A stretch of 64,000 bases of DNA from NCBI GenBank assembly GCA_019359595.1, contig JAHHGZ010000019.1, forward strand, positions 1 through 64,000, given 5' to 3'. The notes beneath the pieces are model-generated. The model was not told the origin of the DNA, did no database searches, and worked only from the letters and a program-made list of their open reading frames with translations. This document shows, in pieces, positions 1 to 64,000 of the stretch (its first letter is position 1; each line of letters starts with the position of its first letter). Source of the DNA: Cyanomargarita calcarea GSE-NOS-MK-12-04C. GTDB lineage: Bacteria; Cyanobacteriota; Cyanobacteriia; Cyanobacteriales; Nostocaceae. The translations under genes and the position numbers were made by a program.

Positions 1-1
1 A

Positions 2-2356
2 TCACTGTTATCCGCACTCTCGCGTTTGGAGGAAATACGTTCATTTGGAATTGGAAATATTTCTCTTACATCCCTACCACCTACAAGGGTCAAATTTTTA
101 GCACGTCTCGGTGCAGCCTCCAAATCTGCTTCAATTGCCAGGATGGCTGATGATAAAAGAATTGCGACTTTATTAGCATTTACTCATTTACTCGAATATA
201 CGGCAACAGATGATGTTATTGATTTGTTTGATTTACTGATTAAGGGGTTGTTATCGAAATCTAAGCGCGAAGGAGAAAAAGAACGCCTGCGGACAATTAA
301 AGATTTGGATGCTGCTGCACTCAAGCTAACCGAAGCGGTAGAAGTGCTTATAGATGAGTCTCTTAACGATGTTGATGTCCGAATTGAGGCTTTTAAGAGG
401 GTAAGTGTTGAGCAATTGGCACAATCTATATCTAAGATAAAATCATTGGCACGTCATGAATCAGATAACTATTACGATTTGTTACTTTCTCGTTGGCGTG
501 GAGTCCGGATTTTTCTGCCCAAATTACTTGAACAAATTGAGTTTATGGGAACGGAGAATGCAACACATATCTTAGATGCTCTGGAATTTTTGCGTAAAAT
601 CGAGGGTCAAAAAAGACCTGATATGAGCGATGCACCACTCGACGTTATTACCAAGGGTTGGACACAATATTGTATTAATAGAGATGGGACAATTGACCGC
701 AAAGCTTACACGTTTTGTGTTTTACAATCCTTACGGTCAGCCTTACGTCGCCGGGATGTATTTGTAACCAAAAGTCAGCGTTACGGCGACCCTCGTGCGA
801 AACTTCTGGGCGATGAAGCATGGTCAGCACAACGTGCAGCAATATGTCGCACTTTAGATTTAAACCCAACCTTTGATTCATCTCTTAACATTTTAAAGCA
901 AGAATTGGATGAGGCTTACCGTCGTGCTGCTGCTAACTTGAAAGATAACACTGCGGTACGGATTGAATCGTCAGATGGAAAAGATAATTTAATACTAACG
1001 CCTTTGGATAAGCTGGTTGACCCACCCAGCCTACTAACACTTAAAAGACAAGTGTCGGCGATGTTACCAAAAGTTGATTTACCGGAATTGTTGTTAGAAA
1101 TAAATGCCCGGACTGGGTTTGCTAAAGAATTTACTCATTTAAGTATGAGTAATAGTCGAGTTGATGATTTACACGTTAGTATCTGTGCTGTGTTGTTGGC
1201 GGAAGCTTGTAATATTGGTTTGGAACCATTGGTGCGTCCAGAGATACCAGCATTAACTCGCTCCCGACTATCTTGGGTGCAGCAAAACTATATTCGTCAA
1301 GAAACCTTAGTTCGCGCTAATGCTCGACTAGTTGATACCCAAACGCATATTCCACTGGCGCAAATATGGGGTGGTGGAGAAGTTGCTTCTGCGGATGGTT
1401 TGCGCTTTACCGTCCCCGTCAGGACAATTAATGCGGCACCCAACAGTAAATATTTTGGGGTGGGTAAGGGTATTACTTATTACAACTTTACAAGCGACCA
1501 GTTCACTGGTTTCCACGGGATAGTAATTCCTGGTACTTTGCGTGACTCAATTTTCTTGTTAGAAGGTTTGTTAGAACAATTAACGAGCCTGCGTCCAATT
1601 GAAATTATGACTGATACTGCTGGCTATAGCGATGTTATATTTGGTTTGTTTTGGCTTCTAGGATACCGATTCAGCCCCAGACTTGCGGATATTGGTGAGG
1701 CACGTTTTTGGCGAATCGACCCAACTGCAAATTATGGTGCGCTTGATGGGCTGGCAAGAAACAAAATAAATACTGACTTGATTGCAAACAATTGGGATGA
1801 TATGTTGCGGGTAGCTGGTTCTCTCAAATTAGGGACGGTTAATGCTTCTGATTTAATGCGTTCTCTACAACGAGGTAATCAACCTTCAACTTTATCGAAG
1901 GCAATTGGAGAATTGGGACGGGTTGTAAAAACCTTATACTTATTGTCTTACATTGATGATGAAACATACCGTCGTCGGATTTTGACTCAAATTAATCGTG
2001 GTGAAAGTCGCCACAGTTTAGCTAGAACAGTTTTACACGGGCAACGAGGAGAAATTCGGCAAAGGTATCGTGAAGGGCAAGAAGACCAATTGGGGGCATT
2101 GGGCTTAGTTGTGAATGTAATTGTGTTGTGGAATACTTATTATATGAACGCAGCAGTCAACAAGCTCCAGTCCCTTGAGCAGCCCACACACCGAGAAGAC
2201 ATTGCCCGACTTTCTCCGTTAGGACGTAAACATATTAATATGCTAGGGCGTTATTATTTCTCCTTGGCGGAACCCATTTTAAAGGGAGAACTACGACCAT
2301 TACGCGACCCATACGCACGCGAAGAGTTGGACAGTTTCTTGGACGATTTCTTATAA
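2..2356 (+). CDS. tnpA: Tn3-family transposase TnpA, 5'-partial at window edge
   Basis: DDE transposase that would cut and join the ends of a Tn3-family replicative transposon. The frame is open to the left window edge; the first in-window start (TTG at 26) lies inside conserved Tn3 sequence, and about 785 codons are visible against the family's usual 950-1000, so the N-terminal DNA-binding part lies outside. The catalytic acidic residues are recognisable: Asp in SADGLRF (codon 1394-1396), Asp in TDTAGYSD (1613-1615) and Glu in NRGESRH (2003-2005). The C-terminus (GALGLVVNVIVLWNTYYM) is typical. The gene points at the right terminal repeat at 2510-2547. All key residues seen are intact, so it may be active. 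A resolvase, if present, lies to the left of the window. Confidence 0.93.
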   Translation, partial: SLLSALSRLEEIRSFGIGNISLTSLPPTRVKFLARLGAASKSASIARMADDKRIATLLAFTHLLEYTATDDVIDLFDLLIKGLLSKSKREGEKERLRTIKDLDAAALKLTEAVEVLIDESLNDVDVRIEAFKRVSVEQLAQSISKIKSLARHESDNYYDLLLSRWRGVRIFLPKLLEQIEFMGTENATHILDALEFLRKIEGQKRPDMSDAPLDVITKGWTQYCINRDGTIDRKAYTFCVLQSLRSALRRRDVFVTKSQRYGDPRAKLLGDEAWSAQRAAICRTLDLNPTFDSSLNILKQELDEAYRRAAANLKDNTAVRIESSDGKDNLILTPLDKLVDPPSLLTLKRQVSAMLPKVDLPELLLEINARTGFAKEFTHLSMSNSRVDDLHVSICAVLLAEACNIGLEPLVRPEIPALTRSRLSWVQQNYIRQETLVRANARLVDTQTHIPLAQIWGGGEVASADGLRFTVPVRTINAAPNSKYFGVGKGITYYNFTSDQFTGFHGIVIPGTLRDSIFLLEGLLEQLTSLRPIEIMTDTAGYSDVIFGLFWLLGYRFSPRLADIGEARFWRIDPTANYGALDGLARNKINTDLIANNWDDMLRVAGSLKLGTVNASDLMRSLQRGNQPSTLSKAIGELGRVVKTLYLLSYIDDETYRRRILTQINRGESRHSLARTVLHGQRGEIRQRYREGQEDQLGALGLVVNVIVLWNTYYMNAAVNKLQSLEQPTHREDIARLSPLGRKHINMLGRYYFSLAEPILKGELRPLRDPYAREELDSFLDDFL

Positions 2357-2365
2357 GAATTTGGG

Positions 2366-2387
2366 CTTATCCCGGTAATCTGTTCTT
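2366..2387 (-). repeat. partial internal copy of the inner half of the Tn3 terminal repeat
   Basis: Starting 9 bp after the tnpA stop, this stretch repeats the inner half of the right terminal repeat in the same orientation: 18 of its first 20 bases match 2510-2529 (shared core CTTATCCCGGT, then TCTGTTC). The outer GGGG half is missing. It could be a subterminal TnpA binding site or the relic of an earlier end. Confidence 0.5.
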
Positions 2388-2476
2388 AAGTTATGTAACA
2401 AATTCTGGGCTGTTTTTACACGTTTAAAATTATAAAACCCGCTTGATATAAGGCTTTTGTCTATGTATATACATGG

Positions 2477-3385
2477 CTAGCAAAGCTGATTATTTTTCGT
2501 CTCGATTTTCTTATCCCGGTTTTCTGTTCCATTGATACTCACACCCCCAGTAGAGTTGTTTTTTACATCTATTTCATCAAAACAAATGACAACAGGATTG
2601 TAATAACTTACCAAATTCAAGATTTGCTGAATATTTTTTAGTGCCTCAGTTTCTCTATCTTGACTAGTTTTGCTAGAATTTGGTAATCCTAAAGCATCAG
2701 CATTAGAGTTTGCTAATTCATCCCCAGATAACCATTTAATTGCAAAAGATGCTTGCGTTTCTGAAAGCGTCCACAAAATAGCTCGGAGAATATAGGGATC
2801 TACATTTGGTTTTGCTTTGAGAACTTGCTTGGTTAGCGTGTTCATTAAATTCTTGTTTTTAGCTAACCAACCTATACATACTTTGTCGAATCTGTCAACT
2901 AGTTCTTGGGGAGAAAGGCTTAAAGCGTTGGGATTGATGCCTTTAAAACCTTCATTTGCCATAGCTGCAGCTCACTGCATAACCCCATGTTGACCACTGT
3001 GGCTGAGGCTATCTGCTAAGGTTTGCTGGAACTGGTATTTAACTAGATTTAAGTCTGTATAGTTATTGACACCAGCATAGACAAATAAAGCACCACCTTC
3101 GCGTTCCAAACGATGGCGAATCCGACTCAGGAGATGAGTTTTACCTACTCCGTATTGTGCAGTTATCGCAATTGATGTCACTTTGTCCTGACTGGATTTA
3201 CTTGTCCGTACCAATTCAATTGCTTGAAAAACTGCATCAGAAGCGTGAACATTTAAGGTCGGAACGTCGGGGAATCCCTTCCCCCAAACATTTTGTTCTT
3301 GGACAATTCCAGCGTTGATAAAGGGATTGTGACTTTGAATGGCAGCCTTAATAACTTCTATCGCGGAAACAGAAGGATTTTGCAT
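2477..3385 (-). pseudogene. P-loop ATPase, broken by an in-frame TGA and by the Tn3 insertion
   Basis: One reading frame runs from ATG 3385 leftwards but is split by TGA at 2972-2974. The same frame continues (next ATG at 2962), so the two open halves (3385-2972 and 2962-2477) are one gene with a nonsense mutation. The first half carries a Walker A motif (AQYGVGKTHLLSRI, near residue 75), the second a Walker B (VVICFDEIDV). Directly after Walker B the frame enters the Tn3 terminal repeat at 2547, so the last 20-odd codons are transposon sequence and the natural C-terminus is lost. The gene lies 50 bp downstream of the winged-helix-like gene on the same strand. This gene pair resembles ATPase modules of mobile or defence loci, but I recognise no named family. 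Confidence 0.72.
2510..2547 (-). repeat. right terminal inverted repeat of the Tn3-family element
   Basis: Read on the minus strand from 2547, this 38-bp stretch begins GGGGTGTGAG and ends CGGGATAAG. Aligned from memory with the 38-bp Tn3 terminal repeat it matches at about 26 of 38 positions, including the GGGG end, the central ATGGAAC-like block and the terminal TAAG. It lies 153 bp beyond the tnpA stop, in the expected orientation. The first chromosomal base beyond it is about 2548/2549. The left partner and the 5-bp target duplication lie outside the window. Confidence 0.75.
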
Positions 3386-3435
3386 AGCTATTTGGTGTGA
3401 GGTAACGAACTACAAAGAGATTTCGGGCAATGTTA

Positions 3436-4161
3436 TTAACTCAAGCGCTTGGCGTAATAACGCAATCCTACTTTGGGGATGGTAATTGAGTCGTCACGTT
3501 TATCTGGGGTGATATCTGACATTTCTCCCGCCATTAGCTGGAAAATATCGTTTTCTTGCATTTTCAGCATCCACTCGTCGAAATGTTCCGGACTAATGCG
3601 ATCGCCTATCTCCCGTCTAATCCGATAAATCTGCACCAAATCATTTAACTTATGGTTCCGGTTGAGCTTGTCATAAACTTCCAACGTCACCGATTTAAAC
3701 TCGTCATAAGACCCGATGGCTTTACCGGAGGCGATCGCACCATTTACCTCATTTACTGATGCAGATGTACTAACTACCGCACCATCCATCTGACGTATCC
3801 ACTTTAGCAGGGCATTTGCAACCCTAGCGCCAACTTGATTTCCTTCAAACAAAAAGTCTTCACTTTCGAGTCCCTCACCTAGCACCTGTAAACCCTGATC
3901 GGTGAGGAGAACATTCACGACTCTTTTGTTTGTCGCAATTTTTATAACTCCAGCTTGTTCTAATTTCTCCACAAGCTCTTTGTAATCTCCAGCCTTCTCA
4001 CTACTACGTTTCACTCGTTCTATTAGTTCACTTTTTTTTACCTCCTGTTTGACTCCTCCCAAGTCCCACAAAGCCAGCAGCAGACGAGTTTTAGGTTGGA
4101 CTTCCATACTTTTTTGTACACCTGTAATTTTTGATGTCATACATAATGTTATTTTTGACAC
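3436..4161 (-). CDS. unknown protein with winged-helix-like N-terminal half, partner of the ATPase
   Basis: 241 residues, no signal peptide or membrane segment. The first ~95 residues look like a winged-helix fold: helix-rich, then KELVEKLEQAGVIKIA and a beta-hairpin NKRVVNVLLTDQGLQVL, the usual 'DNA-binding wing' pattern of archaeal/bacterial wHTH proteins. The C-terminal half is predicted helical with no motif I know. ATG 4161 is used; ATG 4140 (MTSKITGV) is an alternative. It is the upstream gene of a two-gene minus-strand unit with the broken ATPase. It appears intact, so it is probably a survivor of an inactivated system; function unknown. Confidence 0.6.
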   Translation of the reverse strand: MSKITLCMTSKITGVQKSMEVQPKTRLLLALWDLGGVKQEVKKSELIERVKRSSEKAGDYKELVEKLEQAGVIKIATNKRVVNVLLTDQGLQVLGEGLESEDFLFEGNQVGARVANALLKWIRQMDGAVVSTSASVNEVNGAIASGKAIGSYDEFKSVTLEVYDKLNRNHKLNDLVQIYRIRREIGDRISPEHFDEWMLKMQENDIFQLMAGEMSDITPDKRDDSITIPKVGLRYYAKRLS

Positions 4162-4607
4162 CTTTCACATTTTAATAAGATTTCTTCACATTCAACTAAA
4201 TAAATACCCTGAGATTTTGTATAGGTTTTTAGATAATTAAGTAAACTTACTTACAGCAACTCTTATTTATTTAGACCACACTTTTACATTGTTCTAAAAG
4301 TGTAACGTAGGTTGCACCCGTCAGAGGTAGCCATTCAGCGCCTATGAGTGATAAAAAAGAGGTGGTTCATTTGACCAAAAAACCCCGTAAGGCAAAAACA
4401 ATATTTACTTAAATTTATTGTCTTTTATACCAATAAAATGGCGTATATTCCCTTTGGATGAAAGCAACTTCTCTCAAAGGCAGGATGAAATAGTGAAAAA
4501 ATTTCATCATTATTGCAATTAAAAGGTTTACTTGCACGTAACAGTCCAGGTTCGTAAATATTTTCAAAAAACGGTATCTAGCGTTTGGCAGGTGATAAGG
4601 AAATTGA
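4162..4607. other. 446-bp intergenic region between divergent genes
   Basis: Separates the minus-strand winged-helix/ATPase unit from the plus-strand lipoprotein, so it should hold both promoters. It is AT-rich, and I see no convincing operator, RNA gene or long repeat. Short open frames here do not resemble proteins. Confidence 0.4.
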
Positions 4608-5108
4608 ATGAACACAATCAATCCAGAGCATAAAAAAGCTCCGCTTCCACTCGCTGTTTTTCTTTCGGCATTGCTCACAGTGCCAATGCTGAGTGCCTGC
4701 GGTGGCGGAAATTCTCGAACTGCTGCACCACCACCACCAGTTGACGATACTGTTGGTAGAACGGTGAATAATCAGAATCCAGTCAACCAACCTCAAGCTA
4801 AACCGGGATTATCAAACAGGAACAAAGTGTTGATAACTCTAGCTGGAGCTGCTGCGCTTTACTACCTCTACAACCAGCGGAAGAATGCCAAAGGAGAGGG
4901 AACTGAGGGTAAGTATTATCTATCGAAAAATGGTCGTGTTTACTACCGTGATGCTCAAAATCGCGCTCATTGGGTAACCCCACCAACACAAGGAATTCAA
5001 GTTCCAGAGTCTGAAGCTAAACAGTATCAAGACTTTCAAGGTTATAACGGACGCTCCACAGGACGAGATTTAACTGATGTCGCTCCACAGGCTGCTCCAT
5101 CTCTTTAG
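4608..5108 (+). CDS. conserved cyanobacterial lipoprotein of unknown function
   Basis: 166 residues. A signal sequence (residues ~10-30, LAVFLSALLTVPMLSA) ends in the lipobox LSAC with Cys31, so the protein should be lipidated after Lgt processing (lgt is at 21059). A Pro-rich linker (PPPPV) follows, then a short hydrophobic stretch (VLITLAGAAALYYLY, ~residues 74-88) and a small domain with YYRDAQNRAHWVTPP. The hydrophobic stretch may be a second membrane contact. A diverged copy of the YY-D-N-W-P motif occurs in another frame at 5670-5740. Real coding is likely because of the coherent exported architecture; function is not known. Confidence 0.7.
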   Translation: MNTINPEHKKAPLPLAVFLSALLTVPMLSACGGGNSRTAAPPPPVDDTVGRTVNNQNPVNQPQAKPGLSNRNKVLITLAGAAALYYLYNQRKNAKGEGTEGKYYLSKNGRVYYRDAQNRAHWVTPPTQGIQVPESEAKQYQDFQGYNGRSTGRDLTDVAPQAAPSL

Positions 5109-5259
5109 ATATTGGATTACCTGCAAAAGTGGCTATTTTGCGTTCTGCTCCAGGGGTATCGGCTTGGTGTTCATACATACGCATCCTCAATGGATTTGAG
5201 ATTGTGTAGTCCTTGCTCAATAAAACGATTTCAGTATCGAAGGAAACAAGAGGTCAATT

Positions 5260-5565
5260 ATGATAGAAGATTTTTTCCGGAAAGCCAAGGATTTATTCAT
5301 CGGGTCTGAAAATGACGAAGATCGCGAAGTGCGTCCAGCAAGCGAAGATCCATATGGGGACCCTGCGGATCAAAATTACGGCAACGCTATCCCCGCCAGT
5401 CAAGACCCATACGGCGACCCTGCTGACCAACAAGCCTATGGCAACGCTATCCCTGCCAGTCAAGACCCATACGGCGACCCTGCTGACCAACAAGCCTACG
5501 GCAACGTTATCCCCGCAAGCGAAGACCCATACGGCGACCCTGCTGACGAGGAATACCGTCGCTAG
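5260..5565 (+). CDS. short acidic protein made of tandem 20-residue repeats
   Basis: 101 residues: a basic/hydrophobic N-terminus (MIEDFFRKAKDLFIG) and then four units of about 20 residues with the core IPASQDPYGDPADQQAYGN. At DNA level the unit is 60 bp and nearly identical in the middle copies, which points to recent expansion by slippage or unequal exchange. No signal peptide or membrane segment. The start follows an AGGTCAATT stretch, a weak ribosome site. Related repeat-bearing hypothetical proteins occur in cyanobacteria as far as I recall; I know no function. Long open frames over the repeat on other strands/frames are shadows of the 60-bp periodicity. Confidence 0.65.
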   Translation: MIEDFFRKAKDLFIGSENDEDREVRPASEDPYGDPADQNYGNAIPASQDPYGDPADQQAYGNAIPASQDPYGDPADQQAYGNVIPASEDPYGDPADEEYRR

Positions 5566-5744
5566 TTACAGTTCTTGCATAATTCCTAAGAGTATTCCAA
5601 TTAAAAAAATATCCCAAAATAAATGTTGTAGGAATAGGCGTCTTGCCTGTCCGGATAAACAAGATGGGATCGTTTATTATTTGGATTACTCTAACAAAAT
5701 TTGGATTAATCCGCTTCCTGGTGTAATGCCGAAGTTGTAGAAAA

Positions 5745-6725
5745 TTAACTTCCTGGCAGCAACAAAATCTCCTGAGCCTTGTCTATACTTTTACGCACAG
5801 CCTCTGCGCAAGCGTGCAAAGCATTTGTTTCCTCATCAGAAAGACGCAATTCCAATATGCTTTCTATTCCCCCACATCCCAAGCGACAGGGAACACCAAC
5901 AAAAACATCTTCTAAACCGTATTCTCCCTGAAGGTACGCCGCTACAGGTAATAATCGCGACTCGTTCAATATTATCGATTCCACCATCTTGCAGGTAGCT
6001 GAAGCGGGAGCAAAAAAGGCACCACCTGTCTTCATCAATTCCACAATTTCTGAGCCACCATTGCGGGTACGTTGTACCAATCTTTCAATTGTGCTTGCAT
6101 CCAGCAATTCTGTAATCGGGATACCGTTCACAGTAGAGTAACGCGGTAAAGGTACCATTAAATCCCCGTGGGTACCCAATACCATCGCATTAATATCTGC
6201 AGGAGAAATGCCCAATTCCATCGCAATAAAGGTTTGGAAGCGGGCCGAGTCAAGCACCGCAGCCATACCCATAATTCTACCCCGTGGTAAATCTGTTGCT
6301 TGCCAAGCTAAGTAAGTCATCACGTCTAGAGGGTTGGTGACGACTATTAACACTGCATCGGGAGAATGGGCGATCGCATTTTTCGCCGCATCCACCACAA
6401 TCTTGGCATTCGTCAACAGTAAATCATCACGACTCATCCCTGGCTTGCGAGGAATTCCTGCGGTAATAACCACTACATTAGAACCAGATGTATCGGCATA
6501 ATTATTTGTACCGATAATCAGACGGTTATATAATTCAATTCCTCTAGCCTCCATCAAATCCAATGCCAATCCCTGGGGCATTCCTTCCACAATATCCAGC
6601 AAAACTACATCTGCTAAGTTTTTTTCAGCAATGCGTTGTGCCAGGGTACTGCCAACCCTACCAGCACCAATGATGGTAATGCGGGGTGAATGACACAGAA
6701 TTGGGGAAGAAAGGGAATAAGTCAT
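5745..6725 (-). CDS. mdh: malate dehydrogenase
   Basis: NAD-dependent oxidation of malate to oxaloacetate in the cytoplasm, 326 residues, the usual size of the LDH-like MDH group. Visible features: the Rossmann motif IGAGRVGSTLAQ at ~residues 18-29 with the NAD-binding Asp in LLDIVEG, the substrate loop AGIPRKPGMSRDDLL whose Arg favours dicarboxylates, VTNPLDVMTYLAW, and the catalytic His in GTHGDLMVPL. The usual MAGVLDS reads MAAVLDS, a conservative change. Single-gene unit; the sequence upstream of the start holds a composite repeat. L-lactate dehydrogenase is the main alternative, but the Arg in the loop argues for malate. Confidence 0.93.
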   Translation of the reverse strand: MTYSLSSPILCHSPRITIIGAGRVGSTLAQRIAEKNLADVVLLDIVEGMPQGLALDLMEARGIELYNRLIIGTNNYADTSGSNVVVITAGIPRKPGMSRDDLLLTNAKIVVDAAKNAIAHSPDAVLIVVTNPLDVMTYLAWQATDLPRGRIMGMAAVLDSARFQTFIAMELGISPADINAMVLGTHGDLMVPLPRYSTVNGIPITELLDASTIERLVQRTRNGGSEIVELMKTGGAFFAPASATCKMVESIILNESRLLPVAAYLQGEYGLEDVFVGVPCRLGCGGIESILELRLSDEETNALHACAEAVRKSIDKAQEILLLPGS

Positions 6726-6833
6726 TATGAATTTACCTCATGCACCGTAGCAAAGAGTAAGGTTTAAGATACCTTGCTTTTTATTTCATACTTCAATTGT
6801 GCAACAGCGATTGAATATTATCCGCGCTGTTCT

Positions 6834-6961
6834 GGTTTAATACCCCAATAAGAACGCAGGTTGCCCGTTTTGAGTTGGGGTTCTGTATCCACATATATAA
6901 ACCTCCTTCCTTCTTCCTTCTTCCTTCTTCCTTCTTCCTTCTTCCTTTTTCCTTCATTCAA
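6834..6961 (+). repeat. composite (CTTCCTT)n repeat element, copy A
   Basis: A unique-looking block (GGTTTAATACCCC...CCGTTTTGAGTTGGGGTTC...CACATATATAAAC) is followed by a run of the heptamer CTTCCTT and ends CTTCATTCAAT. Related copies lie at 14290-14395, 30077-30162, 37655-37745 and 58681-58780. This copy runs into the ndhO stop codon. Confidence 0.8.
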
Positions 6962-7173
6962 TTAAATTCTTCCAATTGCTCCATACGTAACCAAATATTT
7001 GGCGTTGGTACTTTGCCGAACTTGACAAGGGCATAATCACCTTTGATATCTACAATTTCTCCCTTGCTTTCAAACAAATAGGAAGGAAAACGAGTATCAC
7101 TGGCTTGGGCTTCTAGACTATTTTCCAGTTTCTCGCGGACAGCGCGAACCATATCCCCTTTCTTAACAGCCAT
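6958..7173 (-). CDS. ndhO: NAD(P)H-quinone oxidoreductase subunit O (NdhO)
   Basis: Small stromal-side subunit of the cyanobacterial/chloroplast NDH-1 complex, which feeds electrons from ferredoxin into plastoquinone for respiration and cyclic flow. 71 residues, the full family length. The family signature is clear: start [19 protein letters not shown] and end [17 protein letters not shown]. No membrane segment, as expected for this peripheral subunit. It lies 55 bp downstream of mutM on the same strand and may be co-transcribed. The stop codon is inside the end of repeat copy A. Confidence 0.95.
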
Positions 7174-7228
7174 GAGTTTGTTTCCTTCGTGAGTGTGTAG
7201 ATTGTTTTACTTAGGATTGTAGCTCGCA

Positions 7229-8128
7229 TCAATGCTGACACTCTATGCAAAAATGACTCGATCGCCCAGCTAATCTAATTCGCTGTATGGGAGTGTTACA
7301 AACTCTACAAGGTTCGCCAGTGCGATTGTAAACCCATGCCACACCGCCATAATTGCCGTTGACACCCTTTACGCTCAGAAAATTGCTAAAAGTTGTGCCT
7401 CCAGCCTCAATACTGGTTTCTAGCACTTTGATGATACAGGAACGCAAAAGTTCAATTTGCGATCGCTCCAAATTTGTACCTAGTGTATTCGGTAGTATAT
7501 GACTCAGAAACAGCGCCTCATCAGCATATATATTACCTAATCCTGCCACCACCGACTGATCCAACAATGCAGTTTTAATCGGACGGCGGCGATTTTTCAA
7601 TTTATTTGCCAGATATTCAACAGTGAACTCTGGTGAGAATGGGTCACAAGCTAGTTTTGCCAAACCAGTGATAATACTTTCCACTCTCACTGATGGAGGA
7701 ACCCACCACATTTTACCGAAAGTCCGCTGGTCTACAAAGCGCAACTCCCACTCATTTTGAAAAAATAACCTCACCCGCGTGTGCTTGTGCAATGGCTCAT
7801 CTTGATGCAACCACAGTAATTGACCGGTCATGCGCAGGTGAACACCCAGGTAACTACAGGAAGTAGGAGGGGGGGACGGGGAAGACAAGGAAACTTCCCC
7901 TTTGTCTCCCTTGTCTCCAAAACAGGGAGCAAGTTCGGCTAGAAGATATTTGCCGCGACGATACCAAGAGGCGATCGCACTTTCTTGGATTCCCGTTAAA
8001 AACTCATTAACAGAAAATGGGTAGGCGATCGCCCGATCGAGCAACACATCTCCACCAATAATTTTCTGGTTTAGGGTTAATTGATTTAAACCCCGCCGGA
8101 CTGTTTCAACTTCAGGCAATTCAGGCAT
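7229..8128 (-). CDS. mutM: formamidopyrimidine-DNA glycosylase (Fpg/MutM)
   Basis: Base-excision repair enzyme removing 8-oxoguanine and other oxidised purines, with AP-lyase activity. The N-terminus MPELPEVETVRRGL supplies the catalytic Pro2 and Glu3. The H2TH region (LLDQSVVAGLGNIYADE) and the C-terminal zinc finger (CRVCNTPIQRIRLAGRSSHF then CIEC) are all present. 299 residues is slightly long; a Gly/Asp/Ser/Pro-rich insert at ~residues 68-90 (GDKGDKGEVSLSSPSPPPTS) lies in a surface loop, a common cyanobacterial variation. Oxidative damage repair fits an oxygenic phototroph. Likely followed by ndhO in the same transcript. Confidence 0.96.
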   Translation of the reverse strand: MPELPEVETVRRGLNQLTLNQKIIGGDVLLDRAIAYPFSVNEFLTGIQESAIASWYRRGKYLLAELAPCFGDKGDKGEVSLSSPSPPPTSCSYLGVHLRMTGQLLWLHQDEPLHKHTRVRLFFQNEWELRFVDQRTFGKMWWVPPSVRVESIITGLAKLACDPFSPEFTVEYLANKLKNRRRPIKTALLDQSVVAGLGNIYADEALFLSHILPNTLGTNLERSQIELLRSCIIKVLETSIEAGGTTFSNFLSVKGVNGNYGGVAWVYNRTGEPCRVCNTPIQRIRLAGRSSHFCIECQH

Positions 8129-8240
8129 TACAGCAATTTTCGCACATCGGCATTAACGAGTCGAGAAGGGAGTGGGGAACGGGGGAGAAGGAAAGACACG
8201 GTGAAATTGTCTCCCTTGTCTCCCTGTTATCCTCCTGTAA

Positions 8241-8456
8241 CTATGCCTTAGGCGATTTCGCCTTAGGTGCTTCAATCTCTATTAATTCATTCTGGGCAAA
8301 GTTATTGGTGTTGATGCCAGAGTAATTCACCTTGTCGAAGCGAACTATCACAGGATATTTGATGCCGCTTTGGTCAATAGTCGCCACGGTTCCCACATCC
8401 TGATACCAATAGGATTCTGGGCGAAGAATACGTACCTTAGAACCACGTTGAACCAT
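8241..8456 (-). CDS. psaE: photosystem I reaction centre subunit IV (PsaE)
   Basis: Stromal subunit of photosystem I that helps dock ferredoxin/flavodoxin and supports cyclic electron flow. 71 residues, the normal size, with the SH3-like fold signature: [20 protein letters not shown], then [11 protein letters not shown] and [14 protein letters not shown]. The C-terminus ends in the usual Ala/Lys/Pro tail ([10 protein letters not shown]). Monocistronic: the neighbours on either side are separated by more than 100 bp. A candidate promoter lies at 8489-8518 on the minus strand. Confidence 0.97.
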
Positions 8457-8488
8457 GATTTTCTTCCCTTTAAGTTGTAAATCGCCAA

Positions 8489-8518
8489 TATATACAGCTA
8501 ATTGATTTCACTGTACAA
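8489..8518 (-). promoter_or_regulatory. candidate psaE promoter
   Basis: On the minus strand a TTGTAC box (8513-8518) and a TATATA box (8489-8494) are separated by 18 bp, about 30 bp upstream of the psaE ATG at 8456. A GTTACAGG stretch just upstream weakly recalls half of the HLR1 light-response element (TTACA repeats) known from photosystem I genes, but the spacing is not canonical. Confidence 0.3.
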
Positions 8519-8692
8519 CTAGCCTGTAACGCAGTGTGGCTTTGTTAAGTTATTTGTCTAATTAGAGCATTGGGGAGGGGGAAGGGGTGAATATCTTCTC
8601 CAATTCCCGAAAATTCCAAAAGGTTCACACCCTCCTTGACAAAACACTAACAATCGTATACCTTCGTTCGCAAATAGTAACTTTCTCAAAAG

Positions 8693-9277
8693 TCATGTTT
8701 TGGTTAAGACAAATACACTGCCCTCATTGCCTCTGCCAATACGCATATCTCCATCGATATAAGTGATGTCCAACCAGCCTTGTTGCTCACCACTTTTAAT
8801 TGGAAAATCAATCGCAGTGAATTTCTTCCCGGATTCAATTTGTTGGATGAAATTTCCTGGAGAATTGTAATCTATTAAACGTTGTAAGCCGATAATCGAG
8901 CGATTAAATTTCACGTTTACACGACAACTCGAAACTGGTTCAAACTTTGCCGCAACGCTGACAAAACCTTCAAGATAAGGTAAACCATAGATTTCAGCTA
9001 TGTTGTAAACGCTGTTTGTCGCTACGCGGATACACTGGTAAATTTGACCGAGTTTGAACAATGGAAACCCATCCAGATTTAAAAGTGCCTTACTAGTGGT
9101 GTAGAGTAGTCGCCAGTCGCCATCAAGTAGTTCCGCAGCTTCCACCGGGTTGGGTGTAGGGTTAAGGTCTTCCAAATTGGCGATCGCTGCCAAGATAGCT
9201 TGTTTATCTGCCTCTGTAGCTAATAGTCCGCGATTCTTGCCCGCAATGGCTTCTAAAATAGCCGTTTTTCCGATCAT
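8693..9277 (-). CDS. PAP/fibrillin family protein
   Basis: 194-residue member of the plastid-lipid-associated protein (fibrillin) family, lipocalin-like proteins of thylakoids and plastoglobules linked to carotenoid/quinone handling and photoprotection. Family features seen: ELLDGDWRLLYTTSKALLNL near residue 50, FPLFKLGQIYQCI, VYNIAEI, and the C-terminal YIDGDMRIGRGNEGSVFVL (the strongly conserved 'D-x-R-x-x-R-G' ending). No signal peptide or membrane span. Lies upstream of psaE on the same strand with a 236-bp gap, so probably its own transcript. The exact ligand in cyanobacteria is not established. Confidence 0.9.
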   Translation of the reverse strand: MIGKTAILEAIAGKNRGLLATEADKQAILAAIANLEDLNPTPNPVEAAELLDGDWRLLYTTSKALLNLDGFPLFKLGQIYQCIRVATNSVYNIAEIYGLPYLEGFVSVAAKFEPVSSCRVNVKFNRSIIGLQRLIDYNSPGNFIQQIESGKKFTAIDFPIKSGEQQGWLDITYIDGDMRIGRGNEGSVFVLTKT

Positions 9278-9502
9278 TGTCTGTTACCTCAAAATTAAAC
9301 GCATTTTAAGAAGAAAATAATGTCCCATGTATATCGCCATACAAAAAACTAATATGTCCACTCTTATTTTTGTGCCAATAATAAATAAAATATTTTTTGT
9401 CGGATAATTGCGCAAAAGAGTTGAATGAATAACTAAATAATCCTGTATCAAGTGATAGACTCTTTATTGTCTAGTTACAGTAGCTTTTCCAGTCTCGTCG
9501 AT

Positions 9503-9742
9503 ATGTTGAATTCCCCACTACGTGAAGAACCCCGCACCCAGCGAGCCGCCGTAATTCCAGTCAAACAAGAGTCCTCTCTTCTAGATTGGCTACATTCTAG
9601 CGGTCGTCTAATATCACGTGTGGATCACGAACCTGATTTTTCTGACCGAGTAGAAGAAATAGCAGACCTAATGGGTGTAGAAGATGGAATCACTGATATC
9701 GACGACGACTATGACGATGATATAAGCATAGACGAGGATTAG
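9503..9742 (+). CDS. DUF3134 family protein
   Basis: About 80 residues from ATG 9503, beginning LNSPLREEPR, then AAVIPVKQESSLLDWLHSSG and an Asp-rich tail (DIDDDYDDDISIDED). This matches my recollection of the cyanobacterial DUF3134 family, whose members start at MLN and end in an acidic tail. The frame extends upstream to a GTG at 9452 (96 aa), but the added Ser-rich residues are not part of the family, so the ATG is preferred; neither start has a strong ribosome site. It lies upstream of mraY on the same strand. Function unknown. Confidence 0.75.
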   Translation: MLNSPLREEPRTQRAAVIPVKQESSLLDWLHSSGRLISRVDHEPDFSDRVEEIADLMGVEDGITDIDDDYDDDISIDED

Positions 9743-9828
9743 CCTGCCGAGGCTGGGGACTTATTGGTGTAGATATAGTCCCTAATATGTTTCAAATTTA
9801 TTGAAGTGTGGAGTGAAGGGAAATTTCT

Positions 9829-10926
9829 GTGGACGCTAAATTATCTCCTGACCAAGGATTAAACATTTCTGGTATCGGTCTTGTCTCCTTTCTCGGTTTC
9901 GGTCTAGGTGTCGCAGCACTTGTTTTAGATTTGATGGGGAATCGATCCCCGTGGCAAGGGATGTCTCTTACCCTGCCGCTACTTTTTTGTGCTGTGGCTT
10001 CCGCTGCTGTGGGCTATTTGGTAGTCCCAAAGCTGCAAGAACTTAAAGCAGGGCAAATTATCCGCGAGGATGGTCCCCAAGCTCATTTAAAAAAGGCAGG
10101 CACACCGACAATGGGTGGTATATTCTTTATCCCCGTAGCGGTATTAGTTGCTTGTGTATGGTCTAACTTTTCTACTGAAGTACTTGCTGTTTCCGCGTTA
10201 ACACTCAGCTACGGGCTGGTTGGCTGGCTTGATGATTGGCAAATTCTGCGTCGCAAGTCGAATAAAGGCATATCTCCGAAGATGAAACTGGCTCTGCAAG
10301 TCGGTTTCGCGGTACTGTTCTGTGTATGGGTGGTTTTTACACAGCCTTCTACTATAACAAATATTGCTTTGCCCTTGGGTTTATCTTTGCCCCTTGGATG
10401 GTTATTATTCCTGCCTTTGGCGGGCTTTGTCTTAGTGGCAGAGAGTAACGCAACAAATCTAACTGATGGCATTGATGGCTTGGCAGGGGGAACAGTCGCG
10501 ATCGCACTGTTGGCATTAGGTGCAATAGTGGCACCTACTTCCATAGGATTGATGGTTTTTTGCGCTTGTCTAAGTGGTAGTTGCTTGGGCTTCTTGGCAC
10601 ACAACCGTAACCCTGCCCGTGTTTTTATGGGAGATACTGGTTCTCTTGCGTTAGGAGGAGCTTTAGCAGCAGTAGCACTACTGACTAACAGTTTGGTAAC
10701 GCTATTTATTCTCAGCGGCATCTTCTTTGTGGAAACCCTTTCCGTGATGGCGCAAGTAAGCTATTACAAAGCGACTAAGGGTCCGGATGGCAAAGGCAAA
10801 CGTCTATTTAAAATGGCACCGCTACATCACCATCTGGAACTTTCCGGTTGGTCAGAATTGCAAGTGGTTGCCGTGTTTTATATCATTGGTGCAATGTTGG
10901 CTGCTATCAGCTTGGTTGTCGGTTAA
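9829..10926 (+). CDS. mraY: phospho-N-acetylmuramoyl-pentapeptide transferase (MraY)
   Basis: Integral membrane enzyme making lipid I from UDP-MurNAc-pentapeptide and undecaprenyl phosphate, the first membrane step of peptidoglycan synthesis. 365 residues, about ten transmembrane helices. Motifs: KKAGTPTMGG (~residues 88-97), GWLDDWQILRRKSNKG with the Asp pair, NLTDGIDGLAGG, VFMGDTGSLALGG, and the HHHLE loop near the C-terminus. Starts at GTG 9829, where the frame and length fit the family; no ATG fits better. Followed by a clear intrinsic terminator at 10965-10995. Confidence 0.97.
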   Translation: MDAKLSPDQGLNISGIGLVSFLGFGLGVAALVLDLMGNRSPWQGMSLTLPLLFCAVASAAVGYLVVPKLQELKAGQIIREDGPQAHLKKAGTPTMGGIFFIPVAVLVACVWSNFSTEVLAVSALTLSYGLVGWLDDWQILRRKSNKGISPKMKLALQVGFAVLFCVWVVFTQPSTITNIALPLGLSLPLGWLLFLPLAGFVLVAESNATNLTDGIDGLAGGTVAIALLALGAIVAPTSIGLMVFCACLSGSCLGFLAHNRNPARVFMGDTGSLALGGALAAVALLTNSLVTLFILSGIFFVETLSVMAQVSYYKATKGPDGKGKRLFKMAPLHHHLELSGWSELQVVAVFYIIGAMLAAISLVVG

Positions 10927-10964
10927 TTCTGATTTTTTGACAATATTTTTGAGCAAAATTGAAC

Positions 10965-10995
10965 AACCTCCTCTTAATGAGGAGGTTTGTTTTTT
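10965..10995 (+). terminator. intrinsic terminator of mraY
   Basis: Perfect 9-bp stem AACCTCCTC / GAGGAGGTT with a 5-base loop (10965-10987), followed by TGTTTTTT. It lies 39 bp after the mraY stop. Textbook rho-independent terminator. Confidence 0.88.
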
Positions 10996-10999
10996 GGGA

Positions 11000-11291
11000 T
11001 TTTTATCTCACGCTTATACTTTGAAAAAAGCACATTTTTATTAGCTTCCTAACAGGTTTACTATATGATGGTTCCAATTAGGGTGCATCTAATAAATACC
11101 CCATACTTGAGAGACTTTATCAATAATTATCTAAAATTATATATACTCTAATTCCAGTGCAGAGTCAATTCTCACTCGAAAAACTATCCTTTGACATATA
11201 TATTAACTCAGAGTCAGCACATCTAAACTTAGTGCTTAAAATTACAGATTATTTTGCTGAAATGTGAAAGTTAAATGAAAACTGCTTAAGC
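11000..11291. other. 292-bp intergenic stretch, no gene seen
   Basis: AT-rich DNA between the mraY terminator and the convergent moaB stop. It holds AGGGTGCATCTA at about 11080, which recurs near 22043, but no coding frame, tRNA or long repeat. Confidence 0.4.
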
Positions 11292-11798
11292 TTATCCCTT
11301 GCCAATCTGTAACTGTCCTATCAAATGAACCAGTTCCGGCAAAATCAATTTCTCCATCGCCAATGTAACAGCATTACTAGAACCAGGAAGAGAAAATATT
11401 AACTTACCTTGATAAACACCAGCAACAGCACGAGATGCGATCGCCCGTGAACCAATTTCTTGATAACTTAAGAAACGAAATAATTCGCCAAATCCAGGCA
11501 AAGTCTTTTCCAACAATTTCTCAATAGCATCATAAGTAGTATCTCTAGGTGCAATGCCAGTACCACCATTGAGAATCACGGCATCTATATTTGAGCTTTT
11601 ACCCAGCGTTCCCATCATCTGGAGAATCTGCGCTGGTTCATCTTTGAGAATTGCGTAGGCTGCTACAATATGTTGGCGATCGCTAAGTAATTGCTGAATT
11701 AGCTGACCGCTTTTGTCTGTTTCGGTTGTGCGTGTATCGCTGACGGTAACTACAGCACAAGCTACCGTCATTTCTGCTGAGTCAGGATGAGGTTGCAT
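11292..11798 (-). CDS. moaB: MoaB/MogA-family molybdenum cofactor biosynthesis protein
   Basis: Molybdopterin adenylyltransferase-fold protein acting in molybdenum cofactor synthesis, needed for nitrate reductase among others. 168 residues, single domain: VVTVSDTRTTETDKSGQLI at ~residues 17-35, the ligand motif LNGGTGIAPRDTTYDAIEKL at ~76-95, then the GFGELFRFLSYQEIGSRAI segment and LPGSSNAVTLAMEKLILPEL. Length fits MoaB rather than the longer MoeA or CinA proteins that share the domain. Whether it adenylylates molybdopterin (as MogA does) cannot be told from sequence alone. The 5' flank is a heptameric repeat array. Confidence 0.92.
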   Translation of the reverse strand: MQPHPDSAEMTVACAVVTVSDTRTTETDKSGQLIQQLLSDRQHIVAAYAILKDEPAQILQMMGTLGKSSNIDAVILNGGTGIAPRDTTYDAIEKLLEKTLPGFGELFRFLSYQEIGSRAIASRAVAGVYQGKLIFSLPGSSNAVTLAMEKLILPELVHLIGQLQIGKG

Positions 11799-11810
11799 GA
11801 TATTTTTGAT

Positions 11811-11922
11811 AGTTGTTAGTTGTTAGTTGTTAGTTGTTGATTGATAGGTGTTATTTGTTATTTGTTGGTTGATAGTTGTTGGTTCTAACCACTAACAACT
11901 AACCACTAACCACTAACTCTTT
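11811..11922. repeat. heptameric STRR-type array, TTAGTTG/CAACTAA family
   Basis: Several tandem heptamers (TAGTTGT) followed by variants with T-to-G and T-to-C changes, then the same motif in the opposite orientation (AACCACTAACAACTAACCAC). Period 7. Similar arrays are at 22946-22980, 28262-28296 and 51396-51440. It fills the whole gap between moaB and psb28. Confidence 0.8.
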
Positions 11923-12256
11923 ATGATTTATCTAACCCCAAACCATTTTGTTCAGCATAGCGTTCCATAAAGCGCATAAAGCGCTCCCATTCTTCCGTAG
12001 ATTTCATTAAATGAAGTACTTCTAAAGCTTCTGGCTTCCCATTGACAAATTTAGCCTTGACTTCGCGAGTGATGATTTCTCCCTCTTCGTCAATCATATA
12101 CATCCCAGTGACTTCTTCGGTGGTGGTTTGAGCCAAAGCTTTTGGATTCACAAAAATAAATGTTGCTGTGCCACTATCACCAGTCCGCGATCGCGTTAAA
12201 CGCACGTCAGGAATAACATCTTCGTCGATACCTCTAGAAAACTGGATTTGAGCCAT
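11921..12256 (-). CDS. psb28: photosystem II assembly factor Psb28
   Basis: Cytoplasmic-side assembly protein that binds PSII intermediates (the RC47 stage) during biogenesis and repair. 111 residues, full family length: [20 protein letters not shown] at the start, [10 protein letters not shown], then [20 protein letters not shown] and [17 protein letters not shown]. No membrane segment, as expected. Monocistronic by spacing; the stop abuts the end of a heptameric repeat array. Confidence 0.96.
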
Positions 12257-12359
12257 GATGACCGATTTTAAACTTTTGTAATGGTTAATTTAATATTCTC
12301 TCATTATTTAGAACCAACTAGTCTAGGTGCTGCTAATTTTATTTTATAAGTATAAACCC

Positions 12360-12812
12360 TTAAGAGGCTTCTCTTTCCAGCACCAAAGTCACTGGACCGT
12401 CGTTTTCAATCGAGACTTGCATCATGGCACCAAATTGACCTGTTTCTACCAGCAAATCATAAGAACGCAATTTCGCAATAAAGCTGTTATATAAATCGGA
12501 CGCTATTTTGGGAGCAGCAGAACGGTCAAAGGAGGGACGGCGACCTTTGCGACAATCACCATAAAGGGTAAACTGACTAATTACTAGCAATTCGCCGTTA
12601 ATTTCTTGCACAGATTTCTGCCAGCGTTCCGTCCCTTCATCACCTGGAAACACCCGCAATTCCAAACACTTACGTACCATCCAGTCAATTTCAGCATCAG
12701 TATCAGTATCAGCAATACCTACAAGTAAGTTTAATCCCCGCCCGATTTTGCCAATAATTTCACCGTTTACTGTAACTTGAGATGATTTAACTCTTTGAAC
12801 AACTACTCGCAT
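12360..12812 (-). CDS. dtd: D-aminoacyl-tRNA deacylase (Dtd)
   Basis: Proofreading enzyme that hydrolyses D-aminoacyl-tRNAs (and Gly-tRNA-Ala), protecting translation. 150 residues, full length. Begins [18 protein letters not shown]; the family core [17 protein letters not shown] sits at ~residues 77-93, and the C-terminal [17 protein letters not shown] contains the Gly-Pro chirality-sensing motif. No operon partners at short range; upstream DNA carries a heptameric repeat and a palindrome. Confidence 0.95.
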
Positions 12813-12898
12813 GATTTCATAAGTTAGGAGTTAGGAGGAGCGGAGTTTTAGTTTCTAACTCCCGTCAGAACTAATGTTCTATGGTGGTGTGAGAATTT

Positions 12899-12932
12899 AG
12901 ATCCCCGACTTCTTAAAAAAAGTCGGGGATCT
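12899..12932. repeat. palindromic interspersed repeat (AGATCCCCGACTT type)
   Basis: Arms AGATCCCCGACTT (12899-12911) and AAGTCGGGGATCT (12920-12932) are perfectly complementary. Diverged members occur at 26706-26734, 42385-42415 and 52275-52307. Here it lies between a gene start (dtd) and a gene end (COG0523 GTPase), so it may terminate transcription entering from dtd's upstream side or simply be a mobile palindrome. Confidence 0.7.
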
Positions 12933-13028
12933 GGACACCACGGTTTTCCACAAATCACATAGGATTGCTACATAACTCAATAAGAAACGCAATATGTCAC
13001 GTCTCTATAACTCCGTTCCTCCTAACTC

Positions 13029-14156
13029 TTACTTTCCAAATCCTTTACCACGAGAAGTAGAAGGTAAACAAATACATTTGTCCAATTGTTCAAGCAATGT
13101 TTCGTTATCCAAATTTTGACCAATCAGCACAATTTGGTTTTTTGGCTCACCTTTCCACTCATCATCATCCATTGTGAAACGCTTACCACAAAGGTGGAAA
13201 ATATGCCGTTTTGGACTTTCGTCAAACCACATTATTCCCTTTGCCCGGAAGACGCTAGTAGGTAGCTGGTTATCTAAGAAATATTGAAATTTCCTGATAT
13301 TAAAAGGTCGATCGCTTTGGAATGATATTGAGGTAAACCCATCATTTTCTAAGTGGTCAGAATGATGGTGATGTTCATGATGGTCATGATGCTCGTGACC
13401 ACATTCAGAGTGGTCATGTTCATGATGTTCATGATGTTCATGATGTTCATGATGCTCGTGACCGCATTCAGAGTGGTCATGCTCATCAACACTATCAAAA
13501 TACTGACCAGACTCAAAGAGACCAACGCTCAAAATTAAAGCTAGTGGAACTTGCGAATTTGTTGTGCGAAGAATTCTGGCTCCTTCCTTAACCTCAGCAA
13601 TTTTTTTCTCTAACTCATTCAAAGCGGTTTCATTAACTAAATCCGCTTTGTTCAGCAAAATTACATCACCATAGGCAATTTGACTGTAAGCAGCTTCCGA
13701 ATTAAATAAATCTAAGCTGTAATTGGCTGCATCAACTACGGTAATAATTGAATCTAGCCGAGTCAAATCGCGCAATTCGGTGCCAAGAAATGTTAGGGCC
13801 ACTGGTAGCGGGTCAGCTAGTCCAGTTGTTTCGACTACTAGATAATCTATATTTTCTTGGCGTTCTAAAACTTTGTAAACGGCATCTACCAAATCATTAT
13901 TAATGGTGCAGCAGATACAACCATTACTCAGTTCCACCATGTTTTCGCCAGTGGAGACAATTAACTCGTTATCGATGCCAATTTCGCCAAATTCATTGAC
14001 TAAAACAGCGGTTTTCAATCCTTGCTGATTGCTCAGGATATGATTAAGTAAAGTTGTTTTGCCGCTACCGAGGAAGCCAGTAATAATTGTTACTGGTAAG
14101 CCTTGCTTCGGCTCATCCATTGCTTGAGATTGCTCAGAAGTAACTGTTGATTGCAT
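13029..14156 (-). CDS. COG0523 (CobW-type) GTPase metallochaperone with His-rich region
   Basis: G3E-family GTPase; relatives deliver Zn, Co or Ni to metalloproteins. 375 residues. Walker A GFLGSGKTTLLNHIL (~27-41), the metal-binding CICC within ELSNGCICCTINNDL (~75-89), VVETTGLADPLPV, and the guanine motif LLNKADL. A His/Asp/Glu-rich stretch (~224-268) contains two copies of a HDHSECGHEHH unit joined by EHH triplets, then HHEHHHH. The CobW C-terminal domain follows (NIRKFQYFLDNQLP, GIMWFDES). The His tract suggests a metal reservoir, most often zinc in this family; a cobalt role in B12 synthesis (cobW) is the alternative. No Zur box was recognised upstream. Confidence 0.9.
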   Translation of the reverse strand: MQSTVTSEQSQAMDEPKQGLPVTIITGFLGSGKTTLLNHILSNQQGLKTAVLVNEFGEIGIDNELIVSTGENMVELSNGCICCTINNDLVDAVYKVLERQENIDYLVVETTGLADPLPVALTFLGTELRDLTRLDSIITVVDAANYSLDLFNSEAAYSQIAYGDVILLNKADLVNETALNELEKKIAEVKEGARILRTTNSQVPLALILSVGLFESGQYFDSVDEHDHSECGHEHHEHHEHHEHHEHDHSECGHEHHDHHEHHHHSDHLENDGFTSISFQSDRPFNIRKFQYFLDNQLPTSVFRAKGIMWFDESPKRHIFHLCGKRFTMDDDEWKGEPKNQIVLIGQNLDNETLLEQLDKCICLPSTSRGKGFGK

Positions 14157-14289
14157 AAGACTGCTATCAAAAAAATTGAGAAACTAGGAATGTAGCGCAC
14201 ACAGTGCATAAAACACTAGCATAGGGGTGCTGGTATTTCATCCCAGCGGCCTTACTATATTATTGCTCATCTGGATTATGCTCGCTGCA

Positions 14290-14395
14290 GGTTTAATACC
14301 CCGACCGTTCTCAGGGTAGCCCGTTTTGAGTTGGGGTTCCAATCCCCACATATATAAACTTCCTTCTTCCTTCTTCCTTCTTCCTTCATTCAATT
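14290..14395 (+). repeat. composite (CTTCCTT)n repeat element, copy B
   Basis: Same architecture as copy A: GTTTAATACCCCGAC block, CCCGTTTTGAGTTGGGGTTCC, CACATATATAAAC, then CTTCCTT heptamers and CTTCATTCAATT. It ends 4 bp before the cysS ATG, so it supplies the immediate 5' untranslated region of that gene. Confidence 0.8.
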
Positions 14396-14399
14396 CGTT

Positions 14400-15848
14400 A
14401 TGACCCTGACACTTTACAATACCCTCACTCGTCGCCAAGAACCATTTGAAACAGTCGAACCTGGAAAGGTTAAGATGTATTATTGCGGCGTGACGGTCTA
14501 TGACTACTGCCATTTGGGTCATGCACGCGCTTGTATTGTTTGGGATGTGGTACGCCGCTATCTTGATTTTATCGGCTACGAAGTCCGGTATGTCCAGAAT
14601 TTTACTGATGTTGATGACAAGATTCTGAATCGAGCCAAGCAAGAAGGTTCATCAATGGAAGCAGTGGCCGATCGCTTTATCAAAGCATATTTTGAGGATA
14701 TGGCGCGGTTAAATATCAAAGAAGCTGATGAATATCCCCGTGCGACCCATACCATGAATGGGATAACTAGGCTAATTCACGAGTTGGAAAATAAAGGCTT
14801 TGCTTATCCTGCTGATGGCGATGTTTACTATGCTGTGAGCCAGTTTCCGGAATATGGCAAACTCTCCCGACGCAAACAAGAAGATATGCAAGCGGGTGCG
14901 AGCGATCGCGTGAATATTGAAGACCCAGAATATCAGAAGAAAAGGCACCCATCTGATTTTGCTCTGTGGAAAGCAGCAAGACCGGGAGAGCCAGCTTGGG
15001 AGTCACCCTGGGGTAAAGGTCGTCCGGGATGGCATATAGAATGTTCGGCGATGGTACGAGATCGCCTAGGTGATACGATTGATATCCACGCTGGTGGAGA
15101 GGACTTAGTTTTTCCCCATCATGAAAATGAAATTGCTCAATCTGAAGCGGCGACAGGGAAACCCTTAGCGAATTACTGGATGCATAACGGCATGGTGACA
15201 GTCGATGGGGAGAAGATGTCCAAATCTTTGGGTAATTTTACCACCATTCGCGACTTGCTGGATAAAGGAGTTGACCCAATGGCGGTGCGCTTGTTTGTGC
15301 TACTGGCGCAATATCGGACGCAAATTGATTTTACCGATCGCGCTCTAGCAGCAGCCACAAACGGCTGGCACACCCTAAAAGACGGTTTACTGTTTGGGGA
15401 ACAGTACGGTGGAAAGCTTGGTTTTGACATCTCTAATAGTAATGAGACAAATGCCGCAGTTATTGAACGTTTCCAAGAAGCCGTGAATCATGACTTTAAT
15501 TTTCCTGGTGGGCTAGTGATTTTGTTTGAATTAGCAAAAGAACTAGGTCGTGAGGGCAAGATCCTGGTGCATGAAGGAAAAACCGAAATATCCGCGTTGG
15601 AATTGCAGCGACAGTGGCAAACACTGGTAAGATTAGCGGGAATTTTGGGTTTAGAAGCCAAGCTGGAAGCGAAAACTGAGACTAGCAGTGATTTAAGCGA
15701 TGCTTCAATAGAGGCGTTATTGCAGCAAAGGCAAGAAGCACGTCAAACTAGAAATTTTGCCGAAAGCGATCGCATTCGCAACGAATTACACAATCAAGGT
15801 ATTACTCTAATTGATAGTCGCGAAGGAACGCGCTGGCACAGAAATTAA
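14400..15848 (+). CDS. cysS: cysteinyl-tRNA synthetase
   Basis: Class I aminoacyl-tRNA synthetase charging tRNA-Cys, 482 residues, normal size. The HIGH motif is HLGH at ~residues 38-41 and the KMSKS motif occurs as EKMSKSLGNF near 272. Zinc ligands are placed as expected: YYCGVTVYD at ~27-35, WHIECSAM near 210, and FPHHENEIAQ around 238. The C-terminal tRNA-binding part ends ARQTRNFAESDRIRNEL. ATG 14400 directly follows repeat copy B and has no Shine-Dalgarno sequence, so initiation may be leaderless or SD-independent. Confidence 0.97.
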   Translation: MTLTLYNTLTRRQEPFETVEPGKVKMYYCGVTVYDYCHLGHARACIVWDVVRRYLDFIGYEVRYVQNFTDVDDKILNRAKQEGSSMEAVADRFIKAYFEDMARLNIKEADEYPRATHTMNGITRLIHELENKGFAYPADGDVYYAVSQFPEYGKLSRRKQEDMQAGASDRVNIEDPEYQKKRHPSDFALWKAARPGEPAWESPWGKGRPGWHIECSAMVRDRLGDTIDIHAGGEDLVFPHHENEIAQSEAATGKPLANYWMHNGMVTVDGEKMSKSLGNFTTIRDLLDKGVDPMAVRLFVLLAQYRTQIDFTDRALAAATNGWHTLKDGLLFGEQYGGKLGFDISNSNETNAAVIERFQEAVNHDFNFPGGLVILFELAKELGREGKILVHEGKTEISALELQRQWQTLVRLAGILGLEAKLEAKTETSSDLSDASIEALLQQRQEARQTRNFAESDRIRNELHNQGITLIDSREGTRWHRN

Positions 15849-15983
15849 GGGAATGGGAGAATGGAAAAACAAAAAAAGGGGAAAGGGATTATTTTTTTAC
15901 CCTTTCCCCTTCACCTTTAATCTTTTTCTCACTCTCCCTACCCCTTACTCCCCCTACCTCTGACTCCTAACTCCCCAATTTTT

Positions 15984-17426
15984 ATGTGGACTGAATTATC
16001 AAAAGCGATCGCTTCTCTGAATATTCCAGCTGATTGGATCGGCATTAGAGCGGTCAAAGAAACTACTTCTAGCCGTCATGTACGTGACGGTTTACCCCAA
16101 GCTAACGGCAAATCCTCCACCATTGGGGCGATGCTGGAAGTTTTGGTAAATGGCTGTTTGGGTTATGCCGCCACCAATTCCTTAGATTTATCGGCTCTAC
16201 AATCGGCAGGCGAACAAGCATATAAACAGGCACTGGTAGCTAGCGAATGGTGGATATATCCTTTCAATGCTGCCACTGAGCGCCCGAAAGTAGTTGGTGA
16301 ATATATTTCTCCATTTCTGGAACCATTTGATGCCCTCAGTCCTGGGGAAATCAATGAATTGCTTGTCCGCATTTGCCATACCCTAAAAGTTGGCGACAAA
16401 ATTGTGCAAACTATAGCCAGCGCCAGCACCAAGGACAGAGAAACTTGGTTTGTTAGCAGCAATGGCTCGCAAGTGTATCAAAAATTTTTATTTTTAAGTA
16501 CCCATTACGGGGCGATCGCTCAAGATGGAGCAATTGTCCAACAACGCACTAATAATGGCTGGGCTGCCCACTGTTACCAAGGCGGATTGGAACTATTAAA
16601 AGAGGGTGATTTATGGCATCGGGTGAGACAAATTGGCGAACAAGCTGTTGAATTGTTGACAGCAGAGGAATGCCCGACCGCTCGCACAAATTTAGTATTA
16701 GCACCAGACCAAATGATGCTGCAAATTCATGAAAGCGTCGGGCATCCCCTAGAAATCGACCGTATTTTGGGAGATGAGCGCAACTACGCCGGAGGTAGCT
16801 TTGTCAGCAAAAGTGATTTTGGCAAGTTGGTATATGGTTCTCCTTTGATGAACATTACCTTCGACCCCACCGTGTCAGGTGAATTTGCCAGCTATGGATT
16901 TGATGATACAGGCGCGGTGGCAACGCGGGAGTACTTAATTAAAGAAGGCGTACTCGAACGCGGTTTGGGTAGTCTGGAGAGCCAAGCCAGGGCCGGTGTA
17001 GCGGGGGTTGCTTGCGCCCGTGCTAGCTCGTGGAATCGACCAGCGATCGACCGGATGGCAAATTTAAATTTGGAACCAGGAAACGCCACATTTGATGAAA
17101 TAATTTCTGGCATAGAAGATGGTATTTTCATGGAATCGAACCGTTCCTGGTCGATTGACGATCGCCGCTATAAATTTCAGTTTGGCTGCGAATATGCGAA
17201 ATTAATTTCTAAGGGGAAACTAACCAAAACCCTCCGCAATCCCAATTATCGAGCCACGACCCCAGAGTTTTGGCAAAGTTTAACCAAAGTCGGAGATGCT
17301 TCAAATTGGCAAATGTACGGTACTCCCTACTGCGGTAAAGGTGAACCCAATCAGGCCATTTGGGTAGGACATGGTTCCCCTGTTTGTGTATTCGCTAACG
17401 TCGAAGTTTTCGGCGGCGGAACTTAA
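15984..17426 (+). CDS. TldD family metallopeptidase component
   Basis: 480-residue TldD-like protein. TldD pairs with TldE (PmbA) to form a metalloprotease that cleaves unfolded peptides and matures some modified peptides. The zinc motif is seen as HESVGHPLEID at ~residues 250-260. Other family blocks: RDRETWF-like stretch near 150, ASYGFDDTGAVATREYLIKE near 310-329, and ESNRSWSIDDRRYKF near 390. The partner gene follows on the same strand at 17707 with about 280 bp of repeat-bearing DNA between, so the pair is kept together although the spacing is unusual for an operon. Confidence 0.92.
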   Translation: MWTELSKAIASLNIPADWIGIRAVKETTSSRHVRDGLPQANGKSSTIGAMLEVLVNGCLGYAATNSLDLSALQSAGEQAYKQALVASEWWIYPFNAATERPKVVGEYISPFLEPFDALSPGEINELLVRICHTLKVGDKIVQTIASASTKDRETWFVSSNGSQVYQKFLFLSTHYGAIAQDGAIVQQRTNNGWAAHCYQGGLELLKEGDLWHRVRQIGEQAVELLTAEECPTARTNLVLAPDQMMLQIHESVGHPLEIDRILGDERNYAGGSFVSKSDFGKLVYGSPLMNITFDPTVSGEFASYGFDDTGAVATREYLIKEGVLERGLGSLESQARAGVAGVACARASSWNRPAIDRMANLNLEPGNATFDEIISGIEDGIFMESNRSWSIDDRRYKFQFGCEYAKLISKGKLTKTLRNPNYRATTPEFWQSLTKVGDASNWQMYGTPYCGKGEPNQAIWVGHGSPVCVFANVEVFGGGT

Positions 17427-17460
17427 TTTTGAGTTAGGGTTAGGAGTTAGGAGTTAGGAG

Positions 17461-17571
17461 TTATACCGTTTCTTTGTGAAGCTGCATATATTAACCCCCG
17501 GCTACGCCGTCCCCCCTTGCCAAGGGGGGACTACAGGGGGGTCTTGATTATGTGCATCTTCATACAGAATT
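17461..17571. mobile_element. 111-bp MITE-like repeat, copy 1
   Basis: Nearly identical to 25596-25706 (one substitution seen in 111 positions). The ends are imperfect inverted repeats: TACCGTTTCTTTGTGAAGC at the left and its degenerate complement before GGTA at the right (about 23 of 31 positions), and the centre has the palindrome CCCCCCTTGCCAAGGGGGG. Flanked by TTA on both sides here, compatible with a short target duplication. No coding capacity. It sits between the TldD and TldE genes. Confidence 0.75.
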
Positions 17572-17706
17572 GGTATTAGGGGTTAGTACTTTAAAATTAT
17601 TAACTTAGTCTCTTAAGTTTTCAACAAAACATATTCTTCAACTCCTAACTCATCACTCCTAACTCATCACTTCTAACTCATCACTCCTCACACCCGATTC
17701 AATGCA

Positions 17707-19059
17707 ATGTCTGTGAAAAACGAAGAAATATCTATTTTAGAAGTCAGCTTCAACAAACTAATTGAAACTCTATTAGTTAAAAAAGAAGATGGTGAAGAAT
17801 TCACTGTCAGACTTAGCAGCGAACGCAGCCAATTTACTCGCTTCAATCATGCAAAAGTGCGACAAACAGGTTGTGTTGCTGATGGTGGAATTAAACTAAC
17901 TCTGATGCAAAATCAGCGCAGTTGCTTTCAGCAGTTTCCTTTCACTGGAAATTGGGAAGTGGATTGGCAATTAGCATATAAGGCTTTGCAGGAACTACGG
18001 CAAGAGATTCACTTATTACCCTTAGATCCCTATCTAGTTTTACCATCAGGTTTAAATTCCAGTCGGGAAGTACATTCAGGAAATTTGTTGTCGGCAGAAG
18101 AAGTAGTACCAACAATTTTAGAAGCGGTTGCAGAATTGGATTTTACTGGTATATATGCTGGAGGAGTTGTAATTAAAGCTTATGGTGATTCTAGCGGTCA
18201 AAAACACTGGTTTGCTACTGATACTTTTACCTTAGATTACTCTATATTTATTCCCACTGGACAAGCTGTTAAAGGCACTTTTGCTGGTAGTGATTGGGAT
18301 TCCAAAACTTATGCTGCGAAAATTAAGGAAGCCAAAAAACAACTAAACTTACTTTCTCATCCGACCAAAGAATTACCACGGGGACAATATAAAACTTATT
18401 TCGCTCCCGCTGCTGTTGCTGATTTATTGCAGATGCTTTCTTGGGGAGGTGTGAGTGAAGCTGACATCCAACAAGGGAATAGTGCTTTAGCTTCACTATC
18501 CCGTCAAGAAAAACAACTTTCTGGAATATTTAATTTGCGAGAAAACTTTCAGCGGGGATTGGTACCGCGATTTAATGAATTAGGAGAAATGAATGCACCA
18601 CAATTGCCTGTTATTGAAAAAGGTAAGTTGCTAAATACACTAGTGAATTCTCGCACAGCCAAGGAATACAAGAAAGCTGCAAACGGTGCGAATGGTTCGG
18701 AATCGTTACGTACACCAGAGATGAATCCGGGGAATCTAACATTTGAGCAAATTCTGGCGAGTTTGGATACCGGATTGTATGTATCTAATTTGCATTATTT
18801 AAATTGGAGCGATCGCCCGACTGGTAGAATTACGGGTATGACTCGTTATGCTTGTTTTTGGGTAGAAAATGGTGAAATCGTTGCCCCAATTGAAAATCTA
18901 CGTTTCGATGATAGTCTCTATCGTTTTTGGGGAGAAAATCTCATCGATTTAACTGATTTTCAAGAATTTATTCCCGAAGTTGGAACTTATGATAGTCGCG
19001 AACTTGGAGGTAGTATGGTTCCTGGGATGTTAGTGAAAGATTTTACCTATACTTTGTAG
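17707..19059 (+). CDS. TldE/PmbA-type partner of TldD
   Basis: 450-residue member of the TldD/PmbA family. It lacks the HExxxH zinc motif present in the upstream gene, as expected for the non-catalytic TldE subunit of the heterodimeric protease. Recognisable family pieces: ERSQFTRFNHAKVRQTG near residues 39-55 and the C-terminal RITGMTRYACFWVENGEIVA followed by ENLRFDDSLYRF. Ends with a terminator at 19133-19180. In cyanobacteria this arrangement of two TldD-like genes is common; substrates are unknown. Confidence 0.9.
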   Translation: MSVKNEEISILEVSFNKLIETLLVKKEDGEEFTVRLSSERSQFTRFNHAKVRQTGCVADGGIKLTLMQNQRSCFQQFPFTGNWEVDWQLAYKALQELRQEIHLLPLDPYLVLPSGLNSSREVHSGNLLSAEEVVPTILEAVAELDFTGIYAGGVVIKAYGDSSGQKHWFATDTFTLDYSIFIPTGQAVKGTFAGSDWDSKTYAAKIKEAKKQLNLLSHPTKELPRGQYKTYFAPAAVADLLQMLSWGGVSEADIQQGNSALASLSRQEKQLSGIFNLRENFQRGLVPRFNELGEMNAPQLPVIEKGKLLNTLVNSRTAKEYKKAANGANGSESLRTPEMNPGNLTFEQILASLDTGLYVSNLHYLNWSDRPTGRITGMTRYACFWVENGEIVAPIENLRFDDSLYRFWGENLIDLTDFQEFIPEVGTYDSRELGGSMVPGMLVKDFTYTL

Positions 19060-19132
19060 TCATCTAACAGATTTTAGGAATGCTTAAAAACTCAAAAGTA
19101 ATCTGAGTTGTGTTCAAATTGCGGACACTTAA

Positions 19133-19180
19133 ATTCCCGACTTCACGTTTATTTGTCGGGAATCTTATTTATTTTTATTA
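19133..19180 (+). terminator. terminator after the TldD/TldE pair
   Basis: Stem ATTCCCGAC / GTCGGGAAT with a loop of about 13 bases (19133-19163), followed by CTTATTTATTTTT. It lies about 75 bp past the TldE stop and also faces the convergent Ycf66-like gene. Confidence 0.7.
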
Positions 19181-19213
19181 TTTTATAAGAAAAATATGCG
19201 ATATTAATCCACA

Positions 19214-19537
19214 TTACCGATTTCTGTAAACTGCATTAATAAAAATATCTTTGATGCTGAGGAAAATAATTATTAAAAACAATAACAATTGCTCAAACTG
19301 AAGAATTGGATCTAAACGCCAACCTTGAAAAATCAAAATGAACCCACACAATAATAATGAAAGTGGTATAAATATCGCTTGGATAATATAAAGTGCTAGA
19401 AATGAATTGCCAAGCCTAGTTTGCCTTTGTACTAGCCAAAATATTAGGAAAATTAGGTAAGTTATTGCCAAAAGACAATAAATAATCCCTAAAATACTAG
19501 CTGTGTTCACTCCAAAATTCACTTGAGCTATCATCAT
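19214..19537 (-). CDS. Ycf66-like membrane protein
   Basis: 107 residues with three hydrophobic segments (~12-36, ~47-68, ~80-100). The block LLCGFILIFQGWRLDPILQF followed by EQLLLF is the signature of the Ycf66 family found in cyanobacteria and some plastids; the start VNFGVNTASILGI also fits. Function of Ycf66 is unknown. The member is complete although short of the longer versions that carry a charged C-terminal tail. Possible start is Met2 instead of Met1. Confidence 0.82.
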   Translation of the reverse strand: MMIAQVNFGVNTASILGIIYCLLAITYLIFLIFWLVQRQTRLGNSFLALYIIQAIFIPLSLLLCGFILIFQGWRLDPILQFEQLLLFLIIIFLSIKDIFINAVYRNR

Positions 19538-19712
19538 TATTTTGTAAAATTCAGTTCAGTGACATTGAAATATATATTCATATTTATCTCACTTTGTTGG
19601 TATTTAACGAATTGCAATAGACTTAAAGGAGAGTTAAAATCGAGACGGGTTATTGACAAATAAACCTAGATTATTATAGTTTTTTCCCGCCTCTGTTTGC
19701 CTCTCCATCTTG

Positions 19713-20369
19713 TCATTTCCCCTTCTTCTTAGAAGCCGGGAGCGAATCTGGATGCAGTTGTTGCCTGCCGTTACGGATGACGCGCAACATATCTTCAAGA
19801 TTATCCTCAATATTTTGTAAGACGCTATCAGCATAGGCATCAGCACCATCTTCAATTTCTTGAGCTTGGGCGATCGCTGTTTGCCGCATTTCCTCCAACT
19901 CTTGCTGGGCTGCGTGGTGCTTGCGATCGATTTCGGCGAGGGTTTCTTGCATCATTGCTTCACACTCTTGCTGTACTTGTCGCCGCAATTGTTCGGCTTC
20001 TCTCTGTGCTTGCCTGAGGATATCGCCTTCATCCAAAATTTGCGCTCTTTTGGCTTGGGCTGCGTCAACAATTTGCTGTCCGTATTCTTCCGCCTCCAGT
20101 AGAATTTCCTGCTTTTGTTGTAATATTTCTGCAGATAAAGCAAAAGCCTCTGGCAAAGATAGCCTGACAAAATCAAGTTGATCCAGCAGCTTTTCTTCAT
20201 CCACAAGGGTGCGGCGGGTCAGCGGAATGCGCGGACTACCGAGAATCATCTCTTCTAGGCGGTTGAGTTCCTGCTGAATATCTACGCCTACTGATTCATT
20301 GGCATCTTGTTGGAGAAGCTTGCTTCCGTTTGGATTGGGTTCGCCATTGGAGAGTTGTGATTGTAGCAT
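19713..20369 (-). CDS. coiled-coil protein (DivIVA/F0F1-b-like), overlaps coaD
   Basis: 218 residues, largely charged helix: ~residues 70-180 form a long Glu/Gln/Ala-rich coiled coil ([39 protein letters not shown]). The region resembles the stalk helices of ATP-synthase b subunits or DivIVA proteins but has no membrane anchor. The end is basic (SKKKGK). The first 82 nt overlap the 3' end of coaD in another frame; a start further downstream (no good ATG until ~residue 41) would remove the overlap but also conserved-looking N-terminal sequence. Probably translated with coaD. Exact function unknown. Confidence 0.7.
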
Positions 20370-20830
20370 TGGTATATATCAAGGGCGACGTGTGGGGGAA
20401 CTAGATGATTGACAGAACCACCAAACCTTGCAATCTCTTTTACCACACTACTACTTAAAAAACTATACTCAGTTGACGTAGCTAAGAAAACTGTTTCTAT
20501 TTGAGTGGAGATGGTTTTGTTCGTGTGAGCCATCTGCAGTTCTACTTCAAAGTCAGAAATCGCTCGTAGACCGCGCAACAGGACTTGGGCTTGTTTGATT
20601 TGGGCATAATTGACTGTAAGACCATCAAAGCCGTCAGCTTGCACGTTGGGTAAATTTTTTGTAGATATGCGAATCTGCTCTAACCGTTGTTGTACGGTAA
20701 ACAGTGGCGTTTTGTTCGGGTTCCGTACTACAGCGACAATCACTTGCTCAAATAGACGACTACCGCGCGTAATTATGTCGAGGTGTCCTAAAGTGATAGG
20801 GTCAAAGCTACCTGGATAAATAGCAATCAC
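20288..20830 (-). CDS. coaD: phosphopantetheine adenylyltransferase (CoaD)
   Basis: Transfers AMP from ATP to 4'-phosphopantetheine, the penultimate step of coenzyme A synthesis. 180 residues. Nucleotidyltransferase motif [17 protein letters not shown] at residues 4-20, [30 protein letters not shown] near 89-107, and the second nucleotide site [16 protein letters not shown] near 128-143. The C-terminal ~20 residues beyond the family core are variable and encoded by DNA that also encodes the start of the next gene. Confidence 0.96.
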
Positions 20831-21058
20831 AATTACTGATGCCTCGCTCGTTGTGTAGGTAATTATATATAACCATGTTTCTTAGGGGCGCTAAGTAAAT
20901 CGCTATAAAATCAATGCTGTGGCTTTAGAGTCGTACAGTACCAAAGAAGTGAATCTAATGCATCAGCTTACCTTTCAAGCGTAAAATCAATGCTGTGACT
21001 TTGGACCCACAGCACAACTTTTTAGGCTCAACTCATAACTTTTGTAGGTAATGAAAGC

Positions 21059-21937
21059 ATGGTACTGGATCTTCCCATCTTACCCTTAGCGTTTCAATTC
21101 ACTTCTCCAGGACCGATTTTGGTTAAGCTTGGACCAATAACTATCCGCTGGTATGGCTTGTTAATCGCCTCGGCGGTATTAATTGGTGTTAGCCTTTCAC
21201 AATACTTGGCGAAGCGTCGTAATGTTAATCCAGAGTTACTCAGCGATTTATCAATTTGGCTAGTAATTGGTGCAATTCCTGTAGCCCGACTATATTACGT
21301 TTTATTTGAGTGGTCAGAATATGCTGAACACCCCGATCGCATCATTAAGATTTGGCAAGGAGGTATTGCCATTCATGGAGCGATTATTGGTGGTACGATC
21401 GCTGCATTAATTTTTGCCAAACTCAAACAAATTTCTTTTTGGCAACTAGCAGATTTAGTTACTCCATCCCTGATTTTAGGTCAGGCGATCGGGCGCTGGG
21501 GCAATTTCTTTAACTCAGAAGCTTTTGGTCGTCCTACCAGTTTACCGTGGAAGCTGTTTATTCCGCCTGAACGACGTCCCCTGGAGTTTGCAACTAACGA
21601 ATATTTCCATCCTACATTCTTGTACGAATCTGTCTGGAATCTGATGGTGTTCGCTTTGCTGATGACGTTATTTTTCCGGGCTTTAAAAGGTAAGCCCAGA
21701 TTAAAAGTAGGTACGCTGTTTCTGACTTATTTAGCAACTTATAGCTTAGGAAGACTGTGGATTGAAGGCTTTCGGACTGATAGCTTAATGTTTGGTCCGC
21801 TGCGGATCGCGCAAGTAGTAAGTTTAGCCGGAATTCTTTTGGGTTTGGCGGGTTTAGCTTGGCTTTACTTATATAACCGCTCTTTGCCAGATGTGGTTCC
21901 CATTACCAATGATGAAGGGGATAGAGGGATGGGGTGA
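21059..21937 (+). CDS. lgt: prolipoprotein diacylglyceryl transferase (Lgt)
   Basis: Inner-membrane enzyme that adds diacylglycerol to the lipobox Cys of prolipoproteins such as the one at 4608. 292 residues, about seven transmembrane helices. Signatures: [15 protein letters not shown] near residue 29, [12 protein letters not shown] near 96-107, the Lgt signature [16 protein letters not shown] near 144-159, and [12 protein letters not shown] near 183-194. Start ATG 21059 agrees with family length. The short C-terminal tail (DEGDRGMG) is dispensable and repeat-like at DNA level. Confidence 0.96.
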
Positions 21938-21966
21938 TGGGGTGATGATGGGGACAAGGGGGAGAA

Positions 21967-22002
21967 TTAACTCCTAACTCCTAACTCCTAACTCCTAACT
22001 CC
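21967..22002. repeat. heptameric STRR-type array, TAACTCC/GGAGTTA family
   Basis: About five tandem TAACTCC heptamers directly after lgt. The same heptamer recurs at 12822-12838, 17431-17463, 22985-23052, 30883-30902, 30992-31052 and 57143-57175, in both orientations. Confidence 0.8.
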
Positions 22003-22036
22003 AAAATAAAAAATGCCCCAGAGTTTTCTCTAGGGC
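22003..22036 (-). terminator. orphan terminator-like hairpin reading on the minus strand
   Basis: GCCCCAGAG / CTCTAGGGC with a TTTT loop (22015-22036, one mismatch). On the minus strand it is followed by ATTTTTTATTTT (22003-22014), so it would terminate leftward transcription. No minus-strand gene ends here, which raises the possibility of an antisense RNA over lgt/cobM. Confidence 0.4.
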
Positions 22037-22148
22037 TTAACCAGGGTGCATCTACCAATCACCTCTTCCATAGATAGGGGGTTAATCCGGAAAGTTACTG
22101 AGAAAATGGCGAAAAAAATTTTTTTGATGAATTTTCTTTTGGGTATAC

Positions 22149-22958
22149 ATGACTGAATATACTGAGGCTGAAAGTAGCTATAAAACACTATCTTTGCTTG
22201 CTCCGGCTGTGTATATTGTCGGGGCCGGTCCCGGTGACCCAGATTTATTAACGGTTAAGGCCCAGAAACTACTGGTTAGAGCCGATGTCATTTTATTTGC
22301 CGATTCCTTAGTACCCGAAGAGATTCTAAATCTTTGTCGAAAAGACGCGGAAATTATCCCCACAGCCAACAAGACTTTAGAAGAGATTTTGCCCATCATG
22401 GTAGAACGAGTGCGATCGCATAAATCTGTCGTTCGTCTTCATTCTGGCGATCCCAGTCTCTACAGCGCCATCCACGAGCAAATGAGTCTTTTGGCAGAGG
22501 CGGAAATTCCTTTTGAGGTCATACCAGGTATCAGCGCTTTCCAAGCCGCAGCCGCCAAATTGAAAATTGAACTTACTATTCCAGGTATAGTTCAAACAAT
22601 TATACTATCACGCATTAGTGGAAACACTGAAGTACCGAAACGAGAAGAATTAGCTGCCCTTGCAGCACATCAAGCGAGTCTCTGTCTGTATCTGAGTGCG
22701 CGTCATGTGGAAAATGCTCAAGCCAGATTGTTAGAACATTATCCAGCGGTTACTTTAGTCGCAATTTGCTTCCGTGTCGGCTGGAAAGATGAAAAAATTT
22801 TGGTCGTCCCGCTTCCCGAAATGGCAAAATGTACTCATAGAGAAAACTTGACTCGCACTACACTTTATATAGTCAGTCCCGCACTTTCTCAAGTAATTGG
22901 GCGATCGCGTTTATATCATCCCGAACACAAGCATATTTTTAGGGGAGTTAGTGGTTAG
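22149..22958 (+). CDS. cobM: precorrin-4 C11-methyltransferase
   Basis: SAM-dependent methylation at C-11 of precorrin-4 in cobalamin (B12) synthesis. 269 residues, tetrapyrrole methylase fold. Visible motifs: VYIVGAGPGDPDLLTVKAQK at ~residues 22-41, LFADSLVPEEIL (the CobM/CbiF-type 'D-S-L' stretch), VVRLHSGDPSLYSAIHEQM near 98-116, and EVIPGISAFQAAAA near 128-141. The C11 enzyme is preferred over other methylases of the pathway because of the ADSLV motif. No cobalamin riboswitch was recognised upstream. Confidence 0.93.
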   Translation: MTEYTEAESSYKTLSLLAPAVYIVGAGPGDPDLLTVKAQKLLVRADVILFADSLVPEEILNLCRKDAEIIPTANKTLEEILPIMVERVRSHKSVVRLHSGDPSLYSAIHEQMSLLAEAEIPFEVIPGISAFQAAAAKLKIELTIPGIVQTIILSRISGNTEVPKREELAALAAHQASLCLYLSARHVENAQARLLEHYPAVTLVAICFRVGWKDEKILVVPLPEMAKCTHRENLTRTTLYIVSPALSQVIGRSRLYHPEHKHIFRGVSG

Positions 22959-23052
22959 TTGTTAGTTGTTAGTGGTTAGTGGTTAAGAGTTAGGAGTTAG
23001 GAGTTAGGAGTTAGGAGTTGGGAGTTGGGAGTTAGGAGTTGGGAGTTAGGAG
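22946..23052. repeat. mixed heptameric arrays (TTAGTTG then GGAGTTA)
   Basis: Directly after the cobM stop, TTAGTTG-type heptamers (GTTAGTTGTTAGTGGTTAG) pass into about eight GGAGTTA/GGAGTTG heptamers. Two repeat families with the same period of 7 sit side by side. Confidence 0.8.
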
Positions 23053-23169
23053 GGGCGAGAGTAGGAAAAGGATAAATATCTCCGTTCGTCTGCGTCGAGG
23101 ATGAGTATATATGAACACCAAGATGACTAAGCAAGACTTTCCGCAAAATCAAAAAACAAAAATCGAATT

Positions 23170-23523
23170 ATGCCTTTAATTAAAGTTCAAACTTCTGTGT
23201 CTGCACCTGCAAAAGCTGATATCGAAGCGATGCTCAAGAGTTTATCAGCGAAATTAGCCAAGCATACTGGAAAACCAGAATCTTATGTGATGACCGCTTT
23301 TGAACCAGATATACCGATGACTTTTGCTGGTAATACTGAGCCGACTTGTTACATTGAGATTAAAAGCGTTGGTACAATGAAGCCAGAGCAAACCCAAGCA
23401 ATGAGTCAAGAATTTTCTGAAGAAATTAGCCAAGCCCTCGGTGTACCAAAAAATCGTCTTTATATTGAGTTTGCCGATGCTAAAGGTGCGATGTGGGGTT
23501 GGAATGGGACAACGTTTGGTTAA
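23170..23523 (+). CDS. MIF-like phenylpyruvate tautomerase
   Basis: 117 residues, the size of macrophage migration inhibitory factor-type tautomerases. Catalytic Pro2 (MPLIKVQTSVS), the MTAFEPDIPMTFAGNTEP segment at ~41-58, and the C-terminal KNRLYIEFADAKGAMWGWNG are all characteristic. Such cyanobacterial MIF homologues have been shown to have tautomerase activity; the physiological substrate is unknown. Single gene with its own spacing. Confidence 0.93.
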   Translation: MPLIKVQTSVSAPAKADIEAMLKSLSAKLAKHTGKPESYVMTAFEPDIPMTFAGNTEPTCYIEIKSVGTMKPEQTQAMSQEFSEEISQALGVPKNRLYIEFADAKGAMWGWNGTTFG

Positions 23524-23665
23524 TTTTTAGAATAGAAGCAAGAGTCACAAATGAAGCGTGATCGCCTAACATAAAGAAACACGGGAATTTGGTAATAGTT
23601 GCTAGCAACAAGGGCTTGACCCTGAATTAAATCCAAAATCCAAAATTCATGGTTCAAAAATCGTT

Positions 23666-24793
23666 ATGTCTCTGTCTGCACTTTCTCCCATCACTACTCC
23701 TCTTCTCCCAAATATCTCTATTCCACCGTTGTTAGGCGCTTCTTTGGAGGAGTTGACTGCTTGGGTGGTGCAGCAGGGACAACCCGCTTACAGGGGTAAA
23801 CAACTGCACTCCTTTATCTATCAACAGGGAGTGCGATCGCTTTGTGATATCTCTGTCTTCTCCAAACAATGGCGAGGGTCACTTGCAAATATCCCCATCG
23901 GACGTTCAACTATACATCACCGTTCCGTTGCACCTGATGATACTGTGAAGTATCTTTTGCAACTTGATGATGGGGAAATTATTGAAGCTGTTGGTATTCC
24001 GACTTTTCCTAGAGATGGGGCAAGGGAAAGATGGGGCAATAGGGAAATCAGGAAAGTTGATAATGAAAAATCCCTGGATCGGCTCACAGTTTGCGTCTCA
24101 ACTCAGGTTGGTTGTCCGATGGCTTGTGATTTCTGCGCTACTGGCAAGGGAGGTTACAAGCGTAATTTGACCCGTAGTGAAATTGTCGATCAGGTGTTGA
24201 CAGTTCAGGAAGATTTTCAGCAACGGGTGAGTAATGTCGTCTTCATGGGTATGGGGGAACCGTTGTTGAATACTGCGAATGTCCTCTCGGCAGTTAAATC
24301 TTTAAATAAAGACGTGGGTATCGGACAGCGATCGCTTACCGTTTCGACTGTCGGAATACGCGATCGCATCCGCGAACTCGCTGAACACCAGTTGCAAGTT
24401 ACCCTTGCAGTCAGTCTTCACGCTCCCAACCAAACACTGCGCGAAAAACTCATCCCTAGCGCTCGCAGCTATCCTCTCGAGGATTTGCTAACAGAATGCC
24501 GGGAATATGTGGAAATTACGGGACGCCGTGTAAGCTTTGAGTACGTGTTACTCGCTGGTGTGAATGACTTGCCAGAACACGCATTAGAACTCTCGCAACG
24601 CCTGCGGGGATTTCAAAGCCATGTAAATTTAATACCTTACAATCCCATCAGCGAAGTAGACTACAAACGTCCAAATAGCGATCGGATCAATGCCTTTTTC
24701 AATATTCTCAAGCAACAACAAACTGCTGTCAGTGTTCGCTATTCCCGTGGTTTAGAGGCAGACGCAGCTTGCGGACAACTTAGAAGGAGTTAG
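23666..24793 (+). CDS. rlmN: 23S rRNA/tRNA adenine-C2 methyltransferase RlmN
   Basis: Radical SAM enzyme methylating C2 of A2503 in 23S rRNA (and A37 in some tRNAs), 375 residues. The 4Fe-4S ligands are in [19 protein letters not shown] near residue 150, followed by [25 protein letters not shown], and [18 protein letters not shown]. The C-terminal catalytic Cys appears in [11 protein letters not shown] charged loop at ~120-135 ([13 protein letters not shown]) is longer than in most homologues. Start ATG 23666 fits the family. Confidence 0.95.
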
Positions 24794-24918
24794 TATCCCC
24801 CTAAATCCACGCCACATGCTACAAGTCGGCAGAGCCAAGAAACGCAGTGACTCCCCAATTCTGGGGGACTTTGAATTTTCTTCTCGAACATAATTGGGGG
24901 CAGGGGAATGAAATTAAA

Positions 24919-25098
24919 TTACTTTCTTGCAAGAATACCGGGTGCATAAGCCTCAACGACTCTGCCAGTCCGAGTACAACTTATCATCAAATAATCACAC
25001 ACTGGACATTGCGTCCTAGTTAATTGGCTTTCAGAAATATAATATCTTTCACCTTCGCTACCACAATTTGGGCAGCGAACTTTTTGTAGTATCTGCAT
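24919..25098 (-). CDS. 59-residue zinc-ribbon protein, conserved in cyanobacteria
   Basis: Reading the minus strand gives an uninterrupted 59-codon frame from ATG 25098 to TAA 24919. It holds two CxxC pairs 19 residues apart, CPNC (residues 9-12) and CPVC (31-34), the layout of a small zinc ribbon, and ends EAYAPGILARK. A ribosome-site-like GGAGT lies about 8 bp upstream (GGAGTTTAAA before the ATG). I recall near-identical short proteins across cyanobacteria, sometimes mislabelled 'PriA'. It is not a helicase; function unknown, plausibly nucleic-acid or protein binding. Confidence 0.8.
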   Translation of the reverse strand: MQILQKVRCPNCGSEGERYYISESQLTRTQCPVCDYLMISCTRTGRVVEAYAPGILARK

Positions 25099-25595
25099 TT
25101 TAAACTCCTAAATATTATCTTTTCTTGTTTATCAAAACTGCAAATCAAATTAAGTAATCAATTTTTGATAACAAAATTAAGTAAAGATTAATTTTTTTAC
25201 GCAAAACTTAATACTAAACATTATTTTAGCCTAAAAAAATCATCGATATATTTATATTATGTAAATCTTTAGACTAGATAATCATCCAGCTTTAGATATA
25301 TAAATGAACTTTGATAGCTCACCACCGCTTGCAATCTTGATGATCCCTGTTACTAATACATTGAGATTGCTGACTTAGAGTCAATTAAAGCAAAATTTAA
25401 AAAAATATATTATTTCGAGCATCTTTAGTGGTAAAGCCTTGACTCGTCTGTTTATGAAGGAGTTTGATTACACCAAATTAAAATCTCGGTGACTGCATTC
25501 TTAGCCTAAGATTGGAAACTAGAAAAATAAATATTCTGTTTTTTATTAACATACCAACTGAATAGTAAATTAGATTCTTAAGAATAAATTAATAC

Positions 25596-25706
25596 TTATA
25601 CCGTTTCTTTGTGAAGCTGCATATATTACCCCCCGGCTACGCCGTCCCCCCTTGCCAAGGGGGGACTACAGGGGGGTCTTGATTATGTGCATCTTCATAC
25701 AGAATT
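25596..25706. mobile_element. 111-bp MITE-like repeat, copy 2
   Basis: Differs from 17461-17571 at one position (A to C after CATATATTA). The final GGTA of copy 1 is absent here, so this copy ends at CAGAATT. It lies in an AT-rich gene-free stretch (25099-25795) in which I see no other feature. Confidence 0.75.
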
Positions 25707-25794
25707 AAACTATTACCACCATTTCTCTGTAGATTAAATTGTGGTTAAAGATAATAAACAAGAAAGCGAAAGCCTTTTTCATCTGCGTCCTAAC

Positions 25795-25968
25795 CCAGGG
25801 CTGTTTCATTCTCGAAAAGCCCTCACCCCCAGCCCCTCTCCCAAGCTTGGGAGAGAGGAGTAAGACTCCAATTCCACGAATCCCACGTTGGGAGAAGGGG
25901 TTAGGGGATGTTGCTAGCTTCCCGTAGGGTGGGCTTGTTTGGTTTTTAAGAGAATGAAATAGCCCTGG
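25795..25968. mobile_element. 174-bp MITE-like element with CCAGGGCT ends
   Basis: Terminal inverted repeats of 19 bp (25795-25813 and 25950-25968) match at 18 positions: CCAGGGCTGTTTCATTCTC on the left against its complement at the right. Flanks read TCCTAAC on the left and TTCTAAC on the right, a probable 7-bp target duplication with one change. The interior holds further GC-rich palindromes (CCCAAGCTTGGG) but no plausible protein. It is inserted at the start of the RelE-like toxin gene. Confidence 0.7.
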
Positions 25969-26035
25969 TTCTAACCTAAGCCCTTACCCTTACCAAGATT
26001 GGTTCAATAGCCTAGATGCTTTAGCTGCGGCAAAG

Positions 26036-26311
26036 GTGACAGTTGCTAAGTCTCGTCTGGAGTTAGGTAATACATCAAATGTAAAATGGTTCGATGGAAT
26101 CGGTGAGTATAGGATCGATTGGGGATCAGGATATCGCATTTATCTCGCTCAGGAAGGTAAGGAACTTATAGTCTTATTTGGTGGTGGGACAAAGAAAAAT
26201 CAGCAATCTGATATTGATTGTGCGAAGGAATTGTACGAAGAGTATAAAAAGCGAAAGAAAGAAGCCAGTGAAGAAAAAGAATCTGACAAGAAAAAGAGAA
26301 AGAAGAGGTAG
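26036..26311 (+). CDS. RelE/HigB-type toxin, probably 5'-truncated by the adjacent MITE
   Basis: Type II toxin (mRNA interferase fold). Core motifs are seen: GIGEYRIDWGSGYRIYLAQ, LIVLFGGGTKKNQQSDIDCA and KELYEEYKK. The family's N-terminal motif 'PYQDWFNSLD' is encoded in the same frame upstream of the GTG 26036 (from 25970), but there is no start codon there, because the frame meets a stop inside the MITE. So about 25 N-terminal residues are lost or untranslated. An unusual Lys/Glu-rich tail (SEEKESDKKKRKKR) follows the core. The antitoxin starts 5 bp downstream. Confidence 0.75.
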   Translation: MTVAKSRLELGNTSNVKWFDGIGEYRIDWGSGYRIYLAQEGKELIVLFGGGTKKNQQSDIDCAKELYEEYKKRKKEASEEKESDKKKRKKR

Positions 26312-26316
26312 TTTTT

Positions 26317-26643
26317 ATGGCACTTACTAGAGACTTTAAAGAAACAGTTAATGCACGAGTCCAAGAAGATCCTGAATTCGCAAAAGCTCTGCTTGATGAA
26401 GCTGTTGGCCTCTTCCTAAACGGTGAGCCAGAGACTGCAAGACTTATATTGAGAGAACTTGTAAATGCAACAGTAGGTTTTGAAGAGCTTGCGAATGAAA
26501 CTTCTAAACCAAGCAAGAGTCTCCACCGGATGTTATCTGCAAAAGGTAACCCTACGATGGATAATTTGACTGCAGTTTTCAATGTCCTTCGTAAAAAACT
26601 AAATGTTGATATCAAGGTTTATACGACGGTTGCTTGCTCTTAA
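26317..26643 (+). CDS. HigA-like antitoxin
   Basis: 108 residues with an N-terminal segment (MALTRDFKETVNARV, FAKALLDEAVGLFLNGEPET) and a helix-turn-helix region (GFEELANETSKPSKSLHRML followed by GNPTMDNLTAVFNVL). This is the 'putative addiction module antidote' family, which neutralises its RelE-like toxin and represses the operon. Complete, 5 bp downstream of the toxin. Keeping an intact antitoxin next to a damaged toxin fits toxin inactivation by insertion. Confidence 0.88.
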   Translation: MALTRDFKETVNARVQEDPEFAKALLDEAVGLFLNGEPETARLILRELVNATVGFEELANETSKPSKSLHRMLSAKGNPTMDNLTAVFNVLRKKLNVDIKVYTTVACS

Positions 26644-26705
26644 AATTTTGGCAATGAAGCAAAAACTCTAATAACTCTCAGTAATTAAAACTCTTAGTGT
26701 TGGTG

Positions 26706-26734
26706 AAATCCGACTTTTTAAAGAAGTCGGATTT
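26706..26734. terminator. bidirectional terminator between antitoxin and M16 gene
   Basis: Arms AAATCCGACTT (26706-26716) and AAGTCGGATTT (26724-26734) are perfectly complementary and sit between two convergent gene ends. Short T/A-rich runs flank it on both sides. It is a variant of the AGATCCCCGACTT palindrome family. Confidence 0.65.
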
Positions 26735-26744
26735 CTAAAATAGT

Positions 26745-28250
26745 TTATTTCGTCGCTTGTGGTGTTGTTTTCGCAGATGGAATTGTCACATCAATAGGTG
26801 TCACCTGTTTTGCTAGTTGCGTAAGTGGCGGTTGAATAGCGGCTTGATTTCCCACCACCAAGGTTACAATATTGTCAGGTTTCAGATATTGCTTGGCGAC
26901 CCTTTGCACATCAGCTTCTTTAGTTGCTGCAACGGCTTTTTGATAGCGGAATAGAAAATCAGCCGGATAGCCATAATATTCGTAACGCATTAGGCGTGAT
27001 AATGTTTGTTCGGGGTCTTGAAAATTGAAAACAAACGAGTTTAGTGTAGACTCCTTCGCAAAAGCCAGTTCCTTGGGAGTTACTCTTTGAGTTTGAATGC
27101 GCTTGATTTCAGATTGAATCGCCTTGACAAATTGTACCGTTGCATCCGATCGCGTTTGTCCCCCTGCCATAAACATTCCTGGATAGTCATAGCGAGGACT
27201 CCAGTAACCGTATACAGAGTAAGCTATACCTTGACGCGATCGCACTTCATTAAACAAGCGTCCGCCAAAACCATTTAAGACATTATTCAACACATCCAAC
27301 GCTGCATAGTCGGGATTGTTGAACTGTCCTCCCAGATGCCCAATCATAATATTACTCTGAGTTAATTGCGGCTGGTTGACAAAAAACACACCACCTGTAT
27401 TGGCTGGTGTTACAGTTGGTAGCTGAGGCAGAGCCTTTTGAGGGTTTGGTTGCCAGTCGCCGAATTTAGCTTGAATAAGCGATCGCATTTTTTGGGAGTT
27501 AAAATCGCCCACAATTCCCAAAATGAGATTATTGGGATAGTAATATTGCTGGTAAAACCGACTCAAATCATCGCGAGTAATCTTATCGAGCGTCGCATAC
27601 TCGATTGTGCGGGCATAGGGGCTATCCTTGCCATAAATTAACTTTTTAAATTCCCGAGAAGCAATCTCATCTGGATTGTCATTGCGTCGGGAAATTGCAC
27701 CACGTTGCTGCGTCTTCGCCAAGTCTAACTTTTCTGGAGCAAAAATCGGCTCTCGCAATACCTCAGCAAACAGCCCAAACACAGTTTCTAAATCTTCACT
27801 CAGCGACTCAAAACTAGCACTACCAGAAGTCTCGCCAATACCAGTTTCTACCGAAGCCGCCCTTTGTTCCAACATATCATTAAGTTGATCTGGCGTATGC
27901 TTTGCGGTACCACCAGTTCGCATCACACTACCCATCAACTCCGCCAACCCAATTTTATCTCCTGGTTCCAAGCGATCGCCTGTACGAATTAAGGCAGTAC
28001 CATTAACTAATGGTAGATCGTGGTTTTCCATCAAATAGACAACCATGCCATTCTTCAACGTCAATCGTTCATACTTTGGTATCTTCACCTCAGGAAGCGG
28101 CCCAAACCGCAACTCAGTATAATGTTTAGCCGTCGCCGTCGCTGCCGAAGAAAAGTTAAAAGTTACAAGCAAAAACGCGACACTCAGAAGCAACCCATAA
28201 ACCAACCGATTCCAATTTTGGATTTTAGATTTAGGATTTTGGATTATCAT
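26745..28250 (-). CDS. M16 family peptidase-like protein, non-catalytic
   Basis: 501 residues with a hydrophobic N-terminal export segment (LVYGLLLSVAFLLVTFNFSSA, here ~17-36). Two M16 (insulinase/mitochondrial processing peptidase) domains are visible: LKNGMVVYLMENHDLP near 63-78 and the FYQQYYYPNNLILGIVGDFN stretch near 230. The HxxEH zinc motif of active members is absent (GLAELMGSVMRTGGT occupies its place). This fits the regulatory/beta partner of the active M16 protein encoded next upstream (28471-30072). The pair may act in the periplasm. The first ~10 residues (MIIQNPKSKI) resemble translated repeat, so Met17-region starts are possible. Confidence 0.9.
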   Translation of the reverse strand: MIIQNPKSKIQNWNRLVYGLLLSVAFLLVTFNFSSAATATAKHYTELRFGPLPEVKIPKYERLTLKNGMVVYLMENHDLPLVNGTALIRTGDRLEPGDKIGLAELMGSVMRTGGTAKHTPDQLNDMLEQRAASVETGIGETSGSASFESLSEDLETVFGLFAEVLREPIFAPEKLDLAKTQQRGAISRRNDNPDEIASREFKKLIYGKDSPYARTIEYATLDKITRDDLSRFYQQYYYPNNLILGIVGDFNSQKMRSLIQAKFGDWQPNPQKALPQLPTVTPANTGGVFFVNQPQLTQSNIMIGHLGGQFNNPDYAALDVLNNVLNGFGGRLFNEVRSRQGIAYSVYGYWSPRYDYPGMFMAGGQTRSDATVQFVKAIQSEIKRIQTQRVTPKELAFAKESTLNSFVFNFQDPEQTLSRLMRYEYYGYPADFLFRYQKAVAATKEADVQRVAKQYLKPDNIVTLVVGNQAAIQPPLTQLAKQVTPIDVTIPSAKTTPQATK

Positions 28251-28470
28251 TTGTAATTTGTAATTGGTTAGTTGTTAGTTGTTGGTGGTTAGTTGAAGGA
28301 AAGGTAAGATTAATTCGTTTTCCCTCATTTCCCCATCTCTGTTTACTCAGCGACCTCAGTCCCTAGTAAAATTCATTAATTTTGAGGGGGAAAATAAGCC
28401 CTCTAAGTCCCCCAAACTTGGGGGATTTTGAATTTTATTCTCCCCTTTGAATTGGGGGCAGGGGGCTTCA

Positions 28471-30072
28471 TTATTGCTTCGACAATAGCTTGCCAATCGT
28501 GCGATTTTGTGCGGTAAAAGTCCCAGCCGCCACCCGCTGAATATCCTCCGGTTTGACTGCCGCAATTAATTCCAACTGTTTAAACAAATTCCGCCAGGAA
28601 CCAGTTTTCACCTCATATTCCAACAACTGCTGCGCCATGCCCATATTAGAATCAAGCGATCGCAATAACTCTGCCCTCGCCTGAGTTTTGACTCGCTGCA
28701 ATTCCACCGCCGAAACAGGCTGATTTTTCAAAGAATCAATTTCTTTTCGCAAAGCCACCGCGACTTCATCCACCGTATGACCGGGAGCAGTCAGAGCATA
28801 AAATAACATCAAGTTTGGGTACTTATCCCCAGGAAATCCACTGAAACCCTGAGCGCTTAGTGCCAAACGTTGCTTCTCCACTAAAGATTTATACAACCTC
28901 GGTGTCCGCCCATCACTTAGCAATCTGCCGATAATGTCATAAGTTGCATTATTTGAATCGGTCATCGCCGGACGATGATAACCTTCTAAATACCAAGGTT
29001 GAGAAGGTAGCTGCAAAGTGACTTCTCGCGTTTGCGTTTGCGGAGGTTCCACAGGAATTTGCACCTGTGTTTTGGCTCTAGATTTATACCTCCCAAAATA
29101 TACTTGTGCCAGTTGTTTCACCTGTGCGGGGTTAACATCACCCACAACCGCAATCGTTAAATTGGTAGGAACATAATAGGTATCGAAAAACTTTTGTACA
29201 TCATCTGGTGTCAAGTTACGGATATCTTCGTCATAACCAATCACTGGGCGCTTGTAGGGATGTACTGTATACGCAGTATCGATAAACTTCTCCACCATCT
29301 GTCCAATCGGAGAGTTTTCCACCCGCAACCGTCGCTCCTCCAAAATAACTTCTTTCTCTTTATAAAACTCGCGACGAATTATCGGGTCGAGAAATCTCTC
29401 TGACTCCAGGGACATCCACAGTTCCAACTTATTCGCAGGAAAGCTGTAGAAATAACGAGTAGCTTCTGTGGAAGTATTGGCGTTTAAACCCACACCTCCC
29501 GATTGTTCGACAATTTGCCCCAACTCATTTTGGTTGGCAATCTTAGCCGCTTCAAGTTCCAACTTCTTAAACTGGGCTTCTAGTCTAGCAACTTCATCTT
29601 TTTTCCCAGCGTCCGTAGCTGTTTTAATTTGTCTAGCCAGCACATCCAGCCGATCTAATAGCGGCTTTTCTTTTTTGTAATCTTTTGTACCAATGCGCGT
29701 TGTCCCCTTAAATGCCAAATGCTCTAGGAAGTGCGCTACTCCAGTCTTTCCCTTTTCTTCATCAACCCCACCCACATCGGCGTAGGTAAGAAAAGAAACT
29801 ACGGGAGCTTGATGACGTTCTAAAACAATGAACTTTAGACCATTGTCAAGACGGAACTCAGTCAACTGCTTAATTACTTTATCCAGATACGGTTGGATTG
29901 AAGTTTGGGTAGTCGGCTGCGACATCAAAGGAGGAGGTGCAGTAGGAGCTTGAGCAAAAGCAACTCCTGGGAACAATCCCCAACAGAGTAATCCTGTGAG
30001 GCATAAACTGACGAAAAGCCGGCTTATTTGTTTTTTGACTTTAGCTTGGTATAAATAACTGAGCTGATTCAT
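28471..30072 (-). CDS. M16 family zinc peptidase, catalytic
   Basis: 533 residues from ATG 30072. The signal peptide follows directly (LFVSLCLTGLLCWGLFPGVAFAQA), so the product is exported. The zinc motif is GVAHFLEHLAFKGTTRIGTK (HFLEH), with the distal Glu in the VEQSGGVGLNANTSTEATRY region. DDVQKFFDTYYVPTNLTIAV is the second M16 signature. The frame stays open to 30216, but residues upstream (LPSSFFLLPSSF) are translated repeat copy C, so the downstream ATG is right. Acts with the inactive paralogue at 26745-28250, 220 bp downstream. Confidence 0.92.
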   Translation of the reverse strand: MNQLSYLYQAKVKKQISRLFVSLCLTGLLCWGLFPGVAFAQAPTAPPPLMSQPTTQTSIQPYLDKVIKQLTEFRLDNGLKFIVLERHQAPVVSFLTYADVGGVDEEKGKTGVAHFLEHLAFKGTTRIGTKDYKKEKPLLDRLDVLARQIKTATDAGKKDEVARLEAQFKKLELEAAKIANQNELGQIVEQSGGVGLNANTSTEATRYFYSFPANKLELWMSLESERFLDPIIRREFYKEKEVILEERRLRVENSPIGQMVEKFIDTAYTVHPYKRPVIGYDEDIRNLTPDDVQKFFDTYYVPTNLTIAVVGDVNPAQVKQLAQVYFGRYKSRAKTQVQIPVEPPQTQTREVTLQLPSQPWYLEGYHRPAMTDSNNATYDIIGRLLSDGRTPRLYKSLVEKQRLALSAQGFSGFPGDKYPNLMLFYALTAPGHTVDEVAVALRKEIDSLKNQPVSAVELQRVKTQARAELLRSLDSNMGMAQQLLEYEVKTGSWRNLFKQLELIAAVKPEDIQRVAAGTFTAQNRTIGKLLSKQ

Positions 30073-30076
30073 GAGT

Positions 30077-30162
30077 TGAATGAAGGAAGAAGGAAGAAGG
30101 AAGAAGGAAGAAGGAAGGAAGTTTTTAGATGGGGATACAGAACCCCAACTCAAAACGGACTT
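30077..30162 (-). repeat. composite (CTTCCTT)n repeat element, copy C
   Basis: On the minus strand: GTTTTGAGTTGGGGTTCTGT, ATCCCCATCTAAAA, CTTCCTT heptamers and CTTCATTCAA, ending 4 bp before the ATG of the catalytic M16 gene. This is the same placement relative to the start codon as copy B before cysS. Confidence 0.78.
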
Positions 30163-30260
30163 CCTTCTTAATCTTGTGTTAAGGATATTGTGATTTTTGT
30201 ACTTGGCGTTAGACAATGACGCTACAGCTACTGTCCTTTAATATCCCAAATATAAATTTT

Positions 30261-30875
30261 ATGCGAGTTTTTAGTTCTCTCCCGCCCTCAGAGGCCCAAA
30301 CCCGCGATCGCATTTTACACGCAGCACGTGGCTTGTTTGCCTCTCAAGGATTCGATGGCACAACCACCCGCGATTTGGCACAAAAAGCCGGCGTTGCAGA
30401 AGGTACCCTCTTTCGGCATTTTTCCAATAAAAAGGCAATTTTAGTAGAAGTGGCTACTGAAGGATGGGTAGAAATTCTTACAGACCTGCTCACAGAATTG
30501 AGTGAAATGGGCAGCTACAAAGCCGTCGCACAGGTGATGCGCCGCCGGATGTGGAATATGCAGAAAAATGCCGAGATGATGCGAGTTTGCTTTATGGAGG
30601 TGCAATTTCATCCAGACTTGCGCGATCGCATCCAATTAGAAGTTGTTGGCAAAATGACAGATGTCGCAGAAGCCTTTTTTCAAACGGCAATGGATAGAGG
30701 AATCTATCGCCAGATGGATGCGAAATTAGTAGCGACTGTCTTCCTTGGAATGTTTGCGATCGCCGGATTTTCTCACACCACCATTATGCAACCCGACGCT
30801 TCCCCCACAGAAATGCAGCAGATGGCAGAAGGGCTTGCGGATATCTTTTTGAATGGAGTCTTAGTCAAGGAGTGA
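30261..30875 (+). CDS. TetR family transcriptional regulator
   Basis: About 204 residues from ATG 30261 (an in-frame ATG at 30216 adds 15 residues, MTLQLLSFNIPNINF, that do not look conserved). N-terminal TetR helix-turn-helix: TRDRILHAARGLFASQGFDG, TTTRDLAQKAGVAEGTLFRH and FSNKKAILVEV. The C-terminal ligand domain is of the TetR_C class with VCFMEVQFHPDLRDRI. Transcribed away from the M16 genes, so it may control them or itself; the shared upstream region is about 190 bp. Ligand unknown. Confidence 0.93.
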   Translation: MRVFSSLPPSEAQTRDRILHAARGLFASQGFDGTTTRDLAQKAGVAEGTLFRHFSNKKAILVEVATEGWVEILTDLLTELSEMGSYKAVAQVMRRRMWNMQKNAEMMRVCFMEVQFHPDLRDRIQLEVVGKMTDVAEAFFQTAMDRGIYRQMDAKLVATVFLGMFAIAGFSHTTIMQPDASPTEMQQMAEGLADIFLNGVLVKE

Positions 30876-30991
30876 AAGAGTGAGGAGTTAGGAGTTAGGA
30901 ATTATGAGTTATTAAAAATATATTTAAAACTTCATATATTTAATTAAAACTTCAAAACTTTAAAATGCGAAGAATGACACTAATTCTAAAC

Positions 30992-31052
30992 ATTCCTAAC
31001 TCTTAACTCTTAACTCCTAACTCCTAACTCCTAACTCCTAACCACTAACTCC
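30992..31052. repeat. heptameric STRR-type array, TAACTCC family
   Basis: CCTAACTCTTAACTCTTAAC followed by four CTAACTC heptamers and a CCACTAACTCC variant. A short complementary GGAGTTA run lies at 30883-30902, so the two could pair in a transcript across the 100 bp between them. Confidence 0.75.
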
Positions 31053-31484
31053 CATCATTCTTGCTTGCAAGCTCCACTGCTGAACTAATTCAATCGAAGG
31101 GCATAGATCGCGTCGCTGCATTGTCGCTACCTGCAAGCGTAAAATTTGTTGGTGCAATCGATGGATGGGAGTTTGAGTTAACTGTGCGACAGAAGCAACA
31201 CCCGAATGCAGCAATAAACCGCAATATTCGCAGCCGACACTAGGAATACGAGCTAAATCTGCCAAAGCAATCCATTTATTTAGATACTTAATATTAACTT
31301 GTAACTTATTTGCTAGTGCCAGTCTTGACTGTAAAGTATTGCCTTGTTGCAATAACGCTTTTGTCGTCGTAATCCCACCGTTTTGTAATTGGGATATTTC
31401 CTCTTGGCTCAATCCGGGTAATTGCTCAATTGACCAATCACTGGATGTCGAATTGCTACCCTTTGATTTTTGCTTAGTAGACAT
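31038..31484 (-). CDS. DUF4332 domain protein
   Basis: 148 residues, Ser/Thr/Lys-rich start, then helix-hairpin-helix-like repeats: IEQLPGLSQEEISQLQNGGI at ~19-38 and LARIPSVGCEYCGLLLHSGV at ~77-96, both typical of DUF4332, a domain that resembles DNA-binding HhH tandem folds. The tail QLTQTPIHRLHQQILRL fits too. No enzyme motif. Its 3' end overlaps the heptameric repeat at 30992-31052. Function unknown, possibly nucleic-acid binding. Confidence 0.85.
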   Translation of the reverse strand: MSTKQKSKGSNSTSSDWSIEQLPGLSQEEISQLQNGGITTTKALLQQGNTLQSRLALANKLQVNIKYLNKWIALADLARIPSVGCEYCGLLLHSGVASVAQLTQTPIHRLHQQILRLQVATMQRRDLCPSIELVQQWSLQARMMGVSG

Positions 31485-31650
31485 TTTTTCAAATATTTTG
31501 ACAAATATACAATAAAAAACAAATTGCGTAGGTTATGTTAGGCGCACCTGTAAGACTACACTCTCAACCGATCAACTTGCAGTACCTTAGAAATAGTTAT
31601 TGTATCTCCGATAGATTAAAAGTAGAAATTTTTCACACTTTATCCTATTT

Positions 31651-33030
31651 ATGTTTCGTCCCACTTTATCTTTAATTGATACCCTCCGCCAGAGACGGCA
31701 AAGATTAGCAAACCTAATAAATTTTCCCGCAATTATCTGGTCAGGACAAACCAGTCCGCGCAACTTTCCAGCAAATGTCTTTCCCTTACGTGCTAGCAGT
31801 CACTTCCTCTACTTTGCCGGATTACCTTTATCAAACGCTGCAATTCGTCTTGATACAGGCAAACTACAGCTATTCATAGACGATGCCAAACCTAGCAGCG
31901 CTCTTTGGCATGGAGAAATGCCCACACGAGAGGAAATTGCAGGGCAAATTGGGGCTGATGCTGCTTATCCAATGGCAGAATTAGAATCATGGCTCGAAAG
32001 TGTGGCAACAATTCCCTCTCAAGATGCCGGCACTTGGACGCAACAGACGCAGTTGTTGAATCGATGGCTTTTACCGCAACAACCACTCGCAGGAATTGAT
32101 TTAGAGTTAGCCAATGCGATTGTCAACCTCCGTCTCATCCATGATGATGCAGCGATCGCCGAGTTACGCAAAGCTGCGGCCGTCACCGTGAAAGCTCATA
32201 AAGCTGGGATGAGGGTGACAAAATCCGCGAAAATTGAAGCAGAAGTTCGGGCGGCGATGGAAGCAGTTATTATCGCTCACAACATGACAACTTCTTACAG
32301 CAGTATTGTCACCGTTCACGGCGAAGTTCTGCACAACGACAAATATCACCACCCAATACAACCGGGTGACTTGCTACTTGCAGATGTCGGTGCAGAAACT
32401 GAGATGGGCTGGGCTGGTGATGTTACTAGAACTTGGGCTGTATCTGGAAAATTTTCATCTACCCAAAGAGATATTTACGAAGTTGTATTAGCGGCTCATG
32501 ATGCAAGTATTGCCAAAATTCGCCCTGGTGTGGAGTATCGAGATATCCATCTGTTGGCTTGCACGGCGATCGCCGAAGGTTTAGCGAATTTAGGGATTTT
32601 GCGGGGTAAAGCTGAAGATTTGGTAGAAATGGATGCTCACGCCCTATTTTTCCCTCACGGTATCGGACATTTGTTGGGTTTGGATGTGCATGATATGGAA
32701 GATTTGGGAGATTTAGCTGGCTACGAGCAAGGAAGATTGAGAAGCGATCGCTTTGGTTTGGGTTACCTGCGTTTAAATCGTCCTTTACAACCAGGGATGT
32801 TGGTAACAATTGAACCAGGATTTTATCAAGTCCCAGCAATTTTGAACGATCCAAATTTTCGGTCAAAATACGAAAAAACTGTTAATTGGGAGCGTTTATC
32901 TGAATTTGCCGATGTGCGTGGTATCCGCATTGAAAATGATGTTTTAGTGACTAATGAGGCAAGCGAAGTTTTAACAGCTGCGTTGCCTTATTCAGTTAGT
33001 GATGTGGAGAATCTAGTAACCAATCCATAA
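31651..33030 (+). CDS. aminopeptidase P family protein (Xaa-Pro peptidase, M24B)
   Basis: 459 residues, size of bacterial aminopeptidase P. An N-terminal creatinase-like domain is followed by the pita-bread metallopeptidase domain: LLADVGAETEMGWAGDVTRT supplies the two metal Asp residues, FFPHGIGHLLGLDVHD the His, and VTIEPGFYQ plus GIRIENDVLVT the two Glu. All five di-manganese ligands are present, so it should be active in removing N-terminal residues before proline. Cytoplasmic (no signal). Monocistronic. Confidence 0.94.
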   Translation: MFRPTLSLIDTLRQRRQRLANLINFPAIIWSGQTSPRNFPANVFPLRASSHFLYFAGLPLSNAAIRLDTGKLQLFIDDAKPSSALWHGEMPTREEIAGQIGADAAYPMAELESWLESVATIPSQDAGTWTQQTQLLNRWLLPQQPLAGIDLELANAIVNLRLIHDDAAIAELRKAAAVTVKAHKAGMRVTKSAKIEAEVRAAMEAVIIAHNMTTSYSSIVTVHGEVLHNDKYHHPIQPGDLLLADVGAETEMGWAGDVTRTWAVSGKFSSTQRDIYEVVLAAHDASIAKIRPGVEYRDIHLLACTAIAEGLANLGILRGKAEDLVEMDAHALFFPHGIGHLLGLDVHDMEDLGDLAGYEQGRLRSDRFGLGYLRLNRPLQPGMLVTIEPGFYQVPAILNDPNFRSKYEKTVNWERLSEFADVRGIRIENDVLVTNEASEVLTAALPYSVSDVENLVTNP

Positions 33031-33724
33031 GCAGAATTTCAGTTAAATGCCAAAAGGTTTCTCTAAGACCTGATTACCGCCAACTTTCCTGACATTAACC
33101 AAAGCGCGTTTTTGGGCGATCGCGAACATCCATTGGATTGTTGTCCTAACTTGGCTGCTTTTAATTTGCGGAATGCACAAATTGTAACCAAATTAATTTA
33201 GGTTATCCCAAATTTTTTTTTGGCACTACAATAGCTTATTCTTCTCAAAATATATTGCCTTAGTTATTAAATATTCTTATTTATGAAGTTATGTAACATT
33301 AATAATATTTTACAAGATAGCGAATCGTCCAAAAGCGATTATTCTTACATAATCAGACTTGTGGAATAAAGCTACGGGAGTAGCAAAGCTGTTCTATACT
33401 CGAAAAAAATGCATCTGAAAGTACTTTTGAGTTTTGAAAAGATGTATTTTAATTAAAAATATAAGATTAATATCTCTCATATTCAAAATCACTAAGTTTC
33501 AATCAACTAATTTTATGTTTTATTTGTTATTTTGTATTTAACGGGACAGTTTTGTATCAAGCCGTAAGCTTAAATGGCAATTATGAAGAGCATTTACAAC
33601 AATATTAAAAGTAAATGCCTTGCGTAGAGCTTACAGGAATTTGTTTTGCAATAATTAAAATTGAATTGCGAAAACGAATTTCCAAAATAAAAAACAATTG
33701 ATTTATCAAGGCGAGGGCTAGACA
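33031..33724. other. 694-bp gene-free region
   Basis: AT-rich DNA after the peptidase. A frame at ~33098-33187 would encode a hydrophobic 30-residue peptide (ANIHWIVVLTWLLLICGM) ending at TAA, but it lacks a start codon and ribosome site. I see no tRNA, long repeat or terminator with a T-run. It probably holds the promoter of the gene at 33725. Confidence 0.4.
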
Positions 33725-34087
33725 ATGAATACAATCAACAAAAGCGAACGCAATATCATCTTGTCTGCTTTTATTAGTCCTGTAGCAGAGGGAAATGAAA
33801 TAAGCAAAAAGCAACTCAACAAACCGAAATTTGACTTACTGCAACCATTACGCGAACGATTAGATACATTAGATATTCACAATCCTAAATTAGCTAAACT
33901 TATCGCCAAACTAATTCCTGCGCAATGTCCCTTTGAGCGTGATATCATGCTGTTTGGTCGCAAAATAGGTCACATTCCCCCGATGTGCAAGCTGAATCCG
34001 CTTTACGATCAATTTGTCGGCTTGCGTTTTCGCGCCTTGTGCTATTTAGTAGATCGGTGTGGAGAAGACATCACTTCTTATTGCTAA
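33725..34087 (+). CDS. Mo-dependent nitrogenase C-terminal-like protein
   Basis: 120 residues. The core (LDTLDIHNPKLAKLIAKLIP, AQCPFERDIMLFGRKIGHIP, PMCKLNPLYDQFVGLRFRAL) matches what I know as the 'Mo-dependent nitrogenase C-terminal' family, small cyanobacterial proteins named for a domain fused to some nitrogenase genes. Three conserved Cys (in AQCPF, PMCKL, DRCGE) could bind metal. Not itself a nitrogenase subunit. The cupin gene follows 22 bp downstream on the same strand, so they are likely co-transcribed. Confidence 0.88.
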   Translation: MNTINKSERNIILSAFISPVAEGNEISKKQLNKPKFDLLQPLRERLDTLDIHNPKLAKLIAKLIPAQCPFERDIMLFGRKIGHIPPMCKLNPLYDQFVGLRFRALCYLVDRCGEDITSYC

Positions 34088-34109
34088 GAACAAGTAGAGC
34101 AGACGCAGC

Positions 34110-34382
34110 ATGGAAATAAAAATTGAGCATCAACCAAACCAAGAATACCTCAAGCAATTGGGAGTTGACAAATGGGGTATTTGGCAAAAAGAAGTCTCAA
34201 AATTTCCGTGGACTTATGATACTCAAGAAACTTGTTATTTTTTAGAGGGGGATGTTATCGTAACACCGAATGGTGGAACGAGTGTGCAAATGGGTAAAGG
34301 AGATTTAGTCACTTTTCCCGGTGGAATGTCTTGTACGTGGGAAATAAAAAGCGACGTGAAAAAGCATTATTCTTTTGATTAA
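34110..34382 (+). CDS. cupin domain protein
   Basis: 90 residues forming a single small beta-barrel cupin of the cupin_3 (DUF861) kind: CYFLEGDVIVTPNGG followed by VQMGKGDLVTFPGGMSCTWE. The classical metal-binding His pair is largely missing (Glu in YFLEGD and no GxHxH), as in other proteins of this subgroup, so catalytic function is uncertain. Co-directional with and 22 bp downstream of the nitrogenase-C-like gene. Confidence 0.9.
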   Translation: MEIKIEHQPNQEYLKQLGVDKWGIWQKEVSKFPWTYDTQETCYFLEGDVIVTPNGGTSVQMGKGDLVTFPGGMSCTWEIKSDVKKHYSFD

Positions 34383-34913
34383 TCGTTAGTTGCAAGTAAC
34401 GCATTACTTTCCGTCATGTCTCTTTCGGCACAAAGATGATTATATTGAACTAAATTGTGCCTTTAGGTATGTATGTCTCCTAATACAATAGCCCGGTTTA
34501 AGATTGGATAAACTAAGATGTAGGCAATTTATTTATAACGGTATCAGGGCAACAAAGCAGGGTATTGAAAGCGAGTAAGCAAAAATACGCAAATTGAAAT
34601 TTTATAATTTTTTATATCAGTTTATACTCTGAGTAAGCATTACAACTTAAGCAATTTGTCAAACAATTACCGAATTAGACTTTTTCGAGTTTTAGGTATT
34701 GCAAAGGGCGCTCAAGGGAGTAGATTACTTGTTTTGGCGATCGCAACGATTTTTTTTGTGACATTTCTTTTCATAAACCACAATTTATATAGCTTGGACG
34801 CTTACCCTGATTAAATCTCTTAGGTATAGAGACGGTACAGTCGGAGTGAAAACGACTAAGCTGTTAGATATAGCGCGTAAAAACTCCGCTGGCTGAGTAT
34901 CTGTAATTGAATT
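34383..34913. other. 531-bp region upstream of ffh
   Basis: AT-rich, with one T8 run near 34751 and a HIP1-like site. I see no coding frame, no tRNA and no clear riboswitch. The stretch 34830-34913 (GAGACGGTACAGTCGGAGTG and following) is the likely promoter and leader of ffh. Confidence 0.4.
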
Positions 34914-36368
34914 ATGTTTGATGCACTAGCAGACCGTTTAGAATCCGCCTGGAAAAAACTGCGGGGACAGGATAAAATTTCACAATCCAACATTCAAGAC
35001 GCATTGCGGGAAGTCCGTCGCGCCTTGTTGGAAGCAGATGTCAATCTTCAGGTAGTCAAAGATTTTATTAGTGAAGTTGAAGTCAAAGCACAAGGAGCCG
35101 AGGTAATTTCAGGCATAAGACCTGAGCAACAGTTCATCAAAATTGTTCATGATGAGCTGGTTCTTGTTATGGGTGAGGAAAATGTCCCCTTGGCACAAGC
35201 GTCCGTTTCCCCCACCATTGTTCTCATGGCTGGGTTGCAGGGTACAGGTAAAACCACTGCTACCGCCAAGTTAGCCTTACATCTACGCAAATTAGAGCGT
35301 AAATGTATGCTAGTGGCGACAGACGTATATCGCCCCGCAGCTATTGACCAGTTAATCACCCTGGGTAAGCAAATTGACGTACCAGTGTTTGACATGGGTA
35401 GTGATGCTAACCCAGTGGAGATTGCGCGGCTGGGAGTCGAGCGTGCCCGGTCAGAAGGCTTTGATACCGTAATAATTGATACTGCGGGTCGGCTGCAAAT
35501 CGATGAAGACATGATGGCGGAGTTAGCTCGCATCAAAGAAACCGTCAAGCCCCACGAAACCCTTTTGGTGGTAGACGCGATGACAGGTCAAGAAGCAGCA
35601 ACTCTGACACGCACCTTCCACGACCAGATTGGAATTACTGGTGCCATCCTCACCAAAATGGATGGTGATAGCCGAGGTGGTGCGGCCCTGTCAGTACGGC
35701 GCATTTCCGGTCAACCGATTAAATTTATCGGTGTGGGTGAAAAAGTTGAGGCATTGCAGCCGTTTTATCCAGACCGCATGGCGTCGCGAATTCTGGGTAT
35801 GGGCGATGTCTTAACCTTAGTAGAAAAAGCTCAAGATGAAATTGACCTCGCAGACGCCGAGAAAATGCAGGAGAAAATCCTGACGGCAAAGTTTGACTTT
35901 ACCGACTTTCTCAAACAACTGCGCCTGCTGAAAAACATGGGTTCCCTCGGCGGTATCATGAAGTTGATTCCAGGGATGAACAAACTCTCAGACGATCAAC
36001 TCAAGCAGGGAGAAACCCAACTCAAGCGCTGTGAGGCAATGATTAACTCAATGACACCTCAAGAAAGGCGCGACCCCGATCTGTTGGCAAGTTCTCCTAA
36101 TCGACGCAAAAGAATTGCCAAGGGTTCTGGCTACAAAGAACCCGATGTTAGCAAGCTAGTAAGTGACTTCCAAAGAATGCGCGGTATGATGCAGCAAATG
36201 GGGCAAGGCGGTGGTATTCCTGGGATGCCAGGAGGAATGTTTGGTGGTGGCGGTAACCCGAGTTTAGGCGGTAATCGGCAGGCTCCTGGATGGCGCGGTC
36301 AAAGTGGCGCTGCAACAGCCAAGAAACCAAAGAAGGACAAAAAGAAAAAAGGTTTTGGGACTCTTTAG
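34914..36368 (+). CDS. ffh: signal recognition particle protein Ffh
   Basis: GTPase of the signal recognition particle; with SRP RNA and FtsY it targets membrane proteins co-translationally. 484 residues. N domain first, then G domain: LMAGLQGTGKTTATAKLA (~105-122), IIDTAGRLQIDE (~185), and LTKMDGDSRGGAAL (~243). The Met-rich M domain ends RMRGMMQQMGQGGGIPG, GGMFGGGG and a Lys-rich tail (KKPKKDKKKKGFGTL). Full length. rpsP and a KH-domain gene lie downstream, an arrangement seen in many bacteria. Confidence 0.98.
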   Translation: MFDALADRLESAWKKLRGQDKISQSNIQDALREVRRALLEADVNLQVVKDFISEVEVKAQGAEVISGIRPEQQFIKIVHDELVLVMGEENVPLAQASVSPTIVLMAGLQGTGKTTATAKLALHLRKLERKCMLVATDVYRPAAIDQLITLGKQIDVPVFDMGSDANPVEIARLGVERARSEGFDTVIIDTAGRLQIDEDMMAELARIKETVKPHETLLVVDAMTGQEAATLTRTFHDQIGITGAILTKMDGDSRGGAALSVRRISGQPIKFIGVGEKVEALQPFYPDRMASRILGMGDVLTLVEKAQDEIDLADAEKMQEKILTAKFDFTDFLKQLRLLKNMGSLGGIMKLIPGMNKLSDDQLKQGETQLKRCEAMINSMTPQERRDPDLLASSPNRRKRIAKGSGYKEPDVSKLVSDFQRMRGMMQQMGQGGGIPGMPGGMFGGGGNPSLGGNRQAPGWRGQSGAATAKKPKKDKKKKGFGTL

Positions 36369-36551
36369 TTATTGGTTATTGGTTAGTGGACAGTGGCTAA
36401 CAAACAACCAACCAACAACTAACAACGCTCCAACCAACAAATAAGTGCTAGAATAGGCATTTCAGCATCGACATAGTTCTAAACACTTGTCGTTCCTGAT
36501 GGTGCGTCTTAGGGGCAAGCTAACACTAACAGCTTTCGCGCTTCTCAGGTT

Positions 36552-36625
36552 TCTGGGTTCCCGAGCAAAAAGACCCGGAGTAAATTTAGAGTCACAGCAG
36601 TTAAAACTGCAGGTTGGCTTTACTC
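36552..36625 (+). promoter_or_regulatory. candidate structured leader RNA upstream of rpsP
   Basis: The 307-bp ffh-rpsP gap contains a nest of helices: TCTGGGT (36552-36558) with ACCCGGA (36573-36579), then GAGTAAA (36578-36584) with TTTACTC (36619-36625) enclosing the perfect hairpin GCAGTT-AA-AACTGC (36597-36610). A ribosomal-protein leader that controls rpsP would fit the position. I cannot assign it to a known RNA family. Confidence 0.35.
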
Positions 36626-36675
36626 TCAGCACACTTGGTGACTGAGTTTTCCACCTATCGAGAGTTTTGTTTTCT

Positions 36676-36936
36676 ATGATTAAACTGCGTTTAAAGCGAT
36701 TTGGTAAAAAGCGAGAAGCAAGCTACCGGATTATCGCGATCAACAGCCTCACTCGCCGTGATGGTCGTCCATTAGAAGAACTGGGATTCTACAACCCCAG
36801 AACCGATGAAGTGAAACTGAACGTTGAGGGCATCACCAAGCGACTACAGCAAGGCGCTCAACCTACAGACACCGTGCGTCGTCTCCTCGTAAAAGCCAAT
36901 ATTCTTGAACAGGCCAGTGCAACAGCCGCATCATAA
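36676..36936 (+). CDS. rpsP: 30S ribosomal protein S16
   Basis: Small-subunit ribosomal protein S16, 86 residues from ATG 36676 (a TTG nine bases upstream extends the frame, but the family starts [10 protein letters not shown]). Signatures: [36 protein letters not shown] and [20 protein letters not shown]. Followed with overlap by the KH-domain gene, so translation of the two is probably coupled. Confidence 0.97.
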
Positions 36937-37348
36937 GGTGGGAATAAAATCAACAGCCAGTCCGGATTACGTTCGACTGGTGCAGTTTTTGATACAGCCG
37001 TTTTTAGAATCTCCCGAATCTTTGAGCGTTGATTGTGAAGTTTCTCCTGCCCTCCAAAGGGTTTGGATTCGTATAGCCTTTGACAGTGCCGATAAAGGTA
37101 AAGTGTTTGGTCGCGGGGGACGCAATATCCAAGCGATTCGTACCGTAATTGCCGCAGCTGCCTTATCTGCCAAAGAATCTGTATATTTGGATATCTATGG
37201 CAGTTCTGCTCAAGGCCGGGATGGGATGTCTTTTGAAGAAGAAGATGGAGAGCGATTACCGCCACCAAAATCTAGAGAAAGACGTGAAGATGATTTGCGA
37301 CCGATTGATTCGCGACCGATTATTAAGCCACGTTCCCGCAATTATTGA
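36905..37348 (+). CDS. khpA: KhpA-type KH-domain RNA-binding protein
   Basis: Single KH domain protein, the KhpA class that follows rpsP in many bacteria and binds mRNA/rRNA, often with KhpB. The KH signature is [20 protein letters not shown] then [11 protein letters not shown] charged tail ([17 protein letters not shown]) follows and is typical of cyanobacterial versions. 147 residues if TTG 36905 is used, which overlaps rpsP by 32 bp; GTG 36938 directly after the rpsP stop gives 136 residues and is the other candidate. Confidence 0.9.
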
Positions 37349-37431
37349 TCGCAATACCGTATGCGATATCTGTAATACCAATTCTGTGTAAGACTGCGCT
37401 TAATAAATATATTCCGTAATGGCTATAAACT

Positions 37432-37462
37432 CTGTAGAGACAGTACTGTACGGTCTCTACAG
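37432..37462 (+). terminator. hairpin downstream of khpA
   Basis: Perfect 10-bp arms CTGTAGAGAC / GTCTCTACAG with an 11-base loop that itself contains GTAC twice. There is no T-run after it, so it may be an RNA-stability hairpin or a palindromic repeat rather than an intrinsic terminator. The rest of the 543-bp gap (37349-37891) holds repeat copy D and no gene that I can see. Confidence 0.45.
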
Positions 37463-37654
37463 TCAAGAAACAAAGCGCATCTTGAAAAGAAAAATAGTAT
37501 CGGCAGGTCACGAACTCCCATGTTGCCCATGTGTAGGGTTTTCAAGACTAGGAGGTTCGCAAAAAGCAGAGAGTGGCTCAATGTTTAGTTCGCCTTTGTA
37601 AATTAAAGAACATCCAAGTAGAGGCGCGATTACTTTGTGTCTCTATGTTTTTTA

Positions 37655-37745
37655 TTGAAGAAGGAAGAAGGAGCAGGTCTATATATGTGGATACAGCACC
37701 CCAACTCAAAACGAGCGACCTAAATAAGTCGGGGTATTAAACCCC
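37655..37745 (-). repeat. composite (CTTCCTT)n repeat element, copy D
   Basis: On the minus strand: TTTAATACCCCGACTTATTT, then CGTTTTGAGTTGGGGTGCTG and CACATATATAGAC, with only about two heptamers left. This is the shortest heptamer run of the five copies. Confidence 0.75.
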
Positions 37746-37891
37746 CACAAAGAAGCGGATTATAAATGTGTATTTATAGAAAAATAGGTATGCATTGTAA
37801 CGTGATTTAACCAATGATATCGCGCTTTCGTCGTAACCTAATAAGATATTAATCTTTGCTAGTAACCGTTCCTCACAAATAAAAAATTACT

Positions 37892-38845
37892 ATGGCAGGT
37901 GCCTTTTCGATTCAGCTGCCGAATATCGAAAGTGCGATCGCTTTGGCGGGAGATAGAGAACAAAATCTCAAGAGTATATCCCAGCAAACAGGGGCTAACT
38001 TGGTATTGCGGGGTCAGGAATTACATATTTCTGGTACAGAGATCCAAATTGATTTAGCCACTAAATTAGTGCGATCGCTTGAAAATCTCTGGATTAAGGG
38101 TAATAGCGTTTCTATTACCGATATTTCGACCAGCGTCCAAGCCCTTGACAGTCATCGACAAGAGGAACTACAAGACTTACATAGGGATATTGTTGCCAAG
38201 ACTCGTAAGGGTGAAGATGTCCGTGCCAAAACTTTCCGCCAGCGACAGTATATCAATTCTCTGCGGAGACAAGATTTGATTTTTTGTAGCGGACCTGCTG
38301 GCACAGGGAAGACTTTTCTTGCAGTTGTCGTTGCCGTGCAAGCCCTTCTTTCCAACGAGTTTGAAAAAATTATTTTAACTCGTCCGGCAGTAGAAGCAGG
38401 AGAAAAACTCGGATTTTTGCCTGGAGACTTACAGCAAAAAGTTAATCCCTATCTCCGTCCACTCTACGACGCCATCAATGAATTTATCGATCCAGAAAAA
38501 GTACCAAATTTAATGGAACGGGGTGTTATTGAAGTGGCACCATTGGCATATATGCGGGGACGCACCCTGAACAACGCTTTTGTAATTGTAGATGAAGCCC
38601 AAAATACTACACCAGCCCAAATGAAAATGGTTTTAACTCGTTTAGGCTTCCGTTCTCGGATGGTGATTACAGGTGACATGACCCAAACAGATTTACCTAT
38701 TCATCAACAATCAGGGCTGGGAGTAGCTCTACATGCTTTAAAACGTGTTGAAGGCATTGCCTTTTGTGAATTTTCCCAAAAAGATGTAGTCCGGCATCCT
38801 CTGGTTCAGCGCATTGTCGCAGCATACGAAGAATATGAAAAATAG
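37892..38845 (+). CDS. PhoH family ATPase
   Basis: 317 residues: an N-terminal KH-like part (~1-70, GANLVLRGQELHISGTEIQI) and the PhoH P-loop domain with GPAGTGKTFLAVVVAVQALL near 133-152, LTRPAVEAGEKLGFLPGD, and Walker B-like FVIVDEAQNTTPAQMKM near 224-240. PhoH-like proteins are linked to RNA processing/ribosome maturation with YbeY; in E. coli this gene is phoH or ybeZ. YbeY is not in the window. Cytoplasmic, monocistronic. Confidence 0.95.
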   Translation: MAGAFSIQLPNIESAIALAGDREQNLKSISQQTGANLVLRGQELHISGTEIQIDLATKLVRSLENLWIKGNSVSITDISTSVQALDSHRQEELQDLHRDIVAKTRKGEDVRAKTFRQRQYINSLRRQDLIFCSGPAGTGKTFLAVVVAVQALLSNEFEKIILTRPAVEAGEKLGFLPGDLQQKVNPYLRPLYDAINEFIDPEKVPNLMERGVIEVAPLAYMRGRTLNNAFVIVDEAQNTTPAQMKMVLTRLGFRSRMVITGDMTQTDLPIHQQSGLGVALHALKRVEGIAFCEFSQKDVVRHPLVQRIVAAYEEYEK

Positions 38846-38910
38846 TCAGGAGTTGGGGAGAGTTGGCAAAGGTAAAAGGAATTAATTCTTCTACCCTTAC
38901 TCCCAATCCC

Positions 38911-39465
38911 TTACATAGAACGTGCGCCGGTCGCTATTAATCGGCGGAATAGTCCTTCTGTCCAGCCTGTTTCTTGGAGAACGGCTTGTTGTGATACTTC
39001 TACGTAAGCTTGCTCGATAAAAGCTAAGTCAATCATGCAGATTTTACCAAGAGCCTCTTTCAGGTTTTCGTCTTTACCATCGATTTTCAGACGCTTACCG
39101 ACTTCAGTTACAACTGTCGCCATTGCTGGGACTACGTGCTGGGGTCCAATACCGATACGGACGTGAACTAAACCAATTTTCCAACGGCGATCGCTATAAG
39201 CATTGCCCCACTCATCCATACCTGTAAACATCTCGTGGAACCACTCAGTAAAGGTTTCACGCAGACGATGAACCCGCTCTTCCCCTGTGTTTAAAATCCC
39301 GTTCATTTCTGGATCTCGCCCTAAATAAGAGTAAAAATGATCGGCCATTTCTGGAGCAACTTTTAACCCCCACTCAGACTGAGATTTTAATAGTGCTTTT
39401 TCCTCTTCTGTAAAGCCAATACGCTTCGACATGGTGGACATAAAAGCGTGTGGTTCTAAAGCCAT
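38911..39465 (-). CDS. protoglobin-like heme protein
   Basis: 184 residues forming a single globin-sensor fold. Key pieces: KRIGFTEEEKALLKSQSEWG, then FYSYLGRDPEM, FTEWFHEMFTG, and KIGLVHVRIGIGPQHVVPAM, where the His of GLVHVRIGI sits at the expected proximal heme-ligand position of protoglobins and globin-coupled sensors. No sensor-output domain is attached. It is the last gene of a minus-strand cluster with Roadblock, GTPase and DUF4388 genes (39713-42141), so it may sense O2, NO or redox state for that module. Heme binding is inferred. Confidence 0.82.
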   Translation of the reverse strand: MALEPHAFMSTMSKRIGFTEEEKALLKSQSEWGLKVAPEMADHFYSYLGRDPEMNGILNTGEERVHRLRETFTEWFHEMFTGMDEWGNAYSDRRWKIGLVHVRIGIGPQHVVPAMATVVTEVGKRLKIDGKDENLKEALGKICMIDLAFIEQAYVEVSQQAVLQETGWTEGLFRRLIATGARSM

Positions 39466-39712
39466 GATTCAGTTCTCCTAATCTCAAAAAAATTACGTAT
39501 TTACTATGGATCGTTTATTTGAACTCAGTAAATTCAAATAGGTCACCTCTATGCATCTGTATCATTTCAGGCATCTTCTATAGCAGTAATTGCCGCTAAA
39601 GTCTGCCAGTATTGGACGTATGTTGTTGAGAATTAAATACTTCTGGTATGAGAAGTTAAGAGAAAAAATTCCCAATCCAAGAATCGCCGTAAGGATTTTT
39701 ATTTGCTACTAT

Positions 39713-40327
39713 TCAAGCCAGTAGGGGTGCAATTTTGCTTACAGCTCGTTTAATTTCCAAAAACAACAAGCCTTGTTTAACAGTGGCATTAGCTAGAACC
39801 AATAGAACCGCATCAGCACCACAGCCGACCAACACACCATAGCCCTTCTCGCCTTCCACCACAATTCGATCGACACTACCACGAGCCAGTTCGCGACAAA
39901 TACGTTCACCCAATGAGAGCATAGATGCAGACATTGCAGCCGTCCGCTCTTCATCCATTCCTCCGGGCAGTACAGAAGCTAAAGCCAAGCCGTCAGGACT
40001 TACCAAAGCCGCACCTTGGACATCAGAACTGCCGCTAACAAAGTTTTGCAGTTCATCTTGCAGCATCGAAACGTTAATCATGATTTTTTCCTCAAGGATA
40101 ATTGGTGAAATTGGCTCAGTATTAAAAGTAGCTGTTGATAAAGGAGAATCTTCCGTTGGTGGCAATTCTAAAGATGGTGTTTCAGTATTTTCAGCAGTTG
40201 ACGGCAACTCTGGTGCTAAAAAAGGCTCTTTAGGAACAGACTCTTTGGGAGGTTCTTTCGGGATTGGCAACTCTGGGGCTGTGTGAAATGCCCCCGTGAG
40301 TCGCTTGAGAAAATTGCCCAAAAACAT
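39713..40327 (-). CDS. Roadblock/LC7 domain protein with Pro/Glu-rich N-terminus
   Basis: 204 residues. The C-terminal ~120 (from MINVSMLQDELQNFV) are a Roadblock/LC7 domain: GAALVSPDGLALASVLPGG, AAMSASMLSLGERICREL, VVEGEKGYGVLVGCGADAVL. Such proteins regulate MglA-like GTPases, often as GTPase-activating partners. The first 82 residues are Pro/Glu-rich and low complexity (PIPKEPPKESVPKEPFLAPE), a likely flexible linker; an internal start at ATG 40081 would remove them. The GTPase gene lies 76 bp upstream on the same strand. Confidence 0.88.
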   Translation of the reverse strand: MFLGNFLKRLTGAFHTAPELPIPKEPPKESVPKEPFLAPELPSTAENTETPSLELPPTEDSPLSTATFNTEPISPIILEEKIMINVSMLQDELQNFVSGSSDVQGAALVSPDGLALASVLPGGMDEERTAAMSASMLSLGERICRELARGSVDRIVVEGEKGYGVLVGCGADAVLLVLANATVKQGLLFLEIKRAVSKIAPLLA

Positions 40328-40403
40328 ACTTGCTCAACTGCTCCCTCCCATATGGTGGTTTTAATCGCATCCCGTATAAGACAAGACAAGCTTTAAGGGC
40401 TAT

Positions 40404-40949
40404 TCAGATTGGTTCTTTGGAGCAGTTGGCGAATTCTTGGATCAACCAAACCAAGGCTTCTTTTACCGAAGCTGAATCGGTAGCATTTACCACCATCATC
40501 GGCGGTCTAGTGGCTTCATCCAGCAGTCCCAAAGCGATCGCCACATCTTCCATCTCCCAAGCCCCTGGGCGATCGCTATGAGTCAACCCAATCAGACAAG
40601 GAATTTGCACCCGTTGGTTCATGAAGTTGAGAATCTTCCGACCATTACGAAAATGGTCTGGACGGTGAGCATCTACCAGGAGAATGTAAGCATGGGCTTT
40701 TTGAATCAGGATGTCCCACATAAAATCAAAGCGGGCTTGTCCTGGTGTTCCATAAAGGTGGAGTGATTGATTCTGGGCAAACCCCAGACGACCAAAGTCC
40801 AAAGCTACTGTGGTTTGAGTTTTTAGCTCTGCTAACTCATCTGTAGCTCTTTTATCGGTATCAACGACATCAATTTCACTAATAGTGCGAATAAAAGTCG
40901 TTTTTCCTGCACCTACACCCCCTGTAATCACAATGCGTAGGATTTCCAT
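40404..40949 (-). CDS. MglA-like small GTPase
   Basis: 181-residue Ras-superfamily GTPase of the bacterial MglA/Srp102 type. P-loop ITGGVGAGKTTFIRTISE (~residues 8-25), G2 Thr in KTQTTVALDFG, the switch II motif LYGTPGQARFDFMWDIL (with the TPGQ typical of MglA), and a G4-like THSD in place of the usual NKxD/TKxD, which may change nucleotide preference. Cognate Roadblock protein follows downstream. MglA proteins set polarity or motility in other bacteria; here the role is unknown. Confidence 0.92.
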   Translation of the reverse strand: MEILRIVITGGVGAGKTTFIRTISEIDVVDTDKRATDELAELKTQTTVALDFGRLGFAQNQSLHLYGTPGQARFDFMWDILIQKAHAYILLVDAHRPDHFRNGRKILNFMNQRVQIPCLIGLTHSDRPGAWEMEDVAIALGLLDEATRPPMMVVNATDSASVKEALVWLIQEFANCSKEPI

Positions 40950-41262
40950 CTAGACCTCCCTCATTGTGACGGCACAATTGCGAGTATAAAAACATTAGAT
41001 CCAATGTCTTTACAAGTAAATGCACTTTCGATTGCCAACTTTGACTTCACGAGTACAAATAAATTCCGAAAGCACATCAGCTGGTGTCCTCTTGTTGGAA
41101 GTCTGACAGTTATTGCTCTTTGAGCCAAGTGACTTTTCTAACTATAAATACTTATAGAAAATCTTCTTTACCACAAGTAGTAGAGAATACTAAATGTAAA
41201 TCTTCAAGAGAAATTTAAAGATGGAGGGTTGGAGCATTGTTTGATTAAGCACCTAGCAACCA
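40950..41262. other. 313-bp gap inside the signalling cluster
   Basis: AT-rich sequence between the DUF4388 gene stop and the GTPase start, all on the minus strand. I see no repeat or RNA gene. The size suggests that the GTPase-Roadblock-globin part has its own promoter. Confidence 0.4.
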
Positions 41263-42141
41263 CTAGTTCTTAGTGCGTAAATACCCAACTAGATTTTGCA
41301 AGAATGAAGTACTTACCTTCATGGTTCCTGCTTCTTGGGATATTTTGGTGCGTGAAGTCGAGCAACTTACCAAGTTCTCATCCAACGGATATTCAGCGAT
41401 TTCAAGACCAAATATTGACGGAGGTACTTCTTCTACCAAACCAGCCAGCATCAATCTAAATGCTGCTTGCTGAACCAAAGCTGTTGATTGATTCAGTCTA
41501 CGTGCGATCGCGTTCAGGGAAATTCGACCACTGGCAAATTCCCATACCTGCCACTCCAAAGGGTTCAAGCGCTGTTCTGGTTGCGTTTTTGTAATACTTT
41601 TAATTGCAGAATCCGCATCCGGAAGCGCATCCGAAAGGACTTCCCAGTTTTTCAAGATTCTCAAAGCCATCAGCGCTACTTCCGTGGCTCTCAAGCTTAG
41701 TCCTGTCATCTCCCTCACGGGTACAACAGCTTTACTATCTAGCTTGAATACACCCTTTTGGATTTCAAACAGTTCCCGAACCTGCTGGAGCTGGCTGGCA
41801 AATAATAAATTTAGTTGTTCAGCACCCAGTACACCTTGAGTTTTCAAATGTAAACCTAGGGGTGTAACTGCTGATACTCCATCAAAAAGTTTTTCTATTT
41901 CTTCCCTGTTTCCCCAACCACGTTGTGCAATTTTAGTTATTAATCCCTGACCGTTTAATCGATTCGCAGCAGCAACCACACGTCCTTGGCGAAACCATAT
42001 GTAGTAATGTTGCGATTTTGAGCCAGTTATATGCAGGTCTGGTAGGGTACAAACACTCAAACAACCAGATTTGCGTCCTTGCTCTATCAGCAGAAATAAT
42101 TCAGCTAAGGAAAAATCCGTAAAAGAACTTGATAGGCTCAT
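41263..42141 (-). CDS. DUF4388 (PatA-N-like) protein
   Basis: 292 residues. The N-terminal DUF4388 domain is recognisable (SLAELFLLIEQGRKSGCLSV, YYIWFRQGRVVAAANRLNGQ, LFEIQKGVFKLDSK near ~132), the domain found in PatA and in cyanobacterial/myxobacterial signalling proteins. A second part (~residues 188-245, LEWQVWEFASGRISLNAIAR then QQAAFRLMLAGLVEEV) has the helix-turn-helix pattern of a small winged-helix domain. DUF4388 proteins often accompany MglA/Roadblock systems, so it is probably an effector or adaptor. Confidence 0.85.
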   Translation of the reverse strand: MSLSSSFTDFSLAELFLLIEQGRKSGCLSVCTLPDLHITGSKSQHYYIWFRQGRVVAAANRLNGQGLITKIAQRGWGNREEIEKLFDGVSAVTPLGLHLKTQGVLGAEQLNLLFASQLQQVRELFEIQKGVFKLDSKAVVPVREMTGLSLRATEVALMALRILKNWEVLSDALPDADSAIKSITKTQPEQRLNPLEWQVWEFASGRISLNAIARRLNQSTALVQQAAFRLMLAGLVEEVPPSIFGLEIAEYPLDENLVSCSTSRTKISQEAGTMKVSTSFLQNLVGYLRTKN

Positions 42142-42665
42142 TGTGTACCTAGAGTTAAGTATTAATTTACATTAAGATTTCGTTAAGTAATATTCACTTA
42201 CTGCAAGTCTCGGACTTGGTTTTGTTTGCACCTTGGCAGCCCCGCGATTAGAAGCATAATATACGCTGATAATATTGAAATAAGTAATACTACTAATAAA
42301 TAAAACTAATCATAAAGTTTTGCGTGATAACACTTAATTCAACTAAAAATATTCGATTATTTTTTACTCATCCTTTTCAGTGTCAGATCCCCGACTTTTT
42401 AAAGAACTCGGAGATATTGCAGCACCTCGAAATCAATGCGGTGAAAGACTAAAACGGGGCATCCACCAAGCGCGAATTTCATCTGTATATCAAACATGAA
42501 AATGTTCTAAATCAAACAAAAGATACTTAGGATAATCTAAAAATAATGTTTTTGTTGAGTTTCGTGTTCTATAAGTTAAGTTTCATGACAAAAATGCAAC
42601 ACTTGTTTTGATTAAATGAGTAGTTAATCAAATATAAATTTACATTCCTTTGATATTTATCTTGA
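42142..42665. other. 524-bp intergenic region with a degenerate palindrome
   Basis: Between divergent genes, so it carries two promoters. At 42385-42415 there is a degraded member of the AGATCCCCGACTT palindrome family (the right arm has lost a G). No coding frame or RNA gene is evident. Confidence 0.45.
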
Positions 42666-43463
42666 ATGCTTGCTATGAAAGCGATTTGGGGATTTTGTTT
42701 AATTTTATTATTTTTGCTTTGGAGTGAAGAAGCAAAAGCAGGAGAATTAGCTCAAAAACTGGCTAATTTCCCGCAGTGGGAGAAAATAACATCAGTACAA
42801 CCAGCTTCGGGAGATTTAGTTTATCCTGACTGGATGGTCGGCAATTGGTTGGTCAAAAGTACGTTGGTTGATTTAGCTGCGCCTTTAGCACCAGACGTTA
42901 TTACACCAGGATTTGAAGGTAATCGTCAATATCTCAATCGAGCGGTGAGCTTCCAAGTAAGATTTGTGAAACAGGCACCATCGCTCTCTGGATCGAAAAT
43001 TCTCTTTAACAAAAATGACAATAAATTACCAATAATTGCAGATAGATCCTTTAATGGCTTAAATTTAGCACGGGCTTATTTAGGGGATGGCGCTGTAATC
43101 TCAGTCAAAACAGATCCTGATAATCCCAACCGTCAGATTACCTTATTGCGCGACAACCGCCAACTAGTCTCCATTGTTACCGCCCGCGCCACTGAAACTC
43201 CACCTGACTCTAAATTCATCACCTCAGAAGTCTTTCAACAACTCTTCAAAGGCAGTTCAAACCCATATTTCAACTCCGTAGAATCAACTACGGCATATAG
43301 TAAATTGCCTACATCGAATCCTGCGATCGCTGCAGACCAAGTTACCGCTGTTTACCTTTCTCCTCAAGATCCAGATTACTTTAAAGCCGGAAATAAACCA
43401 GTAGCGCTTTATCGCTATCGTTTGGAATTTGTTCCCAGCGACGAGGTTACAACTACCCCTTAG
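42666..43463 (+). CDS. exported cyanobacterial protein (DUF6816-like)
   Basis: 265 residues with a signal peptide (AIWGFCLILLFLLWSEEAKA, cleavage near residue 25). The mature part includes LVYPDWMVGNWLVKSTLVDL, PGFEGNRQYLNRAVSFQVRF and a C-terminal ALYRYRLEFVPSD; this 'W-x-V-x-S-T-L-V-D' composition resembles the DUF6816 family, which has plant chloroplast lumen members. Likely a periplasmic or thylakoid-lumen protein; function unknown. The ABC transporter gene follows 87 bp downstream on the same strand. Met4 is an alternative start. Confidence 0.75.
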   Translation: MLAMKAIWGFCLILLFLLWSEEAKAGELAQKLANFPQWEKITSVQPASGDLVYPDWMVGNWLVKSTLVDLAAPLAPDVITPGFEGNRQYLNRAVSFQVRFVKQAPSLSGSKILFNKNDNKLPIIADRSFNGLNLARAYLGDGAVISVKTDPDNPNRQITLLRDNRQLVSIVTARATETPPDSKFITSEVFQQLFKGSSNPYFNSVESTTAYSKLPTSNPAIAADQVTAVYLSPQDPDYFKAGNKPVALYRYRLEFVPSDEVTTTP

Positions 43464-43550
43464 GGATGATTTACTCATGTAAGTATTGACTGCGTTGTAG
43501 TATATCTGTAGTATAAAAGTCCAAGGGAACGCTCAGGGACAGAGTGCATC

Positions 43551-45359
43551 ATGGCTAAAATTAGGCACATTCTGAAATACTACGATCGCTATCGGCCGCT
43601 GGTTATCTTCAGTGTTGCTGCAGCGAGTATTTTTGAAATAGTTGATTTGGTTGTACCCTATGCAACAGGGCAAATTTTAAACGTACTTTCTGGACAACGG
43701 TTGGATAGTCCGATAAATAGTGCGATCGCAATCGTCGCGAACTTAACGAAATTACCACAAAATCGGTTATTGTCTGTAGGGGTGCTAATGGGTTTGATCT
43801 TCTTAGTCACCGTTGCGAAAGCGCCGATTAAAATTTGGACAACATGGTGGTTTCATTGGGATATTGCTTTACGTACTAGGCGAGATAACTTTAAAGAAAC
43901 GGTTGCAAAAATTCTCACTTTACCCCTAGAATTTTACGATGAAAATAACCCCGGACGCATTGCGGGGAAGATTTCCAAAGGGTTGGAAAATCACACCTGG
44001 GCTTATCCAGAATTGGCTGGACAATTGGTTCCAAAATTGTTTTTTGTCTTGGGAGTCTTTGTAATTATCTTGTTGATTGAGTGGCGGATTGCCATCTTAT
44101 TTCTTATCTCCTTTGTAATTATTCTTAGCTTTACTCTCAAAGATTTGAGCAAGCTAATGGAGCAAGAAAAACGGCTAGATAAATACATGGAAAATACCCA
44201 AAGTCGTAATTCTGAAATAATCACTAACATCAAAACAGTCAAAGCTTTTGGGGCAGAACCATTAGAATTTAAACGGCAAAAGCAACGACTTGACCGGGAG
44301 TTTAAAGTAGTTGTTTACCGCATCCATCTTGGTTATATCAAGCTGGGTACTTTCAGAACAACTATTATTCAGTTTTGTGTATTTTCAATCCTTGGTTTAA
44401 CATTGGCCGCTACTTTAAAGGGTGTAATTTCTCTAGGGCATTTTATTACGACTTTAACTGTTTCCAGCATGGCTTATGCCGAGTTGGAACCTATCAGCAA
44501 CCTAGCAGAAGTTTTTGCTCGTCGCTATGCTTCGATGTTGGGATATCACGAATTTATGCAGCAACCTGTAGGGATAGATGCCGCAAGTTTGGGAGAAAGT
44601 CCATTAGCTTATGACTTCACTGGCAAAGTTGAGTTTTCTCACCTGAGTTTTGGTTATGATGCTAACCGCCCAGTGCTGCAAGATATCAACTTGTTAATTG
44701 AACCATATCAAACAGTGGCACTTGTTGGACGTTCCGGTTCGGGAAAGTCTACCTTAGTAAAATTACTGTTTCGGTATTTTGAGCCAAATCAGGGTCGCAT
44801 ATTGATTGATGGACAAGATATTACAACATTAAATGTTGGTAATTATCGCCGGAGGTTAGCGATCGTTCACCAAGAAGTAGATGTTTTCAACGGTACTTTG
44901 TTGGATAATTTGAAATATGGCAATCGAAGAGCGAGTTTTAAAGAGGTTGAAGAAGCCTGTAGAATTGCCAAGTTAGACGATGTAATCAGCAGCTTACCCG
45001 AAGGATATTACACAGTTGTTGGTGAGCGGGGTGTGAGGTTATCTGGAGGGCAAAGACAGCGATTGGGAATTGCTAGGGCTTTGTTAGTAAATCCTGATGT
45101 GTTGATTTTTGACGAAGCGACATCTAGCTTAGATTATGAGTCAGAGAGATTGATTCAACTAGCGATGCGCGAACTTCAGGGAACTCGCACCACAATAATT
45201 ATTGCTCACCGTTTAAGTACGGTTAGGGAAGCAGATAAGATTGTTGTGCTAGATCAGGGCAAGATTTTGGAAGTTGGCAGCCATGTTGAATTGTTGCATC
45301 ATGGTGGCATTTATCATCGCTTGCATGCCCTGCAGGAGACTGGAGAATTGTTGAGTTAA
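43551..45359 (+). CDS. ABC transporter, fused permease-ATPase (exporter type)
   Basis: 602-residue half-transporter. The N-terminal ~310 residues are a six-helix type 1 exporter membrane domain (AASIFEIVDLVVPYATGQIL, LFFVLGVFVIILLIEWRIAI). The ATPase has Walker A LVGRSGSGKSTLVKLL (~393-408), signature RLSGGQRQRLGIARAL (~496-511), Walker B LIFDEATSSLD and the H-loop IAHRLSTVREAD. It would act as a homodimer, exporting a lipid, peptide or drug-like substrate; nothing here identifies which. Followed by a long perfect palindrome at 45418-45466. Confidence 0.95.
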   Translation: MAKIRHILKYYDRYRPLVIFSVAAASIFEIVDLVVPYATGQILNVLSGQRLDSPINSAIAIVANLTKLPQNRLLSVGVLMGLIFLVTVAKAPIKIWTTWWFHWDIALRTRRDNFKETVAKILTLPLEFYDENNPGRIAGKISKGLENHTWAYPELAGQLVPKLFFVLGVFVIILLIEWRIAILFLISFVIILSFTLKDLSKLMEQEKRLDKYMENTQSRNSEIITNIKTVKAFGAEPLEFKRQKQRLDREFKVVVYRIHLGYIKLGTFRTTIIQFCVFSILGLTLAATLKGVISLGHFITTLTVSSMAYAELEPISNLAEVFARRYASMLGYHEFMQQPVGIDAASLGESPLAYDFTGKVEFSHLSFGYDANRPVLQDINLLIEPYQTVALVGRSGSGKSTLVKLLFRYFEPNQGRILIDGQDITTLNVGNYRRRLAIVHQEVDVFNGTLLDNLKYGNRRASFKEVEEACRIAKLDDVISSLPEGYYTVVGERGVRLSGGQRQRLGIARALLVNPDVLIFDEATSSLDYESERLIQLAMRELQGTRTTIIIAHRLSTVREADKIVVLDQGKILEVGSHVELLHHGGIYHRLHALQETGELLS

Positions 45360-45417
45360 AGACCCCACCCCGTTTTTATAGGCTAGTGTGAGGGTCAGAT
45401 CCAGGGCTAACCAAACA

Positions 45418-45466
45418 AGCCCTCATCCCCTAACCCCTTGGGAGAAGGGGTTAGGGGATGAGGGCT
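45418..45466. terminator. 22-bp perfect palindrome after the ABC transporter
   Basis: Perfectly complementary 22-base arms (45418-45439 and 45445-45466) around the loop GGGAG, built from CCCTCATCCCCTAACCCC and its complement. No T-run follows. It could act as a terminator or stability hairpin, but the same CCCCTAACCCC motif is dispersed in cyanobacterial intergenic DNA (also 25885-25910), so it may be a repetitive element. Confidence 0.55.
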
Positions 45467-45585
45467 TCTGAATTTTCGCGTTTTCAGCATCTCACTCACG
45501 TTGCAATATAGCTTTTTCCTATTTTTTTAGAAAAACCTTTGCATTTCCTTTTTCTTGTGCTACGATGTTAACTTGTGGACAGCAA

Positions 45586-45668
45586 GGGTCGATGTCCGAG
45601 TGGTTAATGGAGACGGACTGTAAATCCGTTGGTTTACACCTACGCTGGTTCAAATCCAGCTCGGCCCA
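45586..45668 (+). tRNA. tRNA-Tyr (GTA)
   Basis: Acceptor stem GGGTCGA pairs with TCGGCCC (one G-U). Anticodon stem-loop ACGGACTGTAAATCCGT gives anticodon GTA. A long variable arm and TTCAAATC T-loop make it a class II tRNA, as expected for bacterial tRNA-Tyr. Discriminator A; the CCA end is not encoded. Confidence 0.95.
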
Positions 45669-45760
45669 CCTGATTTACAACTTTAGGGTTATGATTGTTG
45701 AGCTTGAAATTAAAGCTGCGCTATCATAACTCATAAGTTACAAAGCAAATTCCAAATTTT

Positions 45761-45832
45761 GCCCGTGTGGCTCAGTGGTAGAGCACACCCTTGGTAAGGG
45801 TGAGGTCACGAGTTCAATCCTCGTCACGGGCT
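45761..45832 (+). tRNA. tRNA-Thr (GGT)
   Basis: Acceptor GCCCGTG pairs with CACGGGC. Anticodon stem CACCC/GGGTG encloses TTGGTAA with anticodon GGT. T-arm GTTCAATC. 72 nt, no encoded CCA. It lies 92 bp after tRNA-Tyr, possibly in one transcript. Confidence 0.95.
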
Positions 45833-46003
45833 TTCTTATTTATTGATGTAATTGACGGTAGGTTAACGATTTCAGGCTTTGGAAAAGGCTTGCAGTTTGC
45901 GGTATGGGAGTCTATTAATCGTAATTTTGGCTATGATTTGGCTATGATTTCAAGTTAAACATTACAATGTCAGCAGAATCTTAGTCCCTTTAGGGCTGAG
46001 AGT

Positions 46004-46312
46004 GTCAATGATCTAGGTGCTGAGAAGTTAATTGCGGCAGAGCGAGATGGAGAAAAAATTGCCGTTGAAATCAAAAGCTTTGTTGGCAGCTCAAACATCT
46101 ATGAATTTCATACAGCACTGGGACAGTTTATTAATTACCGTACTGCTTTGAGTCAAAAACAACCAGAAAGACAGTTATATTTAGCAGTGCCGCGCACAAT
46201 ATACTTAACATTTTTTAAACTGGAGTTGATTGAATTAGTCGTTCAATCTCAAAACCTGAAGTTACTGATTTACGATCCAGAACTGGAGGTCATTGAACAA
46301 TGGGCAAGCTAG
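46004..46312 (+). pseudogene. xisH: xisH, 5'-truncated
   Basis: XisH-type fdxN-element excision controlling factor. The frame encodes the family's C-terminal two thirds: NDLGAEKLIAAERDGEKIAV, EIKSF, EFHTALGQFINYRTALSQK, RQLYLAVPRTIYLTF and LIYDPELEVIEQW. The usual ~40 N-terminal residues, including the start, are missing: upstream the frame reads unrelated sequence with no start codon near. It overlaps the xisI start by 13 bp, the normal arrangement. The catalytic-looking E-I-K motif (EIKSF) is kept. The lost 5' end coincides with DNA following the tRNA-Thr gene. Confidence 0.75.
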
Positions 46313-46635
46313 AAAAGTATCGGGAGTTGGTAAAAAATCTCATCACAGACTATACCAATACTGGGACAACCAGAGGTGATGTGGAAAGACAATTGATGTT
46401 TGATACCGAACACGATCATTACCAACTAGTAAACGTTGGCTGGGAAAATCGGAATCGGGTATATGGGTGTGTTTTGCATTTTGACATCAAAGATGGCAAA
46501 ATTTGGCTACAGTACAATGGTACGGAAATCGATTTTGCAAGAGAGCTAGTCCGGTTAGGGGTACCACAGCAGGATATTGTCATTGGGTTTCATTCAACTT
46601 GGATGCGGCAGTTCACAGAATATGCTGTTAGCTGA
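46300..46635 (+). CDS. xisI: XisI family protein
   Basis: 111 residues, complete: KLEKYRELVKNLITDYTNTG, VERQLMFDTEHDHYQLVNVG, then HFDIKDGKIWLQYNGTEIDF and VPQQDIVIGFHSTWMRQFTE, the typical XisI pattern. XisI and XisH were named as controlling factors of the fdxN element excision in Anabaena, but the pair is widespread and its biochemistry is unclear; a toxin-antitoxin-like function has been suggested. Here xisI is intact and its partner is truncated. Confidence 0.92.
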   Translation: MGKLEKYRELVKNLITDYTNTGTTRGDVERQLMFDTEHDHYQLVNVGWENRNRVYGCVLHFDIKDGKIWLQYNGTEIDFARELVRLGVPQQDIVIGFHSTWMRQFTEYAVS

Positions 46636-46817
46636 CAAAACACGTTGCATTTGGTAGAAAAGAATTATGCGTTGCCCGAAATACGAGCGTAGCGAAGCTT
46701 GCCGTAGGATATTTTAACTACATTTCTAGTCTGCGATCGCTTTGGTAGAAGCAATATCAGCTTTGTTTTCAGTGTAATCGAGCAAAATAAACCCTCAATT
46801 AAGGTTCATTATTAAAG

Positions 46818-46891
46818 CAGGCGCGGCAGGATTCGAACCTGCGACCATCCGCTTAGAAGGCGGATGCTCTATCCAACTGAGCTACGCGCCC
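46818..46891 (-). tRNA. tRNA-Arg (TCT)
   Basis: Read on the minus strand from 46891: acceptor GGGCGCG pairs with CGCGCCT (G-U at the end). Anticodon stem-loop CCGCCTTCTAAGCGG gives anticodon TCT, and the T-arm is CAGGTTCGAATCCTG. 74 nt, no encoded CCA. Confidence 0.95.
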
Positions 46892-47136
46892 AAAAAAATC
46901 TGGTGGCTCTATTAAGAGTCAATCTCGAACATTATATCCTCCTACCGAGCAAAATGCAATCTATTAATTGCAGATTTGACCCTAGCAAGGCTAAGATTTT
47001 AATCGCTAGTTCATAGATGTCTACTGAATATTGGATCATGAAGTACACAAAACTTAACCCAGTGTTGGCAATGCAACCAAGAGTTATCATATGTCCTATG
47101 TAGAAAGCCCCTGTCAGGATTTATTCGCTTTTCTTT

Positions 47137-47796
47137 ATGTTTATTCTTAAAAGGCAGGATGTTGAAATATCTACGATGCCGCACCCAAAGCGCGATCAGC
47201 AGGTGCCAGTCCTGTATTATCAAGGGCAAACTTTTCGCTTGATTAGCGTCTTTAAAGCCACTCAGGAAGAAGAAGCTAAAGCATTATGGCGGGATTTAAC
47301 CGATCATCGGGGGAAAGCTTGTGTTTTGCTGGAGGAACCAGAACGCTACAGCGTGTGGGGGAAAATTCGTGCTGAGACTCAAACTAGTGATACCAGTGAC
47401 CATAACAGGGCAGCAATTCTGACTCTAGCTAGTATTTTGATTTTACAAGCCGTTTATATAGACATTGAAGACCTTTTAGGAACTCGGCAAGCAACGTCCT
47501 TTGAGAAAGGGATGGTTGAGGTGTTCAAGAAGTCGAAATTTCCGCTAGTATCTTCACCAGAAGCCGTCAAATACTTGCTAACCACAAACGCAATGGAAGC
47601 TGGCAACCTTCCAAGTTGGCAAGAAAATCATGTCCTCACCCTCCTTAGTGAACTGCATCGACTGGGAAAAGAATTTTTTGGCAATACGAACTTCACACTT
47701 TCTTTAGACGATCGCCTACAAGATATGTCAGAAGCCGAGCGATCGCTGTTTCTCGGTTGGCTAAAAGAATCCTCGTTGAGCAAACTTTGGCATTAG
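47137..47796 (+). CDS. conserved cyanobacterial protein (Npun_F0813-like)
   Basis: 219 residues, no signal peptide. Begins MFILKRQDVEISTMPHPKRD, then PVLYYQGQTFRLISVFKATQ and GKACVLLEEPERYSVWGKI. This pattern matches a cyanobacteria-specific family that I recall under the name Npun_F0813, without known function. One hydrophobic helix (AAILTLASILILQAVYI, ~97-113) is more likely a buried helix than a membrane span. Start: ATG 47137 as in family members. Probably its own transcript. Confidence 0.75.
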   Translation: MFILKRQDVEISTMPHPKRDQQVPVLYYQGQTFRLISVFKATQEEEAKALWRDLTDHRGKACVLLEEPERYSVWGKIRAETQTSDTSDHNRAAILTLASILILQAVYIDIEDLLGTRQATSFEKGMVEVFKKSKFPLVSSPEAVKYLLTTNAMEAGNLPSWQENHVLTLLSELHRLGKEFFGNTNFTLSLDDRLQDMSEAERSLFLGWLKESSLSKLWH

Positions 47797-47935
47797 TATC
47801 AAAAGTGTTTTAATCCAATGCTAGCAATTGTGCCTTCCTTAGTAGCATAATTGACACAATAGTTGTCATCTATGCTGCTACTTATGCAGTCTTTAATCTA
47901 AAACACTTATAAAGTGCATTTACACATCAAGTCAT

Positions 47936-48940
47936 ATGAGTAGCGTTTACGACAAGTCCTATCCGAAAAAATTACTTTTCTCGACTCAAAACGTCATCCT
48001 GGCAAGCATTAGTTGGGCTGTATTGGCAGTATTATATTTTTTACTGTTTAGTGCGAGAGTCGCTGGTGCAGATGGTATAGAAAGGCGTGCTGAATGGTAC
48101 GTAATGGGTACGAATATATTTGAAGCGGTAGCTTACTTGGGTTCGGCGATCCTATGCCTGAGAAATTTTCGCAGCCCCCAAATAGTCAGCGGTCGGAATG
48201 TTTGGCTGTTCATTGGCTTAGGGATGTTTTCTTACTTCATCGGGGGGATAATTTTTGGATTTTATGAAATTGTTTTAAAACAAGAACCGGATTTGTCACC
48301 ATCAGACATATTTTTTGTCTCGACTTATCTGTGCTTGGGTATAGGTATGACTTTGGCCGTCACTTCCAGAAAACTGAATCTGGAAAAATGGCAGTGGGGA
48401 ATTGTAGGAGCAATTGCAATAGTTGGTAGTTTGTTGGCATGGATTGTTGCTACCACTCCGGCAAATAGTGAAAAAGTAGAATCTATTACCTCGGATTCTG
48501 CGATAATTCAAGTCTCAAGTGCCACGACAGTCTCATTCAATGCCAGCAACTTGCAAACTCCAACTTTCGCCCAACAGCCCAGCCTCAAAGCTGAAGAAAC
48601 TCTGCCGGATAACCTCAGAAATATCGCTGACGCTGTAAATTTGTTTTACGTTGTTAGTGATGTAATTCTGTTGATTATTGCCACCACTCTACTACTAGCC
48701 TTTTGGGGCGGACGAGTCGCCCAATCTTGGAGAATGATTGCAGCCGCTGCATTTTCGCTCTACATTGCAGATATGTGGTTTAAATACGCCCAGTTGATTA
48801 TTAAGCCCAAATATGAAAGTGGGGGGATACTAGAAGTGTTTTGGGTGTTGAGTGGAGTGTTGTTTGGTATGGGTGCAGCCTTGGAGTATGACGCATCGTT
48901 AAACCGATCGCGGCGTGCTAGTGGACGAAAACGAGCTTAG
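47936..48940 (+). CDS. multi-pass membrane protein, unknown function
   Basis: 334 residues with about eight hydrophobic helices: ~17-41 (VILASISWAVLAVLYFLLFS), ~58-78, ~88-113, ~127-145, ~153-173, ~237-262, ~267-287 and ~305-325. A hydrophilic, Ser/Thr-rich loop lies at ~175-230, and the basic tail (RSRRASGRKRA) is probably cytoplasmic. I see no enzymatic or transport motif. It ends 20 bp before the next gene on the same strand, suggesting co-transcription with the HTH protein. Confidence 0.8.
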   Translation: MSSVYDKSYPKKLLFSTQNVILASISWAVLAVLYFLLFSARVAGADGIERRAEWYVMGTNIFEAVAYLGSAILCLRNFRSPQIVSGRNVWLFIGLGMFSYFIGGIIFGFYEIVLKQEPDLSPSDIFFVSTYLCLGIGMTLAVTSRKLNLEKWQWGIVGAIAIVGSLLAWIVATTPANSEKVESITSDSAIIQVSSATTVSFNASNLQTPTFAQQPSLKAEETLPDNLRNIADAVNLFYVVSDVILLIIATTLLLAFWGGRVAQSWRMIAAAAFSLYIADMWFKYAQLIIKPKYESGGILEVFWVLSGVLFGMGAALEYDASLNRSRRASGRKRA

Positions 48941-48960
48941 AAAAGATTTTGGTATCTACC

Positions 48961-50013
48961 GTGAGAAAACTTACAGATTCTGACAAACAGGAAATCCTCA
49001 AGTTATATCGAGAAAGTGCCGAGACGACCTCAACTTTAGCAGACCGCTATGGTGTGAGTAACTCGACAATTAGCCGTTTGCTCAAAAGCACGCTGCAAGA
49101 AGATGAGTACGAATACCTCGTTTCTTTAAAGCGGGCTGCGAGGACTCCGGAAGGGAGGGCGCAGGTTAGCTATGACAAGCCAGTTGTCATAGACGAACCA
49201 GAAGTCCAAGTAGAAGCCGAGCCAGAACAAGAGCCAGAGATAGTAGTTCCAGTCAAGAAAACCATCAAGGTTACAAGCCCAGTATCGGAGCCGAAGAAGG
49301 AACTTCCCGTTCCCAAACGGAAAATCATCAAAGACGTTCCAGCCCAACAGCCATTATTTGAGGTGGAATCCGGCTTTGATGATGAAGACGATTCAGACTC
49401 TGGTCCGCGACGGGTGCGACGGCGCTCCTCGGCCCCGGAAAAACCGATATTGGTCAACGGTGAGCAACTAGAGTTTCTAGAACAACCCCTGTCCATGTCA
49501 AGCATTGAGAGTCCGCTCTTGGAGGATATCCGAACAGAAACGACTGCTCTAGCCGAAATGTTGGGCGAGGAGTTGCTAGATGAGTCTGACGAAGACCTGG
49601 ATGATTTAGACGACGATTACGAAGACGAGGATTATGAAGACGACGACTTCGACGACCACAGACCATTAGTTAGCAAACCAAGGTCGGGTGAATCGTTAGT
49701 GCGAGTCTTACCCCTGTCGGCTGCTAATTTGCCTCGGACTTGCTATTTGGTAATTGACCGTTCCTCGGAATTAATCACTCGTCCGCTCAAGGATTTTGGC
49801 GATCTAGGACAAATTCCCAGCTTGGAAACTCAGCAAAGAACCCTACCCGTTTTTGACAACCACCGAGTCGCAAAACGTTTTTCCACCAAACGCGATCGCG
49901 TGATTAAAGTTCCAGATAGTAGAATGCTGCACAAAGCCCGCACCCATCTACAATCCAAAGGGATCACCCGACTCTTAATTGATGGACAAATCTACTCTCT
50001 ATCTGGCGTTTAA
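48961..50013 (+). CDS. helix-turn-helix protein with long acidic linker
   Basis: About 350 residues from GTG 48961 (TTG 48949 adds four). N-terminal helix-turn-helix (MRKLTDSDKQEILKLYRESA then LADRYGVSNSTISRLLKSTL), like the DNA-binding part of transposases or Hin-type proteins. A Pro/Glu/Val-rich stretch follows, then an Asp/Glu tract (DESDEDLDDLDDDYEDEDYE and more, ~195-220) and a C-terminal domain (LPRTCYLVIDRSSELITRPL and ARTHLQSKGITRLLIDGQIY). No catalytic residues are seen. I recall such proteins in many cyanobacteria with no assigned role; probably a DNA-associated regulator. Confidence 0.78.
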   Translation: MRKLTDSDKQEILKLYRESAETTSTLADRYGVSNSTISRLLKSTLQEDEYEYLVSLKRAARTPEGRAQVSYDKPVVIDEPEVQVEAEPEQEPEIVVPVKKTIKVTSPVSEPKKELPVPKRKIIKDVPAQQPLFEVESGFDDEDDSDSGPRRVRRRSSAPEKPILVNGEQLEFLEQPLSMSSIESPLLEDIRTETTALAEMLGEELLDESDEDLDDLDDDYEDEDYEDDDFDDHRPLVSKPRSGESLVRVLPLSAANLPRTCYLVIDRSSELITRPLKDFGDLGQIPSLETQQRTLPVFDNHRVAKRFSTKRDRVIKVPDSRMLHKARTHLQSKGITRLLIDGQIYSLSGV

Positions 50014-50058
50014 TCATTGGTCATTGGTTATTAAGTTTAAATAAAGGACTTTTGACAA

Positions 50059-50397
50059 ATGACAAGTGACAAAACAGTTGGGTATAGTGTCGTTTTGGTG
50101 ACAGCAGGCTCAGTACAAGAAGCGGAGGCGATAGCTTCTGCTCTTGTCGAAGCCAAACTCGCTGCTTGTGTGAGTTTATTCCCTATCCACTCGATTTATC
50201 GGTGGAAAGGCGAACTACACAAGCAGCAAGAGTGGCAGTTACTAATTAAGACTGACAATCGCCAATTTTCTAGTTTAGAAGCCAAAATTCGCGAACTCCA
50301 CTCGTACGAAGAACCGGAAATTATTGCTCTACCAATTCTCGCTGGTTCTTTGCCATACTTACAGTGGATGAAGCAACAAGTGATGCCAAGTCCCTGA
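50059..50397 (+). CDS. cutA: CutA divalent-cation tolerance protein
   Basis: 112 residues, trimeric ferredoxin-like CutA1 family: VVLVTAGSVQEAEAIASALV at ~11-30, EAKLAACVSLFPIHSIYRWK at ~31-50, and EEPEIIALPILAGSLPYLQW near the end. It has been connected with copper/divalent metal tolerance, but the mechanism is unclear. Starts 45 bp after the HTH protein, same strand, with heptamer-like GGTCATTGGTTATT between, so it may be in the same operon. Confidence 0.94.
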   Translation: MTSDKTVGYSVVLVTAGSVQEAEAIASALVEAKLAACVSLFPIHSIYRWKGELHKQQEWQLLIKTDNRQFSSLEAKIRELHSYEEPEIIALPILAGSLPYLQWMKQQVMPSP

Positions 50398-50415
50398 GTA
50401 ATGAGGATCAAAAGC

Positions 50416-51363
50416 TCAAAACTCAGGACTCAAGACTGATTCCAGACGTGCTGCCAAATCAATAATGTCGCCTTTACGGGCAATTTGTTCAATCCATTCT
50501 TGAGGAATGTTGTCCACTCCGTAGTATATTCCCGCTAACCCACCTGTGACTGCAGCGGTTGTGTCCGTATCTTGGCCCAAGTTCACAGCTTTGAGTACCG
50601 CTTCGGCGTATGATGTGCTACTGAGCAAACACCACAAGGATGCTTCAAGGGTATCAATTACGTAGCCGCTGGAGCTAATCTCTTCTACAGGTAGGTTAGC
50701 GATTTTACCACCCAAGACTCTGGCGAAATGCTGTATTTCTTCTTCGTACTCAGGTGCAGAGTAAATTTTCTGTATTTTTTCTAATCCTTGTACGTATGCC
50801 GCTTCTGGATTTGCGCCTTCCAAGAGAGAAATTGCGATTGCTATATAAATACCACAGGCCATTTGCGACCTGAGATGAGCATGGGTAATACGGGATACTT
50901 GATGTACCCGTTGAATTAAATCGGGGAAATTTAAATTTTTATAATAATAAGACATTGGTAAGATTCGCATCAAAGAACCATTACCATTACTTTTTTCGCT
51001 TTTTCCACCTGCTTCTAGGGGTGGGGTTCCCTGTTTCAAATTCACAATTGCCAAAAATGTTGTATTCCCAATATCGAATACTTCATTACGTGCTGTCCAG
51101 TAAGCTTCATCATGCCATCGGCAAAATGAATTGGCTATAGAATCCAAATTGAACCCGCTACACAGGCATTCAGCCAAGCACAATGTCAAGGAACTATCAT
51201 CAGACCATGTGCCAGCCGGGACATCCCAAGTTCCATATCCCAGCATTGATGTCACAGGAGATGTCACTCGTTCTGCACGGCTTGTGAATTCCACCGGCAC
51301 CCCTAAAGCATCAGCGACACACACACCGATTAAACCAGATAATATTTTGCTTTTGTACGGCAT
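50416..51363 (-). CDS. ADP-ribosylglycohydrolase family protein
   Basis: 315 residues of the DraG/ARH fold. Metal ligands are in GTWSDDSSLTLCLAECL (~51-67) and NLGQDTDTTAAVTGGLAGIY (~261-280); the family start GVCVADALGVPVEFTSR is at ~12-28. The enzyme would remove ADP-ribose from a protein or small molecule. In nitrogen fixers DraG reactivates dinitrogenase reductase, but family members have diverse targets, and no DraT is visible here. Convergent with cutA (18 bp between the stops). Confidence 0.92.
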   Translation of the reverse strand: MPYKSKILSGLIGVCVADALGVPVEFTSRAERVTSPVTSMLGYGTWDVPAGTWSDDSSLTLCLAECLCSGFNLDSIANSFCRWHDEAYWTARNEVFDIGNTTFLAIVNLKQGTPPLEAGGKSEKSNGNGSLMRILPMSYYYKNLNFPDLIQRVHQVSRITHAHLRSQMACGIYIAIAISLLEGANPEAAYVQGLEKIQKIYSAPEYEEEIQHFARVLGGKIANLPVEEISSSGYVIDTLEASLWCLLSSTSYAEAVLKAVNLGQDTDTTAAVTGGLAGIYYGVDNIPQEWIEQIARKGDIIDLAARLESVLSPEF

Positions 51364-51675
51364 TACTACAGTATCTCCAGAAAAATTAAGTTTATTGTTA
51401 GTTGTTGGTTGTTGGTTGCTATCTACTATCCACTAACCATTAACTATTGATATTGTGACAATAACCGAACTGTCTACTTTGAGAAAAAAATACCGGATAA
51501 GGTAATAGAAAAATGAAAATATAATGTCTTATTGATAAATTCAAAGATGATGGTTCGGAAGTCTTGTGCATCAATAGAGACAATGATTTAAAAAGTTACA
51601 GAAAATTTTTGGAACCTTTGGGTTAATTTTTCGACATTGAAGATATAAGCAGCCCTACAACATTTGGTAAAGATT
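51364..51675. other. 312-bp intergenic region between divergent genes
   Basis: Contains a heptameric TTAGTTG-type array (51396-51440) directly upstream of the ADP-ribosylglycohydrolase start, then AT-rich sequence that should carry both promoters. A GGTAAAG stretch before ATG 51676 may be the ribosome site of the next gene. Confidence 0.45.
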
Positions 51676-52212
51676 ATGAAAGGATTTCTGAAGTCTTTTG
51701 TGACAATTTCTGCATTGTCCTCTTTAGTAGTTGCTCCAATTCTTTTTGGAGCCGGTCAAGCTTCTGCGGAAACTCAGAAAGGTACTGATGCTATCTACCT
51801 CGGTGCTGGTGCCGCAGCAGGTGTAACCAATGGCGGACAAACAGGTGATGCAGCTACCTTTGGCGGTAATCTCACTGGTCGCGTACCATTAGGGAAAACC
51901 GGATTTTCTGGACGCACTCAAATCAATTTCAGTGACCAAACTAGTGCTATCATCCCACATTTAACTTACGATATTCCTGTTGCTAAAGGTACTAATGTTT
52001 ATGTTGGTGGTGGTTACCAATTTGTTGAGAAAAAAGGTAGCCCTACTCCCAGCGGTAACGACAACGGAGTAGCTGCTGTTATTGGGGTAGAAAAAGAACT
52101 CGGCAGAAATGTCCTCATCTACTCGAATGCTACCACTGCAATTAATGGTTACAAGAATAGCCCTGCTTCTGCTGTTAGCATCAATGCTGGTTTAGGTTTC
52201 CGCATTCGCTAA
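51676..52212 (+). CDS. exported beta-barrel-like protein
   Basis: About 178 residues from ATG 51676 (TTG 51664 adds four). Signal peptide MKGFLKSFVTISALSSLVV to ...GAGQASA (~30). The mature chain alternates short beta strands rich in Gly and aromatic/aliphatic residues (AIYLGAGAAAGVTN, TNVYVGGGYQFVEKKG, NVLIYSNATTAIN) and ends with Phe-Arg-Ile-Arg (LGFRIR). This resembles small outer-membrane beta-barrels such as OmpA-like or opacity-type proteins. Unknown function. The palindrome at 52275-52307 follows. Confidence 0.8.
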   Translation: MKGFLKSFVTISALSSLVVAPILFGAGQASAETQKGTDAIYLGAGAAAGVTNGGQTGDAATFGGNLTGRVPLGKTGFSGRTQINFSDQTSAIIPHLTYDIPVAKGTNVYVGGGYQFVEKKGSPTPSGNDNGVAAVIGVEKELGRNVLIYSNATTAINGYKNSPASAVSINAGLGFRIR

Positions 52213-52274
52213 TCCTAGCCTGACTTAAAAAAGTTAGAACTTACCTAAAAACTCTTTTAAAACTAGTCTTGATC

Positions 52275-52307
52275 AGATCCCCGGCTTCTTGAAGAAGTCG
52301 GGGATCT
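52275..52307. terminator. palindrome downstream of the beta-barrel gene
   Basis: 16-base arms (52275-52290 and 52292-52307) of the AGATCCCCGGCTTCTT type are complementary except for one G-T pair. No T-run follows (CGCACATTC). It is 62 bp past the stop codon; either a terminator-like hairpin or another member of the palindromic repeat family also at 12899. Confidence 0.5.
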
Positions 52308-52688
52308 CGCACATTCACCGTAGCTTGCAAGAGCAAAAAATAGTCCTGAGTGCTGGATTCTGGTATCCCCAGTTCATGACGGTTACTAAGGACAGATATC
52401 GTACCTATGCTATTAACCATCTTTTAATCGCTGAATTGACTCCTTGTCAGCGTTGAGTCCCAAGGGGACACGCGATCGCCTTAGTCCCATAGCTGATAGA
52501 CTATTACTACAAGTAATCTTCCTGGGTTTGTGAAAGTGTGAAATCACTATTAAACCCAGATTTTTGCCGTGTTAAAATTAAATTATTCCTCTAAATCCCG
52601 ACCGGATTACCGGGAATATAGCCGAATGGGTGCTTATATTCTCCTTCGGCGTTTACTATCGCCATATTGAGAACACTGTACGACTGCA
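52308..52688. other. 381-bp region upstream of sulfite reductase
   Basis: No coding frame or RNA gene seen. A HIP1-like GCGATCGC lies near 52471. A CCGGATTACCGGG partial palindrome is near 52600. The sir promoter is probably within the last 150 bp. Confidence 0.4.
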
Positions 52689-54722
52689 ATGGTTAAATCT
52701 GCTCCTCCCGCGATCGCAAGCCGTAAACCTTCAAAAGTTGAAGGAATCAAGGAACACAGCAATTTTCTGCGTGAACCTGTGGCAACTGAGTTACTTCAGG
52801 ATACAACTCATTTTAGCGAAGAGGCGATACAAATCCTGAAATTTCACGGCTCATACCAGCAGGATAATCGGGATAATCGAGCCAAGGGACAGGAAAAAGA
52901 TTACCAGATGATGCTGCGGACAAGGAATCCCGGTGGGTTAGTTCCGCCACAGCTATATCTGACTATGGATAAGCTGGCTGACGAATATGGCAATCATACA
53001 ATGCGGGTCACGACCAGGCAAGGGTTTCAACTGCATGGGATTTTAAAGCAAAATCTCAAAGCCTCAATTGCGGCGATCGTGAAAAATATGGGTTCGACTT
53101 TGGCAGCTTGTGGTGATGTCAACCGCAACGTCATGGCTCCACCTGCGCCGTTCAAAAAGAAGCCGGAATATCTGTATGCTTGGGAATACGCCGAAAAAAT
53201 CGCTGATTTGTTGACACCCCAAACTGGCGCTTATTACGAAATTTGGTTAGATGGGGAAAAGGCAATTACTGCAGAAGAAAGTCCAGAGGTGAAGGCAGCC
53301 CGACAAAAAAATGGCACTGGGACAATTATCCACGACAATGACGAGCCAATTTATGGCACTCATTATATGCCGCGCAAATTCAAAATTTGTGTCACAGTTC
53401 CTGGGGATAATTCCATTGATTTGTATACCCAAGACCTAACTTTGGTAACGATCGCCAATAATTCGGGAGAACTTGAAGGTTTTAATATTTTTGCCGGTGG
53501 CGGTTTAGGAAGAACTCATAATAAAGAAGAAACTTTCGCAAGAATGGCAGATCCGATTTGCTATGTCACTTCAGATGATGCTTATGACATAGTAAAAGCA
53601 ATTGTCGCCACTCAGAGAGATTATGGCGATCGCACTGACCGCCGTCACGCGAGGTTAAAATATTTAGTTAATGATTGGGGCGTTGAAAAGTTCAAGTCAA
53701 AGGTAGAAGAATACTTTGGCAAACCGCTCGCACCCTTCAAGGAACTGCCAGAGTGGAAATATGAAGACTTCCTGGGTTGGCACGAACAGGGTGACGGTAA
53801 ACTATTTGTCGGCATTTCCATTGACAACGGTCGCATTAAAGATGAAGGTTCGTTGCAATTAAAAACAGCATTGCGGGAAATTGTCGAACAGTTTAACCTC
53901 CCCATCCGTCTCACACCCCATCAAAACGCCCTCATCTGCGAAATTGCACCAGAAAACAAGCAAGCAATTCAAGATATTCTCGACCGTTGCAGCGTCGTCA
54001 GCGACCCAACTACAATCGATCCATTGGTGCGTTATGCAATGGCTTGTCCAGCTTTACCCACCTGCGGCTTGGCTGTCACTGAATCAGAACGGGCAATACC
54101 GGGAATTTTAGAGCGAATTCGCGCCCTTTTAGATAAGGTGGGTTTACAAAACGAACATTTTGTGGTAAGGATGACCGGATGTCCCAACGGTTGCGCTCGT
54201 CCGTACATGGCGGAATTGGGCTTTGTCGGCAGCGCACCGGAAAGTTACCAAATGTGGCTGGGTGGTTCGCCAAATCAAACCAGGTTGGCGGTACCTTACA
54301 TGGAAAGGCTGCATCATAACGACATCGAAACCCAGTTAGAACCGATTTTTGTTTACTTCAAGCAGTCACGGAAAAAAGGGGAAAGCTTCGGAGATTTTTG
54401 CGATCGCGTGGGTTTTGATGACATCCGGGAATTTGCGACCAATTATGAATCACAAGCTGTAGGAATGCCAGAAATTACAGATGATAGCGATGGTTTAATC
54501 GTGGCAATGGCAGATTCAACCACTGCAGAAATTACAGAAGAGAGCGGTCATCAGGTGGTAGCAATCGCAAATACTACCACCGCAGGCAGCAAAAGTAGGC
54601 ACCGCATCAGCATTCAAGATGAGATTTATGCCAAGTTGAAGGCAACTGCCATTAGTCAAGGCAAGCCAATGAGCGATTTGGTCAATGCTGCTGTAGAAGC
54701 TTATCTCAACAGTCAAGAGTAA
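52689..54722 (+). CDS. sir: ferredoxin-sulfite reductase with C-terminal ribbon-helix-helix-like extension
   Basis: Assimilatory sulfite reductase, six-electron reduction of sulfite to sulfide using ferredoxin, siroheme and a 4Fe-4S cluster. 677 residues; cyanobacterial homologues are usually ~630-640. The catalytic duplication is seen ([31 protein letters not shown] near 75, [14 protein letters not shown] near 110). Cluster/siroheme Cys are in [17 protein letters not shown] and [20 protein letters not shown]. Beyond the reductase a linker (~600-636) leads to [40 protein letters not shown] (~637-676), which has the strand-helix-helix pattern of a CopG/Arc DNA-binding domain. Nitrite reductase is excluded by length and motifs. 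Confidence 0.92.
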
Positions 54723-54753
54723 CCCGGAACCCCACCCCCCAGCCCCCTAGAGC

Positions 54754-55005
54754 TGGTGTACACAAGTCCTAAAATCCTTGTTTTAAAAGGCTTGTTCATT
54801 TCTAGATAAGGCTTTGAGCTACCCTGAGCTACATAAAAACAATTTCTTTCTTCGCGTCCTACCGAAACGGAAGGCGAAGCGCCTATTGCGTCCTACCCTC
54901 AAAGGAGCGCTACGCTTACGCGGTTAAAAAACAACATATATTTTGTTTGAACCGCGAAGATACGAAGGACGCGAAGAAAGAATTTTTAACAACTTGTGTA
55001 CACCA
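54754..55005. mobile_element. 252-bp inverted-repeat element between sir and rsmE
   Basis: Perfect 14-bp ends TGGTGTACACAAGT (54754-54767) and its complement (54992-55005). A second perfect inverted repeat lies inside: TTCTTTCTTCGCGTCCT (54844-54860) against 54966-54982. No coding frame. The AACCGCGAAGATACGAAGGA segment on its right side resembles 59460-59500. MITE-like; target duplication not obvious. Confidence 0.65.
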
Positions 55006-55096
55006 CCGTAGCCTCGCTTGCGGGGAGGGGACGTAAAGCACAGCTAAAAGGGGGTGGAGCTCTTGCGAATATTATATTTCCCACTCCCCCATTCTT

Positions 55097-55807
55097 ATGT
55101 CTCAACTACAGCGAATCGCGATCGCACAGACTCAACTCCAAGAAAGTAAGATTTTACTCACCCCCGAACAACTACATTATCTGGTGCGCGTATTGCGTTT
55201 GCGCGAGGGCGATCGCTTTATTGCGATGGATGGGATGGGTAAGTGGTGGTTGGCTATTCTTGCGGGGGAGCAAGCAGAGGTTTTAGAAGCGATGGTGGTG
55301 GAAACTGAATTACCTGTTGCTATTACCTTACTGGTGGCTTTACCCAAAGGAAATGGGTTTGATGATGTCGTACGTATGTCTACGGAATTGGGGGTAGTTT
55401 GTATAGCTCCAGTAACGAGCGATCGTACTTTACTTAATCCCAGTCCTCAAAAACTAGAACGCTGGCGGCGCATTGCCACAGAAGCAGCAGAACAATCAGA
55501 ACGCGCGATCGTACCGACAATTTTGGAACCTGTAGCTTTTAGTACAGCATTGTCGTTATTTGCAACATACCAAAAATATATTTGTGAGGGACGAGGGAAT
55601 TATCCTCATTTAAAAAAATGTTTGGAAGACCAAGGGAAAATGCTAATAGTTATTGCGATCGGGCCGGAGGGAGGATGGACGGAAGCTGAGGTTGAAAAGG
55701 CAGTACTGAATGGATTTCAAGCTGTTTCTCTTGGACGGCGGATTTTGAGAGCGGTTACAGCCCCAATTGTGGCTTTATCCCTAATTTCCGCAATTTGTGA
55801 AGTATAA
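55097..55807 (+). CDS. rsmE: 16S rRNA m3U1498 methyltransferase RsmE
   Basis: SPOUT-class methyltransferase that methylates N3 of U1498 in 16S rRNA. 236 residues: N-terminal PUA-like part (ILLTPEQLHYLVRVLRLREG), then TLLVALPKGNGFDDVVRMST and the RNA/SAM knot IAIGPEGGWTEAEVEKAVLN followed by VSLGRRILRAVTAPIVALS. The GPEGG and LG-x-RILR-x-x-TA motifs are all intact. Upstream gap is filled by the 252-bp element. Confidence 0.95.
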   Translation: MSQLQRIAIAQTQLQESKILLTPEQLHYLVRVLRLREGDRFIAMDGMGKWWLAILAGEQAEVLEAMVVETELPVAITLLVALPKGNGFDDVVRMSTELGVVCIAPVTSDRTLLNPSPQKLERWRRIATEAAEQSERAIVPTILEPVAFSTALSLFATYQKYICEGRGNYPHLKKCLEDQGKMLIVIAIGPEGGWTEAEVEKAVLNGFQAVSLGRRILRAVTAPIVALSLISAICEV

Positions 55808-55901
55808 AGGATTTAAGCCTCACGCATTAGGCAAAGAGAGCAATTTTGTTGATTTGCGCCTAAGTGGGAAATATACCTTTTGTATGCATTTACGATAAGT
55901 C

Positions 55902-56981
55902 ATGCTTGAGCAAGTTGCATCTGCTTTTGAACAAAAAGATTATAAAACGGCCGCTAGGTTACTCAAACAGTTGTTAAAAGAATCACCAGATAATCCTTGG
56001 GTGCAATTTTATGTTGGACGGTTGCATGAAGTATCGGGAAAGCGTCGGGATGCAGAAAAAATTTATCGGCGATTGTTGCGTGCTACAACTAATGCCAAAA
56101 TAATGAGTCAAGCACGTCAGGGTTTGCTGCGCATAGAAGAAATGGAGCAAGAAGAAAGACAAAGGGCAATTTCTAAAGCGACATCAGATTCTAGCAGTAG
56201 TGAACAAGGGATATTAATATTAGAACCCATCAGCAATGAGTCGAAAGCTGAAGCTGCACAAAAATTCGCTAAAATTATGCAGATTGACTCTTATAGTGCC
56301 AGATTAATGCTACCAAGTCGCGGCTGGCGATTTTATAAAACTGGGGCAGTGGGAGAGTTAAACTTTTATGGTAAGCAGCTACAAAAAGCTAAGATTCCTT
56401 GCTTTTGGACAACCCTAGCTGAGATTAAAAAAATTCAAGTTTTTCAAGTTAACTATTTCCAAGAATCCAATTTCAAACCTACCGCTGTTTGTCGCAATCA
56501 GAACGATCAAATCGGTTCTCTCAGCTTTGATTGGTCAGAAGTAAAAAGACGTGTTGTAGGACTTTTACCAATTTTTGAAAAAGTTGTAGACCGGGATATA
56601 CGCGGAAAAGTTGAACGCAAAACCCAGACTCAAGATTACTTCCAATTTTGCGATTTACACATTCCTGGAAGACATTGCATCCTGCGATTTTATGACAATG
56701 ACTATGACTTTCAACAAGGAATAGAAATTAGCGATAGTTCAAGCATCAATACAATCAGAATTAATTGGAATAATTTACTCCGTTGGCTTGACCAGCAACT
56801 ACCATCGGTCAAAGTTTCTTCAGATTTTACACCCTTTGCTGAGACACTACTAGACCAAACAGAAATGCTGGGTCAAATTGAGTCTCACATTCACCTCTTT
56901 CGCAGGGAAAAGACCAATTGGGACCCAGCTTTTCACTTATATAGCGGACTGATATTTGTTAAGAATGGAGTTATGAGTTAA
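55902..56981 (+). CDS. tetratricopeptide-repeat protein, cyanobacterial
   Basis: 359 residues. The N-terminal ~90 are TPR-like helical pairs (AARLLKQLLKESPDNPWVQF, YVGRLHEVSGKRRDAEKIYR). A central domain follows (MQIDSYSARLMLPSRGWRFY, AKIPCFWTTLAEIKKIQVFQ) and a C-terminal one (FQFCDLHIPGRHCILRFYDN, IRINWNNLLRWLDQQLP). No catalytic motif or signal peptide is apparent. I recall a cyanobacterial conserved protein of this composition but no function. Followed by GAGTTA-type repeats. Confidence 0.78.
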   Translation: MLEQVASAFEQKDYKTAARLLKQLLKESPDNPWVQFYVGRLHEVSGKRRDAEKIYRRLLRATTNAKIMSQARQGLLRIEEMEQEERQRAISKATSDSSSSEQGILILEPISNESKAEAAQKFAKIMQIDSYSARLMLPSRGWRFYKTGAVGELNFYGKQLQKAKIPCFWTTLAEIKKIQVFQVNYFQESNFKPTAVCRNQNDQIGSLSFDWSEVKRRVVGLLPIFEKVVDRDIRGKVERKTQTQDYFQFCDLHIPGRHCILRFYDNDYDFQQGIEISDSSSINTIRINWNNLLRWLDQQLPSVKVSSDFTPFAETLLDQTEMLGQIESHIHLFRREKTNWDPAFHLYSGLIFVKNGVMS

Positions 56982-57142
56982 AAATTCAGAGTTATTAGTT
57001 AGGAGTTATGAGTTATGAATTAGTAATTCTTAAATCCCAACTCCCAACTCCTAACTTTTAAGAAACAGGAGCTGTGAAAGCTTGTAAAATAACGGTTAGC
57101 CAAAAATTGCTCGTGTTTATTTCATTCGCTGCGGGTAACGTG

Positions 57143-57175
57143 AACTCCTAACTCCTAACTCCTAACTCCTAACTA
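57143..57175. repeat. heptameric STRR-type array, TAACTCC family
   Basis: Four to five tandem CTAACTC heptamers ending at the stop codon of the Lys/Ala-rich gene. A less regular GGAGTTA/TAACTCC cluster precedes it at 56985-57060. Confidence 0.75.
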
Positions 57176-57661
57176 TTTATTTGGAGTTTTGACTTGACGT
57201 GCCATTTCCAAGAAAGAACTCATATTCGCACCTGGACGCCGACGTCCGTTAGAATTAGCTCCAGGGCTAAGATATTTGGGTGCAAAGGTTGCTTCAACAG
57301 GAGTCGTTGGTTTGACACTAGCCATAGGTGTGGCTTTTACAGGTTCTGCAATAGGTGCTTCCGGCTTTGCTACCTTACCATTCTGCGCTGACTCAACTTT
57401 CGCGGCTTTGGCAGTTTTGGGTTTTGCAGTTTTAGCTGACTTCACATCACTTTCTTTCGGGGCTGGACTCTCTTCTACTTTGGCTGCTGATGGTGCTGCT
57501 GCTTCAACAGGTTTAGTACCGTTTGATAGTTCTTTTTTGACTTCAGCTTTCACCTCAGCAATTTTCGCTTCAACAGCTTCTTCTAGTTCCATGAAAAAGC
57601 CGCTAGCTTTCTTCTTTCCTGGGAGAAGCCCACTAACTAAATCCAAAAACTTATTTTTCAT
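57173..57661 (-). CDS. Ala/Lys/Pro-rich low-complexity protein
   Basis: 162 residues: short ordered N-terminus (MKNKFLDLVSGLLPGKKKAS, FFMELEEAVEAKIAEVKAEV), then a histone-like Ala/Lys/Pro stretch (AKTAKPKTAKAAKVESAQNG and similar) and a C-terminus GANSNGRRRPGANMSSFLEM. No membrane segment or enzyme motif. Composition suggests a flexible, charged protein binding nucleic acid or protein; I do not recognise a family with certainty. A long open frame on the opposite strand is a shadow of the Ala-rich codons. Confidence 0.7.
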   Translation of the reverse strand: MKNKFLDLVSGLLPGKKKASGFFMELEEAVEAKIAEVKAEVKKELSNGTKPVEAAAPSAAKVEESPAPKESDVKSAKTAKPKTAKAAKVESAQNGKVAKPEAPIAEPVKATPMASVKPTTPVEATFAPKYLSPGANSNGRRRPGANMSSFLEMARQVKTPNK

Positions 57662-58071
57662 TACGATCGCTCCTGCCTTTTATACCTGGTATTAAACCGC
57701 AATTCTTAAAAACTACGGAATATTGTTACATTTTATCAACTTATGCTTGACTTACTCATCTGTTTGTGCAGTTCAGATTAGGTAACAACTTTGATCGATT
57801 TTTAGTTGTTCATTGTATTAACACGACCGATAAAGTGTTCTAAAGGCTTACTTTAGGGCACTTGTACGCTGTATGCACTCCGACTTAATTATTGAATTTT
57901 CCTGTTACTAAGGGCAAGATTTTGAGAGTGAGCTTAACAAAAGTTAATTATTAGCTGAAAAAATATGTAATATTTGGCCAAACCAGTGGGGAGAGTGTCC
58001 TACTGAGTTTGTTCTCAGACGTTGCCTCTTGTTAAATTTTGTTGACTACATGATTCACGACTATTTTTTAT
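57662..58071. other. 410-bp region between divergent genes
   Basis: AT-rich; the short hairpin CTGAG-TTTGTT-CTCAG lies near 58002-58017. No gene or longer repeat is seen. It should contain the promoters of the low-complexity protein and of the lipase. Confidence 0.4.
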
Positions 58072-58677
58072 ATGAACCCCGTATTATTAGTACATGGCAT
58101 TAACGATACTGGCGCAGTCTTTTCTAAAATGCTCCCCTACTTGAAAGAGCGGGGTTTGACGGTATATGACCTGAATTTGGTGCCAAATAATGGCGATATA
58201 GGTCTGGACAATCTAGCGGTGCAAGTCGCAACTTTTATTGACAAAACCTTTGCACCAGAGCAATCTTTGGATTTAGTCGGCTTTAGTATGGGCGGAATAG
58301 TTAGCCGCTATTACGTTCAGCGACTGGGAGGAATTGACAGAGTACAGCGGTTTATAACGATATCATCGCCTCATTATGGGACAGCGATCGCCTATGCATC
58401 TCAACGTCCAGGATGCGTGCAAATGCGCCCCAACAGCCCTTTTCTGAAAGATTTGAATTCGGATATGGCGATGTTAAAGCGGCTGAATTTTACTTCGATC
58501 TGGACACCTTACGACATGATGATTGTCCCGGCAAGCAGTTCCCAAATGCCGATAGGAACAGAAGTTATAATCCCCGCAGCACTGCATCCCTGGATGTTGA
58601 CAGATTCGAGGAGTATAGCAGCAGTCGCGGAAGCACTCGGCTGTAAAAGGATACTTCGTAATATTGAGCATCTGTAG
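58072..58677 (+). CDS. lipase/esterase of the alpha/beta-hydrolase fold
   Basis: 201 residues. Oxyanion region PVLLVHGINDTGAVFSKML at the start; nucleophile elbow LVGFSMGGIVSRYYVQ with Ser in GFSMGG near residue 75; SSPHYGTAIAYASQRPGC afterwards; a candidate catalytic His in the AALHPWMLTDSRS stretch near the end. Resembles the LipA/EstA (class 2 lipase) group and PGAP1-like proteins. No signal peptide, so it is likely cytoplasmic or membrane-associated. Substrate unknown. Repeat copy E follows directly. Confidence 0.88.
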   Translation: MNPVLLVHGINDTGAVFSKMLPYLKERGLTVYDLNLVPNNGDIGLDNLAVQVATFIDKTFAPEQSLDLVGFSMGGIVSRYYVQRLGGIDRVQRFITISSPHYGTAIAYASQRPGCVQMRPNSPFLKDLNSDMAMLKRLNFTSIWTPYDMMIVPASSSQMPIGTEVIIPAALHPWMLTDSRSIAAVAEALGCKRILRNIEHL

Positions 58678-58680
58678 CGG

Positions 58681-58780
58681 AATGAAGGAAGAAGGAAGAA
58701 GGAAGAAGGAAGAAGGAGGTTTTGAGATGGGATTGGGATCTCATCTCAGAATGGACCATCTTGATTAGGCCGGGGTATTA
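58681..58780 (-). repeat. composite (CTTCCTT)n repeat element, copy E (diverged)
   Basis: On the minus strand: TTAATACCCCGGCCTAATCA, a diverged middle, then CTTCCTT heptamers and CTTCATTCCG. The middle block has drifted from copies A-D, while the heptamer run and both flanks are kept. Confidence 0.7.
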
Positions 58781-58796
58781 ACAAGAACAGCGAGGA

Positions 58797-59231
58797 TTAA
58801 CCAGAAGTATCGCCAATTTGCGTATACTCAGCAGTCCCAAAAATCGCCTCTGGGTGAGAGTAATATTTAAACTCCATTAAATTATAAAAAGGGTCTTCTA
58901 GAAAGAAAGTGCGATGTTCGAGAGGAGAATCGACAAAACGGTGTTTGGCTTCCTCTCGAAAAAGCAAATTTTTACGTTGTGCCCTTCCTAACAAATTTTC
59001 CCAGTCATTTTCTACAGTGAAAACTAACCCAAAGTGTCTGGGGTAGATACCACGTTGGGGTGTTAGTGGTTCCTTGGTAATATGCGCTACTAATTGATGA
59101 CCGTGGAGATTCAGGATTAGGGCGTGGGGATTTTCTCGACCGGCGACACAGCCCAACCCATCTACATAATACGCTTTAGCCTGGGCAATATCGGTGATGG
59201 GAAATGCCAAATGAAATATTACTTGGTTCAT
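58797..59231 (-). CDS. VOC family (glyoxalase-like) protein
   Basis: 144 residues with the vicinal-oxygen-chelate beta-alpha-beta fold: FHLAFPITDIAQAKAYYVDG at the start, HLVAHITKEP (the LHG-H-LVAH stretch), HFGLVFTVENDWENLL near 66-81, RTFFLEDPFYNLMEFKYYSH near 107-126. Metal ligands appear as the first His (FHLAF), a His in the second module (RHFGLVF) and Glu in NLMEFKYY. Could be a dioxygenase or isomerase-type enzyme or a resistance protein; the substrate cannot be told. Confidence 0.9.
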   Translation of the reverse strand: MNQVIFHLAFPITDIAQAKAYYVDGLGCVAGRENPHALILNLHGHQLVAHITKEPLTPQRGIYPRHFGLVFTVENDWENLLGRAQRKNLLFREEAKHRFVDSPLEHRTFFLEDPFYNLMEFKYYSHPEAIFGTAEYTQIGDTSG

Positions 59232-59315
59232 AGCTAAGGACTAAGGGATATTAGGTTCTGGGATTATTGCGTCAGTATGTACCAAATTGATATCAGCCCT
59301 CTGTTTTGAAAATGC

Positions 59316-59426
59316 ACTAGTACTCCACCGCACTCGCTATGGTGGGTGACCACAGCCTCGATTAACCGAACACCAATGCGTCTACGAAAAATGTACCTGT
59401 CATAGCGAGTGCGGTCGAGTACTAGT
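59316..59426. mobile_element. 111-bp MITE with 26-bp terminal inverted repeats
   Basis: Left end ACTAGTACTCCACCGCACTC... (59316-59341) and the complement of the right end (59401-59426) agree at 25 of 26 positions. The interior 59 bp are unique. It lies in the 573-bp gene-free stretch 59232-59804. Just to the right, TTGAACCGCAAAGACGCTAA (from 59459) resembles a dispersed AACCGC-type repeat also seen at 54950. The rest shows no gene. Confidence 0.75.
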
Positions 59427-59804
59427 AGTCTGTCAATAAATAATTGAGGGGTAAATGATTGAACCGCAAAGACGCTAAGGACGCAAAGGAAGAAGAAAAG
59501 AAGAGAAATTGGAATGTTGATTTACCTATCAAAATGCCCTTGACAGAGTACTAGGGACAAGGTAAACAGCGTCCGTAAGTCCTTTGTTGTGTATTGCATG
59601 AACATCTGTGTTAAAAAATTGTAGCAATTTATCGCTTCTGTGGGTTATGCAATTAAAATAGAAAAATTTAATTCTTGAGATAGATGACTTTATACTAAAT
59701 AAGCTATGTTTTGACGACATTTGTGAATTAGGAGTTCAAGTATTTTTTAATCTCAATAAATTCTCTGATTAAAAATTAATAATATAAAAATAAACTAACC
59801 ATTC

Positions 59805-60770
59805 ATGAGTAAAGTCGTTGTATTTAATATCCGCAAAGGTAATTTTGAACAAGGTTTTCCTGTTACCCTGCTAATTAGTGAAGAAGGTAAGACCTACTAC
59901 TTTGAGAAAGAAGGATATTTTCCCTCAGCACCCACTCTACCCAAGCTTTATCGGAGTTTTCAAGAAAATTACAAGAATTTAGCATCGGTACAAAAAGTAA
60001 TTAATTCAAAATCGCAACCAAGAATACTTAAAATTGACACTGCTCAGACTACGAACTTCTCTAGTACGGAAAACTGCAAAGAAGCTACTAGAAAACTCGA
60101 AGTTTATCTTAGACAGTGGTTCCAACAAACAGATATTGTCTTATTGCGCCAATATGTGCAAGAAGAAATAGGCAAAGATGAATTGGCTCGCATTATCTTC
60201 CAGACAAATAATGAAATACTAAATAAACTACCTTGGCATCTATGGGAGTTATTTACAAATCGTCGCAAGGCTTGGTTATCTCTTGCTGCCAAACGCGCTC
60301 AACCTTCTACACCGCTCAAAACACCTATTAAAATTTTAGCAATATTGGGTGATGATAAGGGAATTAATCTTGACATAGATATCAGTTTATTAAACAATTT
60401 ACGAGGGGCGAAAATACAACCATTAAAAAACCCAACACCAAAGCAACTATGCGATAGTTTACGACAAGAAAAACCTTGGGACATTTTGTATTTTGCAGGA
60501 CACAGTTACAGTCAAAATGACAGCAATGATGGAGTAATTCAAATCAATGATATTGATACCTTATCCATCGCAGAGTTAAGAAATGCCTTTAGGAAGGCTA
60601 TAGAAAATGGCTTAAAATTAGCAATTTTCAACTCTTGCGATGGCTTAGGATTGGCGAATAAAATGGCAGAATTGGGAATTCCTCAGGTAATAGTGATGCG
60701 AGAACCTGTACCGGATGAAGTAGCGCATGATTTTTTACAAGTATTCTTACGTTCATTTTTTTACAGGTAA
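59805..60770 (+). CDS. CHAT-domain (caspase-like) protein, C-terminally truncated by frameshift
   Basis: 321 residues. Paralogue of the gene at 61472. N-terminal ~165-residue domain (KVVVFNIRKGNFEQGFPVTL start), then a CHAT protease domain with His233 in LYFAGHSYS and Cys278 in AIFNSCDGLGLA, the caspase-like dyad. In the paralogue the domain continues FLRLFSQGEPFYLAVRQAQE; here it breaks off at FLRSFFYR and TAA 60768. At the break lies a run of seven T (60756-60762); one T fewer would join the frame to the PstS-like piece downstream. So the gene is either a relic after an internal deletion or needs slippage. Upstream sequence resembles that of the second copy. Confidence 0.8.
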   Translation: MSKVVVFNIRKGNFEQGFPVTLLISEEGKTYYFEKEGYFPSAPTLPKLYRSFQENYKNLASVQKVINSKSQPRILKIDTAQTTNFSSTENCKEATRKLEVYLRQWFQQTDIVLLRQYVQEEIGKDELARIIFQTNNEILNKLPWHLWELFTNRRKAWLSLAAKRAQPSTPLKTPIKILAILGDDKGINLDIDISLLNNLRGAKIQPLKNPTPKQLCDSLRQEKPWDILYFAGHSYSQNDSNDGVIQINDIDTLSIAELRNAFRKAIENGLKLAIFNSCDGLGLANKMAELGIPQVIVMREPVPDEVAHDFLQVFLRSFFYR

Positions 60771-61287
60771 AATTACTAATTGGCAAGAAATAGGGGGACC
60801 GAATTTAAAGATTAAGCCCTTTAAAATTAAACGACAACAATATGCCGATTTGGTAATAGATCAAAACCAACAAAGAATTTTCAAAAACCCATATGGGGCA
60901 AATGTTCAAGAAATCGCTCGTCCGACCGAAGTGATGAATGCTGTGGCTAAGACTCCTGGCAGTATTAGTTACATTACATTCTCAGAAATAAAAAACCAAA
61001 AAAATATAAAGGCACAGACACGTATTCTACCGATTGCAGAACAACTTGGTTTTCCTTACGTTTCTCCATGTGAAGATGAAGAATGCAAAACTTATAACAA
61101 AAATGTGCTTACGACCTATCCTAAAAAACTAATCGGTCGAATATATGTGATTGCTAAAGATGATAAAAGCGAATATCACAAAAAAATTGGTGTTGCTTAT
61201 GCCAATATGTTATTAAGCGATGAAGGGCAAAAGTTAGTTAAAGAAGCAGGGTTTGTACCTTTACGGGTTTTGTCAGATAGCAATTAG
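60727..61287 (+). CDS. C-terminal half of a PstS-like periplasmic phosphate-binding domain (fragment)
   Basis: Coding sequence becomes homologous from about 60759: FFTGKITNWQEIGGPNLKIK, then KTPGSISYITFSEIK, RIYVIAKD and VAYANMLLSDEGQKLVKEAG, FVPLR. These are the late motifs of PstS-type phosphate-binding proteins (PBP-like). The N-terminal lobe, signal peptide and any membrane helix are missing, so alone it could not reach the periplasm. The first ~11 residues from ATG 60727 (MIFYKYSYVHF) overlap the CHAT frame and are not homologous. Best read as the detached C-terminal domain of the upstream CHAT gene. Confidence 0.75.
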   Translation: MIFYKYSYVHFFTGKITNWQEIGGPNLKIKPFKIKRQQYADLVIDQNQQRIFKNPYGANVQEIARPTEVMNAVAKTPGSISYITFSEIKNQKNIKAQTRILPIAEQLGFPYVSPCEDEECKTYNKNVLTTYPKKLIGRIYVIAKDDKSEYHKKIGVAYANMLLSDEGQKLVKEAGFVPLRVLSDSN

Positions 61288-61471
61288 CATAAATTAAGTA
61301 ACAATTGATATGTGGGGTTTTGAATTGAGTGTAATACATTAAAGAGTTTAAAACCGCACGATGAGCGCTGTACGCCTTCTGTGTAGGGTAGGACGCAGAT
61401 AAACTTGTAGCTTATCTGAATGTGAACCGCTATATAGGATAATATATTCTAAGTATAAACACTAACTATTC

Positions 61472-64000
61472 ATGGGTAAAGTAGTTGTATTTCATATTGA
61501 CGAAGGTAATTTTGAGCAAGGTTTTCCTGTTACCCTACGAATTCGTAAAGAGGGTGAAACTGTATACAGGGAAGAAGAAGGATATTTCCCTCCTGCACCT
61601 GATATTCCTGAGCTTTACTGGAAGTTTCAAAGAAATTACAATAATTTAGCATCCGTACAAAATGTTATTAGTTTAGAATCGCCACCAAGAGCTATTATAA
61701 TTGACCCGAATCAGATAACCAACTTTTCTACTTCAGTAGAGTGCAAAGAAATTGCTCAAGCACTACAACTTAGACTTAAGGAGTGGTTTCGGCATCCTTC
61801 TTTAGGACAACTGCGTGTATATGTGGAAGAGGAATTAGGCAAAACGGAATCGGCTCGGATTATTTTTCAGACTAATAATGAAATACTAAAAAAACTACCT
61901 TGGCATACATGGGAGTTATTTAAAAATCGTCGTCGAGCATGGTTTTCGCTGGGTGCTAGATATGCACCTCCTTCTCAACCGCTCAAAAAGCCAGTTAAGA
62001 TTCTGGCAATTTTAGGTGGTGATAAGGGAATTGATACCAGCACAGATGAAAATATTTTAAAAAAATTACCAGGAACACGAGTAAAAATTTTAAACAAGCC
62101 AACACAAACTCAGCTATGTGAGATTTTGTGGGAAAAGCCTTGGGATGTTCTGTGTTTTGCCGGACACAGTTCCAGTCAGGACGGAGGAACAGATGGAGTA
62201 ATTCAACTGAGCAATATCGATAGTCCAGCCCTAAATGACTTGAGGAATGCGTTCACGAGAGCGATTGAAAATGGTTTAAAGCTAGCAATTTTTAATTCTT
62301 GCGACGGATTGGGATTGGCAAATCAACTGGCAGAATTAAAAATTCCCCAGGTGATTGTGATGCGGGAAATTGTACCTGATGAAGTAGCACAAAAGTTTTT
62401 AGGAGAATTCTTACGTTTATTTTCTCAAGGTGAGCCGTTTTATCTAGCAGTACGACAAGCACAAGAGAAATTGCAATTTATTGAAAATAAATACCCCTGT
62501 GCTTCTTGGTTACCTGTGATTTCTCAAAATCCAGCCGAACCATCGTTACGCTGGCCAGAAACAGCGGTTGAGAAAATCAAACGTCGAATCCAGAGATTTT
62601 GGCGGGTTCGCAGGGTAACAAGTTTGGCAATTTTGGCGATAATCAGTTTATTACTAATCCTACTCAGTTATGTTTTGATAAGTATCCCTCCAGGAACACC
62701 TCCTAGCTTAAGCTTGGATGAACTATTCAGTCGAGGAGAAAGAATTTTAATTACAGGCAAAAGTAATTCCAGTAAAATAGAAGGGATATCAGCATTTGCA
62801 AGAAGAGATTGGGACTTTGCTATTAATAAATTTATCGAATCTCTGAAGAAAGTTCCAAACGATCCAGAAACCTTGATTTATTTAAATAATGCGATCGCTA
62901 TGAAAAGGGGTAATCAACTAGCGATCGCCATAGCTGTTCCCATTGGAGAATCTATTAACGTTTCTGAAGAGATTTTGCGTGGAGTGGCCCATTCTCAAAG
63001 TCAATTCAATTGTAGCAGTGTTGATAATTTAGCAAATGCTATTAAAAACAATCAGCCTCAAATTTGTAAGGGTGGTGTTGGTAACAAACCATTGTTAGTC
63101 GAAATAGTAAATGATCGGAATGATTCTGAAACTGCTAAAAAGGTAGCTCAAGAAATAGTTAAGGCTGAGAAACAGCAAGATATTTTAGCAGTTATCGGTC
63201 ACTATCGAAGCGAAACTACTATCCAAGCGGTGAAGGAAGGTTACCAACATAAAATTATTGTGATTTCTCCCACAAGCACTTCCACTACTTTAGATAGTTA
63301 CTCAGTTCTTCGCACGTCTCTTAGTGACAGAAATGCTGTTATTAATTTGTCTGAATATATCAAGACTAAATTGGTTCAGCAACCGATAAGAGCAACTGTT
63401 CTTTACAATAAAGACGAAGCTTATAGTGAGTCTATAAAAGATGCATTTAAATTAAATATTTCTTATTTGTCACCGAACATAAATATTACTAACTTGGGAG
63501 AACATAGTGTACAAGAAATTGTCAAGAAAGTACAACAAGAAAATGTTAATGTGCTATTACTAGCTCCTGCTGGGCTTGAGGATAATTTAACGAAAGCATT
63601 AGAAATAGTCAAGGAAGTCTCTAATCTCGAAAATAATCCAAATCTAATGCTATTGGGTGCAAGTACTATGTACAATCCCAAAACAACTAGTAGAGATTTT
63701 GGAAAGGCATCAGAAAAAAGCAAACTTTTAGTTGCTGCTCCCTGGTTTAGAAGCCAACCTCCTTCACCTTTTGAGCAAAATGCTAAAAAGATTTGGGGAC
63801 AATCAAAAGTCAATTGGTTGACTGCAATGACCTATGACGCAACTCAAGTAATTATTAAAGGTCTTAAGGAAATTAAAGGGCAAGTAAATCGTCAGTCATT
63901 ATTCACAGGTATAGGCTCCAATGTTCGGAACTTCTCAGCGGAAGGTGCTACAGCAGAAGTGCGATTTGAAGAAAGAGGTAGTCGCTCTACATCTAAAACT
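61472..64000 (+). CDS. CHAT protease - transmembrane helix - periplasmic ligand-binding domain protein, 3'-partial
   Basis: Open from ATG 61472 to the right window edge (843 codons read, no stop). Order: N-terminal domain (MGKVVVFHIDEGNFEQGFPV, ~1-160); CHAT domain with His232 in CFAGHSSSQ and Cys277 in FNSCDGLGLA, ending near PCASWLPVISQNP (~350); a basic segment and one transmembrane helix (SLAILAIISLLLILLSYVLI, ~384-403); then an extracytoplasmic Leu/Ile/Val-binding-type domain: AIAVPIGESINVSEEILRGV, DILAVIGHYRSETTIQAVKE, IVISPTSTSTTLDSYSVLRT, and WLTAMTYDATQVIIKGLKEI. The positive-inside basic stretch (KIKRRIQRFWRVRR) puts CHAT in the cytoplasm. This suggests a ligand-gated membrane protease; ligand and substrate are unknown. 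Confidence 0.88.
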   Translation, partial: MGKVVVFHIDEGNFEQGFPVTLRIRKEGETVYREEEGYFPPAPDIPELYWKFQRNYNNLASVQNVISLESPPRAIIIDPNQITNFSTSVECKEIAQALQLRLKEWFRHPSLGQLRVYVEEELGKTESARIIFQTNNEILKKLPWHTWELFKNRRRAWFSLGARYAPPSQPLKKPVKILAILGGDKGIDTSTDENILKKLPGTRVKILNKPTQTQLCEILWEKPWDVLCFAGHSSSQDGGTDGVIQLSNIDSPALNDLRNAFTRAIENGLKLAIFNSCDGLGLANQLAELKIPQVIVMREIVPDEVAQKFLGEFLRLFSQGEPFYLAVRQAQEKLQFIENKYPCASWLPVISQNPAEPSLRWPETAVEKIKRRIQRFWRVRRVTSLAILAIISLLLILLSYVLISIPPGTPPSLSLDELFSRGERILITGKSNSSKIEGISAFARRDWDFAINKFIESLKKVPNDPETLIYLNNAIAMKRGNQLAIAIAVPIGESINVSEEILRGVAHSQSQFNCSSVDNLANAIKNNQPQICKGGVGNKPLLVEIVNDRNDSETAKKVAQEIVKAEKQQDILAVIGHYRSETTIQAVKEGYQHKIIVISPTSTSTTLDSYSVLRTSLSDRNAVINLSEYIKTKLVQQPIRATVLYNKDEAYSESIKDAFKLNISYLSPNINITNLGEHSVQEIVKKVQQENVNVLLLAPAGLEDNLTKALEIVKEVSNLENNPNLMLLGASTMYNPKTTSRDFGKASEKSKLLVAAPWFRSQPPSPFEQNAKKIWGQSKVNWLTAMTYDATQVIIKGLKEIKGQVNRQSLFTGIGSNVRNFSAEGATAEVRFEERGSRSTSKT

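Follow-up and report, generated by a model that had tools for sequence, protein, structure and literature searches.

The locus

The window, by which we mean the whole stretch of DNA analysed (64,000 nucleotides, starting at position 1 of contig JAHHGZ010000019.1 of Cyanomargarita calcarea GSE-NOS-MK-12-04C, forward strand), carries two adjacent CHAT genes at its end; a DUF1822 gene and an ECF-like sigma gene follow on the contig. The features are:

59805..60770 (+), gene 1: N-domain and truncated CHAT domain, 321 aa, covering PF12770 profile positions 123-248 of 289
60757..61287 (+), PstS-like domain, second half, in another reading frame than gene 1 (PBP_like_2 profile positions 116-267)
61333..61436 (+), short dispersed repeat lying between genes 1 and 2; this copy has about 30 further whole or partial matches in the genome
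61472..64000 (+) in the window, gene 2: predicted CHAT-TM-binding-domain receptor-protease, running on to contig position 64081, 869 aa
61472..61990 (+), N-terminal alpha+beta domain of gene 2, residues about 1-173
61991..62548 (+), predicted CHAT protease domain of gene 2, residues about 174-359 (PF12770, 43.6 bits; cut-off 24)
62165-62167 and 62300-62302 (+), putative catalytic pair of gene 2, His232 and Cys277
62624..62680 (+), predicted single transmembrane helix of gene 2, residues 385-403, mean hydropathy 3.0
62720..62911 (+), juxtamembrane TPR-like helical segment of gene 2, residues about 417-480
62915..64000 (+) in the window, Leu/Ile/Val-type (type I) binding domain of gene 2, residues 482-868, ending beyond the window
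contig 64197-65333 (-), DUF1822 gene beside gene 2 (PF08852, 259.9 bits)
contig 65367-66137 (-), ECF-like sigma gene beside gene 2

Architecture of gene 2

Following gene 2 past position 64000, as the earlier note had proposed, gave a complete reading frame (contig 61472-64081) that closes 81 bases outside the window. Its domain order is N-domain, CHAT, one TM helix, a TPR-like hairpin and the Leu/Ile/Val-type (LIV-type) binding domain. Judged from sequence, the product of gene 2 is a receptor-protease that crosses the membrane once, the N-domain and CHAT being predicted to lie in the cytoplasm and the binding domain outside, in the periplasm. The helix is strongly predicted, and the Lys and Arg residues around it (nine in the 25 residues before, two after) form a positive-inside pattern. 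The whole-protein model has a pLDDT of 82, with low-confidence linkers at residues 67-83 and 398-412. The N-terminal domain, modelled mostly at pLDDT 80-90 apart from a poor loop at 67-83, is common to versions with CHASE2, STAND or PstS and probably corresponds to EACC2 as named by Kaur et al. In the juxtamembrane segment the model places helices at 433-479, and profile positions 29-68 match designed TPRs. Relatives were taken from a genome search instead of the contig pattern scan, in which none of 17 matches to gene 2 was confirmed; the alignment of gene 2 holds 23 further full-length relatives. A promoter and terminator scan gave no more matches than chance.

Genes 1 and 2 share the N-terminal domain and CHAT, as had been noted from the sequence, with 61-63% identity over this part; PF12770 scores 56.3 bits in gene 1 and, as listed, 43.6 in gene 2. 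Are the catalytic residues intact? In all 65 of the gene 2 relatives compared, the dyad (G-H and C, corresponding to H232 and C277) is kept, so inactive dyads, which the earlier note had named as a possible objection, were not encountered; its numbering of Cys277 is correct. In the gene 2 model His232 and Cys277 directly follow the two expected strands (E226-230 and E271-274). We predict that gene 2 is a caspase-like CHAT protease with proteolytic activity. Sequence searching found no solved relative of the N-domain and CHAT part up to E 0.1, and the matches listed in a structure search with the gene 2 model all fell on the binding domain, not on CHAT.

The binding domain is recognized by PF13458 (Peripla_BP_6; 47.1 bits, cut-off 31.7), so that a Leu/Ile/Val-type domain does follow the single membrane helix and profile searches recover both halves of the predicted protein. 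Structural modelling, another of the proposed checks, agrees: the predicted fold is that of LivJ, with Z about 26 against solved LIV-type proteins, the top match being 4mlc (Z 26.4, 325 residues, rmsd 2.6). For comparison we used Ser79, Thr102, Tyr202 and Glu226, which we take to be ligand-contact residues of LivJ. Ser79 corresponds to S580 in gene 2, invariant in 24/24 sequences, and Thr102 to T603, kept in most of the alignment; Tyr202 aligns to Ala and Glu226 to Ser. With half of the examined contacts kept, the amino acid or phosphate that the earlier note had in mind as ligand did not gain support.

DUF1822 and sigma-like neighbours

A search for the CHAT-TM-PBP architecture recovered it in many cyanobacteria, so that the sensor-protease layout proposed for gene 2 (CHAT on the predicted cytoplasmic side, joined by one TM helix to a binding domain outside) is a recurrent one. 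Among the 21 such genes examined for neighbours, 19 have DUF1822 and 18 an ECF-sigma-like gene within 3 kb. In the genome of the window itself 8 of the 13 DUF1822 genes adjoin such CHAT genes, where about 0.2 would be expected by chance. The arrangement in the window's clade is convergent, the DUF1822/sigma pair facing the CHAT gene, and is not one operon. DUF1822 also adjoins 8 of 14 STAND versions, which rules out a tie to membrane sensors alone. Co-divergence of CHAT and DUF1822 paralogues is weak and not significant (Mantel r 0.54, a value reached in 2519 of 40320 permutations).

The sigma-like neighbour of gene 2 scores under the cut-off with each profile: 31.1 bits (1.6e-7; cut-off 42.9) with TIGR02937 (sigma70-ECF), 17.3 bits (cut-off 24) with Sigma70_r2, and 21.8 bits (1.4e-4; cut-off 100) with NF041236, the type III-E CRISPR sigma model. 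For some sigma-like neighbours of CHAT genes neither Pfam nor NCBIfam gives a significant match, and the family gives weak matches to solved structures, some of which are ECF sigma factors. The DUF1822 protein was modelled with pLDDT 83; no PDB match to this model fell below E 0.001, the best ones covering common beta-sandwiches or aligning poorly.

Known systems

The earlier note regarded a nutrient- or ligand-gated CHAT protease as new, but there are several precedents in kind. Fusions of caspase homologues with LIV-type receptors were listed in 2010 (PMC2853523) and 2021 (PMC8283722). These orthocaspases and metacaspases with ANF_receptor or Peripla_BP_6 resemble gene 2 in combining a caspase-like protease with a LIV-type domain in cyanobacteria, but they are of the peptidase C14 type and lack the N-domain, whereas gene 2 has CHAT and the N-domain. 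Some members of EACC1 'System 4', found mainly in actinobacteria (PMC7159879), have a TM helix and external PBP behind the caspase, the order seen in gene 2; this system requires an EACC1 gene. HetF, a CHAT-TM-TPR protein of filamentous cyanobacteria whose function is abolished by active-site mutation (PMC8406250), shares with gene 2 a CHAT protease and a single TM helix but has no binding domain, and gene 2 scores far under the cut-off of the NCBIfam equivalog model for HetF (22.7 bits with NF045509; cut-off 1200).

The closest description is that of the EACC2-caspase systems, which comprise an EACC2-caspase protein with variable C-terminus, an ECF sigma factor and DUF1822 (Kaur, Burroughs, Iyer and Aravind 2021, PMC8195603), and gene 2 with its neighbours fits this system type. 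Shared features are a caspase-superfamily domain placed between a constant alpha+beta N-domain and a variable C-terminus (including CHASE2 and STAND), and a neighbouring DUF1822 gene. The place of the ECF sigma gene is taken here by the ECF-sigma-like gene, whose sigma profile scores are under cut-off. The published text speaks of 'small-molecule-binding domains' without naming LIV-type or PstS-like ones, both of which occur in the gene 2 family. In the open literature searched we found neither an experiment on this class nor a link from it to Csx29/Csx30.

In CRISPR type III-E, an ECF-like sigma factor is inhibited by Csx30, which the CHAT protease Csx29 cleaves (PMC10028731). This Craspase system (Cas7-11, Csx29, Csx30, CASP-sigma) and the gene 2 locus both combine a CHAT protease and a third protein with an ECF-like sigma factor; regulated proteolysis feeding into sigma, demonstrated for type III-E (PMC10028731), is presumptive for gene 2. 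They differ in that the trigger is RNA in the former and, as we propose, an external ligand acting through the membrane in the latter; nor is gene 2 a TPR-CHAT protein. DUF1822 has no detectable relation to Csx30, which is absent among its sequence and fold matches (lists that do not exclude a relation), and the link to Craspase is therefore one of analogy.

Predicted function

Our preferred reading, to which we give a probability of roughly 0.5, is that the gene 2 receptor-protease cooperates with the products of the adjacent DUF1822 and ECF-like sigma genes, ligand acting on CHAT and CHAT on sigma activity. A small ligand would close the external binding domain; the change would be relayed through the TPR-like hairpin and the TM helix, thereby switching on CHAT inside the cell; active CHAT would cut the DUF1822 protein (or itself), and cleavage of DUF1822 would alter sigma factor activity and hence transcription. 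We infer the activity of gene 2, its ligand, the direction of control and the role of DUF1822 as substrate or sigma inhibitor; cleavage of Csx30 by Csx29 provides the model for CHAT acting on the DUF1822/sigma pair. More tentatively, the analogy suggests that CHAT receptor, DUF1822 and ECF-like sigma might be a guide-free membrane counterpart of the type III-E relay, with DUF1822 as the sigma inhibitor and the input changed by sensor exchange.

Could the protease instead act on itself? Ligand-bound CHAT might cut its own polypeptide, the released piece being the signal and DUF1822 and sigma acting later or in parallel. Kaur et al. proposed self-cleavage for EACC1 and EACC2 from the constant protease and variable C-terminus (PMC8195603, PMC7159879), and the two low-confidence linkers of gene 2 could hold cut sites. 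We nevertheless think this rather unlikely, given that in the characterised case of Csx29 the CHAT protease acts on a separate protein (PMC10028731).

Two further explanations differ in what they take the sensor to be for. The binding domain may be a mere scaffold or docking part, CHAT being controlled otherwise; the loss of two of the four examined LivJ contacts fits this, as does HetF, a CHAT protein with one TM helix, which belongs to the divisome and interacts with FtsI (PMC8406250). The lobe-1 contacts S580 and T603 are kept, however, and unrelated ligand-binding folds (LIV-type, PstS-like, CHASE2) occupy the same position, which points to sensing, so that a scaffold seems quite unlikely. 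Improbable too is a death or defence protease whose receptor senses an invader product and triggers cell death, for example via a gasdermin-like pore. CHAT proteases elsewhere do act in this way, and there are 48 CHAT matches in the genome of this multicellular-type cyanobacterium; but the sensor has a classical solute-binding fold, the genes conserved beside it are DUF1822 and a sigma-like one, with neither a pore nor a nuclease among them, and the PADLOC defence library gave no match for receptor, DUF1822 or sigma. The allusion in the earlier note to defence and gasdermins thus found no backing.

If gene 2 does act through DUF1822 and sigma, it would stand for a widespread mode of one-component signalling in cyanobacteria, with a caspase-like protease in place of a kinase tying an external ligand to sigma, in one step from the solute-binding domain. 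Such systems would explain why DUF1822 travels with CHAT receptor genes, would offer a setting outside CRISPR, easy to handle in experiments, for studying the switching of CHAT proteases, and would suggest a source for the type III-E protease/sigma relay.

A decayed neighbour and exchange of sensors

Gene 1 retains the dyad His and Cys in the alignment, but its CHAT match ends at profile position 248 of 289, its stop comes after VFLRSFFYR, and it has no TM helix. The PstS-like half seen earlier beside it is indeed there (PBP_like_2, PF12849; 22.2 bits, under the cut-off of 27), but is the second half only, starting mid-domain (FTGKITNW...) in a frame different from that of gene 1; the deletion junction lies in a T-run at about 60757-60763. 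Gene 1 is thus a remnant: an internal deletion with a frameshift has taken away the last part of CHAT and the membrane helix, as well as half of a PstS-like domain. The supposed tandem, whose members are adjacent and related, consists of one intact receptor-protease and one deletion remnant, and a second functioning receptor is ruled out by the truncated CHAT, the missing helix, the half PstS domain and the frameshift. The frameshift could be mimicked by a homopolymer error in the T7 run, but the absent parts could not.

What gene 1 was before the deletion is evenly balanced. A large deletion may have joined a CHAT-LIV gene to an adjacent kinase-TM-PstS gene, there never having been a CHAT-PstS fusion: in the tree the CHAT part of gene 1 clusters with CHAT-LIV proteins, apart from intact CHAT-PstS proteins, and the PstS-like half has its nearest relative in a kinase-TM-PstS protein (52% identity; genome G111), sharing only 34% with the CHAT-PstS protein encoded in its own genome. 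On the other hand, intact CHAT-TM-PstS proteins exist (loci L020 and L123), making a direct ancestor of this kind possible. Since the two halves may stem from adjacent genes fused by deletion, gene 1 alone is no proof of the sensor swapping by recombination that had been read from it. Sensor swapping is supported at the level of the family. An intact CHAT-TM-PstS protein is present elsewhere in this genome, and across Cyanobacteria CHAT, caspase, kinase and ATPase outputs pair with LIV-type, PstS-like or CHASE2 sensors; one of these proteins (L040) is of the caspase (peptidase C14) plus LIV-type kind, without the N-domain.

Anatomy and classification of the receptor-protease

The window lies on contig C33 of a 7.9-Mb cyanobacterial genome that has 48 CHAT matches. 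The relevant features (contig positions) are:

59805-60770 (+), gene 1, N-domain and truncated CHAT domain
60757-61287 (+), PstS-like half
61472-64081 (+), gene 2, N-domain, CHAT domain, TM helix, TPR-like segment and LIV-type binding domain
64197-65333 (-), DUF1822 gene
65367-66137 (-), sigma-like gene

Completed from the contig, gene 2 ends at position 64081 and encodes 869 aa; its CHAT (43.6 bits) and Peripla_BP_6 (47.1 bits) matches are both above the Pfam cut-offs. Residues 385-403 are the sole predicted TM helix and, because nine Lys/Arg fall within the 25 residues on its N-terminal side against two on its C-terminal side, the CHAT domain is predicted to be cytoplasmic and the binding domain to lie outside. 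In an AlphaFold2 model (pLDDT 82), His232 and Cys277 each stand immediately C-terminal to a strand, the arrangement of the caspase fold; both residues are kept in all 65 collected relatives. The binding domain matches solved LIV-type proteins with Z up to 26.4, and the segment joining it to the TM helix is TPR-like. Of the four LivJ ligand contacts examined, the equivalents of Ser79 and Thr102 are retained and those of Tyr202 and Glu226 lost. Gene 2 is a real, coherent receptor-protease with predicted activity, and the sensor-protease layout proposed in the earlier note (CHAT, one TM helix, LIV-type domain) is borne out for the family.

The layout is not, as that note supposed, new. Gene 2 probably belongs to an already described class, in which EACC2-caspases are accompanied by ECF sigma and DUF1822 and for which stimulus-driven self-cleavage has been proposed (Kaur et al. 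2021, PMC8195603). Neither LIV-type nor PstS-like domains are mentioned for EACC2 in the text of that paper. Fusions of caspase homologues to LIV-type domains were catalogued in 2010 and 2021 (PMC2853523, PMC8283722), a TM helix and periplasmic binding domain behind the caspase were remarked in EACC1 systems (PMC7159879), and HetF is a studied CHAT protein with one TM helix (PMC8406250). Our literature search found no experiment on the EACC2-caspase/sigma/DUF1822 class.

Gene 1 is a remnant

Gene 1 has the same N-domain as gene 2 and most of CHAT, the Pfam match stopping at profile position 248 of 289. The TM helix and first part of the PstS-like domain are gone, the second half lies out of frame 3' of gene 1, and the junction falls within a run of seven T. 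We read this as an internal deletion, so that the supposed tandem of two CHAT receptors is one receptor beside a deletion remnant. Over the shared parts dN/dS is about 0.30, which suggests that both genes were mostly under selection until the decay. Was the sensor swapped? Gene 1 clusters with CHAT-LIV proteins in the tree, and the PstS half is closest, at 52%, to a kinase-TM-PstS protein encoded in a different genome; the arrangement could be a swapped sensor or two adjacent genes fused through one deletion.

Upstream of gene 1 (59316-59426) is a 26-base inverted repeat, its arms 96% complementary and 59 bases apart, which resembles a hairpin or a small mobile element. Between the genes (61333-61436) is a short dispersed repeat with about 30 more genome matches, whole or in part.

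DUF1822 and sigma-like neighbors

The adjoining DUF1822 gene scores 259.9 bits. The sigma-like gene shows weak ECF similarity (TIGR02937, 1.6e-7) and matches the type III-E CRISPR sigma model at 1.4e-4, both under cut-off. Among 21 CHAT-TM-PBP loci, DUF1822 lies within 3 kb of 19 and a sigma-like gene within 3 kb of 18; the association recurs in CHASE2 (14/19) and STAND (8/14) versions. In this genome 8 of 13 DUF1822 genes adjoin such CHAT genes, with about 0.2 expected. In loci outside the window's clade, the sigma-like gene is followed by DUF1822 and then by the CHAT receptor, all on one strand; in the clade (7 loci) the DUF1822/sigma pair is oriented towards the receptor.

Csx29, the CHAT protease of CRISPR type III-E, cuts Csx30, which inhibits an ECF-like sigma factor (PMC10028731). 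Here too a CHAT protease is accompanied by a sigma-like protein and one further protein and, because of this resemblance, we favor by analogy a model in which ligand-gated CHAT cleavage would act on DUF1822/sigma. Sequence and fold searches revealed no relation between DUF1822 and Csx30.

At the sigma place of CHAT-CHASE2 operons, locus L145 (3304-4773) and its counterparts in L146-L149 encode a 490-aa protein that has no Pfam match and resembles ECF sigma factors weakly (TIGR02937 at 2.8e-7, below cut-off).

Exchange of parts in the family

Genomes from the same taxonomic family, and from other families within its order, carry full-length relatives of gene 2 (24 such proteins in alignment A1). 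The N-domain and CHAT are fused variously to CHASE2, PstS-like, two tandem LIV-type or nSTAND1-WD40 domains, with intact CHAT-PstS-like fusions in this genome (L020) and in G074 (L123). LIV-type and PstS-like domains are also fused to kinases and ATPases, and caspase C14 to a LIV-type domain. On quick trees, some of whose branches are long, the C-terminal type must change at least 12 times along the N-domain + CHAT tree (shuffled mean 30.6) and the N-terminal partner 10 times along the LIV-type tree (shuffled mean 19.2). Part exchange is therefore real but infrequent, and the sensor swapping that had been suggested holds at family level.

L134 (465-4181, 1239 aa) and L135 (546-4259, 1238 aa) encode CHAT-TM followed by two tandem LIV-type domains; since these copies sit far apart on the domain tree, the second may have an outside origin. 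The 698-aa protein of L129 (1938-4031, G126:C7) has the N-domain and a LIV-type domain, with the TM helix already at residue 174, and seems to have lost CHAT in frame. L022 and L023, on contigs C57 and C52 of this genome, form a CHAT-CHASE2 pair that has diverged strongly and sits on a long branch in the CHAT tree; DUF1822 is near the C52 copy only.
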